From Siphonodentalium dalli (Eukaryota; Mollusca; Scaphopoda; Gadilida; Siphonodentaliidae): 64,000 bases of DNA. Positions 1-64,000 of the stretch are shown here, piece after piece. The stretch's first letter is position 1, and every line of letters begins with the position of its first letter. The translations under genes were made by a program, and so were the position numbers. The stretch is from NCBI GenBank assembly GCA_032622095.1, contig CP136062.1:131209282-131273281 (forward strand), read 5' to 3'. Under the pieces are notes generated by a model. It was not told where the DNA came from, ran no database searches, and saw only the letters and a list, made by a program, of their open reading frames with translations.

Positions 1-1021
1 ACTGCCTCAAACATTAATGTGACTATCAATGGCTATATTATAACTGTCATCACACTGTTTATCAGTGCATCAAGCCAATCGGTGAAATATTTGCATGTCT
101 ATCAACTCATATGATCTGTTACTCTCACAACACCTAAAATATCCAAGTCTGGCATGGTGACTGTTTGTCGATGATAACAATATCGTCCTGCCACTACTGA
201 GCTTCAGAACCAGAAACCACCGACTTCTGGTGGAAACTGGTTCTTGGACAAACACCCCATACTCAGAACGAAGATGCACTCTTTGTATGGATGAACTCGG
301 CGATGAATACCACCTTGTTATGAACTGCCCTCGGTTAACTGCCCTCAGAACTAAATATTTGAAAGCCTACTATCGCAACCGACCGAACACAATTAAATTA
401 CATGACCTCTTCGATACAAATAACAGAAAGATCATAGTAAATCTATCAATATATCTAAAAAAAAGGCCCAAACACTAATGATCCACTCCTGAGGCTCAAT
501 GAAAAACAAAAACAAAACAAAAAACAACAACAACAACAAATGCCCACCCTCATACAACATATGTACAGGGAATCGCCCCACATACATTATATACCCCCAA
601 TAATTATAAGATAACTTTATCACATTATAAGATAGTATACCCTCAATCAATATACCATGTACATGTAGTACACTAATAACTCCAACCTATATTGTGTATG
701 TATATTATGTCACCTCACATTTATATTATGTAATATGTACACTGTTTGAAATTGAATCGCCTGTTATGTCAAATGCGACGAAAGGCGTCATAAACATCTG
801 AATCTGAATCTGTCATTTATTATAACAGAACATGCTCCGGTAGACTAACAAAAGTGTTAAGGCATAATGCTAGATAATACTGGTTGACAGACTAATCGGG
901 AAATGGTTAGAAATTATGGAATTGTGTGTATCCTGTACAATGACCTAAGTTTGCATATATAAGTAAACTTGTCCTAATGCAACTAATGCCTAGATCATTG
1001 TATGCATGGAAAAAGAGCGAG
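1..1021. repeat. Tandem duplication, copy 1 (interrupted by a LINE fragment)
   Basis: Bases 1-169 align with 1022-1178 (shared phrases such as CAAACATTAATGTGACTATC and TTTGCATGTCT). Bases 811-880 continue the alignment with 1565-1635 (GTAGACTAACA, TAGATAATA). The copy is split at 169/811 by a LINE fragment. The rest, up to 1021, shows no gene. What the duplicated host segment originally was is not recognisable. Confidence 0.75.
170..810 (+). pseudogene. 3' fragment of a non-LTR retrotransposon (C-terminal zinc knuckle)
   Basis: An open frame from about 173 to 478 encodes the last ~100 residues of a LINE reverse-transcriptase polyprotein. It begins with a segment like SFRTRNHRLLVETGSW and is followed by a Cys-Cys-His-Cys knuckle (CTLCMDELGDEYHLVMNC). 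That arrangement is the usual C-terminus of APE-type LINEs in marine invertebrates. There is no start codon because the copy is 5'-truncated. The A-rich 3' untranslated part ends in a small hairpin (GACGAAAGGCGTC) and then an ATCTGA microsatellite tail at about 796-810, typical of CR1/L2-like 3' ends. A short TGTC repeat (166-169 and 811-814) may be the target duplication. The fragment is dead. Clade assignment beyond CR1/L2-like is not possible. Confidence 0.8.
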
Positions 1022-1640
1022 CAACTGTCTCAAACATTAATGTGACTATCAATGGGTATAAAATATTTGTCATCCGTGCATCAATCCAATCAGTAATTAT
1101 TTGCATGTCTTTCAACTCAGATGATCTCTCACAAGACGGAAAGTATCCAAGTCTGGTATAGTGCTGTGACTGCTTGTCATCTATATATATAAACGAGTAG
1201 GATCTGTCCGGAGTTTTCTCTCAGACCCCTGGACCGAGTTCAACCAAATTTGGTGTGGTGACTCGGGGTACCCTGGCGGATGTTATAGTGGTATTAGTTT
1301 TTCAAAATTTTTAATTTAAAATAAAAATAAATAAATTGCTTTTGTTAAATTTGAGCAAGGAATTCAATCTTTAAAAAAAGGGTATTAAAACAATATATAT
1401 AAATCAAAATGTTTCAATGACTAAATGTGCTTGAATCGCACAAAGGGGCCGCCGCTAAGTGAAGGGTCTATATAAGATCAAAATGTGTGCGAAGTCCAAC
1501 AAAGGGGGCCACATGTATCTCCGATGCTGAATATAGGCTCCCAAAAGGAGCCTATTTCAGCTAGTTTAGTATAATATAACTAAGTTGCTCAAGTAGACTA
1601 ACATAAGTGGTATGGAATATGTTAGATAATATATATATAT
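1022..1640. repeat. Tandem duplication, copy 2 (interrupted by a Helitron-like element)
   Basis: Second copy of the segment seen at 1-169 plus 811-880. The left part is 1022-1179 and the right part 1565-1640. It is split between 1179 and 1565 by a Helitron-like element, only one base from the position where copy 1 holds a LINE. Each copy therefore supplies the empty site for the insertion in the other. Confidence 0.7.
1180..1564 (+). mobile_element. Non-autonomous Helitron-like element
   Basis: The element starts with TC (TCTATATATATAAACGAG) after host A1179. It ends with CTAG (1561-1564) before host T1565, the A|T target and 5'-TC...CTRR-3' termini expected of Helitrons. A subterminal hairpin (AGGCTCC, loop CAAAA, GGAGCCT) lies 7 bases before CTAG. 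At 385 bp it has no coding capacity and must be mobilised in trans. The paralogous empty site at 811-820 supports the borders. Confidence 0.8.
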
Positions 1641-3036
1641 ATCTTTAATTCCTCCATATAAATGAAGATATGATAAACACATGTAATTTAACAAGAACAT
1701 ACAAAAACAATAGAACATAGGAACGAGAACATAACATATATACATGTACACACTTTATGTATGTGCAAAGCAAAACGAATATAGATGGAAACAGATCGGC
1801 CGGGCACACGAACGAGAGAGAGAGAGAGAGAGTGAGAGAGAGATGGAGAGAGAGAGAGAGAGAGGGAGCCGGATACAGATAGAGACAGTATGGGGAAGTA
1901 GAATGAAATGAGTTATGTTAGACAAAAGTGGAGAGAAACAGAGAGGGGTTAATTGAAACTAGATAATCCTAAATTTACGGACAACTGTAGCACCCAGCCG
2001 ACCACACGACCGGATGTTCAGTCACATCACAGTTGTCAGACACCATTGTTGGACATTACAAACAAATAGTAGACCCAATATAACACCATTGTATATAAGA
2101 GGGCTACCAATTATTTATATTGGCCAACAATGGTGACTTTCATCTCCCACTGACTACATGTATATAAGTGACAAACAATTTTGACGCCAATGACGAACGA
2201 TGGTTCCATTCGCACCACAGCGCCCTAATCGCCTTCAAGAAGTATCTCAATATGGTTTGAGGTGGAATGCATGCAATGTCCAATTTTTTTTCAATGAAAA
2301 CAGCTTCTGAAACAGGTTAAACTGTTGTTTGAACTAATTGAGATCATTGGGGGTAGTGGGTCCCCGAAAATGCCAGATGCAAAAAAACGGCATACCTTCC
2401 TGCAATTTTTTTACTACCCCCCCCCCCCCCCTGCTTGGCAGACAGAAAAACCACGCCCCTTGACACGGCCAGTGTGAGTGGAAATTGCACGTGTATTTTG
2501 CCGCGGTAACAATTGTCCAGGCATATACAACTGTCCAGTACAGAATTTTTCGAAATTAATCTTCGATATACGCAAACATATAATAAAATATTTGTTTTCG
2601 CTGTAAATATATCGAAGTGTATACACGTGATATATACTGTCGACGAAATTATCTGTATTTATGGGCACGAATACATTTTAGGATAGCTTTGACTCGCGAA
2701 TTATCAAAGTAATATCGTTCGGCACAGAAGAACAATAACTCTATTATGACGTGTTATGTTTGAATGTGATATATACAACTTGTATGCAAATGAACATGCT
2801 GCCTTTTCTGACAAGGTGTATAAGCACTGTGCATATGTTCGTTATTTATTATGAGGCGGTGCTAGAAGTGAACTATTTCTCGAATAGAGCCCCCCCCCCG
2901 CGGGAGTTCGTGGTGCATACATTGGGAGACATGAACATTCTAGATTACGAATGTCGACTTGTGGTATAAAGCATAGTATAAAATGCCAATTCGAAGAAAT
3001 AGAAAATGGAGGTAGAACAAATGCGCTGGGTTTTAA
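1641..3036. other. Gene-free AT-rich stretch with simple repeats
   Basis: Holds a (GA)n tract at about 1814-1863, C-runs at about 2418-2432 and 2890-2899, and otherwise unassigned AT-rich sequence. Short open frames here (for example 2414-2668 minus and 2751-2969 plus) look like chance: skewed composition and no recognisable motif. Confidence 0.5.
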
Positions 3037-3045
3037 GAATGTAGA

Positions 3046-3444
3046 TTGACTATCATCGAGACTCCAGCGTACTCAATCCCTGACTGGAACAATTACCAAT
3101 ACGACAAGCGGGTAAGAAAACACCGAGAGAACCCGGCAAGATATCCACCAGCAATACAACCTCCTAATCCAGAAGACCACCAAAACGTACTGACTGAACA
3201 AATCAGACAACTTAACATCGAGAATAAGGCAATCAACCAGTCTCACCATCAAAATTCACCGGAATTCTCATCCGACCTGCGCACGTACAAGAGGCACGTC
3301 ACAGGACGCGCACGGCGAAACACCAGGACTGAGACCAGGTACAATTACAAGCTGTACAGAAATGATGGCATCCACCCTGATGAATTACTCAGTGAAGTCT
3401 GGCTCCGGAAAATCAGGAACCAGATACTCAAAGACTGCTGGTAG
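3046..3444 (+). CDS. 5'-proximal basic open frame of the CR1-like LINE
   Basis: An open frame of about 132 residues with no ATG; the first usable codon is TTG and the frame is open from 3037. The product is basic and rich in Asn, Gln and Arg, with an Arg-rich patch (TGRARRNTRTETR) that could bind nucleic acid. It ends at 3444, overlapping the next frame by 83 bases. It may be the C-terminal part of ORF1, with the second frame reached by re-initiation or frameshifting, or simply a decayed 5' region. No domain is recognised. Confidence 0.45.
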   Translation: MTIIETPAYSIPDWNNYQYDKRVRKHRENPARYPPAIQPPNPEDHQNVLTEQIRQLNIENKAINQSHHQNSPEFSSDLRTYKRHVTGRARRNTRTETRYNYKLYRNDGIHPDELLSEVWLRKIRNQILKDCW

Positions 3445-4786
3445 TAAACAAAATGTGGGTCGGTATGGGCTGAACCATGCTATAACCCATACCAGACAAA
3501 AAACACACCAGACCACACCATCAGGAGCACTGCGGAGAAAGGGTAGGCATGGGCTGTACCATGCTACACCCTACACACTCCAACTGGCACTGCAGAGAAA
3601 GGGTAGACATGGGCTGTACCATGCTACACCCTACACACTCCAACTGGCACTGCAGAGAAAGGGTAGGCATGGGCTGATCCATGCTACACTCTATTCACCC
3701 CATTACCAACGGGCACTGCAGAGGAAGGGTAGGCATGGGCTGATCCATGATACACTCTATGCACACCAAAACCAAAAACACCAGGCTCTACACAACAAAA
3801 ATAAAACAAAAGCGGGTCGGTATGGGCTGAACCATACTATACCCCTAACAGATAGCCACAAAAGGAGATATGGGAACATAACAACGGCAAAACACCTGCG
3901 CCTCCTCCTCATCATCGCTGGCATCGAACAAAACCCGGGGCCCAAAAAAGCGAAAAAGAAAGCTCCCACTAAGCAAAAGGAAAAATCAGTATACCCTTGC
4001 GGAGTATGTGAAGGAGCAGTGACATGGACAGTCATCGTAGGAGTATGCTGCGATGGATGTGATGTTTGGCATCACTACTCATGCGTAGACCTAGACACAG
4101 CAGAAGTCCAGTCACTAGAAGAAAGACCCAGCAAAGAATGGAAATGCATGAAATGTGACAGCATCAACATCGAGAGCTTCACATTACATAGCTATGAAGT
4201 CAGTACCTCCAACTACTACCAAACACTAAGCCATCTAGACAGCTCCATCCGAAGTATGAACTCAATTTTCGACCCGACCCATACTAGCAGTCCCAAAGCA
4301 GACACAACTCTAGGCTCAGCATCAAGATCGAACAGATTAGCATCCCAAAATACCTTTAACACACCAAGAAAAGACAATCTCAGATTGTTAATTGTTAATT
4401 GTAGAAGCCTAGTCAGCAACAAAGCGGAACTGGAAATTGCAACCTCCTACATAAAGCCTGATGTTATCATCGGTACAGAGTCATGGCTAAAAGGAAAGAA
4501 ACCAGGAAAAGAACCAGCCCAAAATGCCATCAAGTCAGCTGAAGTCTTTCCTGAAGATTATACTGCCTATAGGAACGACCGAGATACTACGGGTGGAGGA
4601 GTCTTCATTGCCATTCAACAGGAAGCAGTTGCAATAGAGAAGACAGAATATATCACCAACTGCGAAATTGAATGGATAAAACTGTCAATACAAGGAGGCA
4701 AGCATATACACGTGGGAATTTTCTACATGGCACATCGATCCAAATCAGACATAGAAAATCTAGAAAAATCCATCAAAGCACATTAA
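3362..4786 (+). CDS. LINE polyprotein N-part: hairpin-repeat region, 2A-like motif, PHD finger, N-half of APE endonuclease
   Basis: A 474-residue frame starting at an ATG-ATG pair (3362). Residues ~30-160 are tandem ~20-residue repeats around KGRHGLYHATPYT. Residues 179-194 (LRLLLIIAGIEQNPGP) form a 2A-like ribosome-skipping motif, with the predicted break between Gly193 and Pro194. The canonical Asp before (V/I)ExNPGP is Gly here, so activity is uncertain. Residues ~213-265 form a Cys4-His-Cys3 PHD finger (CGVC, CDGC, HHYSC, CMKC). From ~340 the APE endonuclease begins (NCRSLVSNKAEL, then GTESWL with the catalytic Glu, then TTGGGVFIAI). The frame stops at 4786, just before the GGDFN motif, which continues in another frame. 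That marks a one-step frameshift lesion rather than a natural end. 2A-like signals upstream of APE-type LINE proteins are known in sea urchins and molluscs. Confidence 0.85.
   Translation: MMASTLMNYSVKSGSGKSGTRYSKTAGSKQNVGRYGLNHAITHTRQKTHQTTPSGALRRKGRHGLYHATPYTLQLALQRKGRHGLYHATPYTLQLALQRKGRHGLIHATLYSPHYQRALQRKGRHGLIHDTLYAHQNQKHQALHNKNKTKAGRYGLNHTIPLTDSHKRRYGNITTAKHLRLLLIIAGIEQNPGPKKAKKKAPTKQKEKSVYPCGVCEGAVTWTVIVGVCCDGCDVWHHYSCVDLDTAEVQSLEERPSKEWKCMKCDSINIESFTLHSYEVSTSNYYQTLSHLDSSIRSMNSIFDPTHTSSPKADTTLGSASRSNRLASQNTFNTPRKDNLRLLIVNCRSLVSNKAELEIATSYIKPDVIIGTESWLKGKKPGKEPAQNAIKSAEVFPEDYTAYRNDRDTTGGGVFIAIQQEAVAIEKTEYITNCEIEWIKLSIQGGKHIHVGIFYMAHRSKSDIENLEKSIKAH
3457..3845 (+). repeat. Six tandem hairpin units in the LINE coding region
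   Basis: Units begin at about 3457, 3541, 3601, 3661, 3727 and 3814. The spacing is exactly 60 bp for the three central units and somewhat longer elsewhere. Each unit contains a short inverted repeat: stem GCATGG, loop GCTGTA, GCTGAA or GCTGAT, stem CCATGC. In the last unit the stem is GTATGG/CCATAC, a paired C-to-T and G-to-A change. The first unit has GTATGG/CCATGC, which still pairs by G-U. Units 3 and 5 carry one mismatch each. The array lies just upstream of the 2A-like motif. Confidence 0.75.
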
Positions 4787-4847
4787 AAAAGACTCCAGCT
4801 TCATCCATGGGGGAGACTTTAATTGTCCTGACATCGACTGGGATACA

Positions 4848-7109
4848 ATGACTGTAGGGCCGGGGGCACAAGACCGAGAGATACAGAATGACCTCATCAA
4901 CGTGTGTGCGAAATTAGGACTAAAACAGGTACAGGAGGACCCAACCAGGGAAGGAAACCCACTGGACCTAATCATAACAAACAATCCAGCATTAATAAAA
5001 TCCACCACTACAATACCTGGCATATCAGACCATAATATGATCATTGCTGACTGTTCTCCAACTCCATCCTACAATAAACCAGTACAGAGAACTAGATATC
5101 TATTCGACAAGGCAAATTGGACTGACATAGCTGCAGATGTTGAGAAGATAGCGGTGCAAATAGAAGATTCTCCCACTGATACCAACATCAACACCATGTG
5201 GAACTTCTTTCGCGATTCCATCAAAGAAGTTGTGGAAAAAAGAGTACCAAAAGCACCAAGATGTCGACGCAAACAACTGCCATGGATAAATAGAAGACTC
5301 AAATTGCTTCTAAGGAAAAAAGCAAGATTACACAGGAAAGCTAAAGAAGCAGGATGTTGGAAAGAGTATAAAGACCACCAGAAAAAATGTAGGAGAGAAA
5401 TGAGGAAAGCAGAACAAGAACAAATAAACACCATAATAAAGAAGGGGGAGGAAAAGAAAACATCAAAACCCTTCTGGAGCTACATGAAGGCCCGAAAACA
5501 AGAAAGAACAGGTACGCCACCGCTAAAAACAGGAACATCACTCACAAACGATGCAAAAGAGAAGGCGGAGCTACTAAATAAGTCGGTATTCACCATAGAC
5601 ACTAACGAAGAGCTACCATCCATACCACAAAACAGTGTAAACATCAAACCACTGGAAATTACAGAAGAAGGAATAAAGAAACTCCTGGAAGATATAAAAC
5701 CATCAAAGGCACCAGGTCCAGACAACATCCCTAACAAAGTACTCAAATTACTGGCCAACGTACTGGCGAAACCCATCACCACCATATTCAACAAATCCAT
5801 AGAGACCGGCACCCTTCCAGAAGACTGGCTGAACGCAAACATAACACCAGTTTATAAGAAAGGAGACGTTCACCAACCATCCAACTACAGACCAGTATCA
5901 CTCACTTCAACATGCTGTAAGCTACTAGAGCACGTCCTGTGTAGACACATCCGCGACCACCTGGAACTCTGCAACCTACTGACTGATAGAAACCACGGAT
6001 TTAGATCTGGCCACTCATGTGTTACCCAGCTTGTAAACACCACACAAGATCTACTATCATCCTTTGACTCGGAGAAGCAAACCGATATGGCAATCCTCGA
6101 CTTTTCCAAAGCATTTGACACGGTACCACACCAGAGTATACTATACAAACTGAAGTCATACGGAATCACAGGACCAATACACACCTGGCTGACAAGCTTC
6201 CTAACAAAAAGGCATATGAGACTAGTGTTGGGAGGAGAAACATCCAAAAGTGTTCCAGTGGAATCGGGAGTACCACAAGGTTCAGTACTAGGACCCCTAC
6301 TATTCCTCTGCCACATCAACGACCTTCCACAAGCAGTCAAATCAGAAGTAAGACTCTTTGCTGATGACTGCATACTATACCGCCAGATAAATGACCACAT
6401 CCAACTACAACAGGATCTGACATCACTAGAAGAATGGGCGAAAACCTGGGGGATGAGATTCAATGCTGGAAAATTCTCCATAATGTCCATGAAGAACAAG
6501 GACAAGAACAAAACATCGTTCATCTACCAGCTTGACCATCAAATTCTGCAATCAGTCAAACAAAGCGTCTACCTTGGACTGACCATCACAGATTACCTAA
6601 AATGGTCAACGCACATATCCAAGATCACTGGAAGGGCCAATAGCACCTTAGGCTTCCTGCGCAGAAACTTACGTAGAGCGGACAGTAAATCCAGAGAGTC
6701 CGCATATAGAGCTATGGTGAGAACATCACTCGAATATGGAGCAGAAATATGGGACCCCGTCGCAGTAGGAGAAATAGAGAAGTTAGAGAAAGTGCAGAGA
6801 AGAGCGGCAAGATTCATCACCAACAACTATAGAGACCGGGGAAAAGGCACAGTAACCAGCATGATTGATGGCCTAAGGTTAGACTCACTAGAGATCCGCA
6901 GAAAGATGAAGAGAATAGAACTCTTCGGCAAGGTGGTTGAGGGGAAAATCCCAGCCATACACACACATGATTTACTAAAGGATAAGAAAGGAAGGAAAAT
7001 CCGAGCAAAAAAGTTTCCAGACCACAAAAGTGATAACATAATTTCGAGCCAAGAGTGTATCAACTCACGATCGTTCGAACCAATAAGACCCAACATTCTT
7101 TCTTCGTGA
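4848..7109 (+). CDS. LINE polyprotein C-part: endonuclease C-half and reverse transcriptase
   Basis: A 753-residue frame. The true coding continuity begins upstream at about 4787 with GGDFNCPDIDW, so the ATG at 4848 is only the first Met after the frameshift. Residues 1-70 finish the APE endonuclease (PTREGNPLDLIITNN, then GISDHNMI with the catalytic Asp-His). The reverse transcriptase follows: KAPGPDNIPNKVLK near 288, NYRPVSLTS, HGFRSGHSC, LDFSKAFDTVPH near 417, GVPQGSVLGPLLF, and the catalytic RLFADDC near 504. After the thumb come SLEYGAEIWDP and KVQRRAARFITNNY, typical of Jockey/CR1-group elements. The role is target-primed reverse transcription of the element RNA. The stop at 7107-7109 is premature, since a conserved ending continues in a second frame to 7183. 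Confidence 0.92.
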   Translation: MTVGPGAQDREIQNDLINVCAKLGLKQVQEDPTREGNPLDLIITNNPALIKSTTTIPGISDHNMIIADCSPTPSYNKPVQRTRYLFDKANWTDIAADVEKIAVQIEDSPTDTNINTMWNFFRDSIKEVVEKRVPKAPRCRRKQLPWINRRLKLLLRKKARLHRKAKEAGCWKEYKDHQKKCRREMRKAEQEQINTIIKKGEEKKTSKPFWSYMKARKQERTGTPPLKTGTSLTNDAKEKAELLNKSVFTIDTNEELPSIPQNSVNIKPLEITEEGIKKLLEDIKPSKAPGPDNIPNKVLKLLANVLAKPITTIFNKSIETGTLPEDWLNANITPVYKKGDVHQPSNYRPVSLTSTCCKLLEHVLCRHIRDHLELCNLLTDRNHGFRSGHSCVTQLVNTTQDLLSSFDSEKQTDMAILDFSKAFDTVPHQSILYKLKSYGITGPIHTWLTSFLTKRHMRLVLGGETSKSVPVESGVPQGSVLGPLLFLCHINDLPQAVKSEVRLFADDCILYRQINDHIQLQQDLTSLEEWAKTWGMRFNAGKFSIMSMKNKDKNKTSFIYQLDHQILQSVKQSVYLGLTITDYLKWSTHISKITGRANSTLGFLRRNLRRADSKSRESAYRAMVRTSLEYGAEIWDPVAVGEIEKLEKVQRRAARFITNNYRDRGKGTVTSMIDGLRLDSLEIRRKMKRIELFGKVVEGKIPAIHTHDLLKDKKGRKIRAKKFPDHKSDNIISSQECINSRSFEPIRPNILSS

Positions 7110-7579
7110 GAACGATCAGCGACTGGGACAGTATAGAAGATTACGCATGCTCGGGGAATATGACAGGAGAAACACCAGAGTAGTAGCAACGACGCGACAA
7201 CAGCCGAAAGGCTCCTGCGCCGAAATAATACAGATACAGATACAGATAACAATGGATAACTTACATTGTTCGATGGCTGATTGGCGTGTTATAAATATAT
7301 TATAGAATCAGGTGCCACGCTTTTACCTGGCCGTCTGAATTGTTACAGCACCCCAATGTTGGATATTAAAGAGTATGTGGATAATTACAATATAATAATA
7401 CATATATAGTGTGCTATTCATGAGGATTTTTGAGTGATTATTCTGTGCAAGATAATACACAATATATAGTGAAATTCAACAATGATTTAATTCAACAACC
7501 CATGATGGTGTCCTTTATCCGCGCGATATGGGGTGACCACAAGAAAGATGTTAACGCCGCAGACGAAGATGTCACCAAA

Positions 7580-7660
<81 letters not shown>

Positions 7661-7744
7661 CCTCTCTCTCTCTCTCTCTCCCCCTCTCTCTCTTTCTCTC
7701 TCTCTCTCTCTTTCTCTCTCTCTCACTCCCTCTCTCTCTCTTTC
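7580..7744. repeat. (TC)n microsatellite
   Basis: About 165 bp of almost uninterrupted CT dinucleotides with a few C-rich and TTTC interruptions. Open frames across it on both strands (SLSLSL or RERERE) are composition artefacts. Confidence 0.97.
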
Positions 7745-7785
7745 TTTGTTCACTGTTGACCATACTGCATTAGCAAAGGTATTAA

Positions 7786-8254
7786 AGGTACTCAACCCGT
7801 AAAGAGGGTCCCCATCTCAACAGATTCCAACAACAACAATCCGATCAGAGGGTCCTATATTACTATTTCTTTGGCTTTGGTGGTAAAAAATATTTGATTC
7901 GAGTCGAGGAACCCATCAAACAAAGCTCAGAGTTATTAGATATTGATTTTTCAAATTTGTTATGTTCTCGAGATGAGTACCAATAACTGCCGTAATCTGC
8001 TCTGGATGTGTACTCCAAATCTATTCAAACAGACAAGGATGAATAACTCTAAAATCAAGTGGTAATTTTAACGCAATTTTGATTGAGTACTGGGCCAGAT
8101 AGTATTCCCGATAATGAAAAATAATAGATTTCTAAAATCGATATCTAACAAATCTGAGCTTTGATGGGTGACTTCCTCGACTCGAATCAAATATTTTTGA
8201 CCCCCGAAGCCATTGAAATAGTAATTGAGAGGAGTTTTATCGGGTTGAGTACCT
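7786..8254. mobile_element. MITE family A, copy 1 (TTAA target duplication)
   Basis: The ends are perfectly inverted: AGGTACTCAACCCG at the left, CGGGTTGAGTACCT at the right. The element is flanked on both sides by TTAA (7782-7785 and 8255-8258). Long imperfect arms continue inward (TATTTGATTCGAGTCGAGGAA; GCTCAGAG versus TCTGAGCTTTGATGGG). At 469 bp it has no coding potential. TTAA targeting points to a piggyBac- or Kolobok-type transposase acting in trans (inference). Confidence 0.88.
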
Positions 8255-8258
8255 TTAA

Positions 8259-9538
8259 GATCCGAAAACGTATGCTTCACAACATCTTGTAGATCACCTC
8301 TGAGGTTCTCTACACACTGATGTTCGCAAATACGAGGGGTCTGATCTGTTGGAGTAGACGATTTATGTGTCGGTTTACAAATCGTTGATACGTTGCAGCG
8401 TTTCGTCCTGCATGTGTGGTCTATATGCAAACTCCAAGAATGTTAATACTAAACGAATATCCAGTTAGCTGCATGCATGCGAACGACAGCATTCACGTGC
8501 GTCTGATCAAGGCATGACGTTATCATTCATTCACCTTTTTGAAATCGCAAATCTGAATGCTGAGATGGATGTTCAATTAATTTCAATTGAAATACATTCA
8601 TAATAGATATGTACAAAATATTTCGAATATGTTATGGATTCATATTTCAGATGACATTCACAGTCCAATTGATCAATCTCAGATACACATACAACACTCG
8701 AAAACTCATCAGAACTCCTTAAATACTACGCATATTTACTGCACAGATGATCGGCGTTTGGTGACATCTTCGTCTGCGGTGTTAACATCTTTCTGTGCCG
8801 ACAGTGGTCACTCCATATCGCGCGGATATTGAGAACGACACTGATTTTTAAAATTCTGTTCAATCCTATGCTTCATTGACAGATTCAACTATATACCGGC
8901 ATTTGTTTTGGAAGTCCAGGAACTATACTAGTGAGTGAATGTTCTAGAAAATTTGAGTGATCAAAAGCAAAAACACTATTGAAAAAATTCGCAAAACAAA
9001 TATTAAATGGTTTGATCTGGGAAAACTGATTGACAGCGGGTGGATAAATACTCCTGCTTTATGTGGACATCGTATACGTTGTTCGTTGTCTGTTTTACGA
9101 TGAGAAACCAACATATCCCCATATCATATACGTGAAAATGACTTTTTGAGAAAATACATTTTGAAATACCAGGACATTTTGGCAAAACGTGCGTCTGACC
9201 CTTAATCTTCTTTGAATTGAATCTTTTGATCGAGTAGACACCTCGTCTATGGATGTCTCAGAAGGACGTTCAGGGCAGCATCTGGAGAGATAATCGGGGT
9301 TATTTTTATCGTCATTGTGGTCGACCATTGTTTTTTTGTTTTTTGTTTTATCTATTTCTGAGTTTCATTTTATTATGACATCGCTACTTTGGCACGTGGG
9401 ATCCAAACCAAGATGTGATGTGGCTTTCATATGCGAGTTTTATTTGTTCAAATGCGCGCAAAGCAGTTTAGATTAACAACACATCTATAATCCACGCTTG
9501 TTTTGATTTTCCAGTGTTTTCAGTGTTTCGACCATCCC

Positions 9539-9540
<2 letters not shown>
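8259..9540. other. No gene recognised
   Basis: Apart from the right arm of the 7.5-8.9 kb foldback (8760-8895), nothing recognisable was seen. Open frames are short and without motifs. Confidence 0.4.
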
Positions 9541-9603
<63 letters not shown>

Positions 9604-9612
9604 CTCTCTCCC
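9541..9612. repeat. (TC)n microsatellite
   Basis: About 70 bp of CT dinucleotides, followed by a few imperfect units to about 9622. Confidence 0.95.
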
Positions 9613-9625
9613 TATCTCTCTATAG

Positions 9626-10777
9626 GGTCGTCGAGATACACACGTGTTGCTTAGCCCATATGATTCTTAGAGGCCCATTTAATTTCGAATGCCCAGATAA
9701 CATTATTATGTTTACCCATACCATAGTATGGTAAACATAATGTCAACGTCCGGATTGACCACTCGTCGTTCGTCCGTCTTGTCTGCCTGTCCGTCCGTCC
9801 GTCCGGCTATACCGACGACAGGGTACTTGTGAGGTGCGTTCTTTTGTTTGCATGACTTGTGCCTGCACCCCACAAGTAACGTACGGAAAATCCAATTTTA
9901 AAGAGACTACTTAGCTATTGATAAGGCTATATTATTTCCTGATGTCTCTTATACCAATGTGCAGATAAAGAAAGCTATGGTATCTAATTTAAAAACAGTT
10001 TCAACAATACACATCACATGATATTAACAGTAGACTAGAACATCTGTGCTCTACAGATGGTCTGAGGTCATTATAAATGTTATTGGTTTAATAGATGCCA
10101 TACTTCAATATAAACAATGCCTGTGATTTGTTGACAGCTCTGCTATATAATGGATATTAATGGGTCAGCAGTGAGGTATCTTTATCTTGGTGGGTGTTGT
10201 TGATAGAATTTGACACATTATCATTGTAAACTTAAATTGGACTCTCTTAACCCAAGTATTCCATGTCCAGATCACCTTTTTCACATTTAACCCAATGCTG
10301 TGGTGGTGCAGCATTACATATCCTGCATTCTCTTATATAAATGCGAGTGTGACCCATAAATTCCAATAATTTGTGTTATGTACATTTGTCTATAATAGTA
10401 CATAACAGTATATTCTATAATTCAACATCAAAACTCTCATTTATGATTCCGATCATAGTAATTTACTATCGCCAAGGGATGGGTTAACATTTGCCGATCG
10501 TGATCGGCCTCTCGTTCCATATTATATACCATTTGGAAGAGGAACAAAAGATATATATATTTCACCAGAATACGAAGCAGTTTTGTCCTAGGACTGTCCA
10601 CCAAGTGATAGCGATTCATTCCAAGACTCCCCCCTTGTCAACACAGAATGCATCAGAATTCAAACTAAGAGATAGAGTTATCCCCCTTCCATTGAGTATA
10701 ATAGACTTTATAGTACAGTCCGGATCAAAATTAAATACAGGACACACCTTGGTACTTAGACAAAAACAACATGTTCC
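9626..10777. other. No gene recognised
   Basis: Includes a short GTCC-rich simple repeat (about 9774-9806) and a stray copy (10515-10545) of sequence also found in the next foldback (TATATACCATTTGGAAGAGGA). Nothing else identified. Confidence 0.4.
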
Positions 10778-11349
10778 CAGTTTATTCGACCGGATCAGTT
10801 AATAATACAATGTTTTGGAGCTTCCTCTTTCAAATGGTATATAACATGGAATATGTTGTATATAATGTGATCTGGTGATTCGAAAATTAAGTGGGCCTTT
10901 AATGGAAGTTCGTTACCCATATGCTTCTTAATGCAATGCTGTCAATGTTACGGTATTATGGCGTATATCCACCATGTGCATGTATGCTTACTGATCACAG
11001 TTACTGGACAAGTAAATGTAAACGCTCTTTGTTATGGATGCATATGTGTATACCGTGCGTATGTATATGTCTGATAATCACAGTATATGTGTAACAAATA
11101 TAAACGCTTGTCATTATGGATCTTTATCGTGTGTACGTATGTCTGCCAATAACAGGTACAGGACAATGATATACATACGCTCTTTATTGTGGCTGTATAT
11201 AAGTACGAACATTTTATCTGGCCTCCATGGGCCCACCTAATTTTCGAACCCCCAGATCACATTATATAAAATATATGCCATATTATATACCATTTGAAAG
11301 AGGAAGCTCCAAATCATTGTATTCTCAACTTATCCGGTCAAATAAACTG
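10778..11349. repeat. Foldback element of about 570 bp
   Basis: The left arm 10778-10850 (CAGTTTATTCGACCGGATCA, AATACAATG, TGGAGCTTCCTCTTTCAAATG) is inverted at 11274-11349. Between the arms, loosely repeated ~80-bp segments contain ACGCTCTTT motifs. It is non-coding. No convincing target duplication was seen. Confidence 0.75.
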
Positions 11350-11385
11350 AAATTGTTGAGATACCGATGCGTTTTCTGTGCTTAA

Positions 11386-11968
11386 AGGGGTACTGTACGC
11401 CAAATGTTGTTGTTGGTTTCTATAGTCTCCGAGTCAGAGAATAAGGTAACAATTTTTTCATTATTTGAAAGTCTGTTGAGTACGAAGTAGTGTTACGGAT
11501 GACAAATTTACCGGAATGCAAAAATACAAATTGTCGTTGTCGAGTAATTTTTGTACAGTTTTCAACCAAATGAATCAAATAAAAGTTATATTATAGGCAT
11601 ACTAGTCCAATATAATCATTTAAGTTATTGTATCGTCGCTAGTCAGTGAGTGACTTGAGTGTTCTCTCCGTATCATTATAATATTTTAAGCAATCGTGTG
11701 TGCGTTCGGTTTAACATCCAGTATCCCTCAATTACTTTATTTTGATTACGGAAATTCGTAATTTAATTGACGCCATTTTATGGCTCCAGTCATAAATTCA
11801 ATTTATATCAAATTATTAACTTTTAAATTATTAAATTTTAAGATAGCATATTAACCTGAGCGTTTACAGAATACATCTTCGACTCAAATTACTTATGTTT
11901 CTATATATTATCGATATTAGATCGTTGTTGTCACCGGAAATTTAATGCAAATGGCGTACAGTACCCCT
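11386..11968. mobile_element. MITE family B, copy 1 (TTAA target duplication)
   Basis: Inverted ends AGGGGTACTGTACGCCA and TGGCGTACAGTACCCCT are flanked by TTAA on both sides (11382-11385 and 11969-11972). It is 583 bp and non-coding. A second, diverged copy lies at 31347-32137. Confidence 0.88.
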
Positions 11969-11972
11969 TTAA

Positions 11973-12920
11973 TCTTCATCTAAGTCTATTATTTTCAATG
12001 GAAAGGGAATAAATCTATATCTTAGTTTGAATTATGTTGTAATCTGTGAGTGAAACGGGGGAAATGTTTCTATGATTTCAGCTATTTTCTATTACTCTAT
12101 ATATGGGCACTTTCTGAGACACAGTCGTTCCAATGGTGATGAATTATAGTATTTTAATCATAATTTATGTCATAGAATGTTATTAAAACCGTATATGAAG
12201 GCACTATGACAAAAATAATCGGACCTTTGAGATACCTATAATAATATATATGCTCATTGAAATAAACAACATTTGTGTATATACTTCGTATATATGGTAT
12301 CACATTGTGCTACATATCAAGAGCACGTTTTGATTACGTACACGGTAAGATATAGGTTATATCAATTATGATTATATATGGTGTCATTATGTGCAGAGAA
12401 GTACACAGGCGATACTTGGTTCAGCCTTCTGAGCTCTGATGGTTTATAAAGTTGCCTGCTAACCGTAGTTACAGGCAATCAAATATAAACGCTCTGTATT
12501 GACGAGGTTGAGAAGTACCGACAGGCGTGTTATCGGATCGTCCCTATAATATAGTTATTTATTGTGTACCTCACGAAGATCGTTGCCATTATGTTAATGA
12601 GCGATGAAATATAAACGCTCTTTATGATGGTTTATAAACCGGTTCACACCCGTCGACCAATCTAATCGCTCCAATCCATGAACAGTATATTTCTTCCATA
12701 AATATAGGAATCTGTATTTTGCCGGAGCCAAAGTATAGACTTGTATTGAGCTAAAACTCACTAAGAAATTGGCATTATCAAGAAAGCAGGGCGAAACGTG
12801 TGAAATCGAACAATTGTTAAAAGGTCAATTCGATAAGTATATCAGATTTATTGTGAAGAAATGAACACGCTATACTTAGGGGATAACGATGTGGTGTTTT
12901 CACGCCGGTCATCCTATAAT
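11973..12920. other. No gene recognised
   Basis: AT-rich sequence with scattered AACGCTCT motifs (for example about 12489 and 12609) that recur elsewhere in the window. No coding signal. Confidence 0.4.
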
Positions 12921-13131
12921 AACCACTGCGGGCAAATATGAGTGAGCAGGATCCATTAACACTGCGGGCAAATATGAGTGAGCAGGATCCATTAACACTG
13001 CGGGCAGGACCATTCAGCCGTTTCTTTAATTTAAAAAAAGAGCAGGATCCATAAACACTTCTCTTTTTTAAATTAATGAAACTGTTGAATGGTCCTGCTC
13101 GCCTTGTTTGTGGATCCTGCTCACAGTGGTT
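12921..13131. repeat. Small foldback with 36-bp tandem units
   Basis: CACTGCGGGCAAATATGAGT plus GAGCAGGATCCATTAA forms a 36-bp unit repeated twice from 12924, with a partial third. A near-perfect hairpin follows: GGACCATTCA near 13010 against TGAATGGTCC near 13090. The outer ends AACCACTG and CAGTGGTT also pair. Non-coding. Confidence 0.75.
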
Positions 13132-15589
13132 GCAATCTATGAATTGGTAACGGCTGCAGGTGGTCTTGCGTCTAGTGGAAAGTTTTGTACGAAAATGGAC
13201 TTTCGTTAGCTACAACAATGGTGATAAAAAAAGCAATAATTTTTTTTTCTTCTTCAGAATAACTTTAAATTTCCCTTATTCAACAGCTAAAGTGGTCGAT
13301 GGTGTGTAATATTTAGGGTTTGCAGAATTAATGTTCCAAATACTATGTGCAGCTTTAATTAATTTACATTCTGAATTTAACATAACAATATAACTAGTAA
13401 ATTTAACCACATTGAAACTGTATTGTAAATGTTGGTTCGGCAGCAATCGGGGAAAAACACAACACTCGCTTGAATTGCGTTTGGGTCTGTGACCAAAACA
13501 AATGCAAACCAGTATATATATGGACGTTCTCGTGGACCATATGACTGGACAAATAAGAATGATCAGTGTACATGTATTGAAATTGAAGAAATATCTGCCG
13601 CTCGGGAATCGGATAATTTATTCATGTTGTGTAATGTTCAGTGTCACTGTTAAAATTGTGTGTACTTTTGTGTCTGAAAATATAGGGTTATCAATATAAT
13701 ATTTTTTTATTTTAAAGGCATTTCGAAATGCCAGCCACCGATTATCGAACCCGTGATTCATGTTACATTTGCGTGGTAACTCTCATATTCATACCTAAAT
13801 TGAAGATCGTAAAGGAACGAGCGAAGCGACAGCTGTGTTGGCGTGAATTTTGTCCAATATATTTGTCCTATAAGCCACAACGTATCTCCCAAATCAAAAA
13901 GGCAAGAACTTACGTAGGATAAATGTGTGAAAAATAGTTCATTTCTCTATATTCGGTCGCCATATTGTGTAAGAGAGTATCAAATTCCCATCACAACGTA
14001 GCGTATTGTTATCACACCACACATATGTAAACGTCCACATACAATATTTCCAAAATTCAGATCGAACTCACTTGGTGCCTATTTTGAAAAATAACACCTG
14101 TCATGTTGGACGCCATCTTGTATGGTGTCTATTAAGCCACCGTTTGTTCAAGATAACATTTCCCAAAAGTATATGTTACAGTATGTCACAACGAACAACT
14201 GAGTGGGTTGAGTTAAATTATGGCGGGGTACTGAGTTCATTCTATCTGATTCGGCAATCGAATAATAAAAAAAAAACAACAGAAAAGTAAATTTTTGTTC
14301 CATTTTTTTTTCATATTCAGCGGGAAATTAGAACTTGATCGTGTCTGCTGAGAACGTTTGTTACACATAAATATTAATAGAAACAATTGCCAGCTGACAA
14401 CGAAGTGAAACGCCCTTAAGTATCAACAGCTCGAGTCGACTGGTTTGCATATGCGTTTATGGGGAGGGTTAAGTTTCAGAATAGAAAGTGATTATGGGTT
14501 AAGCATACCAATGTCATATTTCCCGATATACAGAATGATATATCAGTCAGTTTATAATTTATGGATAATCTAGATATGTTAATATGCACCAAGATACTGA
14601 CATTTGTTGGTCAGAAAAAGATATGAACAATTTGTCGATTTTCGACTTTTTCTCCAATTTCAGCTGAAAATCGACTGTTTAATAGCCAGAATGAGGTCCT
14701 ATCTGCCACAGGTTTCACTATATGGGTATTCTCCATCAGAAATATTAAATTTATAGATCGTGAGTGAATATCAGTTTTCATTAGCAAGTTTTTTCGATTT
14801 TGTGCCATTTTTTGGATCACCATATGCAAGTCGATTTTGTTCATATATAAGCAGTCACTCCATAATCAAAAATCGCACACGTCGTGACAAAGGCTGATTT
14901 ACAACATATAGCACATGATTTTCCTCGAGGGTTCGAAAGTACAGGGTATCTGAAAAAAAAACTAGAGGCTTTCTGGGAATCTCGTACTGACCTAATATAT
15001 ATTGGCCTTTAATTTTAAAATGATTGGTTGTGAAATATTGGGGAGGACTTGTCTGCGTTCTGCAGCAATTGTAAATTTTATGTCGGACACTTATTTACCA
15101 TAATAGAGTTTCCGGCATCATGTTCGTGTACTACAGTTTATGAAGAAATAGTCAATACTCTTCAGCCTGTCGCCGACAGTGTACTCAGGACCGAGTGGAC
15201 GCAGCGCCATGCGCCATGTTTAAACTTCCAGCTGTGTCCAATCAACATATTGGTTCATTAACGCGGTATGAAAATAAATATACTTGTATGAATTTCTATG
15301 CAAATATTTGTAATCAAAGTGTCAATGAAATAGTCAATATGGTATTATTTCTAAAATAACTCAACAAATACAGAAACCACTATCAAATAATAGCATCTCA
15401 TGACTGATATTTACTAAATGTTTTTTACCCGACCTTGCCTGGGAGAAAGGCGATGGGGACACACACACCGTACTTGATCGGCTTAATTTCAACTCTATAA
15501 GTTTCCGATTCTACAGCAAATAATTGCGTTCTCTTTTAAACCCTCGAGGTGAGTGGCATGGACTTGGAGACAGTGAGTTTTTTGTGTCT
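13132..15589. other. No gene recognised
   Basis: A long AT-rich interval with only short open frames (13502-13699, 13728-13922, 14006-14290, 14611-14844) and no recognisable domains, repeats or RNA genes. Exons of an unrecognised gene cannot be excluded. Confidence 0.35.
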
Positions 15590-15835
15590 CACCCTCATCA
15601 TTAATGAGTTGAACAGTTGACAATATACTATCAGTTGGGAATTTCAGACCAAAATTGGTTGGAATTATTCCGACAGTTTGATTTTCCAATCAGTATTTAG
15701 TCTTAAATTTGTTCCTCGTTGACCAAAAGTCAAATATGTTTACATTTGATAAAATTGTGGACTGAAATAGCAATCAGTTGGAAATTTTCCAACCGTAGAA
15801 ATTTCCAACAGCCAAAACGTTTGAGGGTACCAGAT
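15590..15835. repeat. Dispersed repeat D, fragment 1
   Basis: Recurring phrases such as GTTTGATTTTCCAATCA, GACCAAAA, CAGTTGGAAATTTTCCAACC and GAAATTTCCAACA match the copies near 43.5-44.0, 46.5-47.2 and 47.7-48.4 kb. Its class is unknown and it is non-coding. Confidence 0.6.
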
Positions 15836-17942
15836 GAAAACATTTAACACAAAGCGGTGTCCAAGTGTAATTTCCCGGAACCTAATTGTCTGGTTGAGGG
15901 TGGATACACACATGCATGTAATTTCTGTAAGTAAAATCGATGTATTTTACATGGTCACACCAATCATTGATATCATTAGTCGCATGTGCGCGATCTGACA
16001 ATTTCAACAGACGAGACAAGTGAGCAGTTTAAGCCATTATCAAACTAACTGCTATCAAGAAATTTCAGGCCAGTCATAAATTCTTTCATGCATGCCGAAA
16101 TGAATAAATCCTGTCTGATATCTGTTGCTGTTTTTCACGAGTTTTAATTAATTACGAAGAGTGGACTTGAGTCCGTCGGTTTTATACTTGATTTGTTTTT
16201 CGTCATTTCAAGGTTATCCAAAATAAAAATAAAATGTGCAGAATTTGAACATCTTTTAGGGCGATTGTGATACACGAGTATTTAATGTCCCGCTAACAAT
16301 ATGATATGGTGCACTCATGCCTTGAATAACGGGCATTGGAAAATTAAGACAGACAATACCGGTTCATTGAGATTCCTCGGATAGTTTCAGAGCGAGCTCA
16401 TGTGATAACATTCAATTGGGATTCCCATGCAAATATCCATTACAGCGCCAACAAATTATGCAGGTACCGCGTTGAAAGTAAAAATAGTGACACCCCCCCC
16501 CCCCCCATTTTTCACCCATAATTTACATAACAGTATATGTTTCTCAAACCAAAGGTTGAACAAGTTCCTAACTGTCACAATTTTAGCTTGTACACGCTTG
16601 AATTATAACATTTTGGACCATAATCCATGATTGGGGAAGGGGGCTGGTTCTCGAAAGCTTCGAATAACTTAGGGATTTAGTTGATGTATCAGCCGGGATT
16701 ATCTGGGCATGAACGTACAATATATTTAACTTAAATATTCCATAGTTGTAAATTGTTCGTATTCATATATAACACAAGAGAGGAAAGGTGACGTAGTTGG
16801 GAACTCGTAGAGATAGACAACCCTGTTCCCCGAATGAAGACACACAGCAACACCACCTTCTGTACTCTCAAATTTAAAGCTGTAATACTATGTTCATAAT
16901 TATATGAATAGCATACATTGCAGAATATTATATTAATCACTCATAGCAAACAGACACGACTGACATGACTTTCAACTACAATATTTATAAGTCAGGAGTG
17001 GCTTCGTGGCTTCATGGGTGGGGGGGGGGGGGTCAGGACTCAGGGTGCTGCATGCCCCACCCCACCCGTCGAGGAAATATTCAATGGTCAGTCCGGTGGA
17101 TTCCGGGATAATATATAGCCCCCCCCCCCATGTTGGGGATCATAGCCCATGTGTTGAGGAAATCCTGGGGCCATCACTGGTATAAAAATCAAGAGAAGAC
17201 TGACAATGATTTTAACAGAAGGTCCAACATTTGGGTTATCGCGCGAACAATTATTTTAAGCGGCCTGACTATTTCGATCAGTCAACGGCTCTCTGCACGT
17301 TCAGAGCTTGGCTCACTGTGGTCAAACATAGCCGCAATGATTGGGTTGTCAGCGGGTACATATTACATGGTCTGTATGATCCATGTAAAACGACAAATAC
17401 ACGACATTTACAGAGATTACATGCATGTGTGTATCCACCCATATGGGGTGCATGCAATAGGAAATTCCAAGTTGGACACCACAACGGAGACCCTCTAGTC
17501 ACGTCTCTGAATTGAGAGGGTATCATTTGTATAGTTAAAGTGGCGTGTGGATTGGGGGTCATGCGTAATTTAATATTTTCAAATAAATGAAATGGCACTT
17601 CTTGGTTTTTTTAAAACAAAATCGTTGTTTTGCTAAAGTGAATTAATTTGAACTATAATAAACCAATGAATATACTGGATCACATTATTTGCATTCAATG
17701 TTGCAAAGGATGCACTAACGGTTCAAATTATCTTATGCAGGGACGTGGTCGCTGGTCACATATCTTTTTTCGTTATAACCATATAAAATCTCGAGTTAAT
17801 CAGATGAGATATTTTCTCGACACACCGAGATCTTTTCTTGCTATGTTCTCGATAATATCTCGAGTTTATGAGATACTCTTTAATGATTTAGATCTTTTCT
17901 AGACACAACGAGATCTGTTCTCGATATAAAGAGATATGTTCT
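15836..17942. other. No gene; homopolymers and TCTCGA/GAGATA-rich repeat
   Basis: A C-run at about 16493-16506, a G-run at about 17020-17032 and another C-run at about 17120-17129. From about 17780 to 17942 the motifs TCTCGA, GAGATAT and GAGATCTTTTCT repeat in both orientations and could form many small hairpins. Open frames here look random. Confidence 0.45.
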
Positions 17943-18528
17943 TTTAAAGTATAAAAAAAATCATTACACATGCATGTACATGAAGTTCAGACATGAGTTC
18001 ACGAGGCGGATGCCCAGGAAGATTCTGAAGTAGGAGCTCTTTTTGGAGCATATATCTCAAACCTGCCAATTGTTTGCGGTAATATGTCAGAAAATGAACA
18101 ACTGAATTATTTCATCGCCTTTTTCGATATGGTGGCCGATGGATCATTTAAAGTAGACCCTATTTCAAGCCAGTTATTCTGGAATGAGATTTTCAGCCGA
18201 TATGAACAGATTATGGTGGGTTGGGATTTGTTTGCTCCGTTTGAAGTCTATTCGGTTTTTGTGTGGTTACAAGAGACATAGAATTGAACAAATGGAACAA
18301 AAGGTGCAGAAAATCCAGAAACTGTAAATTTCGTTGTATACCAAACAGATACAGTTTGAAGGAAAATATAAATAACGTTGCAATTTCGTGCGCAATACCT
18401 GCATGGGATCATTCACGAAAACATACACCTCCTGGCAACTAAGATATGTATGGACGGGAAAATACTGACAGCAGAATTAGGAAAATATATTGGCGACGTT
18501 GATTTGTAAGAGAGTTCTCCCACATCCA
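17943..18528 (+). pseudogene. Partial decayed copy of a multi-copy zinc-finger-like invertebrate gene
   Basis: Aligns with 19037-19697, so this is a duplicated segment. One frame from about 18013 reads coherently (GALFGAYISNLPIVCGNMSE, NEQLNYFIAFFDMVADGSF, VGWDLFAPFEVYSVFVWL) to a stop at 18279-18281. Further on there is a NPETVNF-like remnant and then MDGKILTAELGKYIGDVDL before a stop near 18510. It lacks the N-terminal finger. The order of pieces matches the fuller copy at 18793-19890. Function unknown. Confidence 0.6.
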
Positions 18529-18792
18529 ATTTTTATTCGACTATTAAAATTATTTGGGCTTGGAATTTATATTGTTCAAATTATTCAGCACAAAATGATA
18601 CAAACTGTAAAAACACATTATGGTGGTAAACTATTCTGGGTTTATGGCCCTCTGATTCAATTTAAATTGATTCCTTGTTATATGTGCAGAAATCATAAAG
18701 GCAAGTTACGGATTTGTTTCGTGTTGTCACATAATTTGTTCCATGTCAGTGTTCTAAGTCACTGTTTTGTTCTATCTGCCAGATGATCTAAA

Positions 18793-19890
18793 ATGTTCAA
18801 ATGTGGATTTTGCACCGTGGAATCCGACTCTTTTGATTCTGTTATCAGACACTGCGCACCATATACCACCCAGCAGTCAATGACTATATATGCTTTGGCC
18901 CATCCATCGGCCGGATGCCTAATTGGAGAAATATGTAAACGAACATTTAATGGCTCCGGATCTGATGTGAGACTCCGCGATGGTAAGCTTTACGCAAAAG
19001 AAAGTCCTATTTCTCAAATAAGAGCCCTGCCAGTAAAGTTTAAAAAGTCATCACACATGCATGTATACGTGAAGTTCACACATGAGTTCACGAGGCGGAT
19101 GCCCATGAAGATTCTGAAGTATAGGTGCTCTTTTTGGAGCATATTTCTCAAAAGCTGCCACATGTTTGCTGAAAAATGTAAGAAAATGATCAACTGAATT
19201 ATTTCATCGCCTTTTTCGATATGGTGCATGGCCGATGGGTCATTTAAAGTAGACCATATTTCAAGCCAGTTATTCTGGGATGTTGTGCAGTTCGCCAGTC
19301 AACGGGGTATTCAAGGAATGCCGTGATTTTCAGCTGATATATGAACAGATACTGGTCTGTTGGGATTTGTTTGTTCCGAGCGAAGTTTATTCGGTGTATG
19401 TGTGGTTAAAAGAGACATAGAATTGTATAAATAGAACAAAAGGTGCAGAAAATCCAGAAACTGTAAATTTCGTTGTACCAAACAGATACAGTTTGAAGGA
19501 AAATATAAATAACGTTGCAATTTCGTGCGCAAAACCTTGGGTCATTCACGAAAACAGACCTCCTGGCAACTAAAGATTTCGGCCTCAGTAATCATGCAGT
19601 ATAAGATATGTATATATGGACGGGAAAACACTAACAGCAGGATTCAGAAAATATCTTGGCGACGTTGAGTTGTATGGCCACGAGAGTTCTCCCACATTAG
19701 AAGAGCGATTGGAACGTCTGAATGTTGAACAAGCCATATTTGTCGGATTTGTTCAAGAAATTGATTAACTGGAACAACTTGGTGTCGAAACAGTAAATCA
19801 AATGAGGGAAGAGAAAAGGATAATTCTGAGAAGTAGATGCTTGGATGTGATTTCCGAGTTGGCCGAGCGGAAGATAACTGATACTACAAT
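18793..19890 (+). pseudogene. Decayed multi-copy gene: N-terminal finger, helical middle, DGK...GDVELYGHE motif
   Basis: Pieces occur in a consistent order with stops and frameshifts between them. First is a start Met with a finger-like motif (KCGFCTVESDSFDSVIRHC) at 18793. A helical block follows at 19200-19420 (DVVQFASQRGIQGMP, CWDLFVPSEVYSVYVWLKET), then NPETVNFVVPNRY near 19466. Near 19615 comes YVYMDGKTLTAGFRKYLGDV followed by ELYGHESSPTLEERLERL. A charged helical tail reaches about 19885 (MREEKRIILRSRCLDVISEL). From memory this order (finger, INFAVP-like, DGK, GDVxLWGxE, helical tail) is that of an uncharacterised family present in many copies in molluscs, brachiopods, cnidarians and lancelets. 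It is possibly transposon-associated. No enzymatic role is known to me. Confidence 0.65.
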
Positions 19891-20400
19891 ATAAGAGCAT
19901 CGCTAGAGAGTATATTATATAGTAAAATACGCCCGTGGTAATTCCAACAAAGGGTCATAACTCTAGTGAAAAATGGCGGGCGGAATCCAAATTCGAAAAT
20001 GACCTGTATTGTTGGCTAGTATAAACTCACATACCAAATTTCATTCCATTCAGTTCAGACTTACTATAATGTTATCATCCGAAACGAAGATTCAGTGCAA
20101 ATTAAAAAAAAGGGGGGCCATAGCTCCGGTGACCAAGCGGAAGATAACTGATAGTACAATGTAATAGCATCGCAAGAGCGTATAGTATAGTGTAAAATAT
20201 TCCCGTGGTAATTCCCGAATTCGAACCTGTATTTTGTGCTGGTAAACCCACGTACCAAATTCCACTCCATTCAGTTGAGAGTATATAAAGTTATCATTTG
20301 GAAACCAAAAGCGAACGGGTGGACATACATGTACATGTACGGACAGACCAATAACAGTATACGTCCCGTTATCTAATGAACGTGTCAATGCCACTGTAGC
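19864..20400. repeat. Two ~260-bp tandem units of a dispersed invertebrate repeat
   Basis: GCGGAAGATAACTGATA starts units near 19868 and 20139. Both continue through ATAGCATCG/AGAGCATCG, CCCGTGGTAATTCC, ACCTGTATT, ACCAAATTTCATTCCATTCA and GTTATCAT. The array ends near a GGACAGACCAATAACAGTAT segment. Non-coding. Confidence 0.75.
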
Positions 20401-22569
20401 TCAACTTGCTTTGGGAAGGAGTTAATTTTTTTGCTGAGCAATGAATAGAATGATACAGAAGAAGGAAATATCAGTTTGATGTTTGGTGATGATCGGACGA
20501 GGGATGCCGCCTATATATGTATATAGGGTGGGTCAAATGAAATTGGTGACGGACCTACGGACGACGGACGCCAACCGGTGGCAATAGCTCAAACTTGACT
20601 TTAAAAAAACGGGTGTATAAAAAGAAATTGAAGAATACAAAGACAGTACAATTGTCGCGGTTTCCTATTATCGAATTGTCCCATGATATGGGCAAAACAA
20701 AAACCAGTGACATTATATGCAAAATATAGCCTCGAATTTCCACATCAGAAGAAATACGTATGCGATATAGCTGGATGTGTTGTAGATCGATATCGCATTG
20801 CCCGCATCAACTCATATTTGCGGTGTATTAGCTGGATCTTAATATTATCTAGTGATATTCATCAAAAGCAGTGAATATAATACACATAACATTCACTTTG
20901 AGGCTACTACACGAGGTGGGGTGAAAGAAAACGGAATAAACGTTGAACGCGCACGGAAAAAAATGCGTCTACCTATATCGAGGCTCCACCCAGTGATAAA
21001 GATAACATAAAAATGCGAAAACAGTGACACTGAGAAACATTCCGATCTCTAGGTTGTGTTCGGATTCAAAGCATGATGCTACATGCAGTTATACACTTAT
21101 GTTTCTTCGGTAAAATCAGCGATATATATATATTTACGTCCATGGTAAAATGACAGAATGAAAACGTTTAATTGGTTTCATGTCACTTTCGTCTGCAACT
21201 TCCGCATGTTGATCGTCTATGGGTCGTGGAGTTGAATGATTGTGTTTATACACACACCATTTGATAGGGCCTATACTCTAGAACAATCGATCCATGTAGG
21301 CCTATATGCAGAACCACGGGATGATGTCTAAATTACCTAAGGGACTGAAATCAGACATCGCGTCATTCGCAGTTTATATGTTTGCTGACTTTGCTCATAA
21401 CAATGACTACGTAATGATAGTAATCCTTTTCGCGTACCATAAATTATTTTATATAATATGACACTATTGTCGCCTATGTTCTGTGTTATACGTGAGATAT
21501 CGAGTTTCTTAATACATGCATGCCGTGATAAAAGATCCGGATGCAATAAAAGGAAAAAAACTGTCATGGCATTGAATTATTTGGATTTAGATAATAGTAT
21601 CTCTATAAAAACAAGATGGATCGTTTCTATGCTCGTGATTACATCCCATTTGTTACGCGCTCGTAAGGTGTATATTGGCAAGCATATTTGGCCCTGTTGC
21701 AGGAGGTGATGGACTAAATGTGATTTAAAATGTATTCGGTATTTGCGTACCTGTTACACCCTCTTAAGGTGCATATTGGCAAGAATCTCTGGCCCTGTCG
21801 TAGGATGTGATGGAGTAAATGTGATTAAAAACGTACTCGTTTTCGTTTTGTATGTTCTCTGTAATATCGGCCAGCTAACAATATGTTGAAGTCGGTGCCA
21901 CACTAAGGCTTTGATTTCACTCCGATCAGTCACGCGTTCAGAATATGTTCTCGATAATATACGATGTCGCTAATCCGTGATCCACACCACGATTGGTGCG
22001 TCTTTTGAATCGTGGCTTGTCCCGGTGAAATCTTTTCTATTGCGTTTAGTTTGGTATTGTGCTCTGGCAGTCGTTGCACTGTGGGGGAACTGTACTCCTG
22101 GCGATTTGGGAGGGACGATTCCTATTCTCCATTGAGCCATCGGCGACATTAAACAACAACATTAGACCATCGGTGTGTGTTTAAACAAAGTTAAAAACTA
22201 ATCCCGAAATATACAGAAATCGACTTTTTATTTTCGGACTCCGATTGTCCACCGAGGGCTCCGATTCTCTGCCTCATATAAAGTAGTGAGTTGATCGGCT
22301 TGATTTCTACCAATATATGACTGAGTTATATAAACTTAGTTATAAAAACCTGACAATTGTTGAGAGGCGGCATTGACATAGCAGTATGCAGGTCCATTAA
22401 TACGTCCGATAGAATGCAGCTGAGTCCAAGAGCACTTAGTTACAATAATGATCACATTCCCGACACCAACTTTATAAATGATACCAGTAGATGTCCTCAT
22501 AAAATACCCCTGTTAGTCCCGTTGGAGCCATCTAGATAGGTGGCACCCAAATTCGATAGGGGACAAACA
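20401..22569. other. No gene; one ~100-bp tandem duplication
   Basis: About 21660-21737 and 21753-21838 are diverged tandem copies (AAGGTGTATATTGGCAAG, TGGCCCTGT, GGATGTGATGGA, AATGTGATT). The rest is unassigned, with no open frame of note. Confidence 0.45.
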
Positions 22570-22935
22570 TACATAAGTATATTGAAAATATATCATAGAT
22601 GTTCTTATAAACACTGTAAACAGAAGTATTCAAATTTGAAAACAGATAATGCACACTGTTCAATGTTCTAGAACAGATGTGTTCAATCATCCTGAACGGT
22701 TCCTGGTGTTCAAATGTGAACACGTGCGTTCAATGAAATGAATGGAAGTGTTCAATTTATGAATGCATATAAGCGTTCAGTTTTGAACACATAATGTTCA
22801 GATTACGAACATGAGTGTTCGAATTATGGGAACACTTGATGTGTTCCGAACACTGCAACACTTATATGTTTTCAAACAACAAAATCTGAACACGCATGTT
22901 AAAAAAGAACTAAATTTGAACATTACCACCTGGAC
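22570..22935. repeat. Cluster of TGTTC/GAACA motifs and small palindromes
   Basis: About twenty TGTTC or GAACA pentamers fall within ~360 bp. Several are arranged as palindromes (TGTTCTAGAACA near 22666, GTTCAAATGTGAAC near 22710, GTTCAGTTTTGAAC near 22776). It may be a decayed foldback or a short-period repeat. No gene is present. Confidence 0.6.
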
Positions 22936-24639
22936 ACAGATACCGAATTCACATAAAAAACAATGGTAATCCCTAAATATTGAATGCCGTTGCCATGGAC
23001 ACCAGATGTTCTCCTGGTGACGAACGACCCACAGCCCAGCACCCCTGCAAAATTGTTTCCACATGTTGCAATCTATATATCAGCAAAGTTTCCCGCATTT
23101 AGTCAAGTCTGTCACGATTTTGCCAAATTTAGGTACCAAGCCACTGGCGGGGCTAATATGAATGTGATATACGTCGAGAAAACGGGACAATAGCACAGCT
23201 GCATTGAACCTAATGAATGACTAGCCATATATTGTGGTGATATGCGCGCTGTAACAAATATATGGGCAACTTTATAATGTGTATTACATGTAAAAACAGT
23301 TGAACTATCAACCATTTCGTCATTTTTTACTGTGCTAGTTGTTTATGATAAGGCTAGACGGATACACGCAATGGAAATAATTAAATTATGGTCATTTTAC
23401 GTTAAATGGCGGCCATATTGGAAGCCATTTTGGACACCATATTCAGCCGTTCTTGCGTTAAACAGCACATACATATTCCGATTAAACAACCAATTACACT
23501 AAGTTATAAAATAATTCAAGTTTCACGTATCACAGTAGCGATGGCATGGTAGGTGTAACAATTATATATGGTGGAGTTTAGTGACCATTGGTTGTCATAA
23601 TTAATATTCCATAGCTAGCCATGTCGCCCGCTGCATATTCGCACAATGAGTCCTCCAAAGTTCGTTATAATGAGCATTGTTCTTGTTTTTGGTCCTTGTA
23701 TAGTTCGCTTTGTTTATTGCATATACTTTCTCGCAGCTGCATTTCCTCCAACAGTTCCGACATAGCTTCATTGGCCCACATGATAATATTAGCGGAATTA
23801 TGCGGAGAATTAACGTCGCAAAAATAAAAACCGCATTTGGGGAACTGTCTTAATACGCATGAAATTAATATAAGTGGATAAACATGAATTGAGATCATAT
23901 CAACAAACCGTACTGCATACATGATATGTGAGTGAATGAGCTAGGGATTGCCACTGTCAAACACAATTCTGGACGATCGATCGTGCAATTATATATATTG
24001 TAGAGAATACAATGTAGCAAAACGTAATGAGTAGAGCTCAACCTTGCATGGTGAAACGCAATGGGTTAATTGGTCGAGTCGACTCATTGTGCGGAAACTC
24101 AGAGCGCCACATGGCAAGCTATGGCACAGAAATATGACGAACAATTGTCACCAAACTGCACCATAATAAATTGTCGCACATACAATGCCATCGCTACTGT
24201 GATACTTGTGTCCGCAGCCAATATAAGGAATAAATACGATACAAAGCAGCTGTTGTTTTTTATTATTATTTATTTTCTCTGTGCGCCTCGTCCTGTTTAA
24301 TCATACAACGTTCTGTCATTTTATAAGAATCTAGACAATTCTTCTCTGGTTTGATGGTCTGAATCGACTACATGGTCCGAATACTATATGCAGTTTAATA
24401 TTAATATTAGGAAACTATATACATTTGTCTCCAGCTTACAATTATATAAGCTTCATAACGAATTGTGGGCGGGTTAAAAAAAATCCCTCCGTTTCATGGA
24501 TGATGAAGACAAAATAACCATATAGGACGGCGTTCTGTGCCGCGCAGTCTGAAGAATAACAAGCCTCTGGATAAATTGTATGAGAAATACTGCATTGTTT
24601 GTGTTCAAAATCCTTCTTTATTATAGGATTACAAAGATG
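22936..24639. other. No gene recognised
   Basis: Mixed sequence with short open frames only (for example 22984-23193 and 24070-24300). Nothing was identified on either strand. Confidence 0.35.
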
Positions 24640-24643
24640 TTAA

Positions 24644-25140
24644 AGGCACGTGAGGCCTTAATTGTCGAAAATATTCATATTTGTTCCAAACACCGTAAAC
24701 AGAAAAACATTAAAACGCATACAGTTTCGTTCATATATACCATGATCATCGCGTAAACAGCGTGCATGTTATCATAAATACCTACTATATTTTACCTAAG
24801 CAATAGCCTGATTGGGCTACAGAGGACAGCACAATGCTACTGGCTAATCACACACAAATGGCATAAACGCTCTTTATTAGTTCCATATCAGGAATTCACC
24901 AACAAAGAACGCTCTTTATGTTTACCATCATAATATAAACAAACACCAGGAAAGTAACGTGTTATGCTTAAATTGTTTACATAACAATGGTTAAACATAG
25001 AATAACATACTGTTTATGCGATATTTCTTATTATATACGGACAAAGTCTGTCTACATTTTGATGTTCTTTCTGTTTGTGGGGGTTTTTGACGGGTGGAAA
25101 TATTTTCACAGGATACCCACCGCCAAGGCCAACCGTACCT
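24644..25140. mobile_element. MITE family C, copy 1 (TTAA target duplication)
   Basis: The ends are AGGCACGTGAGGCC and GGCCAACCGTACCT, flanked by TTAA (24640-24643 and 25141-25144). It is 497 bp, non-coding, and nearly identical to 28037-28534. The interior contains two ACGCTCTTTAT motifs. High identity between the copies implies recent activity or local duplication. Confidence 0.88.
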
Positions 25141-25368
25141 TTAATCGACATTTCTCAGAAAATCAACATATTCATTCAGGTATAAGGACATTTTGTATCT
25201 ACATCAGGATGAGAATCCATTAAGATATGCAACTGCTGCACTTTGCATGGAGTACGCTGTTGCGGTATCTACGAAGTAACAATTTTTACAAAGTGTATTA
25301 CAGCTTGGACTGAAGAATCTTGAAGATCAAATCAATACTCTAAACACATTTTATCTGACTGATATTAT

Positions 25369-26310
25369 ATGTACTTGTTTCTTTTAGATATAGTCGGATT
25401 CCTTATGTCGAAAAAAATGATCGCGCATTTTCGGAATGTTAAAAGCGACATGACAACGGTTTCTATACCACCAGTGTATCTATTTTCAGAATCTATCTGT
25501 TTCCAGCTTGATATTTTAGTGGAAACAGGTTTGTGTGAGGCTTTTGTTTGTGTGCCCCTTTATTTCCCCCCGCCCACCTGGTAATAAAAACATGCTATTA
25601 TACGCATAGCAAGTTCGGTAAGTGGCTTTCTTTGTTGCTGAAAATCGAAAAACAGGGAGAGATCTTGCCACAAATTGCATAATTACATATCTTAATGTGG
25701 AATTGTATCATAAAATCATTAGATGAATTGTATTTATGACTGCATTTTCAATTTTATTTCCCAAATATTAAGGCATTGTATATTCTTAAAATCTTCTATA
25801 TCACAGATAGACGAAAATGGACAATCTACAAGGATATCTTGATCATATGCCACAAACAAAACTCCGATACGTCGAGTTTTGGTGAAGATATCGCAGAAAA
25901 GCTAACCCTACCCCCACCCTCGCTGATTTCACAAGTCAGATTCCTTTGGTCGAAAAAAAAAACGGTCGCACAATTTCGGAATGCCAAACACGACATGCGA
26001 ACGGTTTATTTATCAATAGCGTATCTACTTTCAGAGTCTACCTTGTCCAGTTGAAATTTTATTGGAAAAAGTGTTTTGGCCTGTTTTAAGAATGTAAAGA
26101 GCGTTTACTTATTATACAAATATTAATCCTCATAACTAACCTTCTGGTGGACTGTGCGAGTTGAAATTAACAAAAGTATCAAATATGGCAGTCTAATTTC
26201 AGAGTCTATCTGTTTCCAGTCTGACATTTTAGTGGAAACAAATTATTTGGACGGTTTTAAGAATTTAAAGAGCGTTTCCTGGTTATAACAAATATTAACT
26301 AACACGATTA
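25369..26310. repeat. Three diverged copies of a ~140-bp repeat
   Basis: TCGAAAAAAATGATCGC, TTTCGGAATG, CGACATG and ACGGTTT, followed by TCAGA(A/G)TCTA and GGAAACA, occur near 25400-25530. They recur near 25948-26080. The TCAGAGTCTATCTGTTTCCAG part occurs again near 26200-26250. Short open frames across it are not conserved between copies, so it is treated as non-coding. Confidence 0.6.
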
Positions 26311-28032
26311 GCCTTATCATGAATTGTGCGAGTTGAAATTATGCACATATATCAAGCATGACTCTGAAATGTATTTTTGCGATTATTGGTGTCGTCAGAT
26401 AAGTCTCCGCGGGTACAGTACTACAGTTGTGATAAAAATTTAACGTTTAACCCAATAGAGCGTTTGACAATTTACTCAAATGTTCACAGTGATGGAACTT
26501 AACGGCTATCATATATGCATGGCTCTTACATGTACTCTACTGTAACTATATGTGAATTTTCAAAATTAAATTGCAACATAGTCAGGCCACCAGATACAGT
26601 AATTGAAAAAAAAAATGTGGTTCACATCAGTCATATACATCACTATCATGTGCTTCAGTGATAATGTCCACTATTCTACAAATGTAATGTTTATCGAGAC
26701 TAAAGTTTCAGGATCTCGTTTTAAATTGATTGATGGTGTTTTGACAAAATTAATGTTTATTGCCAGGACGAAGTACCGCATAATAAGGAGTTTTGTGGTA
26801 ACAAGTATGCAATTCATATTTATGTGTCAGTCACTGTTTGTTAAAAGTGTTGTTCGGTCATGTTGAATTTTTTATATTTTCATGCCAAGCTATGGTGGTT
26901 ATGGATCATTCTGTTTTAGTCTTAAGTTTGGAGAAACTCGACCAACATCAATGTAATAACTACAACAACGCACCTATGCCAATGATATGTTTAGCATACA
27001 TGTGAATAGGGTGGTATTGTTTAAATTTTTAAAACCATATGTGTTGCAAAACGTTGCTGGGCATAAATTAGTTGTTGTTCTATAAATCCTGGTCGGGTTT
27101 ATCCAAATTGGGAGTTGAAATTGTGTTGATCTGATGATAAAGAAGACACTTTCTCCGCACACTCAACACATCCCCCGAGATACATGTTTCACATACTAAA
27201 TTAACATCTTAGTAAACATAACAAATCACTCCCTCAAATCCTTTGCCACAAGAACAAAAATAAATTGTCAGTATAAATAGGCAAGACATCTCTGGACACT
27301 TTCTAAGAGATAATTTATTTATAAGAAGACATATATGTGCATTATGTGCTTGGTCTTATATATAGTACAACACTTTAAGATGCAAGTGTCACAGTGCGTG
27401 GACAAAGATTAAAAGACTTGCATAATTATGAATCAGGATTAATGGGGTATAATAATGACACGTGTTGTCAATTTCACTATGTCTGCTACAAAATTAAAAG
27501 TAATAAATTATATATTTATGTGCTTGTGTGAGAACTGTGGGTCCTGACAAAAACATTGACTTTGTTGTATTATGATATGGTGATACGGTTTACTATAATT
27601 CTCTCATTTTGCGACAAGTATACGTGCCTTTACTTGACGGACGATAGTCGATATTGTGCATTGCACAGCATTGTTTATATTGTGAGGAGAGGGTTCAATA
27701 TATCTTAGGCTGGCATGATAATGGTGCGATAAGATCGCGAAGAGACAGGAATTCATGCATTGTGGTTTCGTGAAAACCACTTATTGATACTAGCAAAGTG
27801 TCGAAGAACATAGTTGAATGGACCATTGAAGGGACCAGTCAATCATCCTTCATAATGTACCATGACTCCATCTGTTGTGAACAAACCATCGACTTAGGCT
27901 TAATGGATCGTTCTCCACAAGAATATACTTGGGCTTTGAACCATGACGTCCCATGGCGATCAACATTCTGGGCCGTGGTATTTTCCCGTAAATTAAATAG
28001 TGTCTATATATAGTCGGATGATATTGGTTATG
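26311..28032. other. No gene recognised
   Basis: AT-rich, with short unconvincing open frames (26603-26866 plus, 26974-27162 minus, 27798-28013 plus). Confidence 0.35.
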
Positions 28033-28036
28033 TTAA

Positions 28037-28534
28037 AGGCACGTGAGGCCTTAATTGTCAAAAATATTCATATTTGTTCCAAACACCGTAAACAGAAAAA
28101 CATTAAAACGCATACAGTTTCGTTCATATATACCATGACCATCGCGTAAACAGCATGTTATCATAAATACCTACTATATTTTACCTAAGCAAGAGCCTGA
28201 TTGGGTTACATAGGCCAGCACAATGCTACTGGCTAATCACACACAAATGGCATAAACGCTCTTTATTAGTTCCATATAAGGAATTCACCAACAAAGAACG
28301 CTCTTTATGCTTACCACCATAATATAAACAAACACCAGAAAAGTAACTTGTTTTGCTTTTGTTTACATAACAATGGTTAAACATATGAGAATAACATACT
28401 GTTTATGCGATATTTCTTATTTATATACGGACAAATTAAAGTCTGTCTACATTTTGATGTTCTTTCTGTTTGTGGCGGTTTTTGACGGGTGGAAATTTTT
28501 CACAGGATACCCACCGCCAAGGCCAACCGTACCT
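28037..28534. mobile_element. MITE family C, copy 2 (TTAA target duplication)
   Basis: Same ends and interior as 24644-25140 with few differences, and its own TTAA duplication (28033-28036 and 28535-28538). Flanking sequences differ between the two copies, so these are separate insertions rather than LTRs of one element. Confidence 0.88.
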
Positions 28535-28538
28535 TTAA

Positions 28539-29789
28539 AATGGTGACACAGATATGAAACTGTCCAGGTTTGTGCCCCATGGGCCATTGATCATTATAAG
28601 ATCGAGAAACTTAGCCTAGGCAACTACCGGGAATTGACTGGAAATTGCAATTATAGCTTATAGCGTCAACGCCAGTGTTTGTGTTTCCGATGCAGTTAAT
28701 ACCCAAATGTGAAATTTGAGATATGCCTGACCATCAGAGTGAACCAAATGTCTTATTTAAGGTTAGCAACGGTTGCTAATCAGATACCACAATGGTGTAC
28801 TAATCATTCACTGGTATTTTTGCCTTAATTTAGTCAGTTTCTATATAATCACATGGTGCTGTTTTTGTTCATAGTTGGGCACATGTATGTCTAAAACAGT
28901 GCAGGCATGTTCTGCATAGGCCACTGATCAGTATAAAACGGGGAGACTTTGCCACCTGATAGCTCATTAGTAACGGTTACGAAGCACCTACTCGGACTTT
29001 GCAAGAAAATGCAATTATAGTTTATATCTATTTTACTCATTAAGCTCTACTTTAATGGAAATTCGAATTTACGTGATTGTCACAGCTATACATGAAACTT
29101 GAAGATTAATTGTGGCTAGACTATTGATGGCGAATGTTGGATTTCAGTCGCTGTACTGAAGTTCGCCAAATGTAACTGGCGAAGGAAGTGTGAAACCAAA
29201 GCCTATACTGCTATAATAAAGATATCAGTTGCACCGAATTGTCCATTTGTCAATAGCACAAATCCTGCGAAAACACAGAATCTCCCAGCGTATGTGGGAC
29301 AGACTCTGATGACAACGATGGAGTTAATGACTTTTTTGTTTAAACATATTTTTATTGTAATATAATATAACAAGAGGGATCGATTTTGGAGTTAATGACT
29401 ATAAACAACTAACATATATAACTGTGTACTTGTGACACTACATCCCGTTATAATCAACGATGTGACTTCAAAACTAGTCAGTGGACAACAAGACAGACAA
29501 GTATCAAATAAAACAATAATTTAATATGTAATCACATGGTGAAACTTCAGTCTTGTTCAGTCTTGTTGGGAATATTTTCGTTTGACTCAACAGACTGCAT
29601 AATTATCGAAATTACCAAAACCATTCAACACTTACTTTTGACAATTACTATATCTTGATGCATAACTATATCATATATTGCATCTATTAAATCACGGATA
29701 GATACAGTGGGTCAAACACAAGTGTTAATCTTCATATATAGTTGCACACGGTCGAATTAGTGATATTACAATCACCGTTTGAGCATAAC
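28539..29789. other. No gene recognised
   Basis: Unassigned AT-rich sequence with no coding or repeat signal beyond single-copy low-complexity tracts. Confidence 0.35.
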
Positions 29790-30125
29790 ACGAAATTCTC
29801 CATAGGGTTCAGTGTTAAATTTTGATCGCAACTGTAGCCAGCAAGAATCATTTGATCACATCCAATCTTTTTCAAAACTACGTCTGTGTTTCATACTTAG
29901 TATTTTTTTTTTAGGAATATCAGTACGATATATCATCATACGCAAAATGGCGCCATTTATCCATAATACTAGAATCTCCATATAGGGCTCGGTGTTAAAT
30001 TTTGATCGCAACTGTAGCCTGCAAGAAATTTTTTCAAAAATACATGTAAGGGTCATAGCTAGTAGTTTTGAGTACTTTCAAATCGCACCGATCACCATAC
30101 GCCAGATGGCACTATCTATCGTTTT
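29790..30125. repeat. Tandem duplication of ~180 bp
   Basis: TAAATTTTGATCGCAACTGT followed by AGCC(A/T)GCAAGAA occurs at about 29815 and 29996. Each copy is followed by CATA(C/G)(T/C)TAGTA-like sequence and ATACGC(A/C)A(A/G)ATGGC(G/A)C. Diverged, non-coding. Confidence 0.65.
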
Positions 30126-30310
30126 CTGTAAATACGAAACGCCCTCTAAATTATGTTGACTCAGATTTATAGATATATTTTGCAGATTTAGGCCGACCCG
30201 CCAAAATCCAAGAATGGAAACAAGTCAATCCTAAAAACACACCTACTAGGCATACATAATCCGTTTTCAGATGGCTTTTAACAAACCAATGCAAAATGAC
30301 ATAAGGCATC

Positions 30311-30468
30311 TACAGCAGCATAGAACCACCACCTCCTCTTTTGTTACTAACTTGATTAAACAAGTTACTAACTTGTTTAATCAAGTTAGCTAACTTGATT
30401 AAACAAGTTAGTAACTTATTTAATCAAGTTAGTAACAAAAGAGGAGGTGGCGGTTCTACGCTGCCGTA
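30311..30468. mobile_element. Small palindromic transposon with ~22-bp palindrome units
   Basis: The 158-bp element is almost entirely self-complementary. Its ends are TACAGCAGCATAGAACC (left) and the complement of TACGGCAGCGTAGAACC (right). Inside are four ~21-22-bp units containing TTGATTAAACAA or TTGTTTAATCAA, each a near-palindrome. End sequence and unit period resemble the 3.75-kb element at 59176-62926. No clear target duplication is seen. Confidence 0.75.
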
Positions 30469-30594
30469 GGTTCCGAACAAAAATAATTGTGCTAGTGGTA
30501 TTCATATAATGTCTGGAATAGGAAACGGAATAACGCGCGACTGTCCGAAAAGGGTATTCCGTTATCCTAACATGAAACTATAGTTAAAGCCTAA

Positions 30595-31026
30595 AGGTAC
30601 TCAATCCGATGCAATGGTCCCCATATCAACAACAACAACATTTTTTGAAATGCACTTCAGTTATCGATTAATTGCCCAAAAATAATGCTAACCACACTCA
30701 ACTATAGTATAAAATTTGTCCAAAACCTGCTTTTTATCAACATTTTGTTCATGAAATTTTGCCGGTTTATCAAATGTCTGACACAAAAAAGCCACTTAAT
30801 TTTAGAGTTATCCATCTTCATCCGCAATTTGGTCCGAGGCAGTCTTCTCGTCGACTGTTTACTGAGCCACATACAATTATCGGCGGTGAAAAATAATAGA
30901 TTTCAAACATGGATATCTGATCACTCTGAACTTTGATGGGTGGGTTCATAGAATCGAATCGAATATTTTTTACCCCAGAAGCCAAGGAAATAGTAATTTG
31001 CGAGCGTTAATTCGGATTTTACATCT
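30595..31026. mobile_element. MITE family A, copy 2
   Basis: The left end AGGTACTCAATCCG is preceded by CTAA (a degraded TTAA); the right side is followed by TTAA (31027-31030). The right arm (AAATAATAGATTTCAAA, CTCTGAACTTTGATGGGTGG, GAAGCCAAGGAAATAGTAAT) matches copies 1, 3 and 4. The left arm is degraded. Non-coding. Confidence 0.7.
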
Positions 31027-31346
31027 TTAAAAACTTCACGAACTGCCTTCTCTTCGTTTTAATCATCAAAATTAAGTACATGCATGTAGTACCATAAACG
31101 TTTCAAAGGTCTATGTTTTCTTCCATGGTTTTCACGTGCAATGTCCGCTGATTAAAAAAATGGAACTGGCAAAATTAATCAAAACGAATTTACCGAAAAA
31201 TCTAAGAAACAAAACACATATTTTCAGCGATATGTTATCGACAAATTTGTTCCGAAATAAGCCGAGTACATATGTTTTTAGTTATACCTCTTATACCAAA
31301 TTATGCATATATAATTTTGTAGTTCGAACAAGCCATGTCCGTTTAA

Positions 31347-32137
31347 AGGGGTATATATACAGTACTCAGATGTTGTTGTTGATTTCTATATTCTCTGCTT
31401 CGCGTAGCATAATGTAACCAGATTTCCACTATTTTGACTGTCTGCTGAATACGTAATATGCATGTTATAGATGACAGATAAACCAGAATGTTAAAAATAG
31501 AATGCTCGTAATTGCTCGTAACCCGCGGCCATATTGGATCCACCAGGTCCGGTTCCGTAGTTTTATTTAGCTTTCCATATATGGAATCATGAATAATTTA
31601 AAAGCTCCATATATGGAAATGCTACTCCAAAACTTTGACCTGTAGCACTAAAATCACGGAACCGTAGCTGGATGAATCTATGAAACCACGGAATCGGACC
31701 CGGTGGATTTATAATATAGCCGCGAGTTAGTGGCAGGACGTATTCGGATAATATATCAAATAAATGTTATATTATATTATTTAGGCATATATAAATAGTC
31801 GCAGATACTCATTACTTGTATTGTATATAGTCGGTGCATGGGCGGCTTGAGTTCCCGCCCCGTATCAACATATTTTTTATACGATGTTTGCAACGCGTTG
31901 CCCAGTCAACTATCCGTCAATTACTTTGATTACGTCCTGTGCGTGGACATTTGTAACTCAGTTTATGGCTAAAGTAAACTTATATTAAATTATTAAATTT
32001 GATTGTAAGATAACCTGTTAACCTGAACGTCTATAGAGAATATTTCTTCGACTCAAATTAATCATTGTTCTATATATTTTCGATATTAGATCGTTCTTAT
32101 TATCGGGAATTTAATGAAATTAGCGTACAGTATCCCT
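31347..32137. mobile_element. MITE family B, copy 2, with a nested foldback
   Basis: The ends AGGGGTATATATACAGTACT and GCGTACAGTATCCCT are flanked by TTAA (31343-31346 and 32138-32141). The interior follows copy B1 but is about 200 bp longer. An inserted inverted repeat (GGATCCACCAGGTCCGGTTC near 31535 against ATCGGACCCGGTGGATTT near 31690) explains the difference. Confidence 0.75.
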
Positions 32138-32157
32138 TTAAGGCGTTCTTGAATACC

Positions 32158-32233
32158 AAATTTACACCACGGGTGGGATTGTTAGATTTACCAGCGAGTG
32201 TGGTAAATCACCAATCCCACGAGTGGTAAATTC
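32158..32233. repeat. Short palindrome
   Basis: AAATTTACACCACGGGTGGGATTG pairs imperfectly with the inverted copy ending in CAATCCCACGAGTGGTAAATT. Total ~76 bp with a GCGAGT centre. Probably a miniature foldback. Confidence 0.65.
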
Positions 32234-33394
32234 ATAAAAAAAAACTTTAAAAAAACTTAGTGTGTATTTCATTTATATCATGATCCTGCCGATACGAATA
32301 ATATTAGAAAGTTAGAACTTAAAACGTGGAAGAAATGTGTCAACACTTCAACCCTCTGTGGATCCCGCACCAACTCAGTACATTAGTACTGTTACCCGGC
32401 GAAGGGATATGAAATATGAAATATGAGGGAATTGTGAATGTGTATAAAAAGAATTTTGAAATTTATAATATGTTTTTTTTTGTCACATAATATCACAGAT
32501 GTCACATAATATCACAGCTTTATGGAAGTATAGCTAATGTTTTGTTTATATTAAAGTGTCACAACTTGAAACTATATTTTGCCATGGAATTATTAATACC
32601 GGTGTTACTGTAACGCGACAGTGTATACACCCTATATATAATGTTGGTATATCAATTTCCCGTTCACAAAGCTTGGGAATCGTTTATACCCATAGTGTGC
32701 CTTTATACCTATAGTATGCATTTAACAACTTTTTTTTCACAATGACCGTTAATACTATAGTAGAGTACGTGATCGTGATATAAATACCCACCCGTAATTA
32801 GTTCCCTATAGGAAATGTTCAGAAAATAAGATCAACAAACGGCACGTTTGTTGAACTCATTATCTAAACATTTTCTACCCATATATATATATTCATATGT
32901 CTGTCGTCTGCTTATATTTCTTGGAATAATAGACCATTCCAATGTATACTTTTATTAACGCTCTCGGTGTATACTGTCCTAGAGATTCTAGATAGCTATG
33001 TTTCGCTGGGCGTTTTATTTATAGATAATGTGTTTTTCCGGTTGTGATAATTCACAGTAGGTCCCTATTTGCGGAGTACCTATTTGCAGAGGTTCCCGAA
33101 TTCGCGGAAGTCCCATAAAATGGTCGAAATATGTTGATTTTAATGAAGGAAATGGTGCGTATATGTCAATTGATACGTATTTTAAACAAATAACGACACG
33201 ACCATCATAATAGTGGTTTGTTCTATCAATCATATCATCATCATCATCATCATACGGAACAAGTCTTGCGACTTTTCGTCCCAATAACATTATTTGCAAT
33301 GCTTGTTTACAAATATATGTATCTTCATTCGATATTTACTTGTGAGTCACTTTAACATATTACTTGTCGTCGAACTCGTATTTCATATAATAGA
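32234..33394. other. No gene recognised
   Basis: Contains a (CAT)n-like run near 33226-33252 and unassigned AT-rich sequence. Confidence 0.35.
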
Positions 33395-35145
33395 AGAATC
33401 AGTCTATGTATATTTTGAATTGATCGAGTGTTGGAACCTCAACAGCGAAGTCTGGCAGAGAGTTCCAGCTATTATACCACCCTCTGCGTGAGGAAATATT
33501 TTCCTATGGCCTTGTTAACAATGGGCATCTGTAGCTTTTTATTATGTCCTCTTGTTCTTCCTGATGAATCTCTTTATAATAGGTCACAGGCATTGATATT
33601 GTAATGACCATTCAACAGTTTATATACCTCGATTAGATCTCCTCTAAATATTCCATATTTTAAAGACATCAGATCAGGGGGTGGTCAGGAAAAAAAATTC
33701 GGACACTAGGCGCTTTTGATTTTTTCCGCCCTCTGGGTACCCACCACCCCCTAATTTGTATTTTTTCCGATTCTGGGATAGGGACCCACCCCCTTCAAAC
33801 TGCTTCAAATGACTATTTTACTTAGTTGTCCTGATCTTATCCGATCTATGTTCCATACCATGATTATAGAAGTATTTCTACTTTTGATTTATCAATAAGG
33901 CTGTAAAGTTTCAAGCAATTCTCCAATAAATGTGGGCTACAGGTTGTGCTGATGGATTCAAATTTGAATTCCAAGATGGCTGCTTTAAAAAAAAAAAAAA
34001 CTTCGGGAAAAAAAGGAGGCTCCCATTTTGAGGTCACCCCGAATATCCATATGAAGTTTGGTGACGATTGGATGAGAAATGTGACCTTAAGATGTGCTAA
34101 AGGATTTAGTCATACAAACAGTAAAATCCAAGATGGCCGCTGGCAGCCATGTTTTTTTTTACAGAATTCGTGAAAAAATTCTACGCACCATTGAGAGGTC
34201 ACACCGAGGATTCATATGCAGTTTTTGTGATGACTGGTTGAGGGATAAGCTCTGTATGGTGTGCTAAAGGGTTTAGTGGTGCAAAGAGTAAAATCCAAGA
34301 TGGCTGCCGGTGGCCGTGTGTTTCATCGAAAACCGTTCCAACTTTCAGAGCTCCAATCCTAGACCCATGCACTGAACAACGTTGAAATCGGTTAAAGTTT
34401 GTTTTAACACCTTTATGTTTTTTTTTTATGGTTCTTTGAATAGTCTATTTTTATTTGTAGAGTTTACATTTATTTGAAGAATCTATTATTTTGTTATTTT
34501 TTCATTTGTATCAGGTTGAATAAATGATTTTGAATAGAACTATTTAAACATGAGCCTTTCCGTGTCAATGTGCATTGATAGATCTTTGATGAAAACATTT
34601 AGCAAACTGACCCTTTTTATTACCCATTGGTGTCATCCCTCATTATTAACTAATAATGAACTCAAACCCCCTACCAAGAGTTAAGTGCATACCTATTACA
34701 TAATAGAAGCATTCTTAAAACATTTTGTCGCATTATTTTGAAGAAAAATGACTAGATGAAAAAAATTACGGAGCCAGGAAAAATTGTGTTAACCGGGCTG
34801 CTGAACCACCCACCCACCCCCGCTTAGTGTTCGGAAAAAAAATGCAGACCCCCCTTCCTTCATCAGATTGAGTCTTATCATTTGTTCTCGGTAGCATAGA
34901 GTTTTGATTTGACGAACTTCTAGTTTCGATGCTTTTCTTTGTATTTCTCTAACACAATGCTTTGATATGTGTGATGTGGGCAGAGTTACAGTATTCGATG
35001 ATAGGTCTGACCATGCTTATGTAGAGCGATTAGAAAGTGTCGATGTCCAACTTCGTGAAAGTTCTGTTGACTGTGCCGATGATTTGATAAGCTTTGTTTT
35101 AGGATATTGTAGGAAGACTAATCTGGCCGTGTCAAATTGAGCTAT
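33395..35145 (-). pseudogene. Decayed CR1-like LINE C-terminus, split by a DNA transposon
   Basis: On the minus strand, 35145 down to 34869 reads as a post-RT region (QIIGTVNRTFTKLDIDTF, stop, SLYISMVRPIIEYCNSAHIT). From 33674 down to 33395 it continues (LKYGIFRGDLIEVYKLLNGH, SGRTRGHNKKLQMPIVNKAI, GKYFLTQRVV, LPDFAVEVPTLDQFK). This is the usual C-terminal order of CR1/Jockey-group reverse transcriptases. Several stops and frameshifts show it is long dead. The break at 33674/34869 is filled by a 1.2-kb element with an 8-bp target duplication. The remnant may extend a few hundred bases past 35145, where similarity fades. Confidence 0.8.
33675..34860. mobile_element. hAT-like non-autonomous DNA transposon
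   Basis: Flanked by an exact 8-bp direct repeat, CATCAGAT (33667-33674 and 34861-34868). The left end begins CAGGGGGTGGTCAGG, as hAT elements often do. The subterminal TTCGGACACTAGGCGC (left) and the inverted TTCCGAACACTAAGCGG (right) pair. The outermost right bases (CCCCCCTTCCTT) are not a perfect mirror and may have slipped. The interior (about 33945-34330) carries two tandem ~165-bp units with AAAATCCAAGATGGC and GAAGTTTGGTGACGA-type phrases that also occur near 41.5 and 44.7 kb. No transposase is encoded. Confidence 0.78.
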
Positions 35146-35701
35146 AGCGATGGGATATCTCGCATGACAACACAATTCGGGTTTTCGTGGGGTGTGTATT
35201 CGCTGGATGTCTTATAGTTGCAGTATGTAACTATTATGATCGCGTTAATTGCTTTCGATGTTTAGGTATGAACAATGGCTGGGCCATGCACTCTTGATCG
35301 GGAACACAATGCCTCCGATTTTTGATCCGCATTTAGAAGCTTTCTGGTGTGGTGATTGAGAAACCTGCAGTAATAAGCCGTAGTTTTTTTTTATAATTTG
35401 AAGGATTAGTCGTTTTAACGGAATTCTGAGGCGGTGCATTCATGTAACCAATATATTTTATATTATAATTTATATTTATGGCTAATAATATGATCTTGAG
35501 GGCGTTACCATTTCTGATTATGGTTTTCTTGTAACTGATTGGGGGGAGTTAAGCACTCACTCACTGGAAGATCTACCTATATACTTAGCAGCGGAAGTAG
35601 CTCTCTCACTGTGCTAAATGTAGATATCTAAGTTAGACCACGCCGACGAACACAAAGTGCCACGCCAACGCCATTATCGATGGGATATCACCTTTTAGAA
35701 G
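35146..35701. other. Unassigned; possibly further LINE remnant
   Basis: No clear protein similarity. It may continue the decayed LINE on the minus strand, but no motif supports this. Confidence 0.3.
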
Positions 35702-35955
35702 CAAGCCTTGAAATAGTGTGCCAGTCATTTGCAGAATGAGGTCCCCAGAGGGTAAATTTAGTGATGCTACCCCGCATAGCGGGCTAGCATCACCAAATTA
35801 ACCCTCTGGGAACCTCATTCTGCTGAGTTGTAAGCAGAATGAGGTCCACAGAGGGTGAATTTGCTTATGCTAGCCCACTATGCGGGGTAGCATCACTAAA
35901 TTAACCCTCTGGGGACCTCATTCTGCAAATGACAGACACACTATTTCAAGGCTTG
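35702..35955. mobile_element. Double-palindrome foldback related to the 59-63 kb element
   Basis: The outer arms (CAAGCCTTGAAATAGTGTG with CAGTCATTTGCAG) are inverted around a centre near 35828. Each arm is itself a palindrome running from GCAGAATGAGGT to ACCTCATTCTGC through AGAGGGT...ACCCTCT. The same ~125-bp arm sequence forms part of both inverted arms of the 3.75-kb element (59519-59640 and 62567-62693). 254 bp, non-coding. Confidence 0.8.
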
Positions 35956-36167
35956 TTTAGAAGTACAAAGATGTTGCTTTAAGTTGGACATTGCCCACTG
36001 GCCGTATATACACATACGTCATTTGTAAATAAGTGGTAGGATAATACTAATTAGTTGTCAGTAATTTTATAGTGCAATGGCAATTTACATCGATTTCTTT
36101 GACAGAAAATATTTGACATTTATATACGGTTATTTTGAGATATCTTATCAGGTTATGCCCCCCCCCC

Positions 36168-36585
36168 AGTCGTAAGTCGGGATCTTTTTACCCTGTGCCA
36201 ATAATGCATTCTCTTATATATGCGAGTCGACCATAGGTCGCCTCGCATATATAAGAGAATGCATTGGCCTAACAATTTTTTACAATTATAATAATTTGTT
36301 CTTGTATTCTTTAACAATTTTATAATTTCACCCATACGGAGCCCCAGACAAACATGAGCAGACGACACTCTTCTATATGCTTCTATATATGTGTGGGGCT
36401 CCCTGCAGGGTAATGGATGTTTTTTATTGTATGTCCTAAAAATTGTAAGGAACATTTATTTAAAAAACATGATAAAAAATTGTTATGCCAATGCATTCTC
36501 TTATATATGCGAGGCGACCTATGGTCGACTCGCATATATAAGAGAATGCATTGGCACAGGGTAAAAAAAATCCCGACTTACGACT
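36168..36585. mobile_element. Nested-palindrome foldback
   Basis: The outer arms 36168-36283 and 36466-36585 (CCAGTCGTAAGTCGGGAT, ACCCTGTGCCAAT) are inverted. Within each arm lies a near-perfect ~66-bp palindrome, TGCATTCTCTTATATATGCG mirrored around a TCGACCATAGGTCGCC centre. The core between the arms (36284-36465) is unique. Non-coding. Confidence 0.82.
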
Positions 36586-37165
36586 GGATTTGATATGGCG
36601 GGTCACATATAGTTTCCTTTTTCACATTAATGAATAGAAAATTATCAAAATCTGAAAGATCTAAAAACTCAGGAAAAGCATTGGCTTAATGTGTAAAATA
36701 TTGTCGAGTAAATCTTGGCAAGGAGCACATTTCATAACAAAATGATATGCATGTTCAACCTGTTCCGCGAACAAATGATATCATTGACTGGTAATGGAGG
36801 CTGTTTGTGCCTTCCTCTCTCTAATTCGAGTTTATAATTGTTCAACCTTAATCAAGTAAAATACAACATTGCTTCGGCTGCATGATATACACTCCAGTAT
36901 ATATGGCTCCAATTTATACTTAATCTTGAAAAACCAGTACGTGCGTAATTTGTTACCGCCTGATATTTTCTCGTCATCGAACATAGCACCACCAAAGCTC
37001 TCAATATGTTCAGTATCCAACTTGTTCAATAGTTCTTTTACTTAGTGTAAACAGTATTTAATCCATATAATTCATAAAGTAATTACAACATAATAACAAG
37101 TTATGGTATGGAGGGGATTCGACAGCAAGCTAATAGCTTATATGTGTCGTCTCTTTTACTTGAAA
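36586..37165. other. No gene recognised
   Basis: Unassigned AT-rich sequence. Confidence 0.35.
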
Positions 37166-37800
37166 TTATTTAGATTTATCTGTGTTTGAAAAGTCTATTT
37201 CGTAATTTAGAAATAAAGAATTCCAACCTGGCCAGACCTGGCATATAGAAGTAATCGCTTGATCTTCTACCAGGTTCCACATTCGATATCTATATATAAT
37301 TTGCCATGTGAGCGAAGTGCTCACAGGGGCGGCATATAAGGGAGCCTGTTTCAATTAGTTTTCTGAACATACGACTCAATGCGTCATGTATGAGTGGCAA
37401 TATCCCTAGTTCCGCTCGCGCTTCGTGACTCAAAAATATTTCGGTTTACGCCCAATATATGTTTTGCATAGCTGTTCAAAAGATAAGTTATCACTGTTCG
37501 GATTTGCTAAATTTCCGGCCCAAATTTCACTTCCGTATAACATGATATGATTGATTAATTTATATTTCGTTGGTAATGATAATTGTATTTTCGACCAAAG
37601 AGTTTGAGTTAAAGACATATTATGGACTTGTTCGTGTGCGTGAAACTGATAAGTTGGTATGCAGGCGCTATGCCAACTTAAGGAATGTAGCATTCTATTA
37701 ACATCGCCGAAAATCTCAAGCAAATTGACCACACCACTCCATAGAAAACATCGTGTGAATTACGCTCAATTGTAAATATTTACTTCTCGATTCGGGACGC
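37166..37800 (-). pseudogene. Probable LINE post-RT remnant (dispersed repeat E)
   Basis: On the minus strand 37732-37430 is open and reads GDVNRMLHSLSWHSACIPTY, then LSLPTKYKLINHIMLYGSEI followed by WAGN. The xxLYGSEIWxxN pattern is typical of the region downstream of LINE reverse transcriptases. A different frame continues with EARAELGILPLIHDALSRM below 37430. Diverged relatives lie at 56320-56562 and 56890-57180. Lineage is uncertain. Confidence 0.55.
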
Positions 37801-39466
37801 ATTTGTCAGCGATAAATTACCGAACACGATTTCGCCATCGAAAGTCACTTTATTTAATTAATGTAATAGAATGACGATGTGTTTAGTTAATTTGGATATA
37901 ATATTTGTAAAAATAACTACTTTGAGCAAGATTATTCTCCATTTTATTTTATCACCCTACCGGAGTGTTTCACATCACTTTAAGCGAACCATTATTAATT
38001 TGAGTCGGTTTACACGATTCGTCAAAAACTGTTTCTCATATTGTCAATATATATATTGAACAGTGTATACATACATATATACTGTACATATATATGATAT
38101 CCCTTGTCGGTCGCTGACCGAGGACGTGTTGACAGGGGGTTGTGTGGGGTGTCCCAAACCCCTAAGTTTGGTAAAAACAATTCAACAGTTGAAAATCGAA
38201 TGCCTGGCACAACAATGGTTAGAACTTTCACACCAATATAGGTTGAAATTATTCTCCTATAGTTTGAATTGCCAACTAGTAATTTGAGAGGATAGTTGTT
38301 GTTTTTGGACAACAGTCGCAGTCGTTTAAGGTGGTGCAGTTGTAAAATCAAAGTATGACAAAAACATAGATATTCTGATCTAGCCACGTCCCAGAACCAG
38401 ATATCCATGGTCGGTAAATATCCGATCCTATATCTTACCTTCGCATATATATGTCACTAGACGCGTTTTCAGAAATCAGTATCCATACGATGGTCGTGAA
38501 AAATCAGCCATTAACATGTCATGAACTAATCCGCTTCCCTGACAAGCGGCCGTGAAGAAGTAACCACGCCGTGTTCAAAGAGCCATGCTGATCCCAGAGT
38601 AAAGTTCCGAGAATCAATAGAATTTACGAACAATGGATATGAAGCATCGGCCCGGAGATGCTGGGTGGCGCCGTCGCGCCTAATGACGATAATCTTCATG
38701 TATACGTGTACATGTAAAAACAACGTGAAAGCATTGAAACTAGGTTTAAAGTATTGAACTAGCTGAATTCCCGTGGCGGATTTAACCGGTCCCAATAAAA
38801 GCCGAGAGCACCCGACCGTACCACCCTAGGACACCGAACGAAATGGTTCTTGCACCATCATGCATAATAGACCTCTATGGACCAAAGTTCCATTCCCCAA
38901 AAGTCCGTAGCTCCAGCGGAACAGCCTTACCACCGATTGCGCAACATACGTAAAAAAAAAGGCACCGATCGCACCTCCCCTAGCTGTCTGATCATGGAAA
39001 GGGATATGCTATCATGCAACAAGACATATTTAATAAGGGAGTTCGCTTTTTATATCCCCCCTCATTTAAAGTGACACGCTCGTTTTAAACAATTATATAT
39101 ATTTGATATATTTTTCAATTTATATTTGACGCGTTTATACGACACGCTCCTGTGGACTGGCCTAAAATTTCCTGATATCAGTCAGTTTGACAATCGCTTT
39201 TAACTACTCACTTGTCTCGTCTGGTATCTATCAATGATTGGCGTGACCATGCAAAATACATGTAATTTACATACATAAATTACATACAAGTGTGTATCCA
39301 CCATCATGGTCACTTTCAAAATAGTATAGTGCGACACACCCGAGCGCAGATGGCGCGAGTACGCATGCTCACCAGGGAAAACATAAACAAAAATAGGTTA
39401 AATTTTGGGCGCTTTATGAGATTTTGGCAGTCATATTGGAGGCGGACTAGATTCAAAATGTGATAG
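37801..39466. other. No gene; fragment of dispersed repeat D at 38115-38330
   Basis: Near 38115-38330 the phrases GGGGTGTCCCAAACCCC, CAATTCAACAGTTGAAAAT, TTTCACACCAATA and TTGTTTTTGGAC match repeat D elsewhere. The remainder is unassigned. The open frame on the minus strand at 38526-38795 has no recognised motif and is not called. Confidence 0.4.
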
Positions 39467-39470
39467 TTAA

Positions 39471-39992
39471 AGATGGATTATCTCTTTAAATAATTGTTTT
39501 TAAATAGTTGCGTGGGTATAAAATAATAGATATGAAATGAAGACCTATGTCCGGAAAAGCTTCTATCAATTAATATTGATTTTATTTCGAATATTAAATC
39601 GGGCCCATTTATGTTACTATTTTTAGAACCGACCATTCGGATGAGACCGTATTGCGATATAGAGCACTGGGCTGTTCCTACGGCTACGCATCGAATGTCA
39701 AATGTCACAGATTGGTTGTTTGTATTGTTTTGTTCCACAGATATTTAAGCGATAATGAGTATAATTAACGTTTATTTGTGACAAAATTGCACAATATAAT
39801 TTCTGGTCTCTGTTAACAGTAACCACTATTGTTCGTTAGCTGAACAAACACACCTTTTTAGACCAGAAAATATTCGAAATAAAATTAATATTAATCGATA
39901 GAAGCATTTCCGGACAGGAGTCTTCGATTCAAATCTAATATTTTATACCCCGGTAACTATATAATACATGTTTACAAAGAGATAATCCACCT
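39471..39992. mobile_element. MITE family D-TTAA (TTAA target duplication)
   Basis: The ends AGATGGATTATCTC and GAGATAATCCACCT are flanked by TTAA (39467-39470 and 39993-39996). Long arms continue (GGGTATAAAATA, TCCGGAAAAGCTTCTATCAA, TTATTTCGAATATT and their inverse). It is 522 bp and non-coding. This is a fourth family sharing the AGR...YCT ends and TTAA target with families A-C. Confidence 0.85.
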
Positions 39993-39996
39993 TTAA

Positions 39997-40619
39997 CACT
40001 ATTATATACAACTATGAGATACCCGTTATTGGTGAACAAAGTATGGGGTTCACATGTCGATCCTCTCTGCCATCGCGGCTATCGCCTCTGACTAGATGTA
40101 TCATTTCGCCCAATTTGGGCGTTTATCTGATGGCTGTTTTTCATCTGACGTGTGTATCGGATAAATGATGTGGAGGATTTATGTAAATGTTAGCCCAATC
40201 TACATTTCCAAGTAACGATGGTTTTGTTGTTTATTTTGAGGAATAATACCGCATCAGATGAATTCAGCCCAAATATGTTAACAGTTGTCGTGTAGAACAT
40301 TTGCAGTAGGTTAGCGTTATTTAGTATTTGTGGATGTCCTTTAACATGGGGAAAATAGACTACTGCGCTTGAACGAGCATGTGAATTTGTCGTTTTTAAT
40401 GTATAGCAACTTGATAATCAATAACAGAGGCATTCTCTGTCAAATACAGTCGCTCTATTTACGGTATTAATTGCGGAACTTTCTAAAGTAAACTACGCGT
40501 AAACGGGTACATACTGTAAATTATAGAAGGTGTCGGATCGGCCTAATCTCCCCGGGGCGAGTTCGACGTGTGCCAATTCGGCACACCTATAAGATGTATC
40601 CGAGGCCGAATCCGACTCG
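39997..40619. other. No gene recognised
   Basis: Unassigned sequence. Confidence 0.35.
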
Positions 40620-40985
40620 GAATAAAAGGTGTAACCGGGGTGTTATATAGCGTTTGGTCCGTTGTTTCTCAATGAATATTATTGAAATTTGGTGTATATG
40701 TCCGGACTGGGACATGGAATACAACGACGTTTGAATTGTTTTTAAATTTACAAATTTGTTGATTTTATTCATTTTTTTACGTTCTGAAACACACTATAAA
40801 GGTGTATAAAAGGTGTGAGCGGACTTGATGTCGCATTATCTTCTTTGTTTATAAATGGACAAGACTTAAATATAGTGCATATGTCCGGGTTATGACATGG
40901 ACAACATTAACGTTTGAATTGTTCTTAAATTCACAAATTTGTTGATTTTATTCAACTTTTCGTTCTTTCATTCTATAAAGTGTAA
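40620..40985. repeat. Two diverged ~185-bp tandem units
   Basis: ATATGTCCGG, GACATGGA, ACGTTTGAATTGTT, TTAAATT, ACAAATTTGTTGATTTTATT and CACTATAAAG or TTCTATAAAG occur in the same order in both units. Non-coding. Confidence 0.7.
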
Positions 40986-41129
40986 ACGGTCGGCCCAATT
41001 TAAAAGGTTAAGCGGCTTATGTGCTTAGTGTTATAGGTAATCGGATTAACTAATTGGCGACTCTAAACTATTGTGTTTTGGGGTATTTGAGCTTTTTTGT
41101 GAAATAATAATTGAGGATGTGAATACATT

Positions 41130-41460
41130 TATTTTAAGTGATAATAAACACATACAATATAATAACGAACACGAGACATACATAATTTATAAACTGTTAA
41201 CAAAAGATATCAAATTCAATACATGACAAAGATGACTCAGTGAAGTTTATAAATTGAACATAAAAACATTAAGGTAAGAATCTTTTTAAGGAATGCAACT
41301 TTATTTAATGATAATAAACACATAAATTAAAATAACAAACATGAGACATACATGATTTATAAACTGTTAACAAAAGATATCAAATTCAATACATGACAAA
41401 GATGACTCAGTGAAGTTTATAAAGTGAACATAAAAATATTAAGGTAATAATCTTTTAAAG
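41130..41460. repeat. Two ~163-bp tandem units, high identity
   Basis: GATAATAAACACATA through AGACATACAT, ATTTATAAACTGTTAACAAA, TACATGACAAAGATGACTCA and GTGAAGTTTATAAA is repeated almost exactly (about 41139-41290 and 41308-41456). Recent duplication, non-coding. Confidence 0.85.
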
Positions 41461-42256
41461 CATTACTAAACCGTTTAGCACAGACCACAGTCCACTTCAC
41501 TCATCCGATCATCACCAAACTTCATATTTATCTTGATATTGATCTATCAGATAAGAGCTATCAAATATTTTATTAATTTCATAGGAAAAAATGGTCGCCA
41601 GCGGCCATATTGCATACGTTATATGTTATCGCGTCATGTCGATATCTAGTATTACTTAGAAATTTCACCTTTCAAGATTCATAATTGCTCCATTGACTGT
41701 AACAGATGAAATTATTCCCCTATTCGGATAGAGTGTCACTGAAACTTTATTTTGTCAGACTGTCTGTATAGTCACTGATTATATGTGGCAATAATCTGTA
41801 ATAAGATGTAGCACTATTTTATTTTATATCTACATGTAGTGCTGTTTTTATACAACAATTCTAATCCCCCCTTAGATCATCATGTGATCGACCATACATC
41901 GCGCGCGAGGACCTGGTTGAATTAAGGGGGGTTTTATGGATCACTTCTGTCCTCAAGCTAGATTATACTTATGCCATGTAATGGCATGTTTCTAACGTGG
42001 AGGGTTAGATATGCTTGAAACACCACCACTCTTCAATTCACACCAAGTTCTCAGCTGTCATGTTCGGATATTAGAACCCATAGCCATGATATATGGTTTA
42101 TTGTGTGTATACTAGTAATATAGTTATTTTCAGTACCTTTATATACCAGTACTGTGTATAACAATGCATATAAATTAATCCATGTATACATGTATATTGA
42201 TTCAACGGATTCAGTGGTTTTGTCCATCAGTCTATCAAATTTGCGGGGAAAACATG
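41461..42256. other. No gene; fragment of a dispersed repeat
   Basis: 41505-41620 (CATCACCAAACTTCATAT, GAGCTATC, TGGTCGCCAGCGGCCAT) resembles 44660-44770 and, inverted, the interior of the hAT-like element near 34.0 kb. The rest is unassigned. Confidence 0.45.
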
Positions 42257-42784
42257 CACTCTTAGAACAAATGTGTATAAATACTACACAATATGTGTTA
42301 CATTTGATCTTAAACAAAATTGTGTAGAAATGCAACATGACATAAATGTGTCGGTGGAATTTTCCCAACATTGAATATGAGTGAATATGTGAGTATATTA
42401 TATTTAATATATGAGATATTTTCTATTTGAGACATAAACCTCGTAACAGCTGCCATAATAAAAAATTGGCAGCTGCTTTAAAATTTTCTGCTACACAATT
42501 ATGTGTTGTTCCGTTTTTACACAAACATAGTGTATAAAAAATTTTTAAGCTGCCAATAAATTATTGTTTGTTCTGTGGTAGCCATTACGAGTTTTGTGTC
42601 TCCAATATAACACATTTCATCTAATAAATATGATACACTCACATATTCAATCATATTCAACGTTGATGATATTCCACCGACATATTTAATAATTATATGT
42701 CATGTGTCATTTCTACACAATTTTGTTTTAAGATCAATTGTAACACATTTTGTGTAGTATTTATACACATTTGTTCTAAGAGTG
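42257..42784. mobile_element. Foldback element of 528 bp
   Basis: The ends CACTCTTAGAAC and GTTCTAAGAGTG are perfectly inverted. The arms continue through ACAAATGTGTATAAATACTA, TTTGATCTTAAA(A)CAAAA and TGTGTCGGTGGAAT to a centre near 42510. It is non-coding. A target duplication was not identifiable. Confidence 0.85.
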
Positions 42785-43057
42785 TGGCCACCAGCAGAAC
42801 AGTGAGTACACCCTGCTAAATTTCAAATTTGAATCAATTGGCGCACCCTGCAGCCAGCTTTTATTGGAGAACTTTTTCTCATGTGGATATTTTGGGTCAC
42901 CGCTAGATGTGAGCCATATTTTGTTCTCATACTTTCCTTGCGAAAACATCACTGTCAGCCGTGATCTTGAATTTTACTATTTTTATGGCTAAATAATTTG
43001 GTTGATCCTACAGACGACACCCCTTGTCCGATCGTCACAAGATTCCACAATGATCTT

Positions 43058-44577
43058 CTGGATAACCCTTGGAACAAACGTCGCACTACCGACGAATCGA
43101 ATTCAATTATTTGAATTAGATTCGTCGGTAGTGCGACGTTTGTTGCAAATAAATGCGAGTAGACGCACTACCGACGAAGAATGCGTGTGGTCAACACGAA
43201 TTTAATTGCTGATGCGTCTGAGATCCGTGTTTGAAACAAACGTCGCATCACCGTCGACTCGAATTCAATTCGGAGACATGCAAACGAGCTGCATAATGAT
43301 ATGCTAATGAGGGAATTCCAATTCAAACTGGAAAACACCAACGAGCATGACGTAATTTGGTGGTATTTGAATTCGAGTCGACGAAAGTGCGACGTTTGTT
43401 TCAAATTAAATGCGAGTAGACGCACTAAATAAATATTTATTCCGTTTGGATATACACGCTATATATAACACTGTGCATGGACGTATGCAAATTTAACATC
43501 AACGATGGGTTGAAATTGTTCTTGTAATTTGATTTTCCAGCAATGAATTATTGGGGAATTTGTTGTTTTTAGACCAACATTTGCACATTTTCCTACTTTT
43601 GGTCCAACATTTTGACTGAAATGGTTTGTGTCCTGGTCCCTCATGACCCCCGTGGCCAGCCAAAAAACTGCTAATTATTTTCCTATGCTTCCGTTCAAAA
43701 TTATGAACTTAAATGGTCATCAGTTGGAAATTTTCGAACCTTCGTGGGGGTTTCAGGTTGGAAATTGTCAGCACACTTGGAAAGCTTGAGGCCAGTCTAA
43801 TGCTATATAGGTTTTTGCGGTTTTCATGTTCAAAGTTTTCTCCCGCTGTGCCAAACAATGATCGGATTTTCAGGTTCAGATCTCTGATTTTTCTTCTACT
43901 GGCAGAACCATGGTCCGCCCAGTGCATGATCACAAATCTACTAATCCATTCAGAATACGCCATTATCCAGGCATATGAAGGAACAGCCAAGGGGGTGCAA
44001 ATTGAATTACGCAAATTTATTAGCCCCCCCGCAACCGAGACCCTATAGCCGTACGTCCCTGCCCGCCATGGTTATTTTACCGCGTGATTTTAGATAGGCA
44101 TACTGACGAAATATATAGTGATATAGCGCGTTGACCTCAACTTGCTATTAAATTGTTAAAACGGTACAACGTTTTCGTATAAAAATAAACTGGACCTGAT
44201 TTCTTTCAGACAAGTTCAAAGCAAAATACCACCTAAAGAATCATGTCCGACCTAAAATATGTATCAAATACCTACGAAATAGCGATATAAAACCAATAAT
44301 TTCCACTCCTCAGAATAGTAACATTAATTTCGTCGCTTGGAAGTCAAAAGCCACATTTTCTCACTAAATTTTACGTTTTAGAATTGATATAAAACTTCCT
44401 ATTTTAGCCGTTTTGACGAAAACCCTTATGAACGCTTTATGCCATTTTAAGAAATCATTTAGATTCGTCTTGAATTAAATGCGACGTTTGTTTCAACAGA
44501 CGAATTATGAATTAAACTCGAGTCTAATTCTAATTGAATTAGATTCGTCGGTAGTGCGACGTTTGTTCCAAGGGTTA
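43058..44577. mobile_element. Cluster of nested foldbacks with AACAAACGTCGCAC ends
   Basis: The outer inverted ends are TAACCCTTGGAACAAACGTC plus GCACTACCGACGAAT, at 43063 and inverted at 44575. The motif AACAAACGTCGCA recurs inside: inverted at about 43130, direct at about 43238, inverted at about 43390 and 44485. Smaller hairpins are thus nested in larger ones. The middle (43500-44060) is a copy of repeat D. Open frames across it on both strands are shadows of repeat D. Confidence 0.75.
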
Positions 44578-45027
44578 CCAGGGTGAGAGTAATCTAATTT
44601 TTCCGAATTTCGTTAAAAAACATGACCACAGGCAGCAATTTGGTATCTTACTCTTTTACATATCCCTCATCTGATAGTCACCAAACTTCATATTGATCTT
44701 CGGGCTGACAACTAGATGGGAGCTATCGAATGCTTTGAATTTTTTTGGAAAACATTGTCGCCAGCAGTCATCTTCTATTTTGGTTTTTATATACATGTAT
44801 ATCTCTTCATGTGGATAGCCAGTATTACGCAGGTACTTCAACTTTCCGCATTCCTGTCATCATTTGAAATATAAAAATTTGCCTGATACATGCACCCTTC
44901 AAAATTTGTTTCGTCGTATCTATTTTAATGACCCGTATGGTAATATTGATATAGATATATTTGTCAAACATTTCTTTGTACAATATACAGGTATTTAGTT
45001 TGTAACTAAATCTAGAAATATATAATA
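44578..45027. other. No gene; dispersed repeat fragment
   Basis: 44665-44775 matches the 41.5-kb fragment (GTCACCAAACTTCATAT, GAGCTATCGAA, GTCGCCAGCAG). Nothing else recognised. Confidence 0.45.
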
Positions 45028-45532
45028 GTAGCTGGTGGACCGGACTTCGTCCGGGGTGTTCCCCTATGATTTTCGGAGAATTGCGCGATTTAACCTTTAA
45101 TTGACCATTTTAAAGGTGAAGGTCATGTCGGGATCACGATTTGACCCGTCCAAAACACTCCCCGGGCAAAAGTATCCGACAAAAGTCCCCGTCGAAATCC
45201 GCCCGGCTTTACCCGATTTGACCTTGAATTGACAATTTTGAATGTCAAGATCAGGTCGGGGTCATGATTTGACCCACCCGAAACACTCCTGGGACAAAAG
45301 TAACGGTAGGTATCAAATTTCGTTGAAATCCTTCCGTTTTACCAGATTTGACCTTGAATTGATCTTTTTGAATGTCAAAGTCAGGTCGGGATCAAGATTT
45401 GTCCGTCCCGTCCAAAATACTCCCTGGAAATAATTTCCCTTAGGTATCAAATTTCGCCAAATCTGTCCGGCAGTTTTCCCGGCCATAACTAACAGACAAA
45501 CAGACAGACAAATGTAAAAAATATATATTAGA
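45028..45532 (-). mobile_element. Helitron-like element, minus strand, downstream partner of a tandem pair
   Basis: On the minus strand it begins TC (45532-45531, TCTAATATATATTTTT). It ends with a perfect hairpin (CCGGAC, GAA, GTCCGG) and then CTAC (a CTAG variant, 45031-45028) before host T. The body holds three ~120-bp tandem units (TTTGACCTTGAATTGA, GGTCGGG, TCACGATTTGACCC). It abuts the next element directly, CTAG|TC. Non-coding. Confidence 0.75.
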
Positions 45533-45925
45533 CTAGCTGATGTACTCGACTTCATTCGGGCTATTTAGGGATTTTTTTTGCAATCGCCTCCATCTGGACA
45601 GTACCCAGTATATACAGCGTCTGGCCAAACTATTGTTCAATTGGTCCAGAAACATGCCTATATCAGCACGTTAGAGGACATGGTCCCACGTGAAATTGGA
45701 CGTGTCCATATTGCTCCCGGGATCGAAGTAGTCCTACACACACACAAATTTTTAGTCGGATCGGTCAAGGTCCAGAAACATGCCTATGAGCAAGGTCAAG
45801 TTGACACGTTAAATAACAAATCCGAGTCGGATCTGTCGAGCAGTGTTAGAGTCTATAACACATACACACATGCATTCATACATACACACATACATACAGA
45901 CAGGTGTTCCAAAATGTATAATCGA
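45533..45925 (-). mobile_element. Helitron-like element, minus strand, upstream partner
   Basis: On the minus strand it ends with CTAG (45536-45533), preceded by a short CCGAATGAAGTCGAG hairpin remnant. It probably starts with TC at 45925-45924 (TCGATTATACATTTTGG) after host A. A microsatellite-like CATACACACA stretch lies near its start. Non-coding. Confidence 0.68.
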
Positions 45926-46285
45926 TAGCTACAACAATTCTATGGTAGATAGTTCACGGGCGACCTGATGCATGCATCTTAGTTTTCTTGTGTTATTCTG
46001 GCAAGCACCGCCAACTATTCATCGTGAGTGTGTTCAACTCATTGTTCTTTTTATTAGTGACAGCTACCTGTGGGGGAAACCGGATCAATCAATAAACATT
46101 AGCTATGACAGCTAAACAATGCCCCCAATCCAATAATTCACTGAAATGAATACCTGGGACAGAAAAAGGATGAGGTGAATAAACACACGGAACGACCTCC
46201 CATCAGATGTAGTTAATGTGAAGACAGTAAATTATTTTGAAAATAAATTAGATCAATTTCTTGAAACAAGCAGAAAGAAATACAT
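45926..46285. other. No gene recognised
   Basis: Unassigned sequence between a Helitron pair and the next inverted-repeat complex. Confidence 0.35.
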
Positions 46286-49056
46286 TTAGGGCGCGTACAC
46301 CTGAAGCTGCAAGAAAATATCTGCAAGAAAATATCAGGTAAAATTGCACACTGATATTTTCTTGCTGCAAAGATTACGCCCGTGAGAACGCGGCGGTTTA
46401 AACGGCGTTGATTGAGCTCAAACATAACAGTATTGGTCGTGCTGGTTCAAGTGAATTGCGTCCGGTAAATAACCTATAGTCCATTTTGGAAATTCATAGC
46501 TTTGTGAAATTTCCAACTGTTAAACATGTATCACCGAAGTCGGGTGGGATGAGGCACCCACCGACCTGTAGCAAAGTTGCTGATCTCATGCATAAAGACC
46601 TTCTACATAATGAGAAAGTGGTCACGCTATTTGGAAATTTGGAAATGTTATAATTGCATAGTGCATGCATATGTGGGGTGACAAAAGTTATTATGGTTTT
46701 GTGGCAAATCGGATGACCCCACCCCCATTGAGATCCCATATAAAGTTTTCAAGAGAATGTTGCTTGGTTCATGGGTCTGTGGTGTATATTACGTTACCGA
46801 ACTTACATGGGTGCATGTGGGGACATGAGACCCCCGCCAACTATGGTCAAAGTTTTCACAGTTGGAAACAATATTACTTGGAAATTTTACACCAACAATG
46901 GTTCTGGTATTATTCTGGTAGTCTGATTTTTCAACCACTGATGTATGTGGAATTAGTGGTTTTAGACCAATATTTGCATTTCTTCCTACTTCGGTCAAAT
47001 TAATAGCTTGAAATTTCTTCTAAGCCCTCCCTCCCCGGTGTCCAGTCAAAATTCAAGGCATGTGAGGTACCAGATGGGAAATTCAAAGACGATGGGGGTG
47101 TGAAAATTAAATTATGTGATCTTGGGTCTTTGGCCCGGTTCAAGAGGGGGGTGCAGTCAGAAATCCATGGACATTCTCCGTCAGCGGAAACCCTCAAAAG
47201 ATATACGTCCCCATACATATCCATATAATAGTTCAGCGATTATGTCAAACAATCCAAAATGGAATTACGAAGTCAATTGTTGAAACAGGCGATAATATTG
47301 ATGGATCATAACTCGAGTGCGTGAACGGTTACCAGCGTGTCCCTTAGGGCGCGTACACATGGCCAGCAAGAAAATATCAGGTATGCCCCATGTGACTTAC
47401 TTGACCAATGAAATAAATAATACCGGAAAATATCAGACGAAGCGCGCTGATATTTTATCGCCAATTGGTGATATGTGTTCACCTTGATAGGTATAGCCAT
47501 CGGTATCCGTTAACTAATATCGCGGGGATATGATCGTAACAATTCAAACGCTCGAGTTATGATCCATCAATAGTATCTTCTGTTTCAACATACTACGTAT
47601 TTCCATGTTATATTGGTTGTCAGAACCGCTGATGTATTATATATATACATGTATATACGTGTGTGCAGAGACGTGGCGACAGGGTGGGGTGTCTCACCCC
47701 CCCCCCCAACTTTGGTCAAAATGTTCAACAGTTGGAAATTTCATACCTACCAAAACAGTTGGAAATTTCACACCAACAATAGTTTGAAAATGTTCTTGTA
47801 GTTTGATTTTCAAAAAAATTATTGGGGGGAATTAATTGTTTTTGGACCAATATTTGCATATTTTCCTATTTTTGGTAAAAAAAATATGGTCTGAAATGGT
47901 TATCAGTTGGAAACTTTCCAACCTCAGGGGGGGGGGGGGTGACAGGTTGGAAATTTCCAACACTTGGAAAGCTTGTGTCCTGGTCTCTCCCCCGTGGCCA
48001 GTCAAAAGTAAAAAAAAAATGCTAGTTAATTTAAGAAAACAATATTGTCATACATTTGGTCAACATTATCATTGGAATTGTCATCAGTTGTAAATTTTCC
48101 AACCTAAGTGGGGTGTCAGGTTTGAAATTTCCAACTCTAGGAATGCTTCAGGATAGTCTAGATGGTAGGATTTTGCTATTTTCTTGTTAAGATTACAAAA
48201 TTTTCGCACACCGGGCCGAACCATGGTCTAATATTAGGCCTAAGAGCACTGAGGTGCAAGGGGTGCAAATGGAATTATGGAAAACTTGTGTTTGGTCTGA
48301 TTCTGATTCAAAGGGGTGGGGTGCAGTTGGAATTTCCTAATGTGGACAACCCCCCCCCCCAACGGAGACCCTATAGCCATGTTCCTGATGCTTTATATTT
48401 GGTACCTCACATGCCTTGATTTAGTTGTTTCACTTTAATTTGGACTGTATGTACGTTTCTAATAAGAAATTGTTGGCGGCTCATCGCTCTTCTCGCATGT
48501 GGGATGTGGCCCAGGGCCGAACCCGCCAACGTCTGTTTAGATGTCCTTTCGTGTGTTCACGAAGAACACACATCCCTACTCCAACGACGATGGCGCGTTC
48601 CTTTCTCGTTAAAATATGTGGCATTTAAAAAATTTCCATAACACTTTATAACTCTATGAATATTCGATATGGACTATAGGTTGTTTGTCCGCAATTATTC
48701 ACTTCAACAAACACGACTAACGCTAGTCACATTGAGCTCAATCAACGCCATATAACCCGTCGCTTTCTCACGGGCGTAATCTTTGCAGCAAGAAAATATC
48801 AGAGTACAATTGTACCTGATATTTTCTTGCAGATATTTTCTTGCAGCTTCATGTGTACGCGCCCTAATTATAGAGATTAGTTAACGGATACCGATGGCCA
48901 CCAATCAAGGTGAACACATATCGCCAACTGGCGATAAAATATCAGCGCGCTGCCTTCGTCGGATATTTTCCGGTATTATTTATTTCATTGGTCAAGTAAG
49001 TCACATGGGGCATACCTGATATTTTCTTGCCCGCCATGCATGTGTACGCGCCCTAA
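46286..49056. mobile_element. Nested inverted-repeat complex with TTAGGGCGCGTACAC ends
   Basis: Four termini beginning TTAGGGCGCGTACAC are present: plus-oriented at 46286 and 47344, minus-oriented ending at 48867 and 49056. Arm 46286-46421 (GAAGCTGCAAGAAAATATC) pairs with 48733-48867. Arm 47344-47512 (AGCAAGAAAATATCAGGTAT, TATTTTATCGCCA) pairs with 48875-49056. A third foldback (TGTTGAAACAG, ATGGATCATAACTCGAG) spans 47277-47590. Between the arms are two copies of repeat D (46490-47220 and 47660-48400) with G/C homopolymers. Non-coding, apparently one or two TIR transposon families nested in each other. Confidence 0.72.
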
Positions 49057-49872
49057 CATGTACGACACAAGAAGAGCTGACAAAAGAGATCAAGCCCCAT
49101 GCCAGTAAGTGAGTATAAATACGACGTCTTCTGTGCTGGATACATGAAATTTTAATCGGTAAAACTTTGGAAAAGCATTCTCAAGGCAGGCTCTTTTAGA
49201 ATCCAAGAGTATTTCCCATATACAATATAGGTACTCAGTGTGACACCAGTAAGTGACTTCAGAATCTCTCAAAATCGATGGGATCAGCATGTGGTGTCTT
49301 TATTGATAACAAACACCGCCCATCATTGCCAGGTTGTGTGCAATGTCCAATAATCAAGCTATAAGTTTACTGGCATTTAAATAGAATATAGATATATATA
49401 TATACCAGTAAATCCATACGCGACTTTTAAGTGAATGGGCTTCAAGTTTAGTTTAGAAACATTTGTGCTTGAATTCCCGATCTTTATGGGGGTACGTTTG
49501 CACTATATACTATTCCATGTATTCGGTCATTTGCATGTCGTTAAAGGTTTGTGATCCTGATATAGTCAAATCCGGTGCGTCTTCCCAATGCTGGTCTTAA
49601 TGTCTCACGAGAATCGGCGATATTTCCATTCAGTCAAGCCTTTGCACAACCGGAGTGAGGTGAATGCGCGGTCGGAATTTATCATTGATGTACAATATAT
49701 TTAGCGCTCATTCTCCTTCTGAAATTTATATCATATTTTATCATTTTAATCGCATTGATTTTAAAGTGATATGAAACACTCAAGTTGGTGATCAAATAGA
49801 TATGGAGAATAATCTTGCTCAAAGTAGTTATTTTTTACGAATATTAATCCAAATTGACAATACACACCGTCA
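49057..49872. other. No gene recognised
   Basis: Unassigned. Ends with host A49872, the 5' side of a Helitron target. Confidence 0.35.
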
Positions 49873-49900
49873 TCTATATATATATTTTGAGACTTCCGTA

Positions 49901-49950
<50 letters not shown>

Positions 49951-51095
49951 GGTACTTCATAGAATCGAAAACGCGTCTACAGATTGAGCTCAAACTTCCT
50001 ATGTAAGTGTAAAATCACACCGACACCGCCGTGGTCGCGTTTTGGAGAAGCTCAGAGCACCCGTTCTCCAATCTCAGTCACAAAAAACGGCACTGCGGTG
50101 GTTAAGACATCAACGATCTTTATAATCAACGCTCTTTATTGCAATGGACGTGGCTAAACGACTGACCCCATGCGTCCGAAATACGGATGCGGACGAAATC
50201 CATATTTCACGACGGGATTAATTGACTGTCCGCTCTGAAGTTTAGGACGGGGAGGACGGGTACCATGAATTAACTCATTGAAAAACAAAGAATGCGTTAT
50301 CTCGGAAACGGGTGGAGCTATCGACTTGAAATTTGCTATGTGAATGTATCTTGCCCCGGATACAAATTTTATCGGGTCGCCGAGCCCGTGCGACACCAGC
50401 TTCGCGCATGCTCAGACGATATCTCGGAAACGGGTGGAGCTATCGACTTGAAATTTGCTATGTGAATGTATCTTGCCCCGGGTACGAATTTTATAGGGTC
50501 GCCGAGCCCGTGCGACGCCCGTGCAGCGCGTGCGCAGACGAGATATCGGAAACGGGTGGAGAATTTTATCGGGTCGCCGAGCCCGTGCGACGCAAGCTTC
50601 GCGCATGCGCAGACCAGATCTCGAAACGGGTGGAGCTATCGACTTGAAAAACAAAGAATGCGTTATCTCGGAAACGGGTGGAGCTATCGACTTGAAATTT
50701 GCTATGTGAATGTATCTTGGCCCGGATACAAATTTTATCGGGTCACTGAGCCCGTGCGACGCCCGTGCAGCGCATGCTCAGACGATATCTCGGAAACGGG
50801 TGGAGCTATCGACTTGAAATTTGGTATGTGAATGTATCTTGCCCCGGGTACGAATTTTATCGGGTCGCCGAGCCCGTGCGACGCCCGTGCAGCGCGTGTG
50901 CAGACGAGATATCGGAAACGGGTGGAGAATTTTATCGGGTCGCCGAGCCCGTGCGACGCAAGCTTCGCGCATGCGCAGACCAGATCTCGAAACGGGTGGA
51001 GCTATCGACTTGAAATTTGGTTAAATTAAAAAAATGTCATGTTTCTGAAACAAAGCCATGAGACGAATGCCGCCAGTGGCGGGCTAACCTGCTAG
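49873..51095 (+). mobile_element. Helitron-like element 1 of a head-to-tail pair
   Basis: Starts TCTATATATATATTTTGAG after A49872. Ends with a hairpin (GCCGCCAGTGGCGGGC) and then CTAG (51092-51095). The body contains a (TA)n/(GT)n tract (49903-49950). From 50281 it contains a higher-order tandem repeat: a ~367-bp block, built from ~122-bp units that start TATCTCGGAAACGGGTGGAG, occurs twice (50281-50647 and 50648-51020). Open frames in the repeat are not genes. The element runs directly into element 2 with no host base between. Confidence 0.82.
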
Positions 51096-51873
51096 TCTAT
51101 ATATATATTTTGAGACTTCCGTATATCTATTATATATTTTGGAAGATCTGTTTGTGTGTGTGTGTGTGAGGGTGTGAGGGTGTGTGTGTGGGGGTGTGCG
51201 TGTGTGTGTGTGTCTGTCTGTGTGATCGCGATGAACTCGAAAACGGCCGACCCGATTTCGATGAAACTTCGTATGTGAGGATACTATCGGTCGGGAAGTG
51301 GCATAGGCATATTAATTTTCAGATCCGAGGTCAACTTTTCACGTGCCGAGGTCAAATCTGTTTTTACGCCGTTTTGCGCTAATATATTTCAGTTCGGTGC
51401 TCACAAATCGATTCGATATAGCGCAAATAATAAATTGCCAGTCATATAATTTGCACGGTTAGAATCTGTGGCGCTTCCTCTTTCCAATGATGTATCACAC
51501 GCCTGTGTACGTTTAAAGTGTCTACCTTAATTATCGGGAAGAACGCAGGACCATGCTTCGCTCATCGAAAAACATTCCGTAAATATATTACGCCGTCAAC
51601 AGATCGTGACGTGATCATGTCGCGTTAACTCATCACCGGCCGATGTATCCGCAAATGACATTGGGCAATATATATATCTCGGAAACGGGTGGAGCTATCG
51701 ACTTGAAATTTGGTATGTGAATGTATATTGCCCCGGATACGAATTTTATCGGGTCGCCGAGCCCGTGCGACGCCAGCTTCGCGCATGCGCAGACCAGATC
51801 TCGGAAACGGGTGGAGCTATCGACTTGAAATTTGGTTTTTGAATAGCCCGGACGAAGTCGGGTCACCTTCTAG
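51096..51873 (+). mobile_element. Helitron-like element 2 of a head-to-tail pair
   Basis: Begins TCTATATATATATTTTGAG immediately after the CTAG of element 1. Ends with a hairpin (CCC, bulged G, GAC-GAA-GTC, GGG) and CTAG (51870-51873) before host T51874. The 5' ends of the two elements are nearly identical, but their 3' hairpins differ. One short TATCTCGGAAACGGG unit pair is present near the 3' end. Non-coding. Confidence 0.82.
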
Positions 51874-52302
51874 TATGTATATATATATATTTATCTTATA
51901 CCGGTGTGAAGTTATACTGTGTATTAAATTCTCGTGATATCTTACATATGTGTATTATCATCTCAAGAAACGGACTATGCGCAGCGTGACCTTTCGCCTC
52001 GTGACGTCATGCTTGCCGTAGCGACGTATCAACAAAAAACTCTCGCCTCGAAATTGGGTCAAATAGACTGTAGCAATTCGAATGGTTTAAATGAGTAAAT
52101 TCATGAATAAAAGTGAAATAAAAAAAAGTACTGTAGCTTTATATCATAAAAAATGAATAAAAGTTCCCATTCAGAGCAAATATGTTAGGTTCAATTATTT
52201 TTTTTGGGTAATTTAGACGGCTTTCTCCGCAGAAAATTTGCAGTACTTTCGTCTGCTTTTAAAAGTTTAATTCGGACGTAGCTTGTACTGAATAATTGAA
52301 GT
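51874..52302. other. Upstream region of the tyrosine-recombinase gene
   Basis: AT-rich, without a clear TATA box or conserved element. A CAG after a pyrimidine-rich tract near 52230 could be a splice acceptor, but nothing decides this. Confidence 0.3.
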
Positions 52303-54315
52303 ATGGATCTCAACGATCAGAATTTCGATGTTGATATGTCGTTTGATGAAGATATGCCAGGAATGACTACCCAGGATATAGAATCTCATTTTCTTGAGGG
52401 GTTCGACGTTGCAGAAGCCGAGGCTTCGGAGTCACAATCTACACAACTCTTTGATATCTTTAGCCAGGACAATGACCCTACTAGTAGTACTCCCACCCCC
52501 AGTAGCAACGCAAACAGTGAATTTGGTGCCTGTATTGAAGTTATTGAACTTACTGAGGACATTTCTAATAGATCTACTCTTATGGATAACTATGAAGCAA
52601 GTTCTGACCATGGTGACACCACATATTATCCCGAAGATGAAATGTCTCAATGTGAAAGTGAATCTCGTGATTCTGTTTCTGATCATCATGATGTCATTGA
52701 TGAGACAATTACTACTATTACTAATTATGTAGCTGAGTCTGAAACAGAAAGTACTGTACCTGAACCTGAGGAGAATAATCATGATGTACATCTTCCTGCA
52801 AATGAAAATCCAGATGAAAGCGATCATGGACCCAGCACCAGTAGTAGCATCAATATGTATGGAACCGATGAAGCCGAAGCTGACCATTTACTAGATTTAG
52901 AACCAATTGACTATGATGATGGGCGATTCATTCACATGGACAGTGATGCTATTGGTGAATTTGTTGACTCAAAGAGAAATGCGAACACGGTGAGGAAAAC
53001 ATATTACGATCTAAAACTGTTCAAACAATTTTTGAAATCACAAGGATTACAGGAGGATTTTCAGAACATCAGCCCTGTCTCTCTTGATCCTGCTGTTGCA
53101 AAATTCATTCTCTGTGTCAGAAAGCAAAATGGTAAGGACTATGAACCGACATCATTGCGGGGATTGATCTGCAGCATCGACAGACATTTACGGAGACACA
53201 GGTACCAGACGACCATACTAGGAGGAAAGGATCAGAATCTTTTTCAAGCTGCACGGGAATCCCTAGAAGCGAAACAACGAGATTTGAAGGAAAAGGGACA
53301 TGGAAACAAACCGTTCGCAGCAGATCCTGTCGATGATGATGATATCAAAATTCTTTATGCATCAAAAGTGCTTGGATGTCATGACCCAGAGACATTATTG
53401 CACACAATCTGGTTTAACAATGCGACACAACTTGGAATCAGGGGTCATAAGGCACATCACCAACTCAAATGGGGTGATATTAAGCTATCGAAGACTGTTG
53501 ATGGTGCCGAATATCTAACACACAATGAGCGTCAAACTAAGACAAGAACTGGAACTGACTGCCGAGATGTGAGGCAAGTGACGGGCAAAATCTTTGCAAA
53601 TGCTGTGATCGGAGATAAATGCCCGATATTCCTATACAAGAAGTATGCGTCACTGCGACCGGTTGGCTACTCAGAACAAGAAGACCCATTTTATTTAGCC
53701 ACAAGGACAATACCTCTGTCTGATGAACGCAGCGATAAATGGTTTAACAAACAAAAGGTGGGAATAAACAAACTTGGGAAAATCATGAAGTTGATTACAT
53801 CAAAATGCCCTCAACTAGATGATTCAGGAAAGCGATTAACAAACACGAGCACCGGGAAATATTGTATTCAGAAGCTGAGGGATGAGAATGTTCCGCCAAC
53901 TGATATCATGCAGATAACAGGACACAAGAATGTGGCTTCAATAAATAACTATTCGAAGTTGTCTATAAACAGACAGAAAGAAATTTCCACAATGCTCTCT
54001 ATGCCTGCTGGAAATATTGAAAATCAAGCAACAGCAGCAAGTTCCACACCTTATTTATCGTCAACTGGAAACTCAGCATTGCCATCAAGTTCAACTAATA
54101 ATCTCACAGTTACACCACCAGCTTCAGCCTCAGTGAATGTTCATTCCATGCAGTCGCTGACAATTTCGAATTCACACTCACACTCACAGCAAAACCAAAG
54201 TTTATTCTATGGGGCAACTCTTCACATAAACACTATGAATGTGAATACATACCCTGGTATGAATGATCCAAATGCACAACCTCTCCAATCTAATAATAAT
54301 CCAAATAATCAGTGA
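52303..54315 (+). CDS. Crypton-type tyrosine recombinase-like protein, probably catalytically impaired
   Basis: A single open frame of 670 residues from ATG 52303 to a stop ending at 54315. Residues 1-215 are acidic and low-complexity (Asp/Glu/Ser/Thr-rich). Residues ~220-320 form an N-terminal SAM-like DNA-binding part (NTVRKTYYDLKLFKQFLKSQ). Residues ~340-560 form the catalytic domain shared by Cryptons and by the KIAA1958/QRICH1/ZMYM group. Arg380 lies in LGIRGHKAHHQLKWGD, a Lys in TKTRTG, His541 in ITGHKNV and Tyr550 in SINNYSKLS. The motif that normally supplies His-x-x-Arg reads TNTSTGKYC here: His is Thr515 and Arg is Gly518. Strand cleavage is therefore probably lost. The tail (~570-670) is Ser/Asn/Gln-rich. 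No intron or frameshift is visible in 2 kb while neighbours are decayed. That suggests either a recent insertion or selection for a DNA-binding role. Confidence 0.85.
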   Translation: MDLNDQNFDVDMSFDEDMPGMTTQDIESHFLEGFDVAEAEASESQSTQLFDIFSQDNDPTSSTPTPSSNANSEFGACIEVIELTEDISNRSTLMDNYEASSDHGDTTYYPEDEMSQCESESRDSVSDHHDVIDETITTITNYVAESETESTVPEPEENNHDVHLPANENPDESDHGPSTSSSINMYGTDEAEADHLLDLEPIDYDDGRFIHMDSDAIGEFVDSKRNANTVRKTYYDLKLFKQFLKSQGLQEDFQNISPVSLDPAVAKFILCVRKQNGKDYEPTSLRGLICSIDRHLRRHRYQTTILGGKDQNLFQAARESLEAKQRDLKEKGHGNKPFAADPVDDDDIKILYASKVLGCHDPETLLHTIWFNNATQLGIRGHKAHHQLKWGDIKLSKTVDGAEYLTHNERQTKTRTGTDCRDVRQVTGKIFANAVIGDKCPIFLYKKYASLRPVGYSEQEDPFYLATRTIPLSDERSDKWFNKQKVGINKLGKIMKLITSKCPQLDDSGKRLTNTSTGKYCIQKLRDENVPPTDIMQITGHKNVASINNYSKLSINRQKEISTMLSMPAGNIENQATAASSTPYLSSTGNSALPSSSTNNLTVTPPASASVNVHSMQSLTISNSHSHSQQNQSLFYGATLHINTMNVNTYPGMNDPNAQPLQSNNNPNNQ

Positions 54316-54767
54316 CAAGTGATAAAATGTCTGTGGTTGTGCAAGTTTTAAATTCAGCCGGTGTGTTGAAGTTCAAGGATGTGCGCTACAACCAGAGTAC
54401 TATAGTCTTTTCCCAGAATGTTTAAAATTATTTAGCGGATTGACTGAATTGTGACTTAAAATTATCCTAAAAGACTGATTCATGGTTGAGAACATTGACA
54501 TTTAATTGATAACATTTCACAGTTCTTTATTTCAGACCACGTATAAATATTTAATCAGGACCTATATTTTGTTTATGATTGACTAATCACCCTCAATGAC
54601 CCATAGATCCGCAACCCCATCACATGTACTGTAACTGCGTATTCATGCGCAACGGAATTGCTCTTTGAAATTACCAAAATGTAGGTTGTTTTTGTTTCAA
54701 AACTGACATATATATAGCTTAATTTCACCAAAAATGATCATGTAGGTCGGCATAAGATAAATACAAC
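54316..54767. other. 3' flank of the recombinase gene
   Basis: Nothing recognised. No canonical AATAAA close to the stop, and no terminal repeat matching the 5' flank was found. Confidence 0.35.
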
Positions 54768-54902
54768 AATAGCATAGTGTGTTTTGAGATGTGTGTTATC
54801 TCAACTCGTTAGAAGTATGATTTTTCGCTCGGCAGAGCCTCGCGAAAAATCATACTTCTAACTCGTTGAGATAACACACATCTCAAAACACACTATGCTA
54901 TT
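54768..54902. repeat. Long near-perfect hairpin (61-bp arms)
   Basis: The left arm 54768-54828 and right arm 54842-54902 are inverted copies with only two adjacent mismatches (CTCG against CGAG). The loop TCGGCAGAGCCTC is 13 bases. The right side is followed by TATCG and a long TA run. Probably a MITE or foldback. Confidence 0.92.
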
Positions 54903-54905
54903 ATC

Positions 54906-54979
<74 letters not shown>

Positions 54980-54990
54980 TATATATATAT
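54903..54990. repeat. (TA)n microsatellite
   Basis: About 85 bp of nearly pure TA dinucleotides directly beside the hairpin. Confidence 0.95.
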
Positions 54991-55019
54991 GTATGATGGT
55001 GGATTGTGAAATAACACCT

Positions 55020-55574
55020 TTAAGACCTTTGAAATTTATATACGAACAAGCTTTCGGCTTTCGCCTTTCTCAAGTATAAGTCAGCATCTTTATTGATGCC
55101 CAGATGCAGGCTCCCGAATGCATCTATCATTTGTTGCTCTTTGATTCTGCGGTCCTCACGCACGGGCAGACCACCACACAATACCTGTAGACGAATGTCT
55201 TTAACTGAATGGTCAGGTAAGTTGAAGTGGCGGGCATATGGTAATCCCACATCATGTTTCCTGATATCCTGTCGATGGCCATTAACTCTAATGCTTAGAG
55301 AATTGCCAGTCTCACCAATATAATGCATGTCGGGGCAACGAACACATGCCATGTAGTATATCACCCCGGCCGACGTACACGATTGTTTTCCTTTTGGTGT
55401 GAATCGCTTCCCATCCTTAGTATGCATGACATCATTGGAGATGAGTTTCCACAAGCCACACCTAGGCCTATGACATGGAAATGTCCCGCTGTCACGTCCA
55501 TTCACGGTGTCATCGGTGAGTCGGCTCGACACAATCTTATTGGGCATCAATAAAGATGCTGACTTTATGGCCAA
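55020..55574 (-). pseudogene. Penelope-like element fragment: GIY-YIG endonuclease C-terminus
   Basis: A minus-strand frame of 184 residues. A Cys/His-rich lead (CHRPRCGLWKLI) precedes the GIY-YIG core (GVIYYMACVRCPDMHYIGET, then LSIRVNGHR with the conserved Arg). The HFNLPDHSVKDIRLQVL block follows, then EDRRIKEQQMI with the probable catalytic Glu, and GINKDADL with the conserved Asn. This is the canonical C-terminal endonuclease of Penelope-like retroelements. No reverse transcriptase lies upstream because the copy is truncated. The first residues of the frame are not native: they are encoded by an inverted 25-bp copy of the GINKDAD-coding segment (55541-55565 against 55078-55102). Upstream a Helitron-like element abuts. 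Confidence 0.88.
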
Positions 55575-56310
55575 AATCCCACCGACACCACCGTGGTCGC
55601 GTTTTGGAGAAGCTCAGAGCAACCGTTCCCAATCTCAGTCACAAAAAACGGCACTGCGGTGGTTAAGACATCGACGATCTGTATGTTGACCTTATATGGA
55701 GGTGTTAACAATCAACGCTCTTTATTGCAATGGACGTGGCTAAACGACTGACCCCATGCGTCCGAAATACGGATGCGGATTCCAATGGACGTGGCTAAAC
55801 GACTGACCCCATGCGTCCGAAATACGGATGCGGACGAAATGCAATTATCTCGACTTTCACGACGGGATTAATTGACTGTCCGCTCTGAAGTTTAGGACGG
55901 GGAGGACGGGTACCATGCAGTGAATTAACTCATTGAAAAACAAAGAATGCGTTATCTCGGAAACGGGTGGAGCTATCGACTTGAAATTTGCTATGTGAAT
56001 GTATCTTGGCCCGGATACAAATTTTATCGGGTCACTGAGCCCGTGCGACGCCCGTGCAGCGCGTGCGCAGACGAGATATCGGAAACGGGTGGAGCTATCG
56101 ACTTGAAATTTGCTATGTGAATGTATCTTGCCCCGGATACGAATTTTATCGGGTCGCCGAGCCCGTGCGACGCAAGCTTCGCGCATGCGCAGACCAGATC
56201 TCGGAAACGGGTGGAGCTATCGACTTGAAATTTGGTTAAATTAAAAAAATGTCATGTTTCTGAAACAAAGCCATGAGACGAATGCCGCCAGTGGCGGGCT
56301 AACCTGCTAG
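55575..56310 (+). mobile_element. Helitron-like element, 5'-truncated
   Basis: 55580-55680 matches 50019-50118. 55925-56310 matches the repeat units and 3' end of element 1 (49873-51095), including the GCCGCCAGTGGCGGGC hairpin and CTAG (56307-56310) before T56311. A ~70-bp internal duplication (GACGTGGCTAAACGACTGAC) lies at 55731-55830. The 5' end is missing at the Penelope junction. Confidence 0.78.
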
Positions 56311-57180
56311 TTCTTATGTATTAATTAAATGCAATGACTCCCCATGGCGAAATCATTTGCGTTAGTTTATCGCCGATTGTGGCGTCCCGAATTGAAGTGT
56401 AAATATTTACAATTGTGCGTAATGTGGAGTGGTATGGTCGATTCATTTGACATTTTCGGTGATCTTAGTAGAATGATACATTCCCCAGGTTGGCATAGCG
56501 CATGGGTACTAACTTATAAGTTTATCGCACTCGAACAAGTCCATAATATGTCTTTAATTTAGACCATACTCTGGTTCCGGGTTTTTCAAGAGCCCCGGAG
56601 AATTCACAAACTGGTCACCCATCCCGACCTAACGGAAAGCCCCTATCGACACCACTCGACCACACTATGGCTTCATCAGCATGTGAGCACAGCTATAATA
56701 GTATGTACATGTAAATAACTTTATTGAAGTTCAACGAAGAACTATTTGGAGACAAGAGCATTAATGGAAAATATTAGATCGACGAGGGTTAAAGTATGAG
56801 AAACACTCCGACAGGGTGATCACATAGAAATTGAGAATTAGAAAGTAGTTATTTAATTGTTACGAATATTAATCCAAATTGACTATATACATCGTCATTC
56901 TTATATATTAAATAAATGCAATGACTCTCGTTGGCGAAATCATTTGTGTTAAATTATCGCTGAGAATCGTCCCGAATCTAGATGTAAATATTTACAATTG
57001 GACGTAGTTCAGACGATGTTTTCTATGGCGTGGTATGGTCCATTTCTTTGAAATTTTCAGCGATGTTAGTAACATGCTACATTCCCCAAGTTGGCATTCC
57101 CCAAATAAGTCCATAATATGTCTTTCAACACCATGCATCGCGACGCATTTACATAGTGTAAAACACAACTTCAACATCAA
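56311..57180. repeat. Two copies of dispersed repeat E (LINE-derived)
   Basis: 56320-56562 and 56890-57130 share AATGCAATGACTC, GGCGAAATCATTTG, GTAAATATTTACAATTG, ACATTCCCCA and AAGTCCATAATATGTCTTT with each other. They match the inverse of 37630-37860. A fragment MIHSPGWHSAWVLTYKF resembles the 37.6-kb peptide. Decayed. Confidence 0.6.
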
Positions 57181-58601
57181 TTTGTTGTGAAGGTGGGTGT
57201 TTTTTGCTCCAAATAATTATTCTGACATTCAATTAGTTATAGACATCATTGAAACGAACTCGAAAGGAGGAAACCTGCAACCGCCTGCTGCTGTCTTCAG
57301 AATAAAAATCAACACCATTTTTCTCTGCAGGTTGTGTTGACATAACTAATGCAGGCTATTTGGCCAGGGAGGGTGTCACTCCGGGGTTGTCTAGGACGTC
57401 CTGCTTTCGGGCACCTTCAGTATCATGTGTATTTCCTATACACGATGGGGAATCACGTGGTTTCGAGTTGATGAGTATCACACATTCAAATGGCCGATGC
57501 GATCTAAAACCAGACCAGATGCGAGGAAAAGGGATAATAAACTATATAAGATATGACATACTACATATTATTTTGACAGCTACGAGCAGATGCTGTACTA
57601 TTTTTCAATCAAGCTGATACCTCATTTATGTCCAAATTCATATTTGTTTGCACTAACATTCTGACCAATGTTGTCAGTCGAAGGTTTCTCCAAGACGTAT
57701 GGACTGTTGTATTCCACGCACCTCCGACTGGCAACTTTGGTCAGAATGTTATAGAAAACTACTATGTATTTCCGAACAAATAAGGTATGAACTTGTTTAA
57801 AAAATAAACTACCATATGCTCGTAACAGTCAAATTGCTATGTTTTGTGTCAGTTCCTCGTATATTATTTTTGTGTGCGTTTGCACATTTTGAATGTTTGG
57901 TACTCACCAACCTCAAAACCAGGCGATTCCCCACCGTGCTAAAAATTACAAGTATTTCAACATCGACGACGTTACCACGAGGTGTCGCTTCGCATATGGG
58001 TGATTGTGTTGATGTTAGTTGACCCATGTAAACATCGGCATACAGGCAGGCCTAATTGTCTATTCGTCAAAAGGTTCGCCCGGAAAAAAATGGTAAAGAC
58101 GCGATTTTGGTGTTCAAAATCCGCTTTGGCGTCTAATATGGCCGACAAACACTCTGAAACCCATAATAGGGCATTTACGTTTACACTGACACTACATATG
58201 CGGAGATTAAGGATGAGTATACACCATGCATTGAAATCCACATATAAAGGTGTAAGATTGGCCGAAAATAAGCTGCAGAAATCCAAGATGGCTACTAAAA
58301 TGGCCACCAAAAATTAGAAAATTACAGCTTGGCTTGAATAAGGTGAACCAACATTGCGCTAACCAGAATCGCTGGGAGAAGGGACATATAACCAGACACA
58401 ATAGAGGAAATTGTCCACGTATTCTCTTCACAATAAACACTCTGTATGGCCTCTGAAGTGACTGCTACACACACAGAACTGAGCACCATAATAGTATGGT
58501 TTGAAAGGAAATCGATACGGGTGGCATCCAATCAACTCACACGTTTTTAAGTTTTATTCCCACGGAGAGATATCTATATATAGTACCAATAAAGAAATTA
58601 A
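57181..58601. other. No gene; small hairpin at 57654-57751
   Basis: 57654-57684 (TAACATTCTGACCAATGTTG) is inverted at 57721-57751 with few mismatches, a ~100-bp miniature foldback. A phrase AAATCCAAGATGGC near 58279 recalls the repeat inside the hAT-like element. No coding signal. Confidence 0.5.
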
Positions 58602-59175
58602 TAATTATTCTATCAAAGGCTCAACATCAACTTCACCATATCCGACAATAACAGCTTCTGGATTTCGCCAGACTTCACCACGACAGTCACCACATGCCAC
58701 CACCAAAGGAGTGCATTTTTTTCTACAGGAACACAAATTACCCCCGCACGGATTTCTACTTCCCATCATGCATTTGCAGCGCACTAATTTTAGTAGTGAT
58801 GTTGGTGCAGGTTCGATGTCGATCATAATTGGAACTAAATGAGAACCCTGGATTTTTCATTTCCCAATCCTTGTCGATGGTAGTTTTTCCAGGTTTTTAA
58901 CAGATAACCACTTGCATATTCACACATAACCTATGGATATATGCCTTCGTTCTGTTGGTGGTAGTTTCCCTGAGGAGCCTCATGTCGATGACACCGTCTC
59001 CATAAACTGTGTGTACCGCAAGCTATTGAGGGTATCACCCTGCTTTCCCGCACACATATATCGCCTTGAAAAGAATGTCTCCGGCTTCGCCAAATTTACT
59101 TTGTCAAAATCGTTCACAATGGATGATATCCGCTGTAGTTCGGGGAAATATTTCTATTTTTAGGAGGCCGGTTTT
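58602..59175 (-). pseudogene. Decayed multi-copy invertebrate gene, C-terminal part
   Basis: Minus strand, from 59169 downward: GLLKIEIFPRTTAD, then in another frame SSIVNDFDKVNLAKPETFF and DTLNSLRYTQFMETVSS, then GKLPPTER, a shifted AYIHRLCVNMQVV, and finally SHLVPIMIDIEPAPTSLLKL with a Cys-rich end (RCKCMM, CGGNLCSCRKKC, ACGDCRG). At least three frameshifts or stops are present. From memory, the order LNSLRYxxF, LPPTERAAxxH, then a CxC...CSCRK...CGxCRG tail, is the C-terminus of a large uncharacterised family with many copies in molluscs and other invertebrates. It continues upstream at 62927-63042, beyond the inserted 3.75-kb element. Confidence 0.75.
59170..59175. repeat. Target-site duplication GGTTTT, left copy
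   Basis: Matches 62927-62932 on the other side of the 3.75-kb element. Taking out the element and one copy makes the pseudogene reading frame run on from GKT into GLLKIE. Confidence 0.85.
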
Positions 59176-59210
59176 TACGGAAGCACAGTAGCGCCACAAA
59201 AAAAATAATA

Positions 59211-59453
59211 ATTACGGCGTTTAAACGCCCTATTACGGCGTTTAAACGCCCTAATTACGGCGTTTAAACGCCCTAATTACGGCGTTTAAACGCCCTATTA
59301 CGGCGTTTAAACGCCCTAATACGGCGTTTAAACGCCCTAATTACGGCGTTTAAACGCCCTAATACGGCGTTTAAACGCCCTAATACGGCGTTTAAACGCC
59401 CTAATACGGCGTTTAAACCCCCTAATTACGGCGTTTAAACGCCCTAATGCGAC
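59211..59453. repeat. Array of 11 palindromic units, left arm
   Basis: Eleven copies of GGCGTTTAAAC at 20-22-bp spacing. Ten carry the full 14-bp palindrome GGCGTTTAAACGCC and one reads AAACCCCC. Spacers alternate between CTAATTAC, CTAATAC and CTATTAC, all fixing the same orientation. Confidence 0.95.
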
Positions 59454-60239
59454 ATATATGGAATGACTAGTGAACCTTCGGACTGAACCTTCGGACTACT
59501 GAACCCTACTGGTCTGAACAGAATGAGGTCCCCTAGCAAAGGGTGAATTTGGTGATGCTAGCCGCTATGCGGGGTAATATCTCTAAATTCACCCTCTGGG
59601 GACCTCATTCTGCAAATGTCAGGCACCTTATTTCCGGGCTTGATACCACCACTGGTATATGCGTTGGTTTGGGTGCAATGTGTCTAACCGTGAAACATGT
59701 GGTCCCCTGCTATAAGCATATACCCTTCGCTATGTGCATATTCGACTACATGGGGTTGTTTTTAGTGCATTCTAGTTCATTTTGGATTTTCGGAGAATCG
59801 GGCCTTCGGAGTTATGGGCTTTCGGAGAATCGGGCTTTCGGAGAATCGGGCTTTCGGAGAATCGGGCCTTCGGAATTATGGGGTTTCGGAGAATCGGGCC
59901 TTCGGAGTTATGGGCTTTCCATGGCTGGCATTCTCAGAAATCCGGGCGGGCTAAGACCAGCCCTCCTCAATCAGCCTAGGTGGGCTATAGCCCTCCTCAG
60001 TGATGATGTCATAGCATGGACATTTTAGCCAACTACAGCGAAATCACATTCACGACAATGGAAATAGTCATTATCTGAACTAAACTGCGTTAATACATTT
60101 TACAAAGGCAGCCATTCCAAAATGTACCTCACCCCATAGACTTTACCCACCCGAATAAAGGCCATCGGTTATAGGGTGATAGAGCCAGAAACATTAATCG
60201 TGAGTCACTACTCATATAATGCAGTGGTCTTGTTATGGT

Positions 60240-60744
60240 GTTTGATGCACCAACTAATGGCTAAAATGTAGACAGTCATTTAATCTTATTAATGGTTCTC
60301 AATCTGATTAAGCACCCCTAAATTACTATTTCTTTGACTTCGGGTGTAAACAATAATTGATTCGAGTCGACGAACCTACCCATCAACGCTCAGAGTGATC
60401 AGATATCAACTTTTGAAGTTGTTTTACATCTATTGTTTGTGGCACAGAACACGCCGTCAAAAGGATGTTCTCAGTCAAAATTGCGTTAGTATTACCATTT
60501 ATTTTTAGTTATCCACCTTCGTCCGTTTGAATAAGTGTTTCTGTGGTAATTATCAGTACACATCTCGAGAAAATTACAAACTTCAAAAATCAATATCTCA
60601 TCACTCTGAGCTTTGATGGATGGGTTCCTCGACTCGAATCAAATATGTTTTACCCCTGAAGCCAAAGAAATAGTAATTTAGGGGTACTTAATCGGAATGA
60701 CTGTCTACATTTTAGCCATTAGTTGGTGCATCAAACACAACAAG
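60240..60744. mobile_element. Foldback related to MITE family A (copy 3)
   Basis: The outer arms (GTGTTTGATGCACCAACTAA, AATGTAGACAGTCATT) at 60239-60285 are inverted at 60697-60738. The inner arms match MITE A (ATTACTATTTCTTTGACTTC, GATTCGAGTCGACGAACC, ATCAACGCTCAGAGTGATCA and their inverse). Non-coding. Confidence 0.75.
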
Positions 60745-61967
60745 CCGCCGGAGACGGCGGTATCCCCCGCCGAAATGTGCAGTAGGGGAAGTGCATTCTC
60801 AATAAAGTTTACGTTCTCAGTACGTGGTAAATAAGAGGTGGGATTTTGTCAAAAAGGCTCGCGAACTCATTTTAGGTACTAGTCATGGGAACAAATATAC
60901 CAAAACTCTTTTAAATCCGTTGATATAAATTTTGAGCAAAATTTAAAAAATATATATATTTGATAAAATATACCTCAATATCTCCATAACCATGCATAAA
61001 TATTCTTAGAATGACATTTTACTTCTTGACAGCCCATATCACATGGTGGTCTGTGTACAGAACTGGAAAAGCATGTGTGTCCATTTTAATATTAGAGAGA
61101 AGTAGGTCGAGTATTCCTTCAAGTATATGTGTCGGCTGCACAACAGATTGATGTATTTTGAAGATGTTTTCAAGTTGAGACACATATTTCTCCTGATGGA
61201 TGTTGAAATTGATATCACCAGTGCAGATTATTGTAACAAATTTTAAAAAGTCCAATAACTCTGCTTAAAATAACCGGCCGGACCTGGTTTGTGAACTCAT
61301 TCTAGATACAGGTCATGTGAACTCATTTACCGAATATCTCTGAAATCCATTGAGATTTGTGGAAATGAGCCCTGTGACGTCGTCCATTTGCACACACAAA
61401 AATAAACAATGTCCAATAACTCTGCTTAAAATATCCTGCCGGACCTGGTTTTCGAACTCGTTCTAGATACTGATCATGTGAACACAAATAACAAAAATCT
61501 TTGAAATCCGTTGACATTTGTGGAAATGAGCCCTGTGACGTTGTCTATATGCTATTTGGTAAATAATAAACAAAGTCCAATAACTCCGGTAAAAATAACC
61601 GGCCGGACCTGGCATGCGAACTCATTCTAGGTAATGGTCAGGTGAACTCATATACCAAATATCTTTGAAATCCATAGAGATTTGTGGAAATGAGCCCCGT
61701 GACGTCGTCTATATGCTATTTGGTAAATTCAACAAAAATAATAAACAAAGTCCAATAACTCTGGTAAAAATATCCTGCCGGACCTGGCTTGAGAACGCAT
61801 TCTAGGTAACGGTCAGGTGAACTCATATACCAAATATCTTTGAAATCCGTAGACATTTGTTCAAGTTCTGACTCGATCAAATTCAGGACAGACGGACGGA
61901 CGGACGGACAGACGGACGGAACCCATTCCTATATCACCCGCAAATTTTCAATTTGGCGGGGGATAAT
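60745..61967. mobile_element. Repeat-rich insertion with TATCCCCCGCC ends and 6-bp flanking repeat
   Basis: Flanked by AACAAG (60739-60744 and 61968-61973). It begins CCGCCGGAGACGGCGGTATC and ends GGCGGGGGATAAT, so both ends carry TATCCCCCGCC in inverse orientation. Near the right end are four diverged ~165-bp tandem units (TCCAATAACTC, GCCGGACCTGG, ATCTTTGAAATCC) from about 61247 to 61860. A (GACG)n tract follows at 61892-61918. It includes a LINE endonuclease remnant at 61019-61255. Confidence 0.7.
61019..61255 (-). pseudogene. LINE APE-endonuclease fragment
   Basis: A 78-residue minus-strand frame with a GD-x-N motif (TGDINFNIHQE), a spacer ending QPTHILEGILDLLLSNI, and DHHVIWAVKK. This is the order GDxN...PTH...LDLLxxN...DH of the C-terminal half of APE endonucleases. 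It is isolated, without RT, and therefore a remnant. Confidence 0.6.
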
Positions 61968-62760
61968 AACAAGAGCACTGCATTGTATGAGTAGTGACTC
62001 ACAATTAATGTTTCTGACTCTATCACGCTATAACCGATGGCCTTTATTCGGGTAGGTAAAGTCTATGGGGTGAGGTACATTTTGGAATGGCTCCCTTTGT
62101 AAAATGTATTAACGCAGTTTAGTTCAGATAATGACTATTTCCATTGTCGTGAATGTGATTTCGCTGTAGTTGGCTAAAATGTCCATGCTATGACATCATT
62201 CACTGAGGAGGGCTATAGCCCACCTAGGCTGATTGAGGAGGGCTGGTCTTAGCCCGCCCGGATTTCTGAGAATGCCAGCCCTGGAAAGCCCATAACTCCG
62301 AAGGCCCGATTCTCCGAAACCCCATAATTCCGAAGGCCCGATTCTCCGAAAGCCCGATTCTCCGAAAGCCCATAACTCCGAAGGCCCGATTCTCCGAAGG
62401 CCCGATTCTCTGAAAATCCAAAATGAACTAGAATGCACTCAAAACACCCCCAAGTAGTCGAATATGCACATAGGAAGGGTATATGCTTATAGCAGGGGAC
62501 CACATGTTTCACGGTTAGACACATTGCACCCAAACCAACGCATATACCAGTGGTGGTATCAAGCCCGGAAATAAGGTGCCTGACATTTGCAGAATGAGGT
62601 CCACAGAGGGTGAATTTAGAGATATTACCCCGCATAGCGGCTAGCATCACCAAATTCACCCTTTGCTAGGGGACCTCATTCTGTTCAGACATTGATCGGG
62701 TAGGGTTCAGTAGTCCGAAGGTTCAGTCCGAAGGTTCACTAGTCATTCCATATATGTCGC

Positions 62761-62893
62761 ATTAGGGCGTTTAAACGCCGTAATTAGGGCGTTTAAACGC
62801 CGTATTAGGGCGTTTAAACGCCGTAATTAGGGCGTTTAAACGCCGTAATAGGGCGTTTAAACGCCCTATTAGGGCGTTTAAACGCCGTAATTA
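62761..62893. repeat. Array of 6 palindromic units, right arm
   Basis: Six copies of GGCGTTTAAACGCC at ~21-22-bp spacing, in inverse orientation to the left array (spacers CGTAATTAGG, CGTATTAGG). One spacer has flipped (CCTATTAGG). The lower count than in the left arm shows independent expansion or loss. Confidence 0.95.
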
Positions 62894-62926
62894 TTATTTT
62901 ATTTGTGGCGCTACTGTGCTTCCGTA

Positions 62927-63042
62927 GGTTTTGCCCTGGTCATATATAACATACGTTGTCTCACACCCAGACCAGGCATGGATGAAGAGAATATGTACCG
63001 TTTTACTTTGCCGGCCTTCTGCATAAGATCGCGTGTTTTCCA
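62927..63042 (-). pseudogene. Decayed multi-copy invertebrate gene, central part
   Basis: Minus-strand frame RSYAEGRQSKTVHILFIHAW followed by SGCETTYVIYDQGKT. HAxSGCDTTSAxFxxGK is a hallmark of the same family as the pieces at 58602-59175 and 63753-64000. It is bounded on one side by the 3.75-kb foldback and on the other by a TTAA MITE. Relative to the family as I remember it, several hundred residues between this piece and the 63.75-kb piece are missing. Confidence 0.75.
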
Positions 63043-63046
63043 TTAA

Positions 63047-63748
63047 TAATTTATCACCCAGTTACAAAAACAACAACAACAATCGGAATTTCACCAAAAG
63101 CCGATTTAGTTATTAAATTAGTTTATTGCCAATAAATACTCACAACAATACCAATCATGATATCATATTTGCCGTAGAAGTCCTACAATAACGGTTTTTT
63201 TTCTTGGCAGTTTGGAGGTGAGTGAGTGTGGTTTACAATTCCTAATTCAAGTTGGAATTCCCCAAAAGTGTTGTCACGAATGTAAACACATAGTATTTCC
63301 ACGTGTATCCAGCATGCATGGTGCCATGTTATATGTCTATTTGCATGAATAAAACATGATTATCGATTCGTAAATAAGTATAAATTCATGTATGCGCGCG
63401 TCAACTATCACAACATACCATATTATTGTTGATGGCAATACTTTTCCTCGAATTTTATTCCAAAAGTAACCCGTCGCCACTTATCCAACATGGAGCCGCG
63501 ATCTTGCGTGACTCTCGTAACTGCGTGCGCGCATGTCTGTACTATATTTCTATATTTTGTGCTGATTTTTGCCAGCCGCCAAATATTCACATGCAGAGGT
63601 GAAAAATAACAAATTTCAAAAATCGATATGTAATAACTCTGAACTTTGATGGGTGGATTCCTCGACTCGAATTACATATTTTTTTACCCACCGAAGCCAA
63701 ATAAATTGTAATTTAGGGGGGGGGGGCGTTTAATCGGATTATGCATAT
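63047..63748. mobile_element. MITE family A, copy 4
   Basis: Flanked by TTAA (63043-63046 and 63749-63752). The right arm 63598-63735 (GTGAAAAATAACAAATTTC, CTGAACTTTGATGGGTGGAT, CTCGACTCGAATTACATA, GTAATTTAGG) is clearly family A. Near the left end a CAACAACAACAA stretch at about 63070 matches copies 1 and 2. The left arm is otherwise replaced by unassigned sequence. It interrupts the multi-copy pseudogene. Confidence 0.68.
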
Positions 63749-63752
63749 TTAA

Positions 63753-64000
63753 CTCCCTGTTACAGAATGTCGAGGGCTTTAATATGTTCGCTCTTTTTTA
63801 TGGACGCTCCCGAAACACTCTATCCATCTAGCTGTTCTTGTGTGTCCATGCCCACTCTACCTGTCCGGTCACAGTTCAGACTGAAACCAGACGATAGGGA
63901 ACCCAACTTGATTTCGTTCATGTTAAATGGCTCTCTGTCAGCGAACCACTGTTGGAGCTTCAACAGATCAATGTAATCTCGAATTCTTCTTGAGGTTCCC
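63753..64000 (-). pseudogene. Decayed multi-copy invertebrate gene, upstream part (runs off the window)
   Basis: The minus-strand frame reads RIRDYIDLLKLQQWFADREP, then KLGSLSSGFSLNCDRTGRVG and MDTQEQLDG, an in-frame stop, SVSGASIKKSEHIKALDIL, another stop, and QGVK at the MITE junction. The pattern Y-x-x-L-x-x-WF-x-x-R-x-PF...SLSSG...NCD...G is that of the family whose later parts lie at 62927-63042 and 58602-59175. The gene continues beyond 64000. Its biochemical function is not established to my knowledge. Confidence 0.7.

Follow-up and report, generated by a model that had tools for sequence, protein, structure and literature searches.

A foldback transposon family in a scaphopod genome shares its ends with two 40-kb elements that encode an integrase-like transposase

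The window, by which we mean the whole stretch of 64,000 nucleotides of Siphonodentalium dalli DNA that was analysed, carries a foldback element of 3,751 bp whose borders (59176-62926) were fixed by direct reading and repeat finding. The element and its immediate flanks comprise the following features.

59170..59175, no strand: left target site duplication GGTTTT, read directly
59176..59208, plus strand: left outer terminal inverted repeat, TACGGAAGCACAGTAGCGCCAC plus an A/T stretch, located by the 22-bp terminus search
59209..59448, plus strand: left array of 11 units, a 21-22 bp repeat with the palindromic core GGCGTTTAAACGCC
59449..60236, plus strand: left inner arm (inner domain), part of which matches the left part of a 40.9-kb element at 89%; within it lie a 94-bp palindrome (59519-59612) and 16-bp repeats (59788-59919)
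60229..60744, no strand: small nested foldback repeat, from repeat finding
60738..61966, minus strand: nested HINE-like element (Helentron, pearl-type), recognised from its repeats, microsatellite and hairpin by comparison with the available text of PMC7492417
61966..62760, minus strand: right inner arm, 98.0% identical to the left inner arm
62761..62893, minus strand: right array of 6 palindromic units
62894..62926, minus strand: right outer terminal inverted repeat, ending in GCTTCCGTA
62927..62932, no strand: right target site duplication GGTTTT, read directly

Read from the outside inward, the plan is a 33-bp terminal repeat starting TACGGAAGC, a palindrome array, an inner arm of about 790 bp and a loop. 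The full arms span 59176-60236 on the left and 61966-62926 on the right, and the inner arms are 98.0% identical over 799 aligned columns, a figure that disregards gap columns. Inverted arms of about 1 kb, matching termini, arrays of 11 and 6 units and GGTTTT on both sides had all been reported in a preliminary description of this DNA, and each is confirmed by reading and repeat finding. When the window was searched for the 22-bp terminus (TACGG..CCGTA, up to 3 mismatches), two matches were obtained, both exact and mutually inverted, where 0.00 are expected by chance. Allowing up to 2 mismatches, we counted 17 instances of the 14-bp palindrome, 11 on the left and 6 on the right (chance expectation 0.11); none is outside the element, and a single left unit carries one mismatch. 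At gathering scores, Rfam has 0 matches in the window.

The same description had placed the insertion inside a decayed gene and noted that excision on paper joins GKT to GLLKIE in frame. This join does exist, on the minus strand, but a stop codon follows about 20 codons on and several others come later. The join therefore says little, and an interrupted gene is weakly indicated.

The loop is composed of the small nested foldback, which has three relatives in the window (7854-8258, 30890-30999 and 63603-63719), and the HINE-like element. On the minus strand, TATCCCCCGCC forms a subterminal repeat of the latter and has a complementary copy. It is accompanied by a GTCC microsatellite, some four repeats of approximately 160 bp (61237-61900), the second of the subterminal repeats and a hairpin at the end (-8.4 kcal/mol, z -4.3). 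The HINE/pearl elements of bivalves, non-autonomous Helentrons, are described in the available text of PMC7492417 as having subterminal inverted repeats, a microsatellite, central repeats of about 160 bp and a 3′ palindrome. The segment found here has the same plan; unlike the elements of that account, it is only a passenger in a foldback loop. A stretch at 61022-61264 that resembled, by eye, a remnant of an EEP/Helentron endonuclease was rejected: Pfam returned only YjgF_endoribonc at E 0.029, below the cut-off, and NCBIfam returned nothing.

The family was then sought throughout the host genome (2.23 Gb in 9 contigs). With up to 2 mismatches allowed, the 22-bp terminus occurs 171 times (86 forward and 85 reverse) and the reversed-pattern control 0 times, as the prediction of many copies would have it. 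Adjacent convergent termini less than 60 kb apart make up 57 pairs, the pairing having taken in 150 of the 171 termini. Twelve pairs measure 0.6-2.0 kb, 37 measure 3.2-4.2 kb and four measure 5.0-5.6 kb; the largest, one each, are 8.6, 11.8, 39.5 and 40.9 kb. The chance estimate for the convergent pairs, 0.0001, presumes that termini are placed uniformly. In addition, adjacent termini closer than 60 kb form two divergent pairs, one of which lies between segmental copies on C2. Given this assumption and the existence of divergent pairs, the argument for mobility leans on the target duplications.

Twenty copies were fetched first, and in 17 of these both ends lay inside the fetched stretch. In all, both ends were read in 49 copies, five of which are segmental copies as judged by their flanks, leaving 44 distinct insertions. 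An exact 6-bp target duplication borders 38 of the 44, compared with 2.0% for shuffled flanks; three more have a duplication with one mismatch, and three have no 6-bp duplication even at one mismatch (one shows 7 bp, one 4 matching bases and one none). Copies outside the window were found through the terminus or the left 425 bp of the element, so that their TACGG..CCGTA ends are not independent evidence. Because 171 termini stand against 0 in the control and 38 of 44 insertions carry exact duplications, the question of chance is settled: the foldback family is real, multi-copy and mobile as a unit, and it duplicates 6 bp of its target. The shared terminus with 6-bp duplications had been predicted, and neither of the two outcomes named in advance as contrary (copies lacking the shared terminus or the duplication, and a well-described family with the same arrays) emerged from the genome copies or from those parts of the literature that were compared.

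The target site is weakly symmetric. Among the 38 exact duplications, position 3 is A/T in 35 and position 4 in 32, and G/C occupies position 1 in 24 and position 6 in 26; in the flanks, C is uncommon 3 bases before the duplication (one case), as is G 3 bases after it (one case). We infer that this symmetric preference is the trace expected from a dimeric DDE integrase.

The element's interior varies among copies. Within 19 other full copies, picked mostly by resemblance to the window element's left end, the loop is present whole or in part in 17, and the body matches at 95-97%. The ends of 10 of the 12 pairs of 0.6-2.0 kb were read, corresponding to eight distinct insertions, of which six have exact duplications and two have duplications with one mismatch. 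Since copies of 0.8-2 kb bear duplications of their own, the inner arms and the HINE-like and small foldback segments of the window element are probably passengers. These short copies also suggest that the full 3.7-kb body is dispensable, shortening after insertion being the alternative. On C2, three copies (614, 1165 and 1115 bp) have identical flanks and are internally altered; they are one insertion multiplied by segmental duplication. The 11.8-kb and 8.6-kb copies were considered as autonomous members and rejected, both being foldbacks with nested inserts. The insert in the 11.8-kb copy is a 7.6-kb element with terminal inverted repeats GGGAACTGTTAA, sitting in the TTTAAA centre of a palindrome.

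The arrays vary in size, as had been anticipated, with 2 to 30 units in each of the 42 arrays counted; this range leaves aside the right array of the 11.8-kb copy, where the chain rule cut the count short at 1 unit and another count gives 7. Unit spacing is 21 bp in 271 and 22 bp in 203 of 479 cases, with a mean of 21.43 bp, or approximately two helical turns. Exact palindromic cores were found in 468 of 521 units, and exact palindrome pairs 7-8 bp apart number 894 per strand in the genome (the reversed pattern gives 0). Among units with at most 4 mismatches, to which the count was restricted, the cores differ at a mean of 1.06% per base; the arms diverge by about 2%, a weak contrast. Unequal exchange or concerted evolution alone could explain why the units of an array are alike.

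The two largest pairs are about 40 kb long. One spans 39,494 bp (C7:164195858-164235351, hereafter the C7 giant) and the other 40,876 bp (C8:155464449-155505324, the C8 giant). Both have the shared termini, and their 6-bp duplications, AAAGGG and GTATCA, respectively, differ, indicating two separate insertions. The C8 giant has arrays of 19 exact palindromes on the left and 30 on the right; in the C7 giant, the 452 bases read across the two ends cover the first units of both arrays. Two 1-kb probes from the interior of the C8 giant match the C7 giant at 100% and 99% and are nearly colinear, with offsets from the left ends of 4,850 versus 4,633 bp and 24,450 versus 21,997 bp. Accordingly, the 40 kb moved as one unit and has since acquired insertions or deletions.

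An intact open frame of 287 amino acids, encoding an integrase-like transposase, lies directly inside the right array of the C8 giant, which ends 74 bp from the start codon. Both giants have the frame uninterrupted, at distances of 708 and 763 bp from their right ends. A genome protein search in which 136 of 311 candidates were scored places copies of 99-100% identity in these two elements alone, and the next relative is at 58%. The preliminary description had proposed to look for an autonomous member with a transposase between such arms, and the genome does contain elements with a transposase gene between the same ends.

The transposase matches the Pfam model rva_4 above its cut-off (E 2.4e-27) and rve below it (E 1e-4). 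The NCBIfam models for IS3 (3.5e-7) and IS481 (1.1e-4) are matched far below their cut-offs. A putative catalytic triad, D132-58-D191-40-E232, was placed by eye from motifs, and an HHCC pattern is absent from the 287 residues. Two further comparisons were set aside. Four matches to PDB sequences have E values of 0.091-0.87 and are meaningless, and the one match to viral contigs, 14 residues in L107, lies in a frame other than that of the 216-codon open frame there and is taken as chance.

These properties bear on the superfamily. According to the available text of Kojima (2023, PMC10045372), complete IS3EU families always have TA..TA termini, usually make 6-bp duplications and have no HHCC; the fungal TET-bearing IS3EU elements of Pucciniales end in TAYGG..CCRTA, as stated in the accessible part of PMC12730594. 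In the window element and the paired copies examined, the ends are TA..TA; the duplication is exactly 6 bp at 38 of 44 insertions; and the transposase appears to be an IS3/IS481-related DDD/E enzyme without HHCC, with its triad placed by eye and only rva_4 scoring above its cut-off. Because the TA..TA ends, the 6-bp duplications and an rve-type DDD/E transposase without HHCC fit, the family most likely belongs to IS3EU/GingerRoot. The fungal TET-bearing elements also carry an alpha-kinase (PMC12730594, in the part available); none of six alpha-kinase matches in the genome is inside a giant.

Elements of the Polinton/Maverick type range from 15 to 40 kb, a size that matches the giants, and carry an integrase and a protein-primed DNA polymerase B. 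A 6-bp duplication is likewise stated for Polinton in the text of PMC10045372 at hand. Still, a relationship to these elements is very improbable: among 149 DNA polymerase B matches listed (69 of 1596 candidates scored) none is inside the giants, the part of the C8 giant that was read (25.3 kb out of 40.9 kb, outside C8:155472901-155488499) has, apart from the transposase, no frame longer than 165 codons (counted from stop to stop and unspliced), and the transposase scores with IS3 and IS481 models.

A more serious possibility is that the integrase gene is itself a passenger of the 40-kb elements and that an unrelated transposase encoded elsewhere moves the family. The 40-kb elements are mosaics of repeats where they were read, so a gene could have been picked up; the genome contains many other rva_4 transposases (126 matches), among them a set of four copies with 346-aa frames at C4:26602969, C4:60648008, C5:81208690 and C7:158585560; and, the giants being copies of one another, the association of the gene with the ends is a single event that counts once rather than twice. 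Against this, published elements with this class of enzyme have the same kind of termini and 6-bp duplications (PMC10045372 and PMC12730594, as far as their available parts go), and the transposase gene is open in both giants, which together make a passenger gene improbable. We therefore favor a reading in which the window element is a non-autonomous foldback that would be moved by an IS3EU/GingerRoot-type DDE transposase, acting on the shared TACGG..CCGTA ends. That the giants' transposase cleaves at these ends and makes insertions staggered by 6 bp has, on the sequence evidence, a probability of roughly 0.8.

How the giants arose is a separate matter, and one that is compatible with the IS3EU/GingerRoot explanation. 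Positions 292-816 of the window element, in the inner arm, match L062:3720-4255 in the C8 giant at 89-92% over 537 columns, inverted relative to the left end; a further two, shorter pieces of the arm are found in forward orientation at L062:1146-1284. The left part of this giant thus holds a worn foldback-like structure, and the right part has only the array and the gene. The foldbacks may have originated from the left end of the giant; alternatively, a foldback would have become co-mobilised with an autonomous right end. In the second case the giants would be macro-transposons, formed when a foldback copy on the left and, on the right, the end of an autonomous element that had once been smaller became fused with the DNA between them. 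The pieces of both foldback arms within the left 3.7 kb agree with such a fusion, as do the right end, where array and transposase stand alone, and the absence of a second terminus (up to 5 mismatches) or an internal array from the read parts of the C8 giant. However, the genome protein search (136 of 311 candidates scored) returned no smaller autonomous copy, and the reverse origin fits equally well. We regard the fusion as a substantial possibility, albeit one short of even odds.

Regardless of the giants' origin, the arrays may have a role in transposition by the IS3EU/GingerRoot-type enzyme. With palindromes 21-22 bp apart, all would lie on one face of the helix. The preliminary description had suggested that they could be multimeric transposase-binding sites. 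We give about even odds to such a model, in which every palindrome would bind a transposase dimer, many copies of the protein would be loaded at each end and synapsis over distances of up to 40 kb would be aided. The near-constant unit spacing, the large share of exact cores and the distance of 74 bp between the giant's right array and the start codon speak for it. Galileo, of the P superfamily, whose arm repeats were shown to bind transposase (PMC3688188, in the text available), provides a biochemical precedent for transposase-binding repeats in foldback-like arms. In the giant, the start codon of the transposase comes directly after the right array, and transposase bound there might therefore also regulate its own gene, although we lean against this addition. 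The broadest version of the model is speculative and rather unlikely: an IS3EU transposase would pair distant array-bearing ends through helically phased palindromes and thereby turn any intervening DNA, even 40 kb of it, into a transposon; the array at the start codon would serve self-regulation; and the foldback form would be a recurring result of array-driven pairing irrespective of superfamily.

The giants add a very large member to the IS3EU/GingerRoot superfamily, which to our knowledge is otherwise known only from shorter elements. TA..TA (TAYGG) termini, 6-bp duplications and an IS3/IS481-like DDD/E enzyme without HHCC are common to that superfamily and the family described here, whereas kilobase foldback arms with palindromic arrays and an autonomous size of about 40 kb belong to this family and are absent from the IS3EU/GingerRoot descriptions compared (available parts of PMC10045372 and PMC12730594). 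Nor do the accessible portions of the IS3EU literature searched describe foldback or giant array-bearing elements, the sole co-mention of IS3EU and foldback being unrelated; a foldback within this superfamily has not been so described there. Ginger1 and Ginger2 make duplications of 4-5 bp according to the available text of PMC10045372, and those of this family are 6 bp.

The window element has the general plan of a foldback element: long inverted arms, each divided into a terminal, a tandem-repeat and an inner domain, enclose a middle domain. Mutator elements make duplications of 8-11 bp and encode a MULE transposase; the present family has 6-bp duplications and an rva_4 transposase. Tetris, as presented in the part of PMC4079207 available, is a non-autonomous foldback with flanking, tandem-repeat, inner and middle domains and 8-10 bp duplications; its authors place it in Mutator, report that an autonomous copy was not found and consider that most foldbacks seem to be Mutator members. 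The four-domain plan is therefore common to the window element and to foldbacks such as Drosophila FB and Tetris, mostly MULE-related, but the 8-10 bp duplications and Mutator affiliation of Tetris contrast with the 6 bp and integrase-like transposase found here (PMC4079207, same portion). The genome studied here contains both a foldback family and, enclosed by the same ends, intact transposase genes, and does so in a superfamily other than Mutator.

Like the window family, Galileo has long, internally repetitive, foldback-like arms. It differs in having a THAP binding domain, and the available text of PMC3688188 makes no mention of palindromes such as those that form the arrays here. Its authors stated in 2013 that transposase binding of arm repeats was untested for Foldback and Phantom elements (PMC3688188, in the part available). 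The family described here makes it directly testable whether the tandem repeats of foldback arms bind transposase, and to what benefit.

Foldback copies with common flanks occur as pairs on two contigs of the host genome, C8 (C8:171497905 and C8:171930206) and C1 (C1:144262115 and C1:144441007). Because the flanks are the same within each pair, these pairs are segmental duplications that include the element. The distance between paired copies is 0.18-0.43 Mb, and one pair is inverted.

X1, an 11.8-kb foldback copy, carries a nested insert:

About L059:171-7791 (a sequence stretch from X1), within C1:139777380-139789203: 7.6-kb element with TIRs GGGAACTGTTAA.

Its insertion site is TTTAAA in a palindromic unit, and a search of this element for open frames of at least 150 codons found none.

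Two copies (~120 bp, mutually inverted) of the region of the 94-bp palindrome in the foldback arm are present at 35702-35955 of the window, outside any foldback element. Perhaps this region is a separate mobile palindrome. The window also holds the following features:

3194-7109: LINE whose two overlapping frames encode an endonuclease-like domain together with reverse transcriptase.
52300-54315: open frame of 671 aa that matches DUF3504 and, under the cut-off, QRICH1.
55020-55613, minus strand: 197-aa frame, resembling a GIY-YIG nuclease by eye.

The LINE includes a GIEQNPGP sequence, which we take to be a 2A-like motif, upstream of a PHD finger whose score is slightly below the cut-off. The 671-aa frame is presumably a Crypton-type tyrosine recombinase. 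For the 197-aa frame, a Pfam search at E 0.001 gave no match.

Whole-genome searches revealed dozens of DNA polymerase B matches among those listed, which we assume to be of the Polinton type, and numerous rva_4 transposases besides the gene of the two ~40-kb elements with foldback termini. Of these rva_4 matches, 18 contain a frame of 294 aa and score almost alike; another four contain one of 346 aa. These other transposases perhaps represent additional IS3EU-like families.
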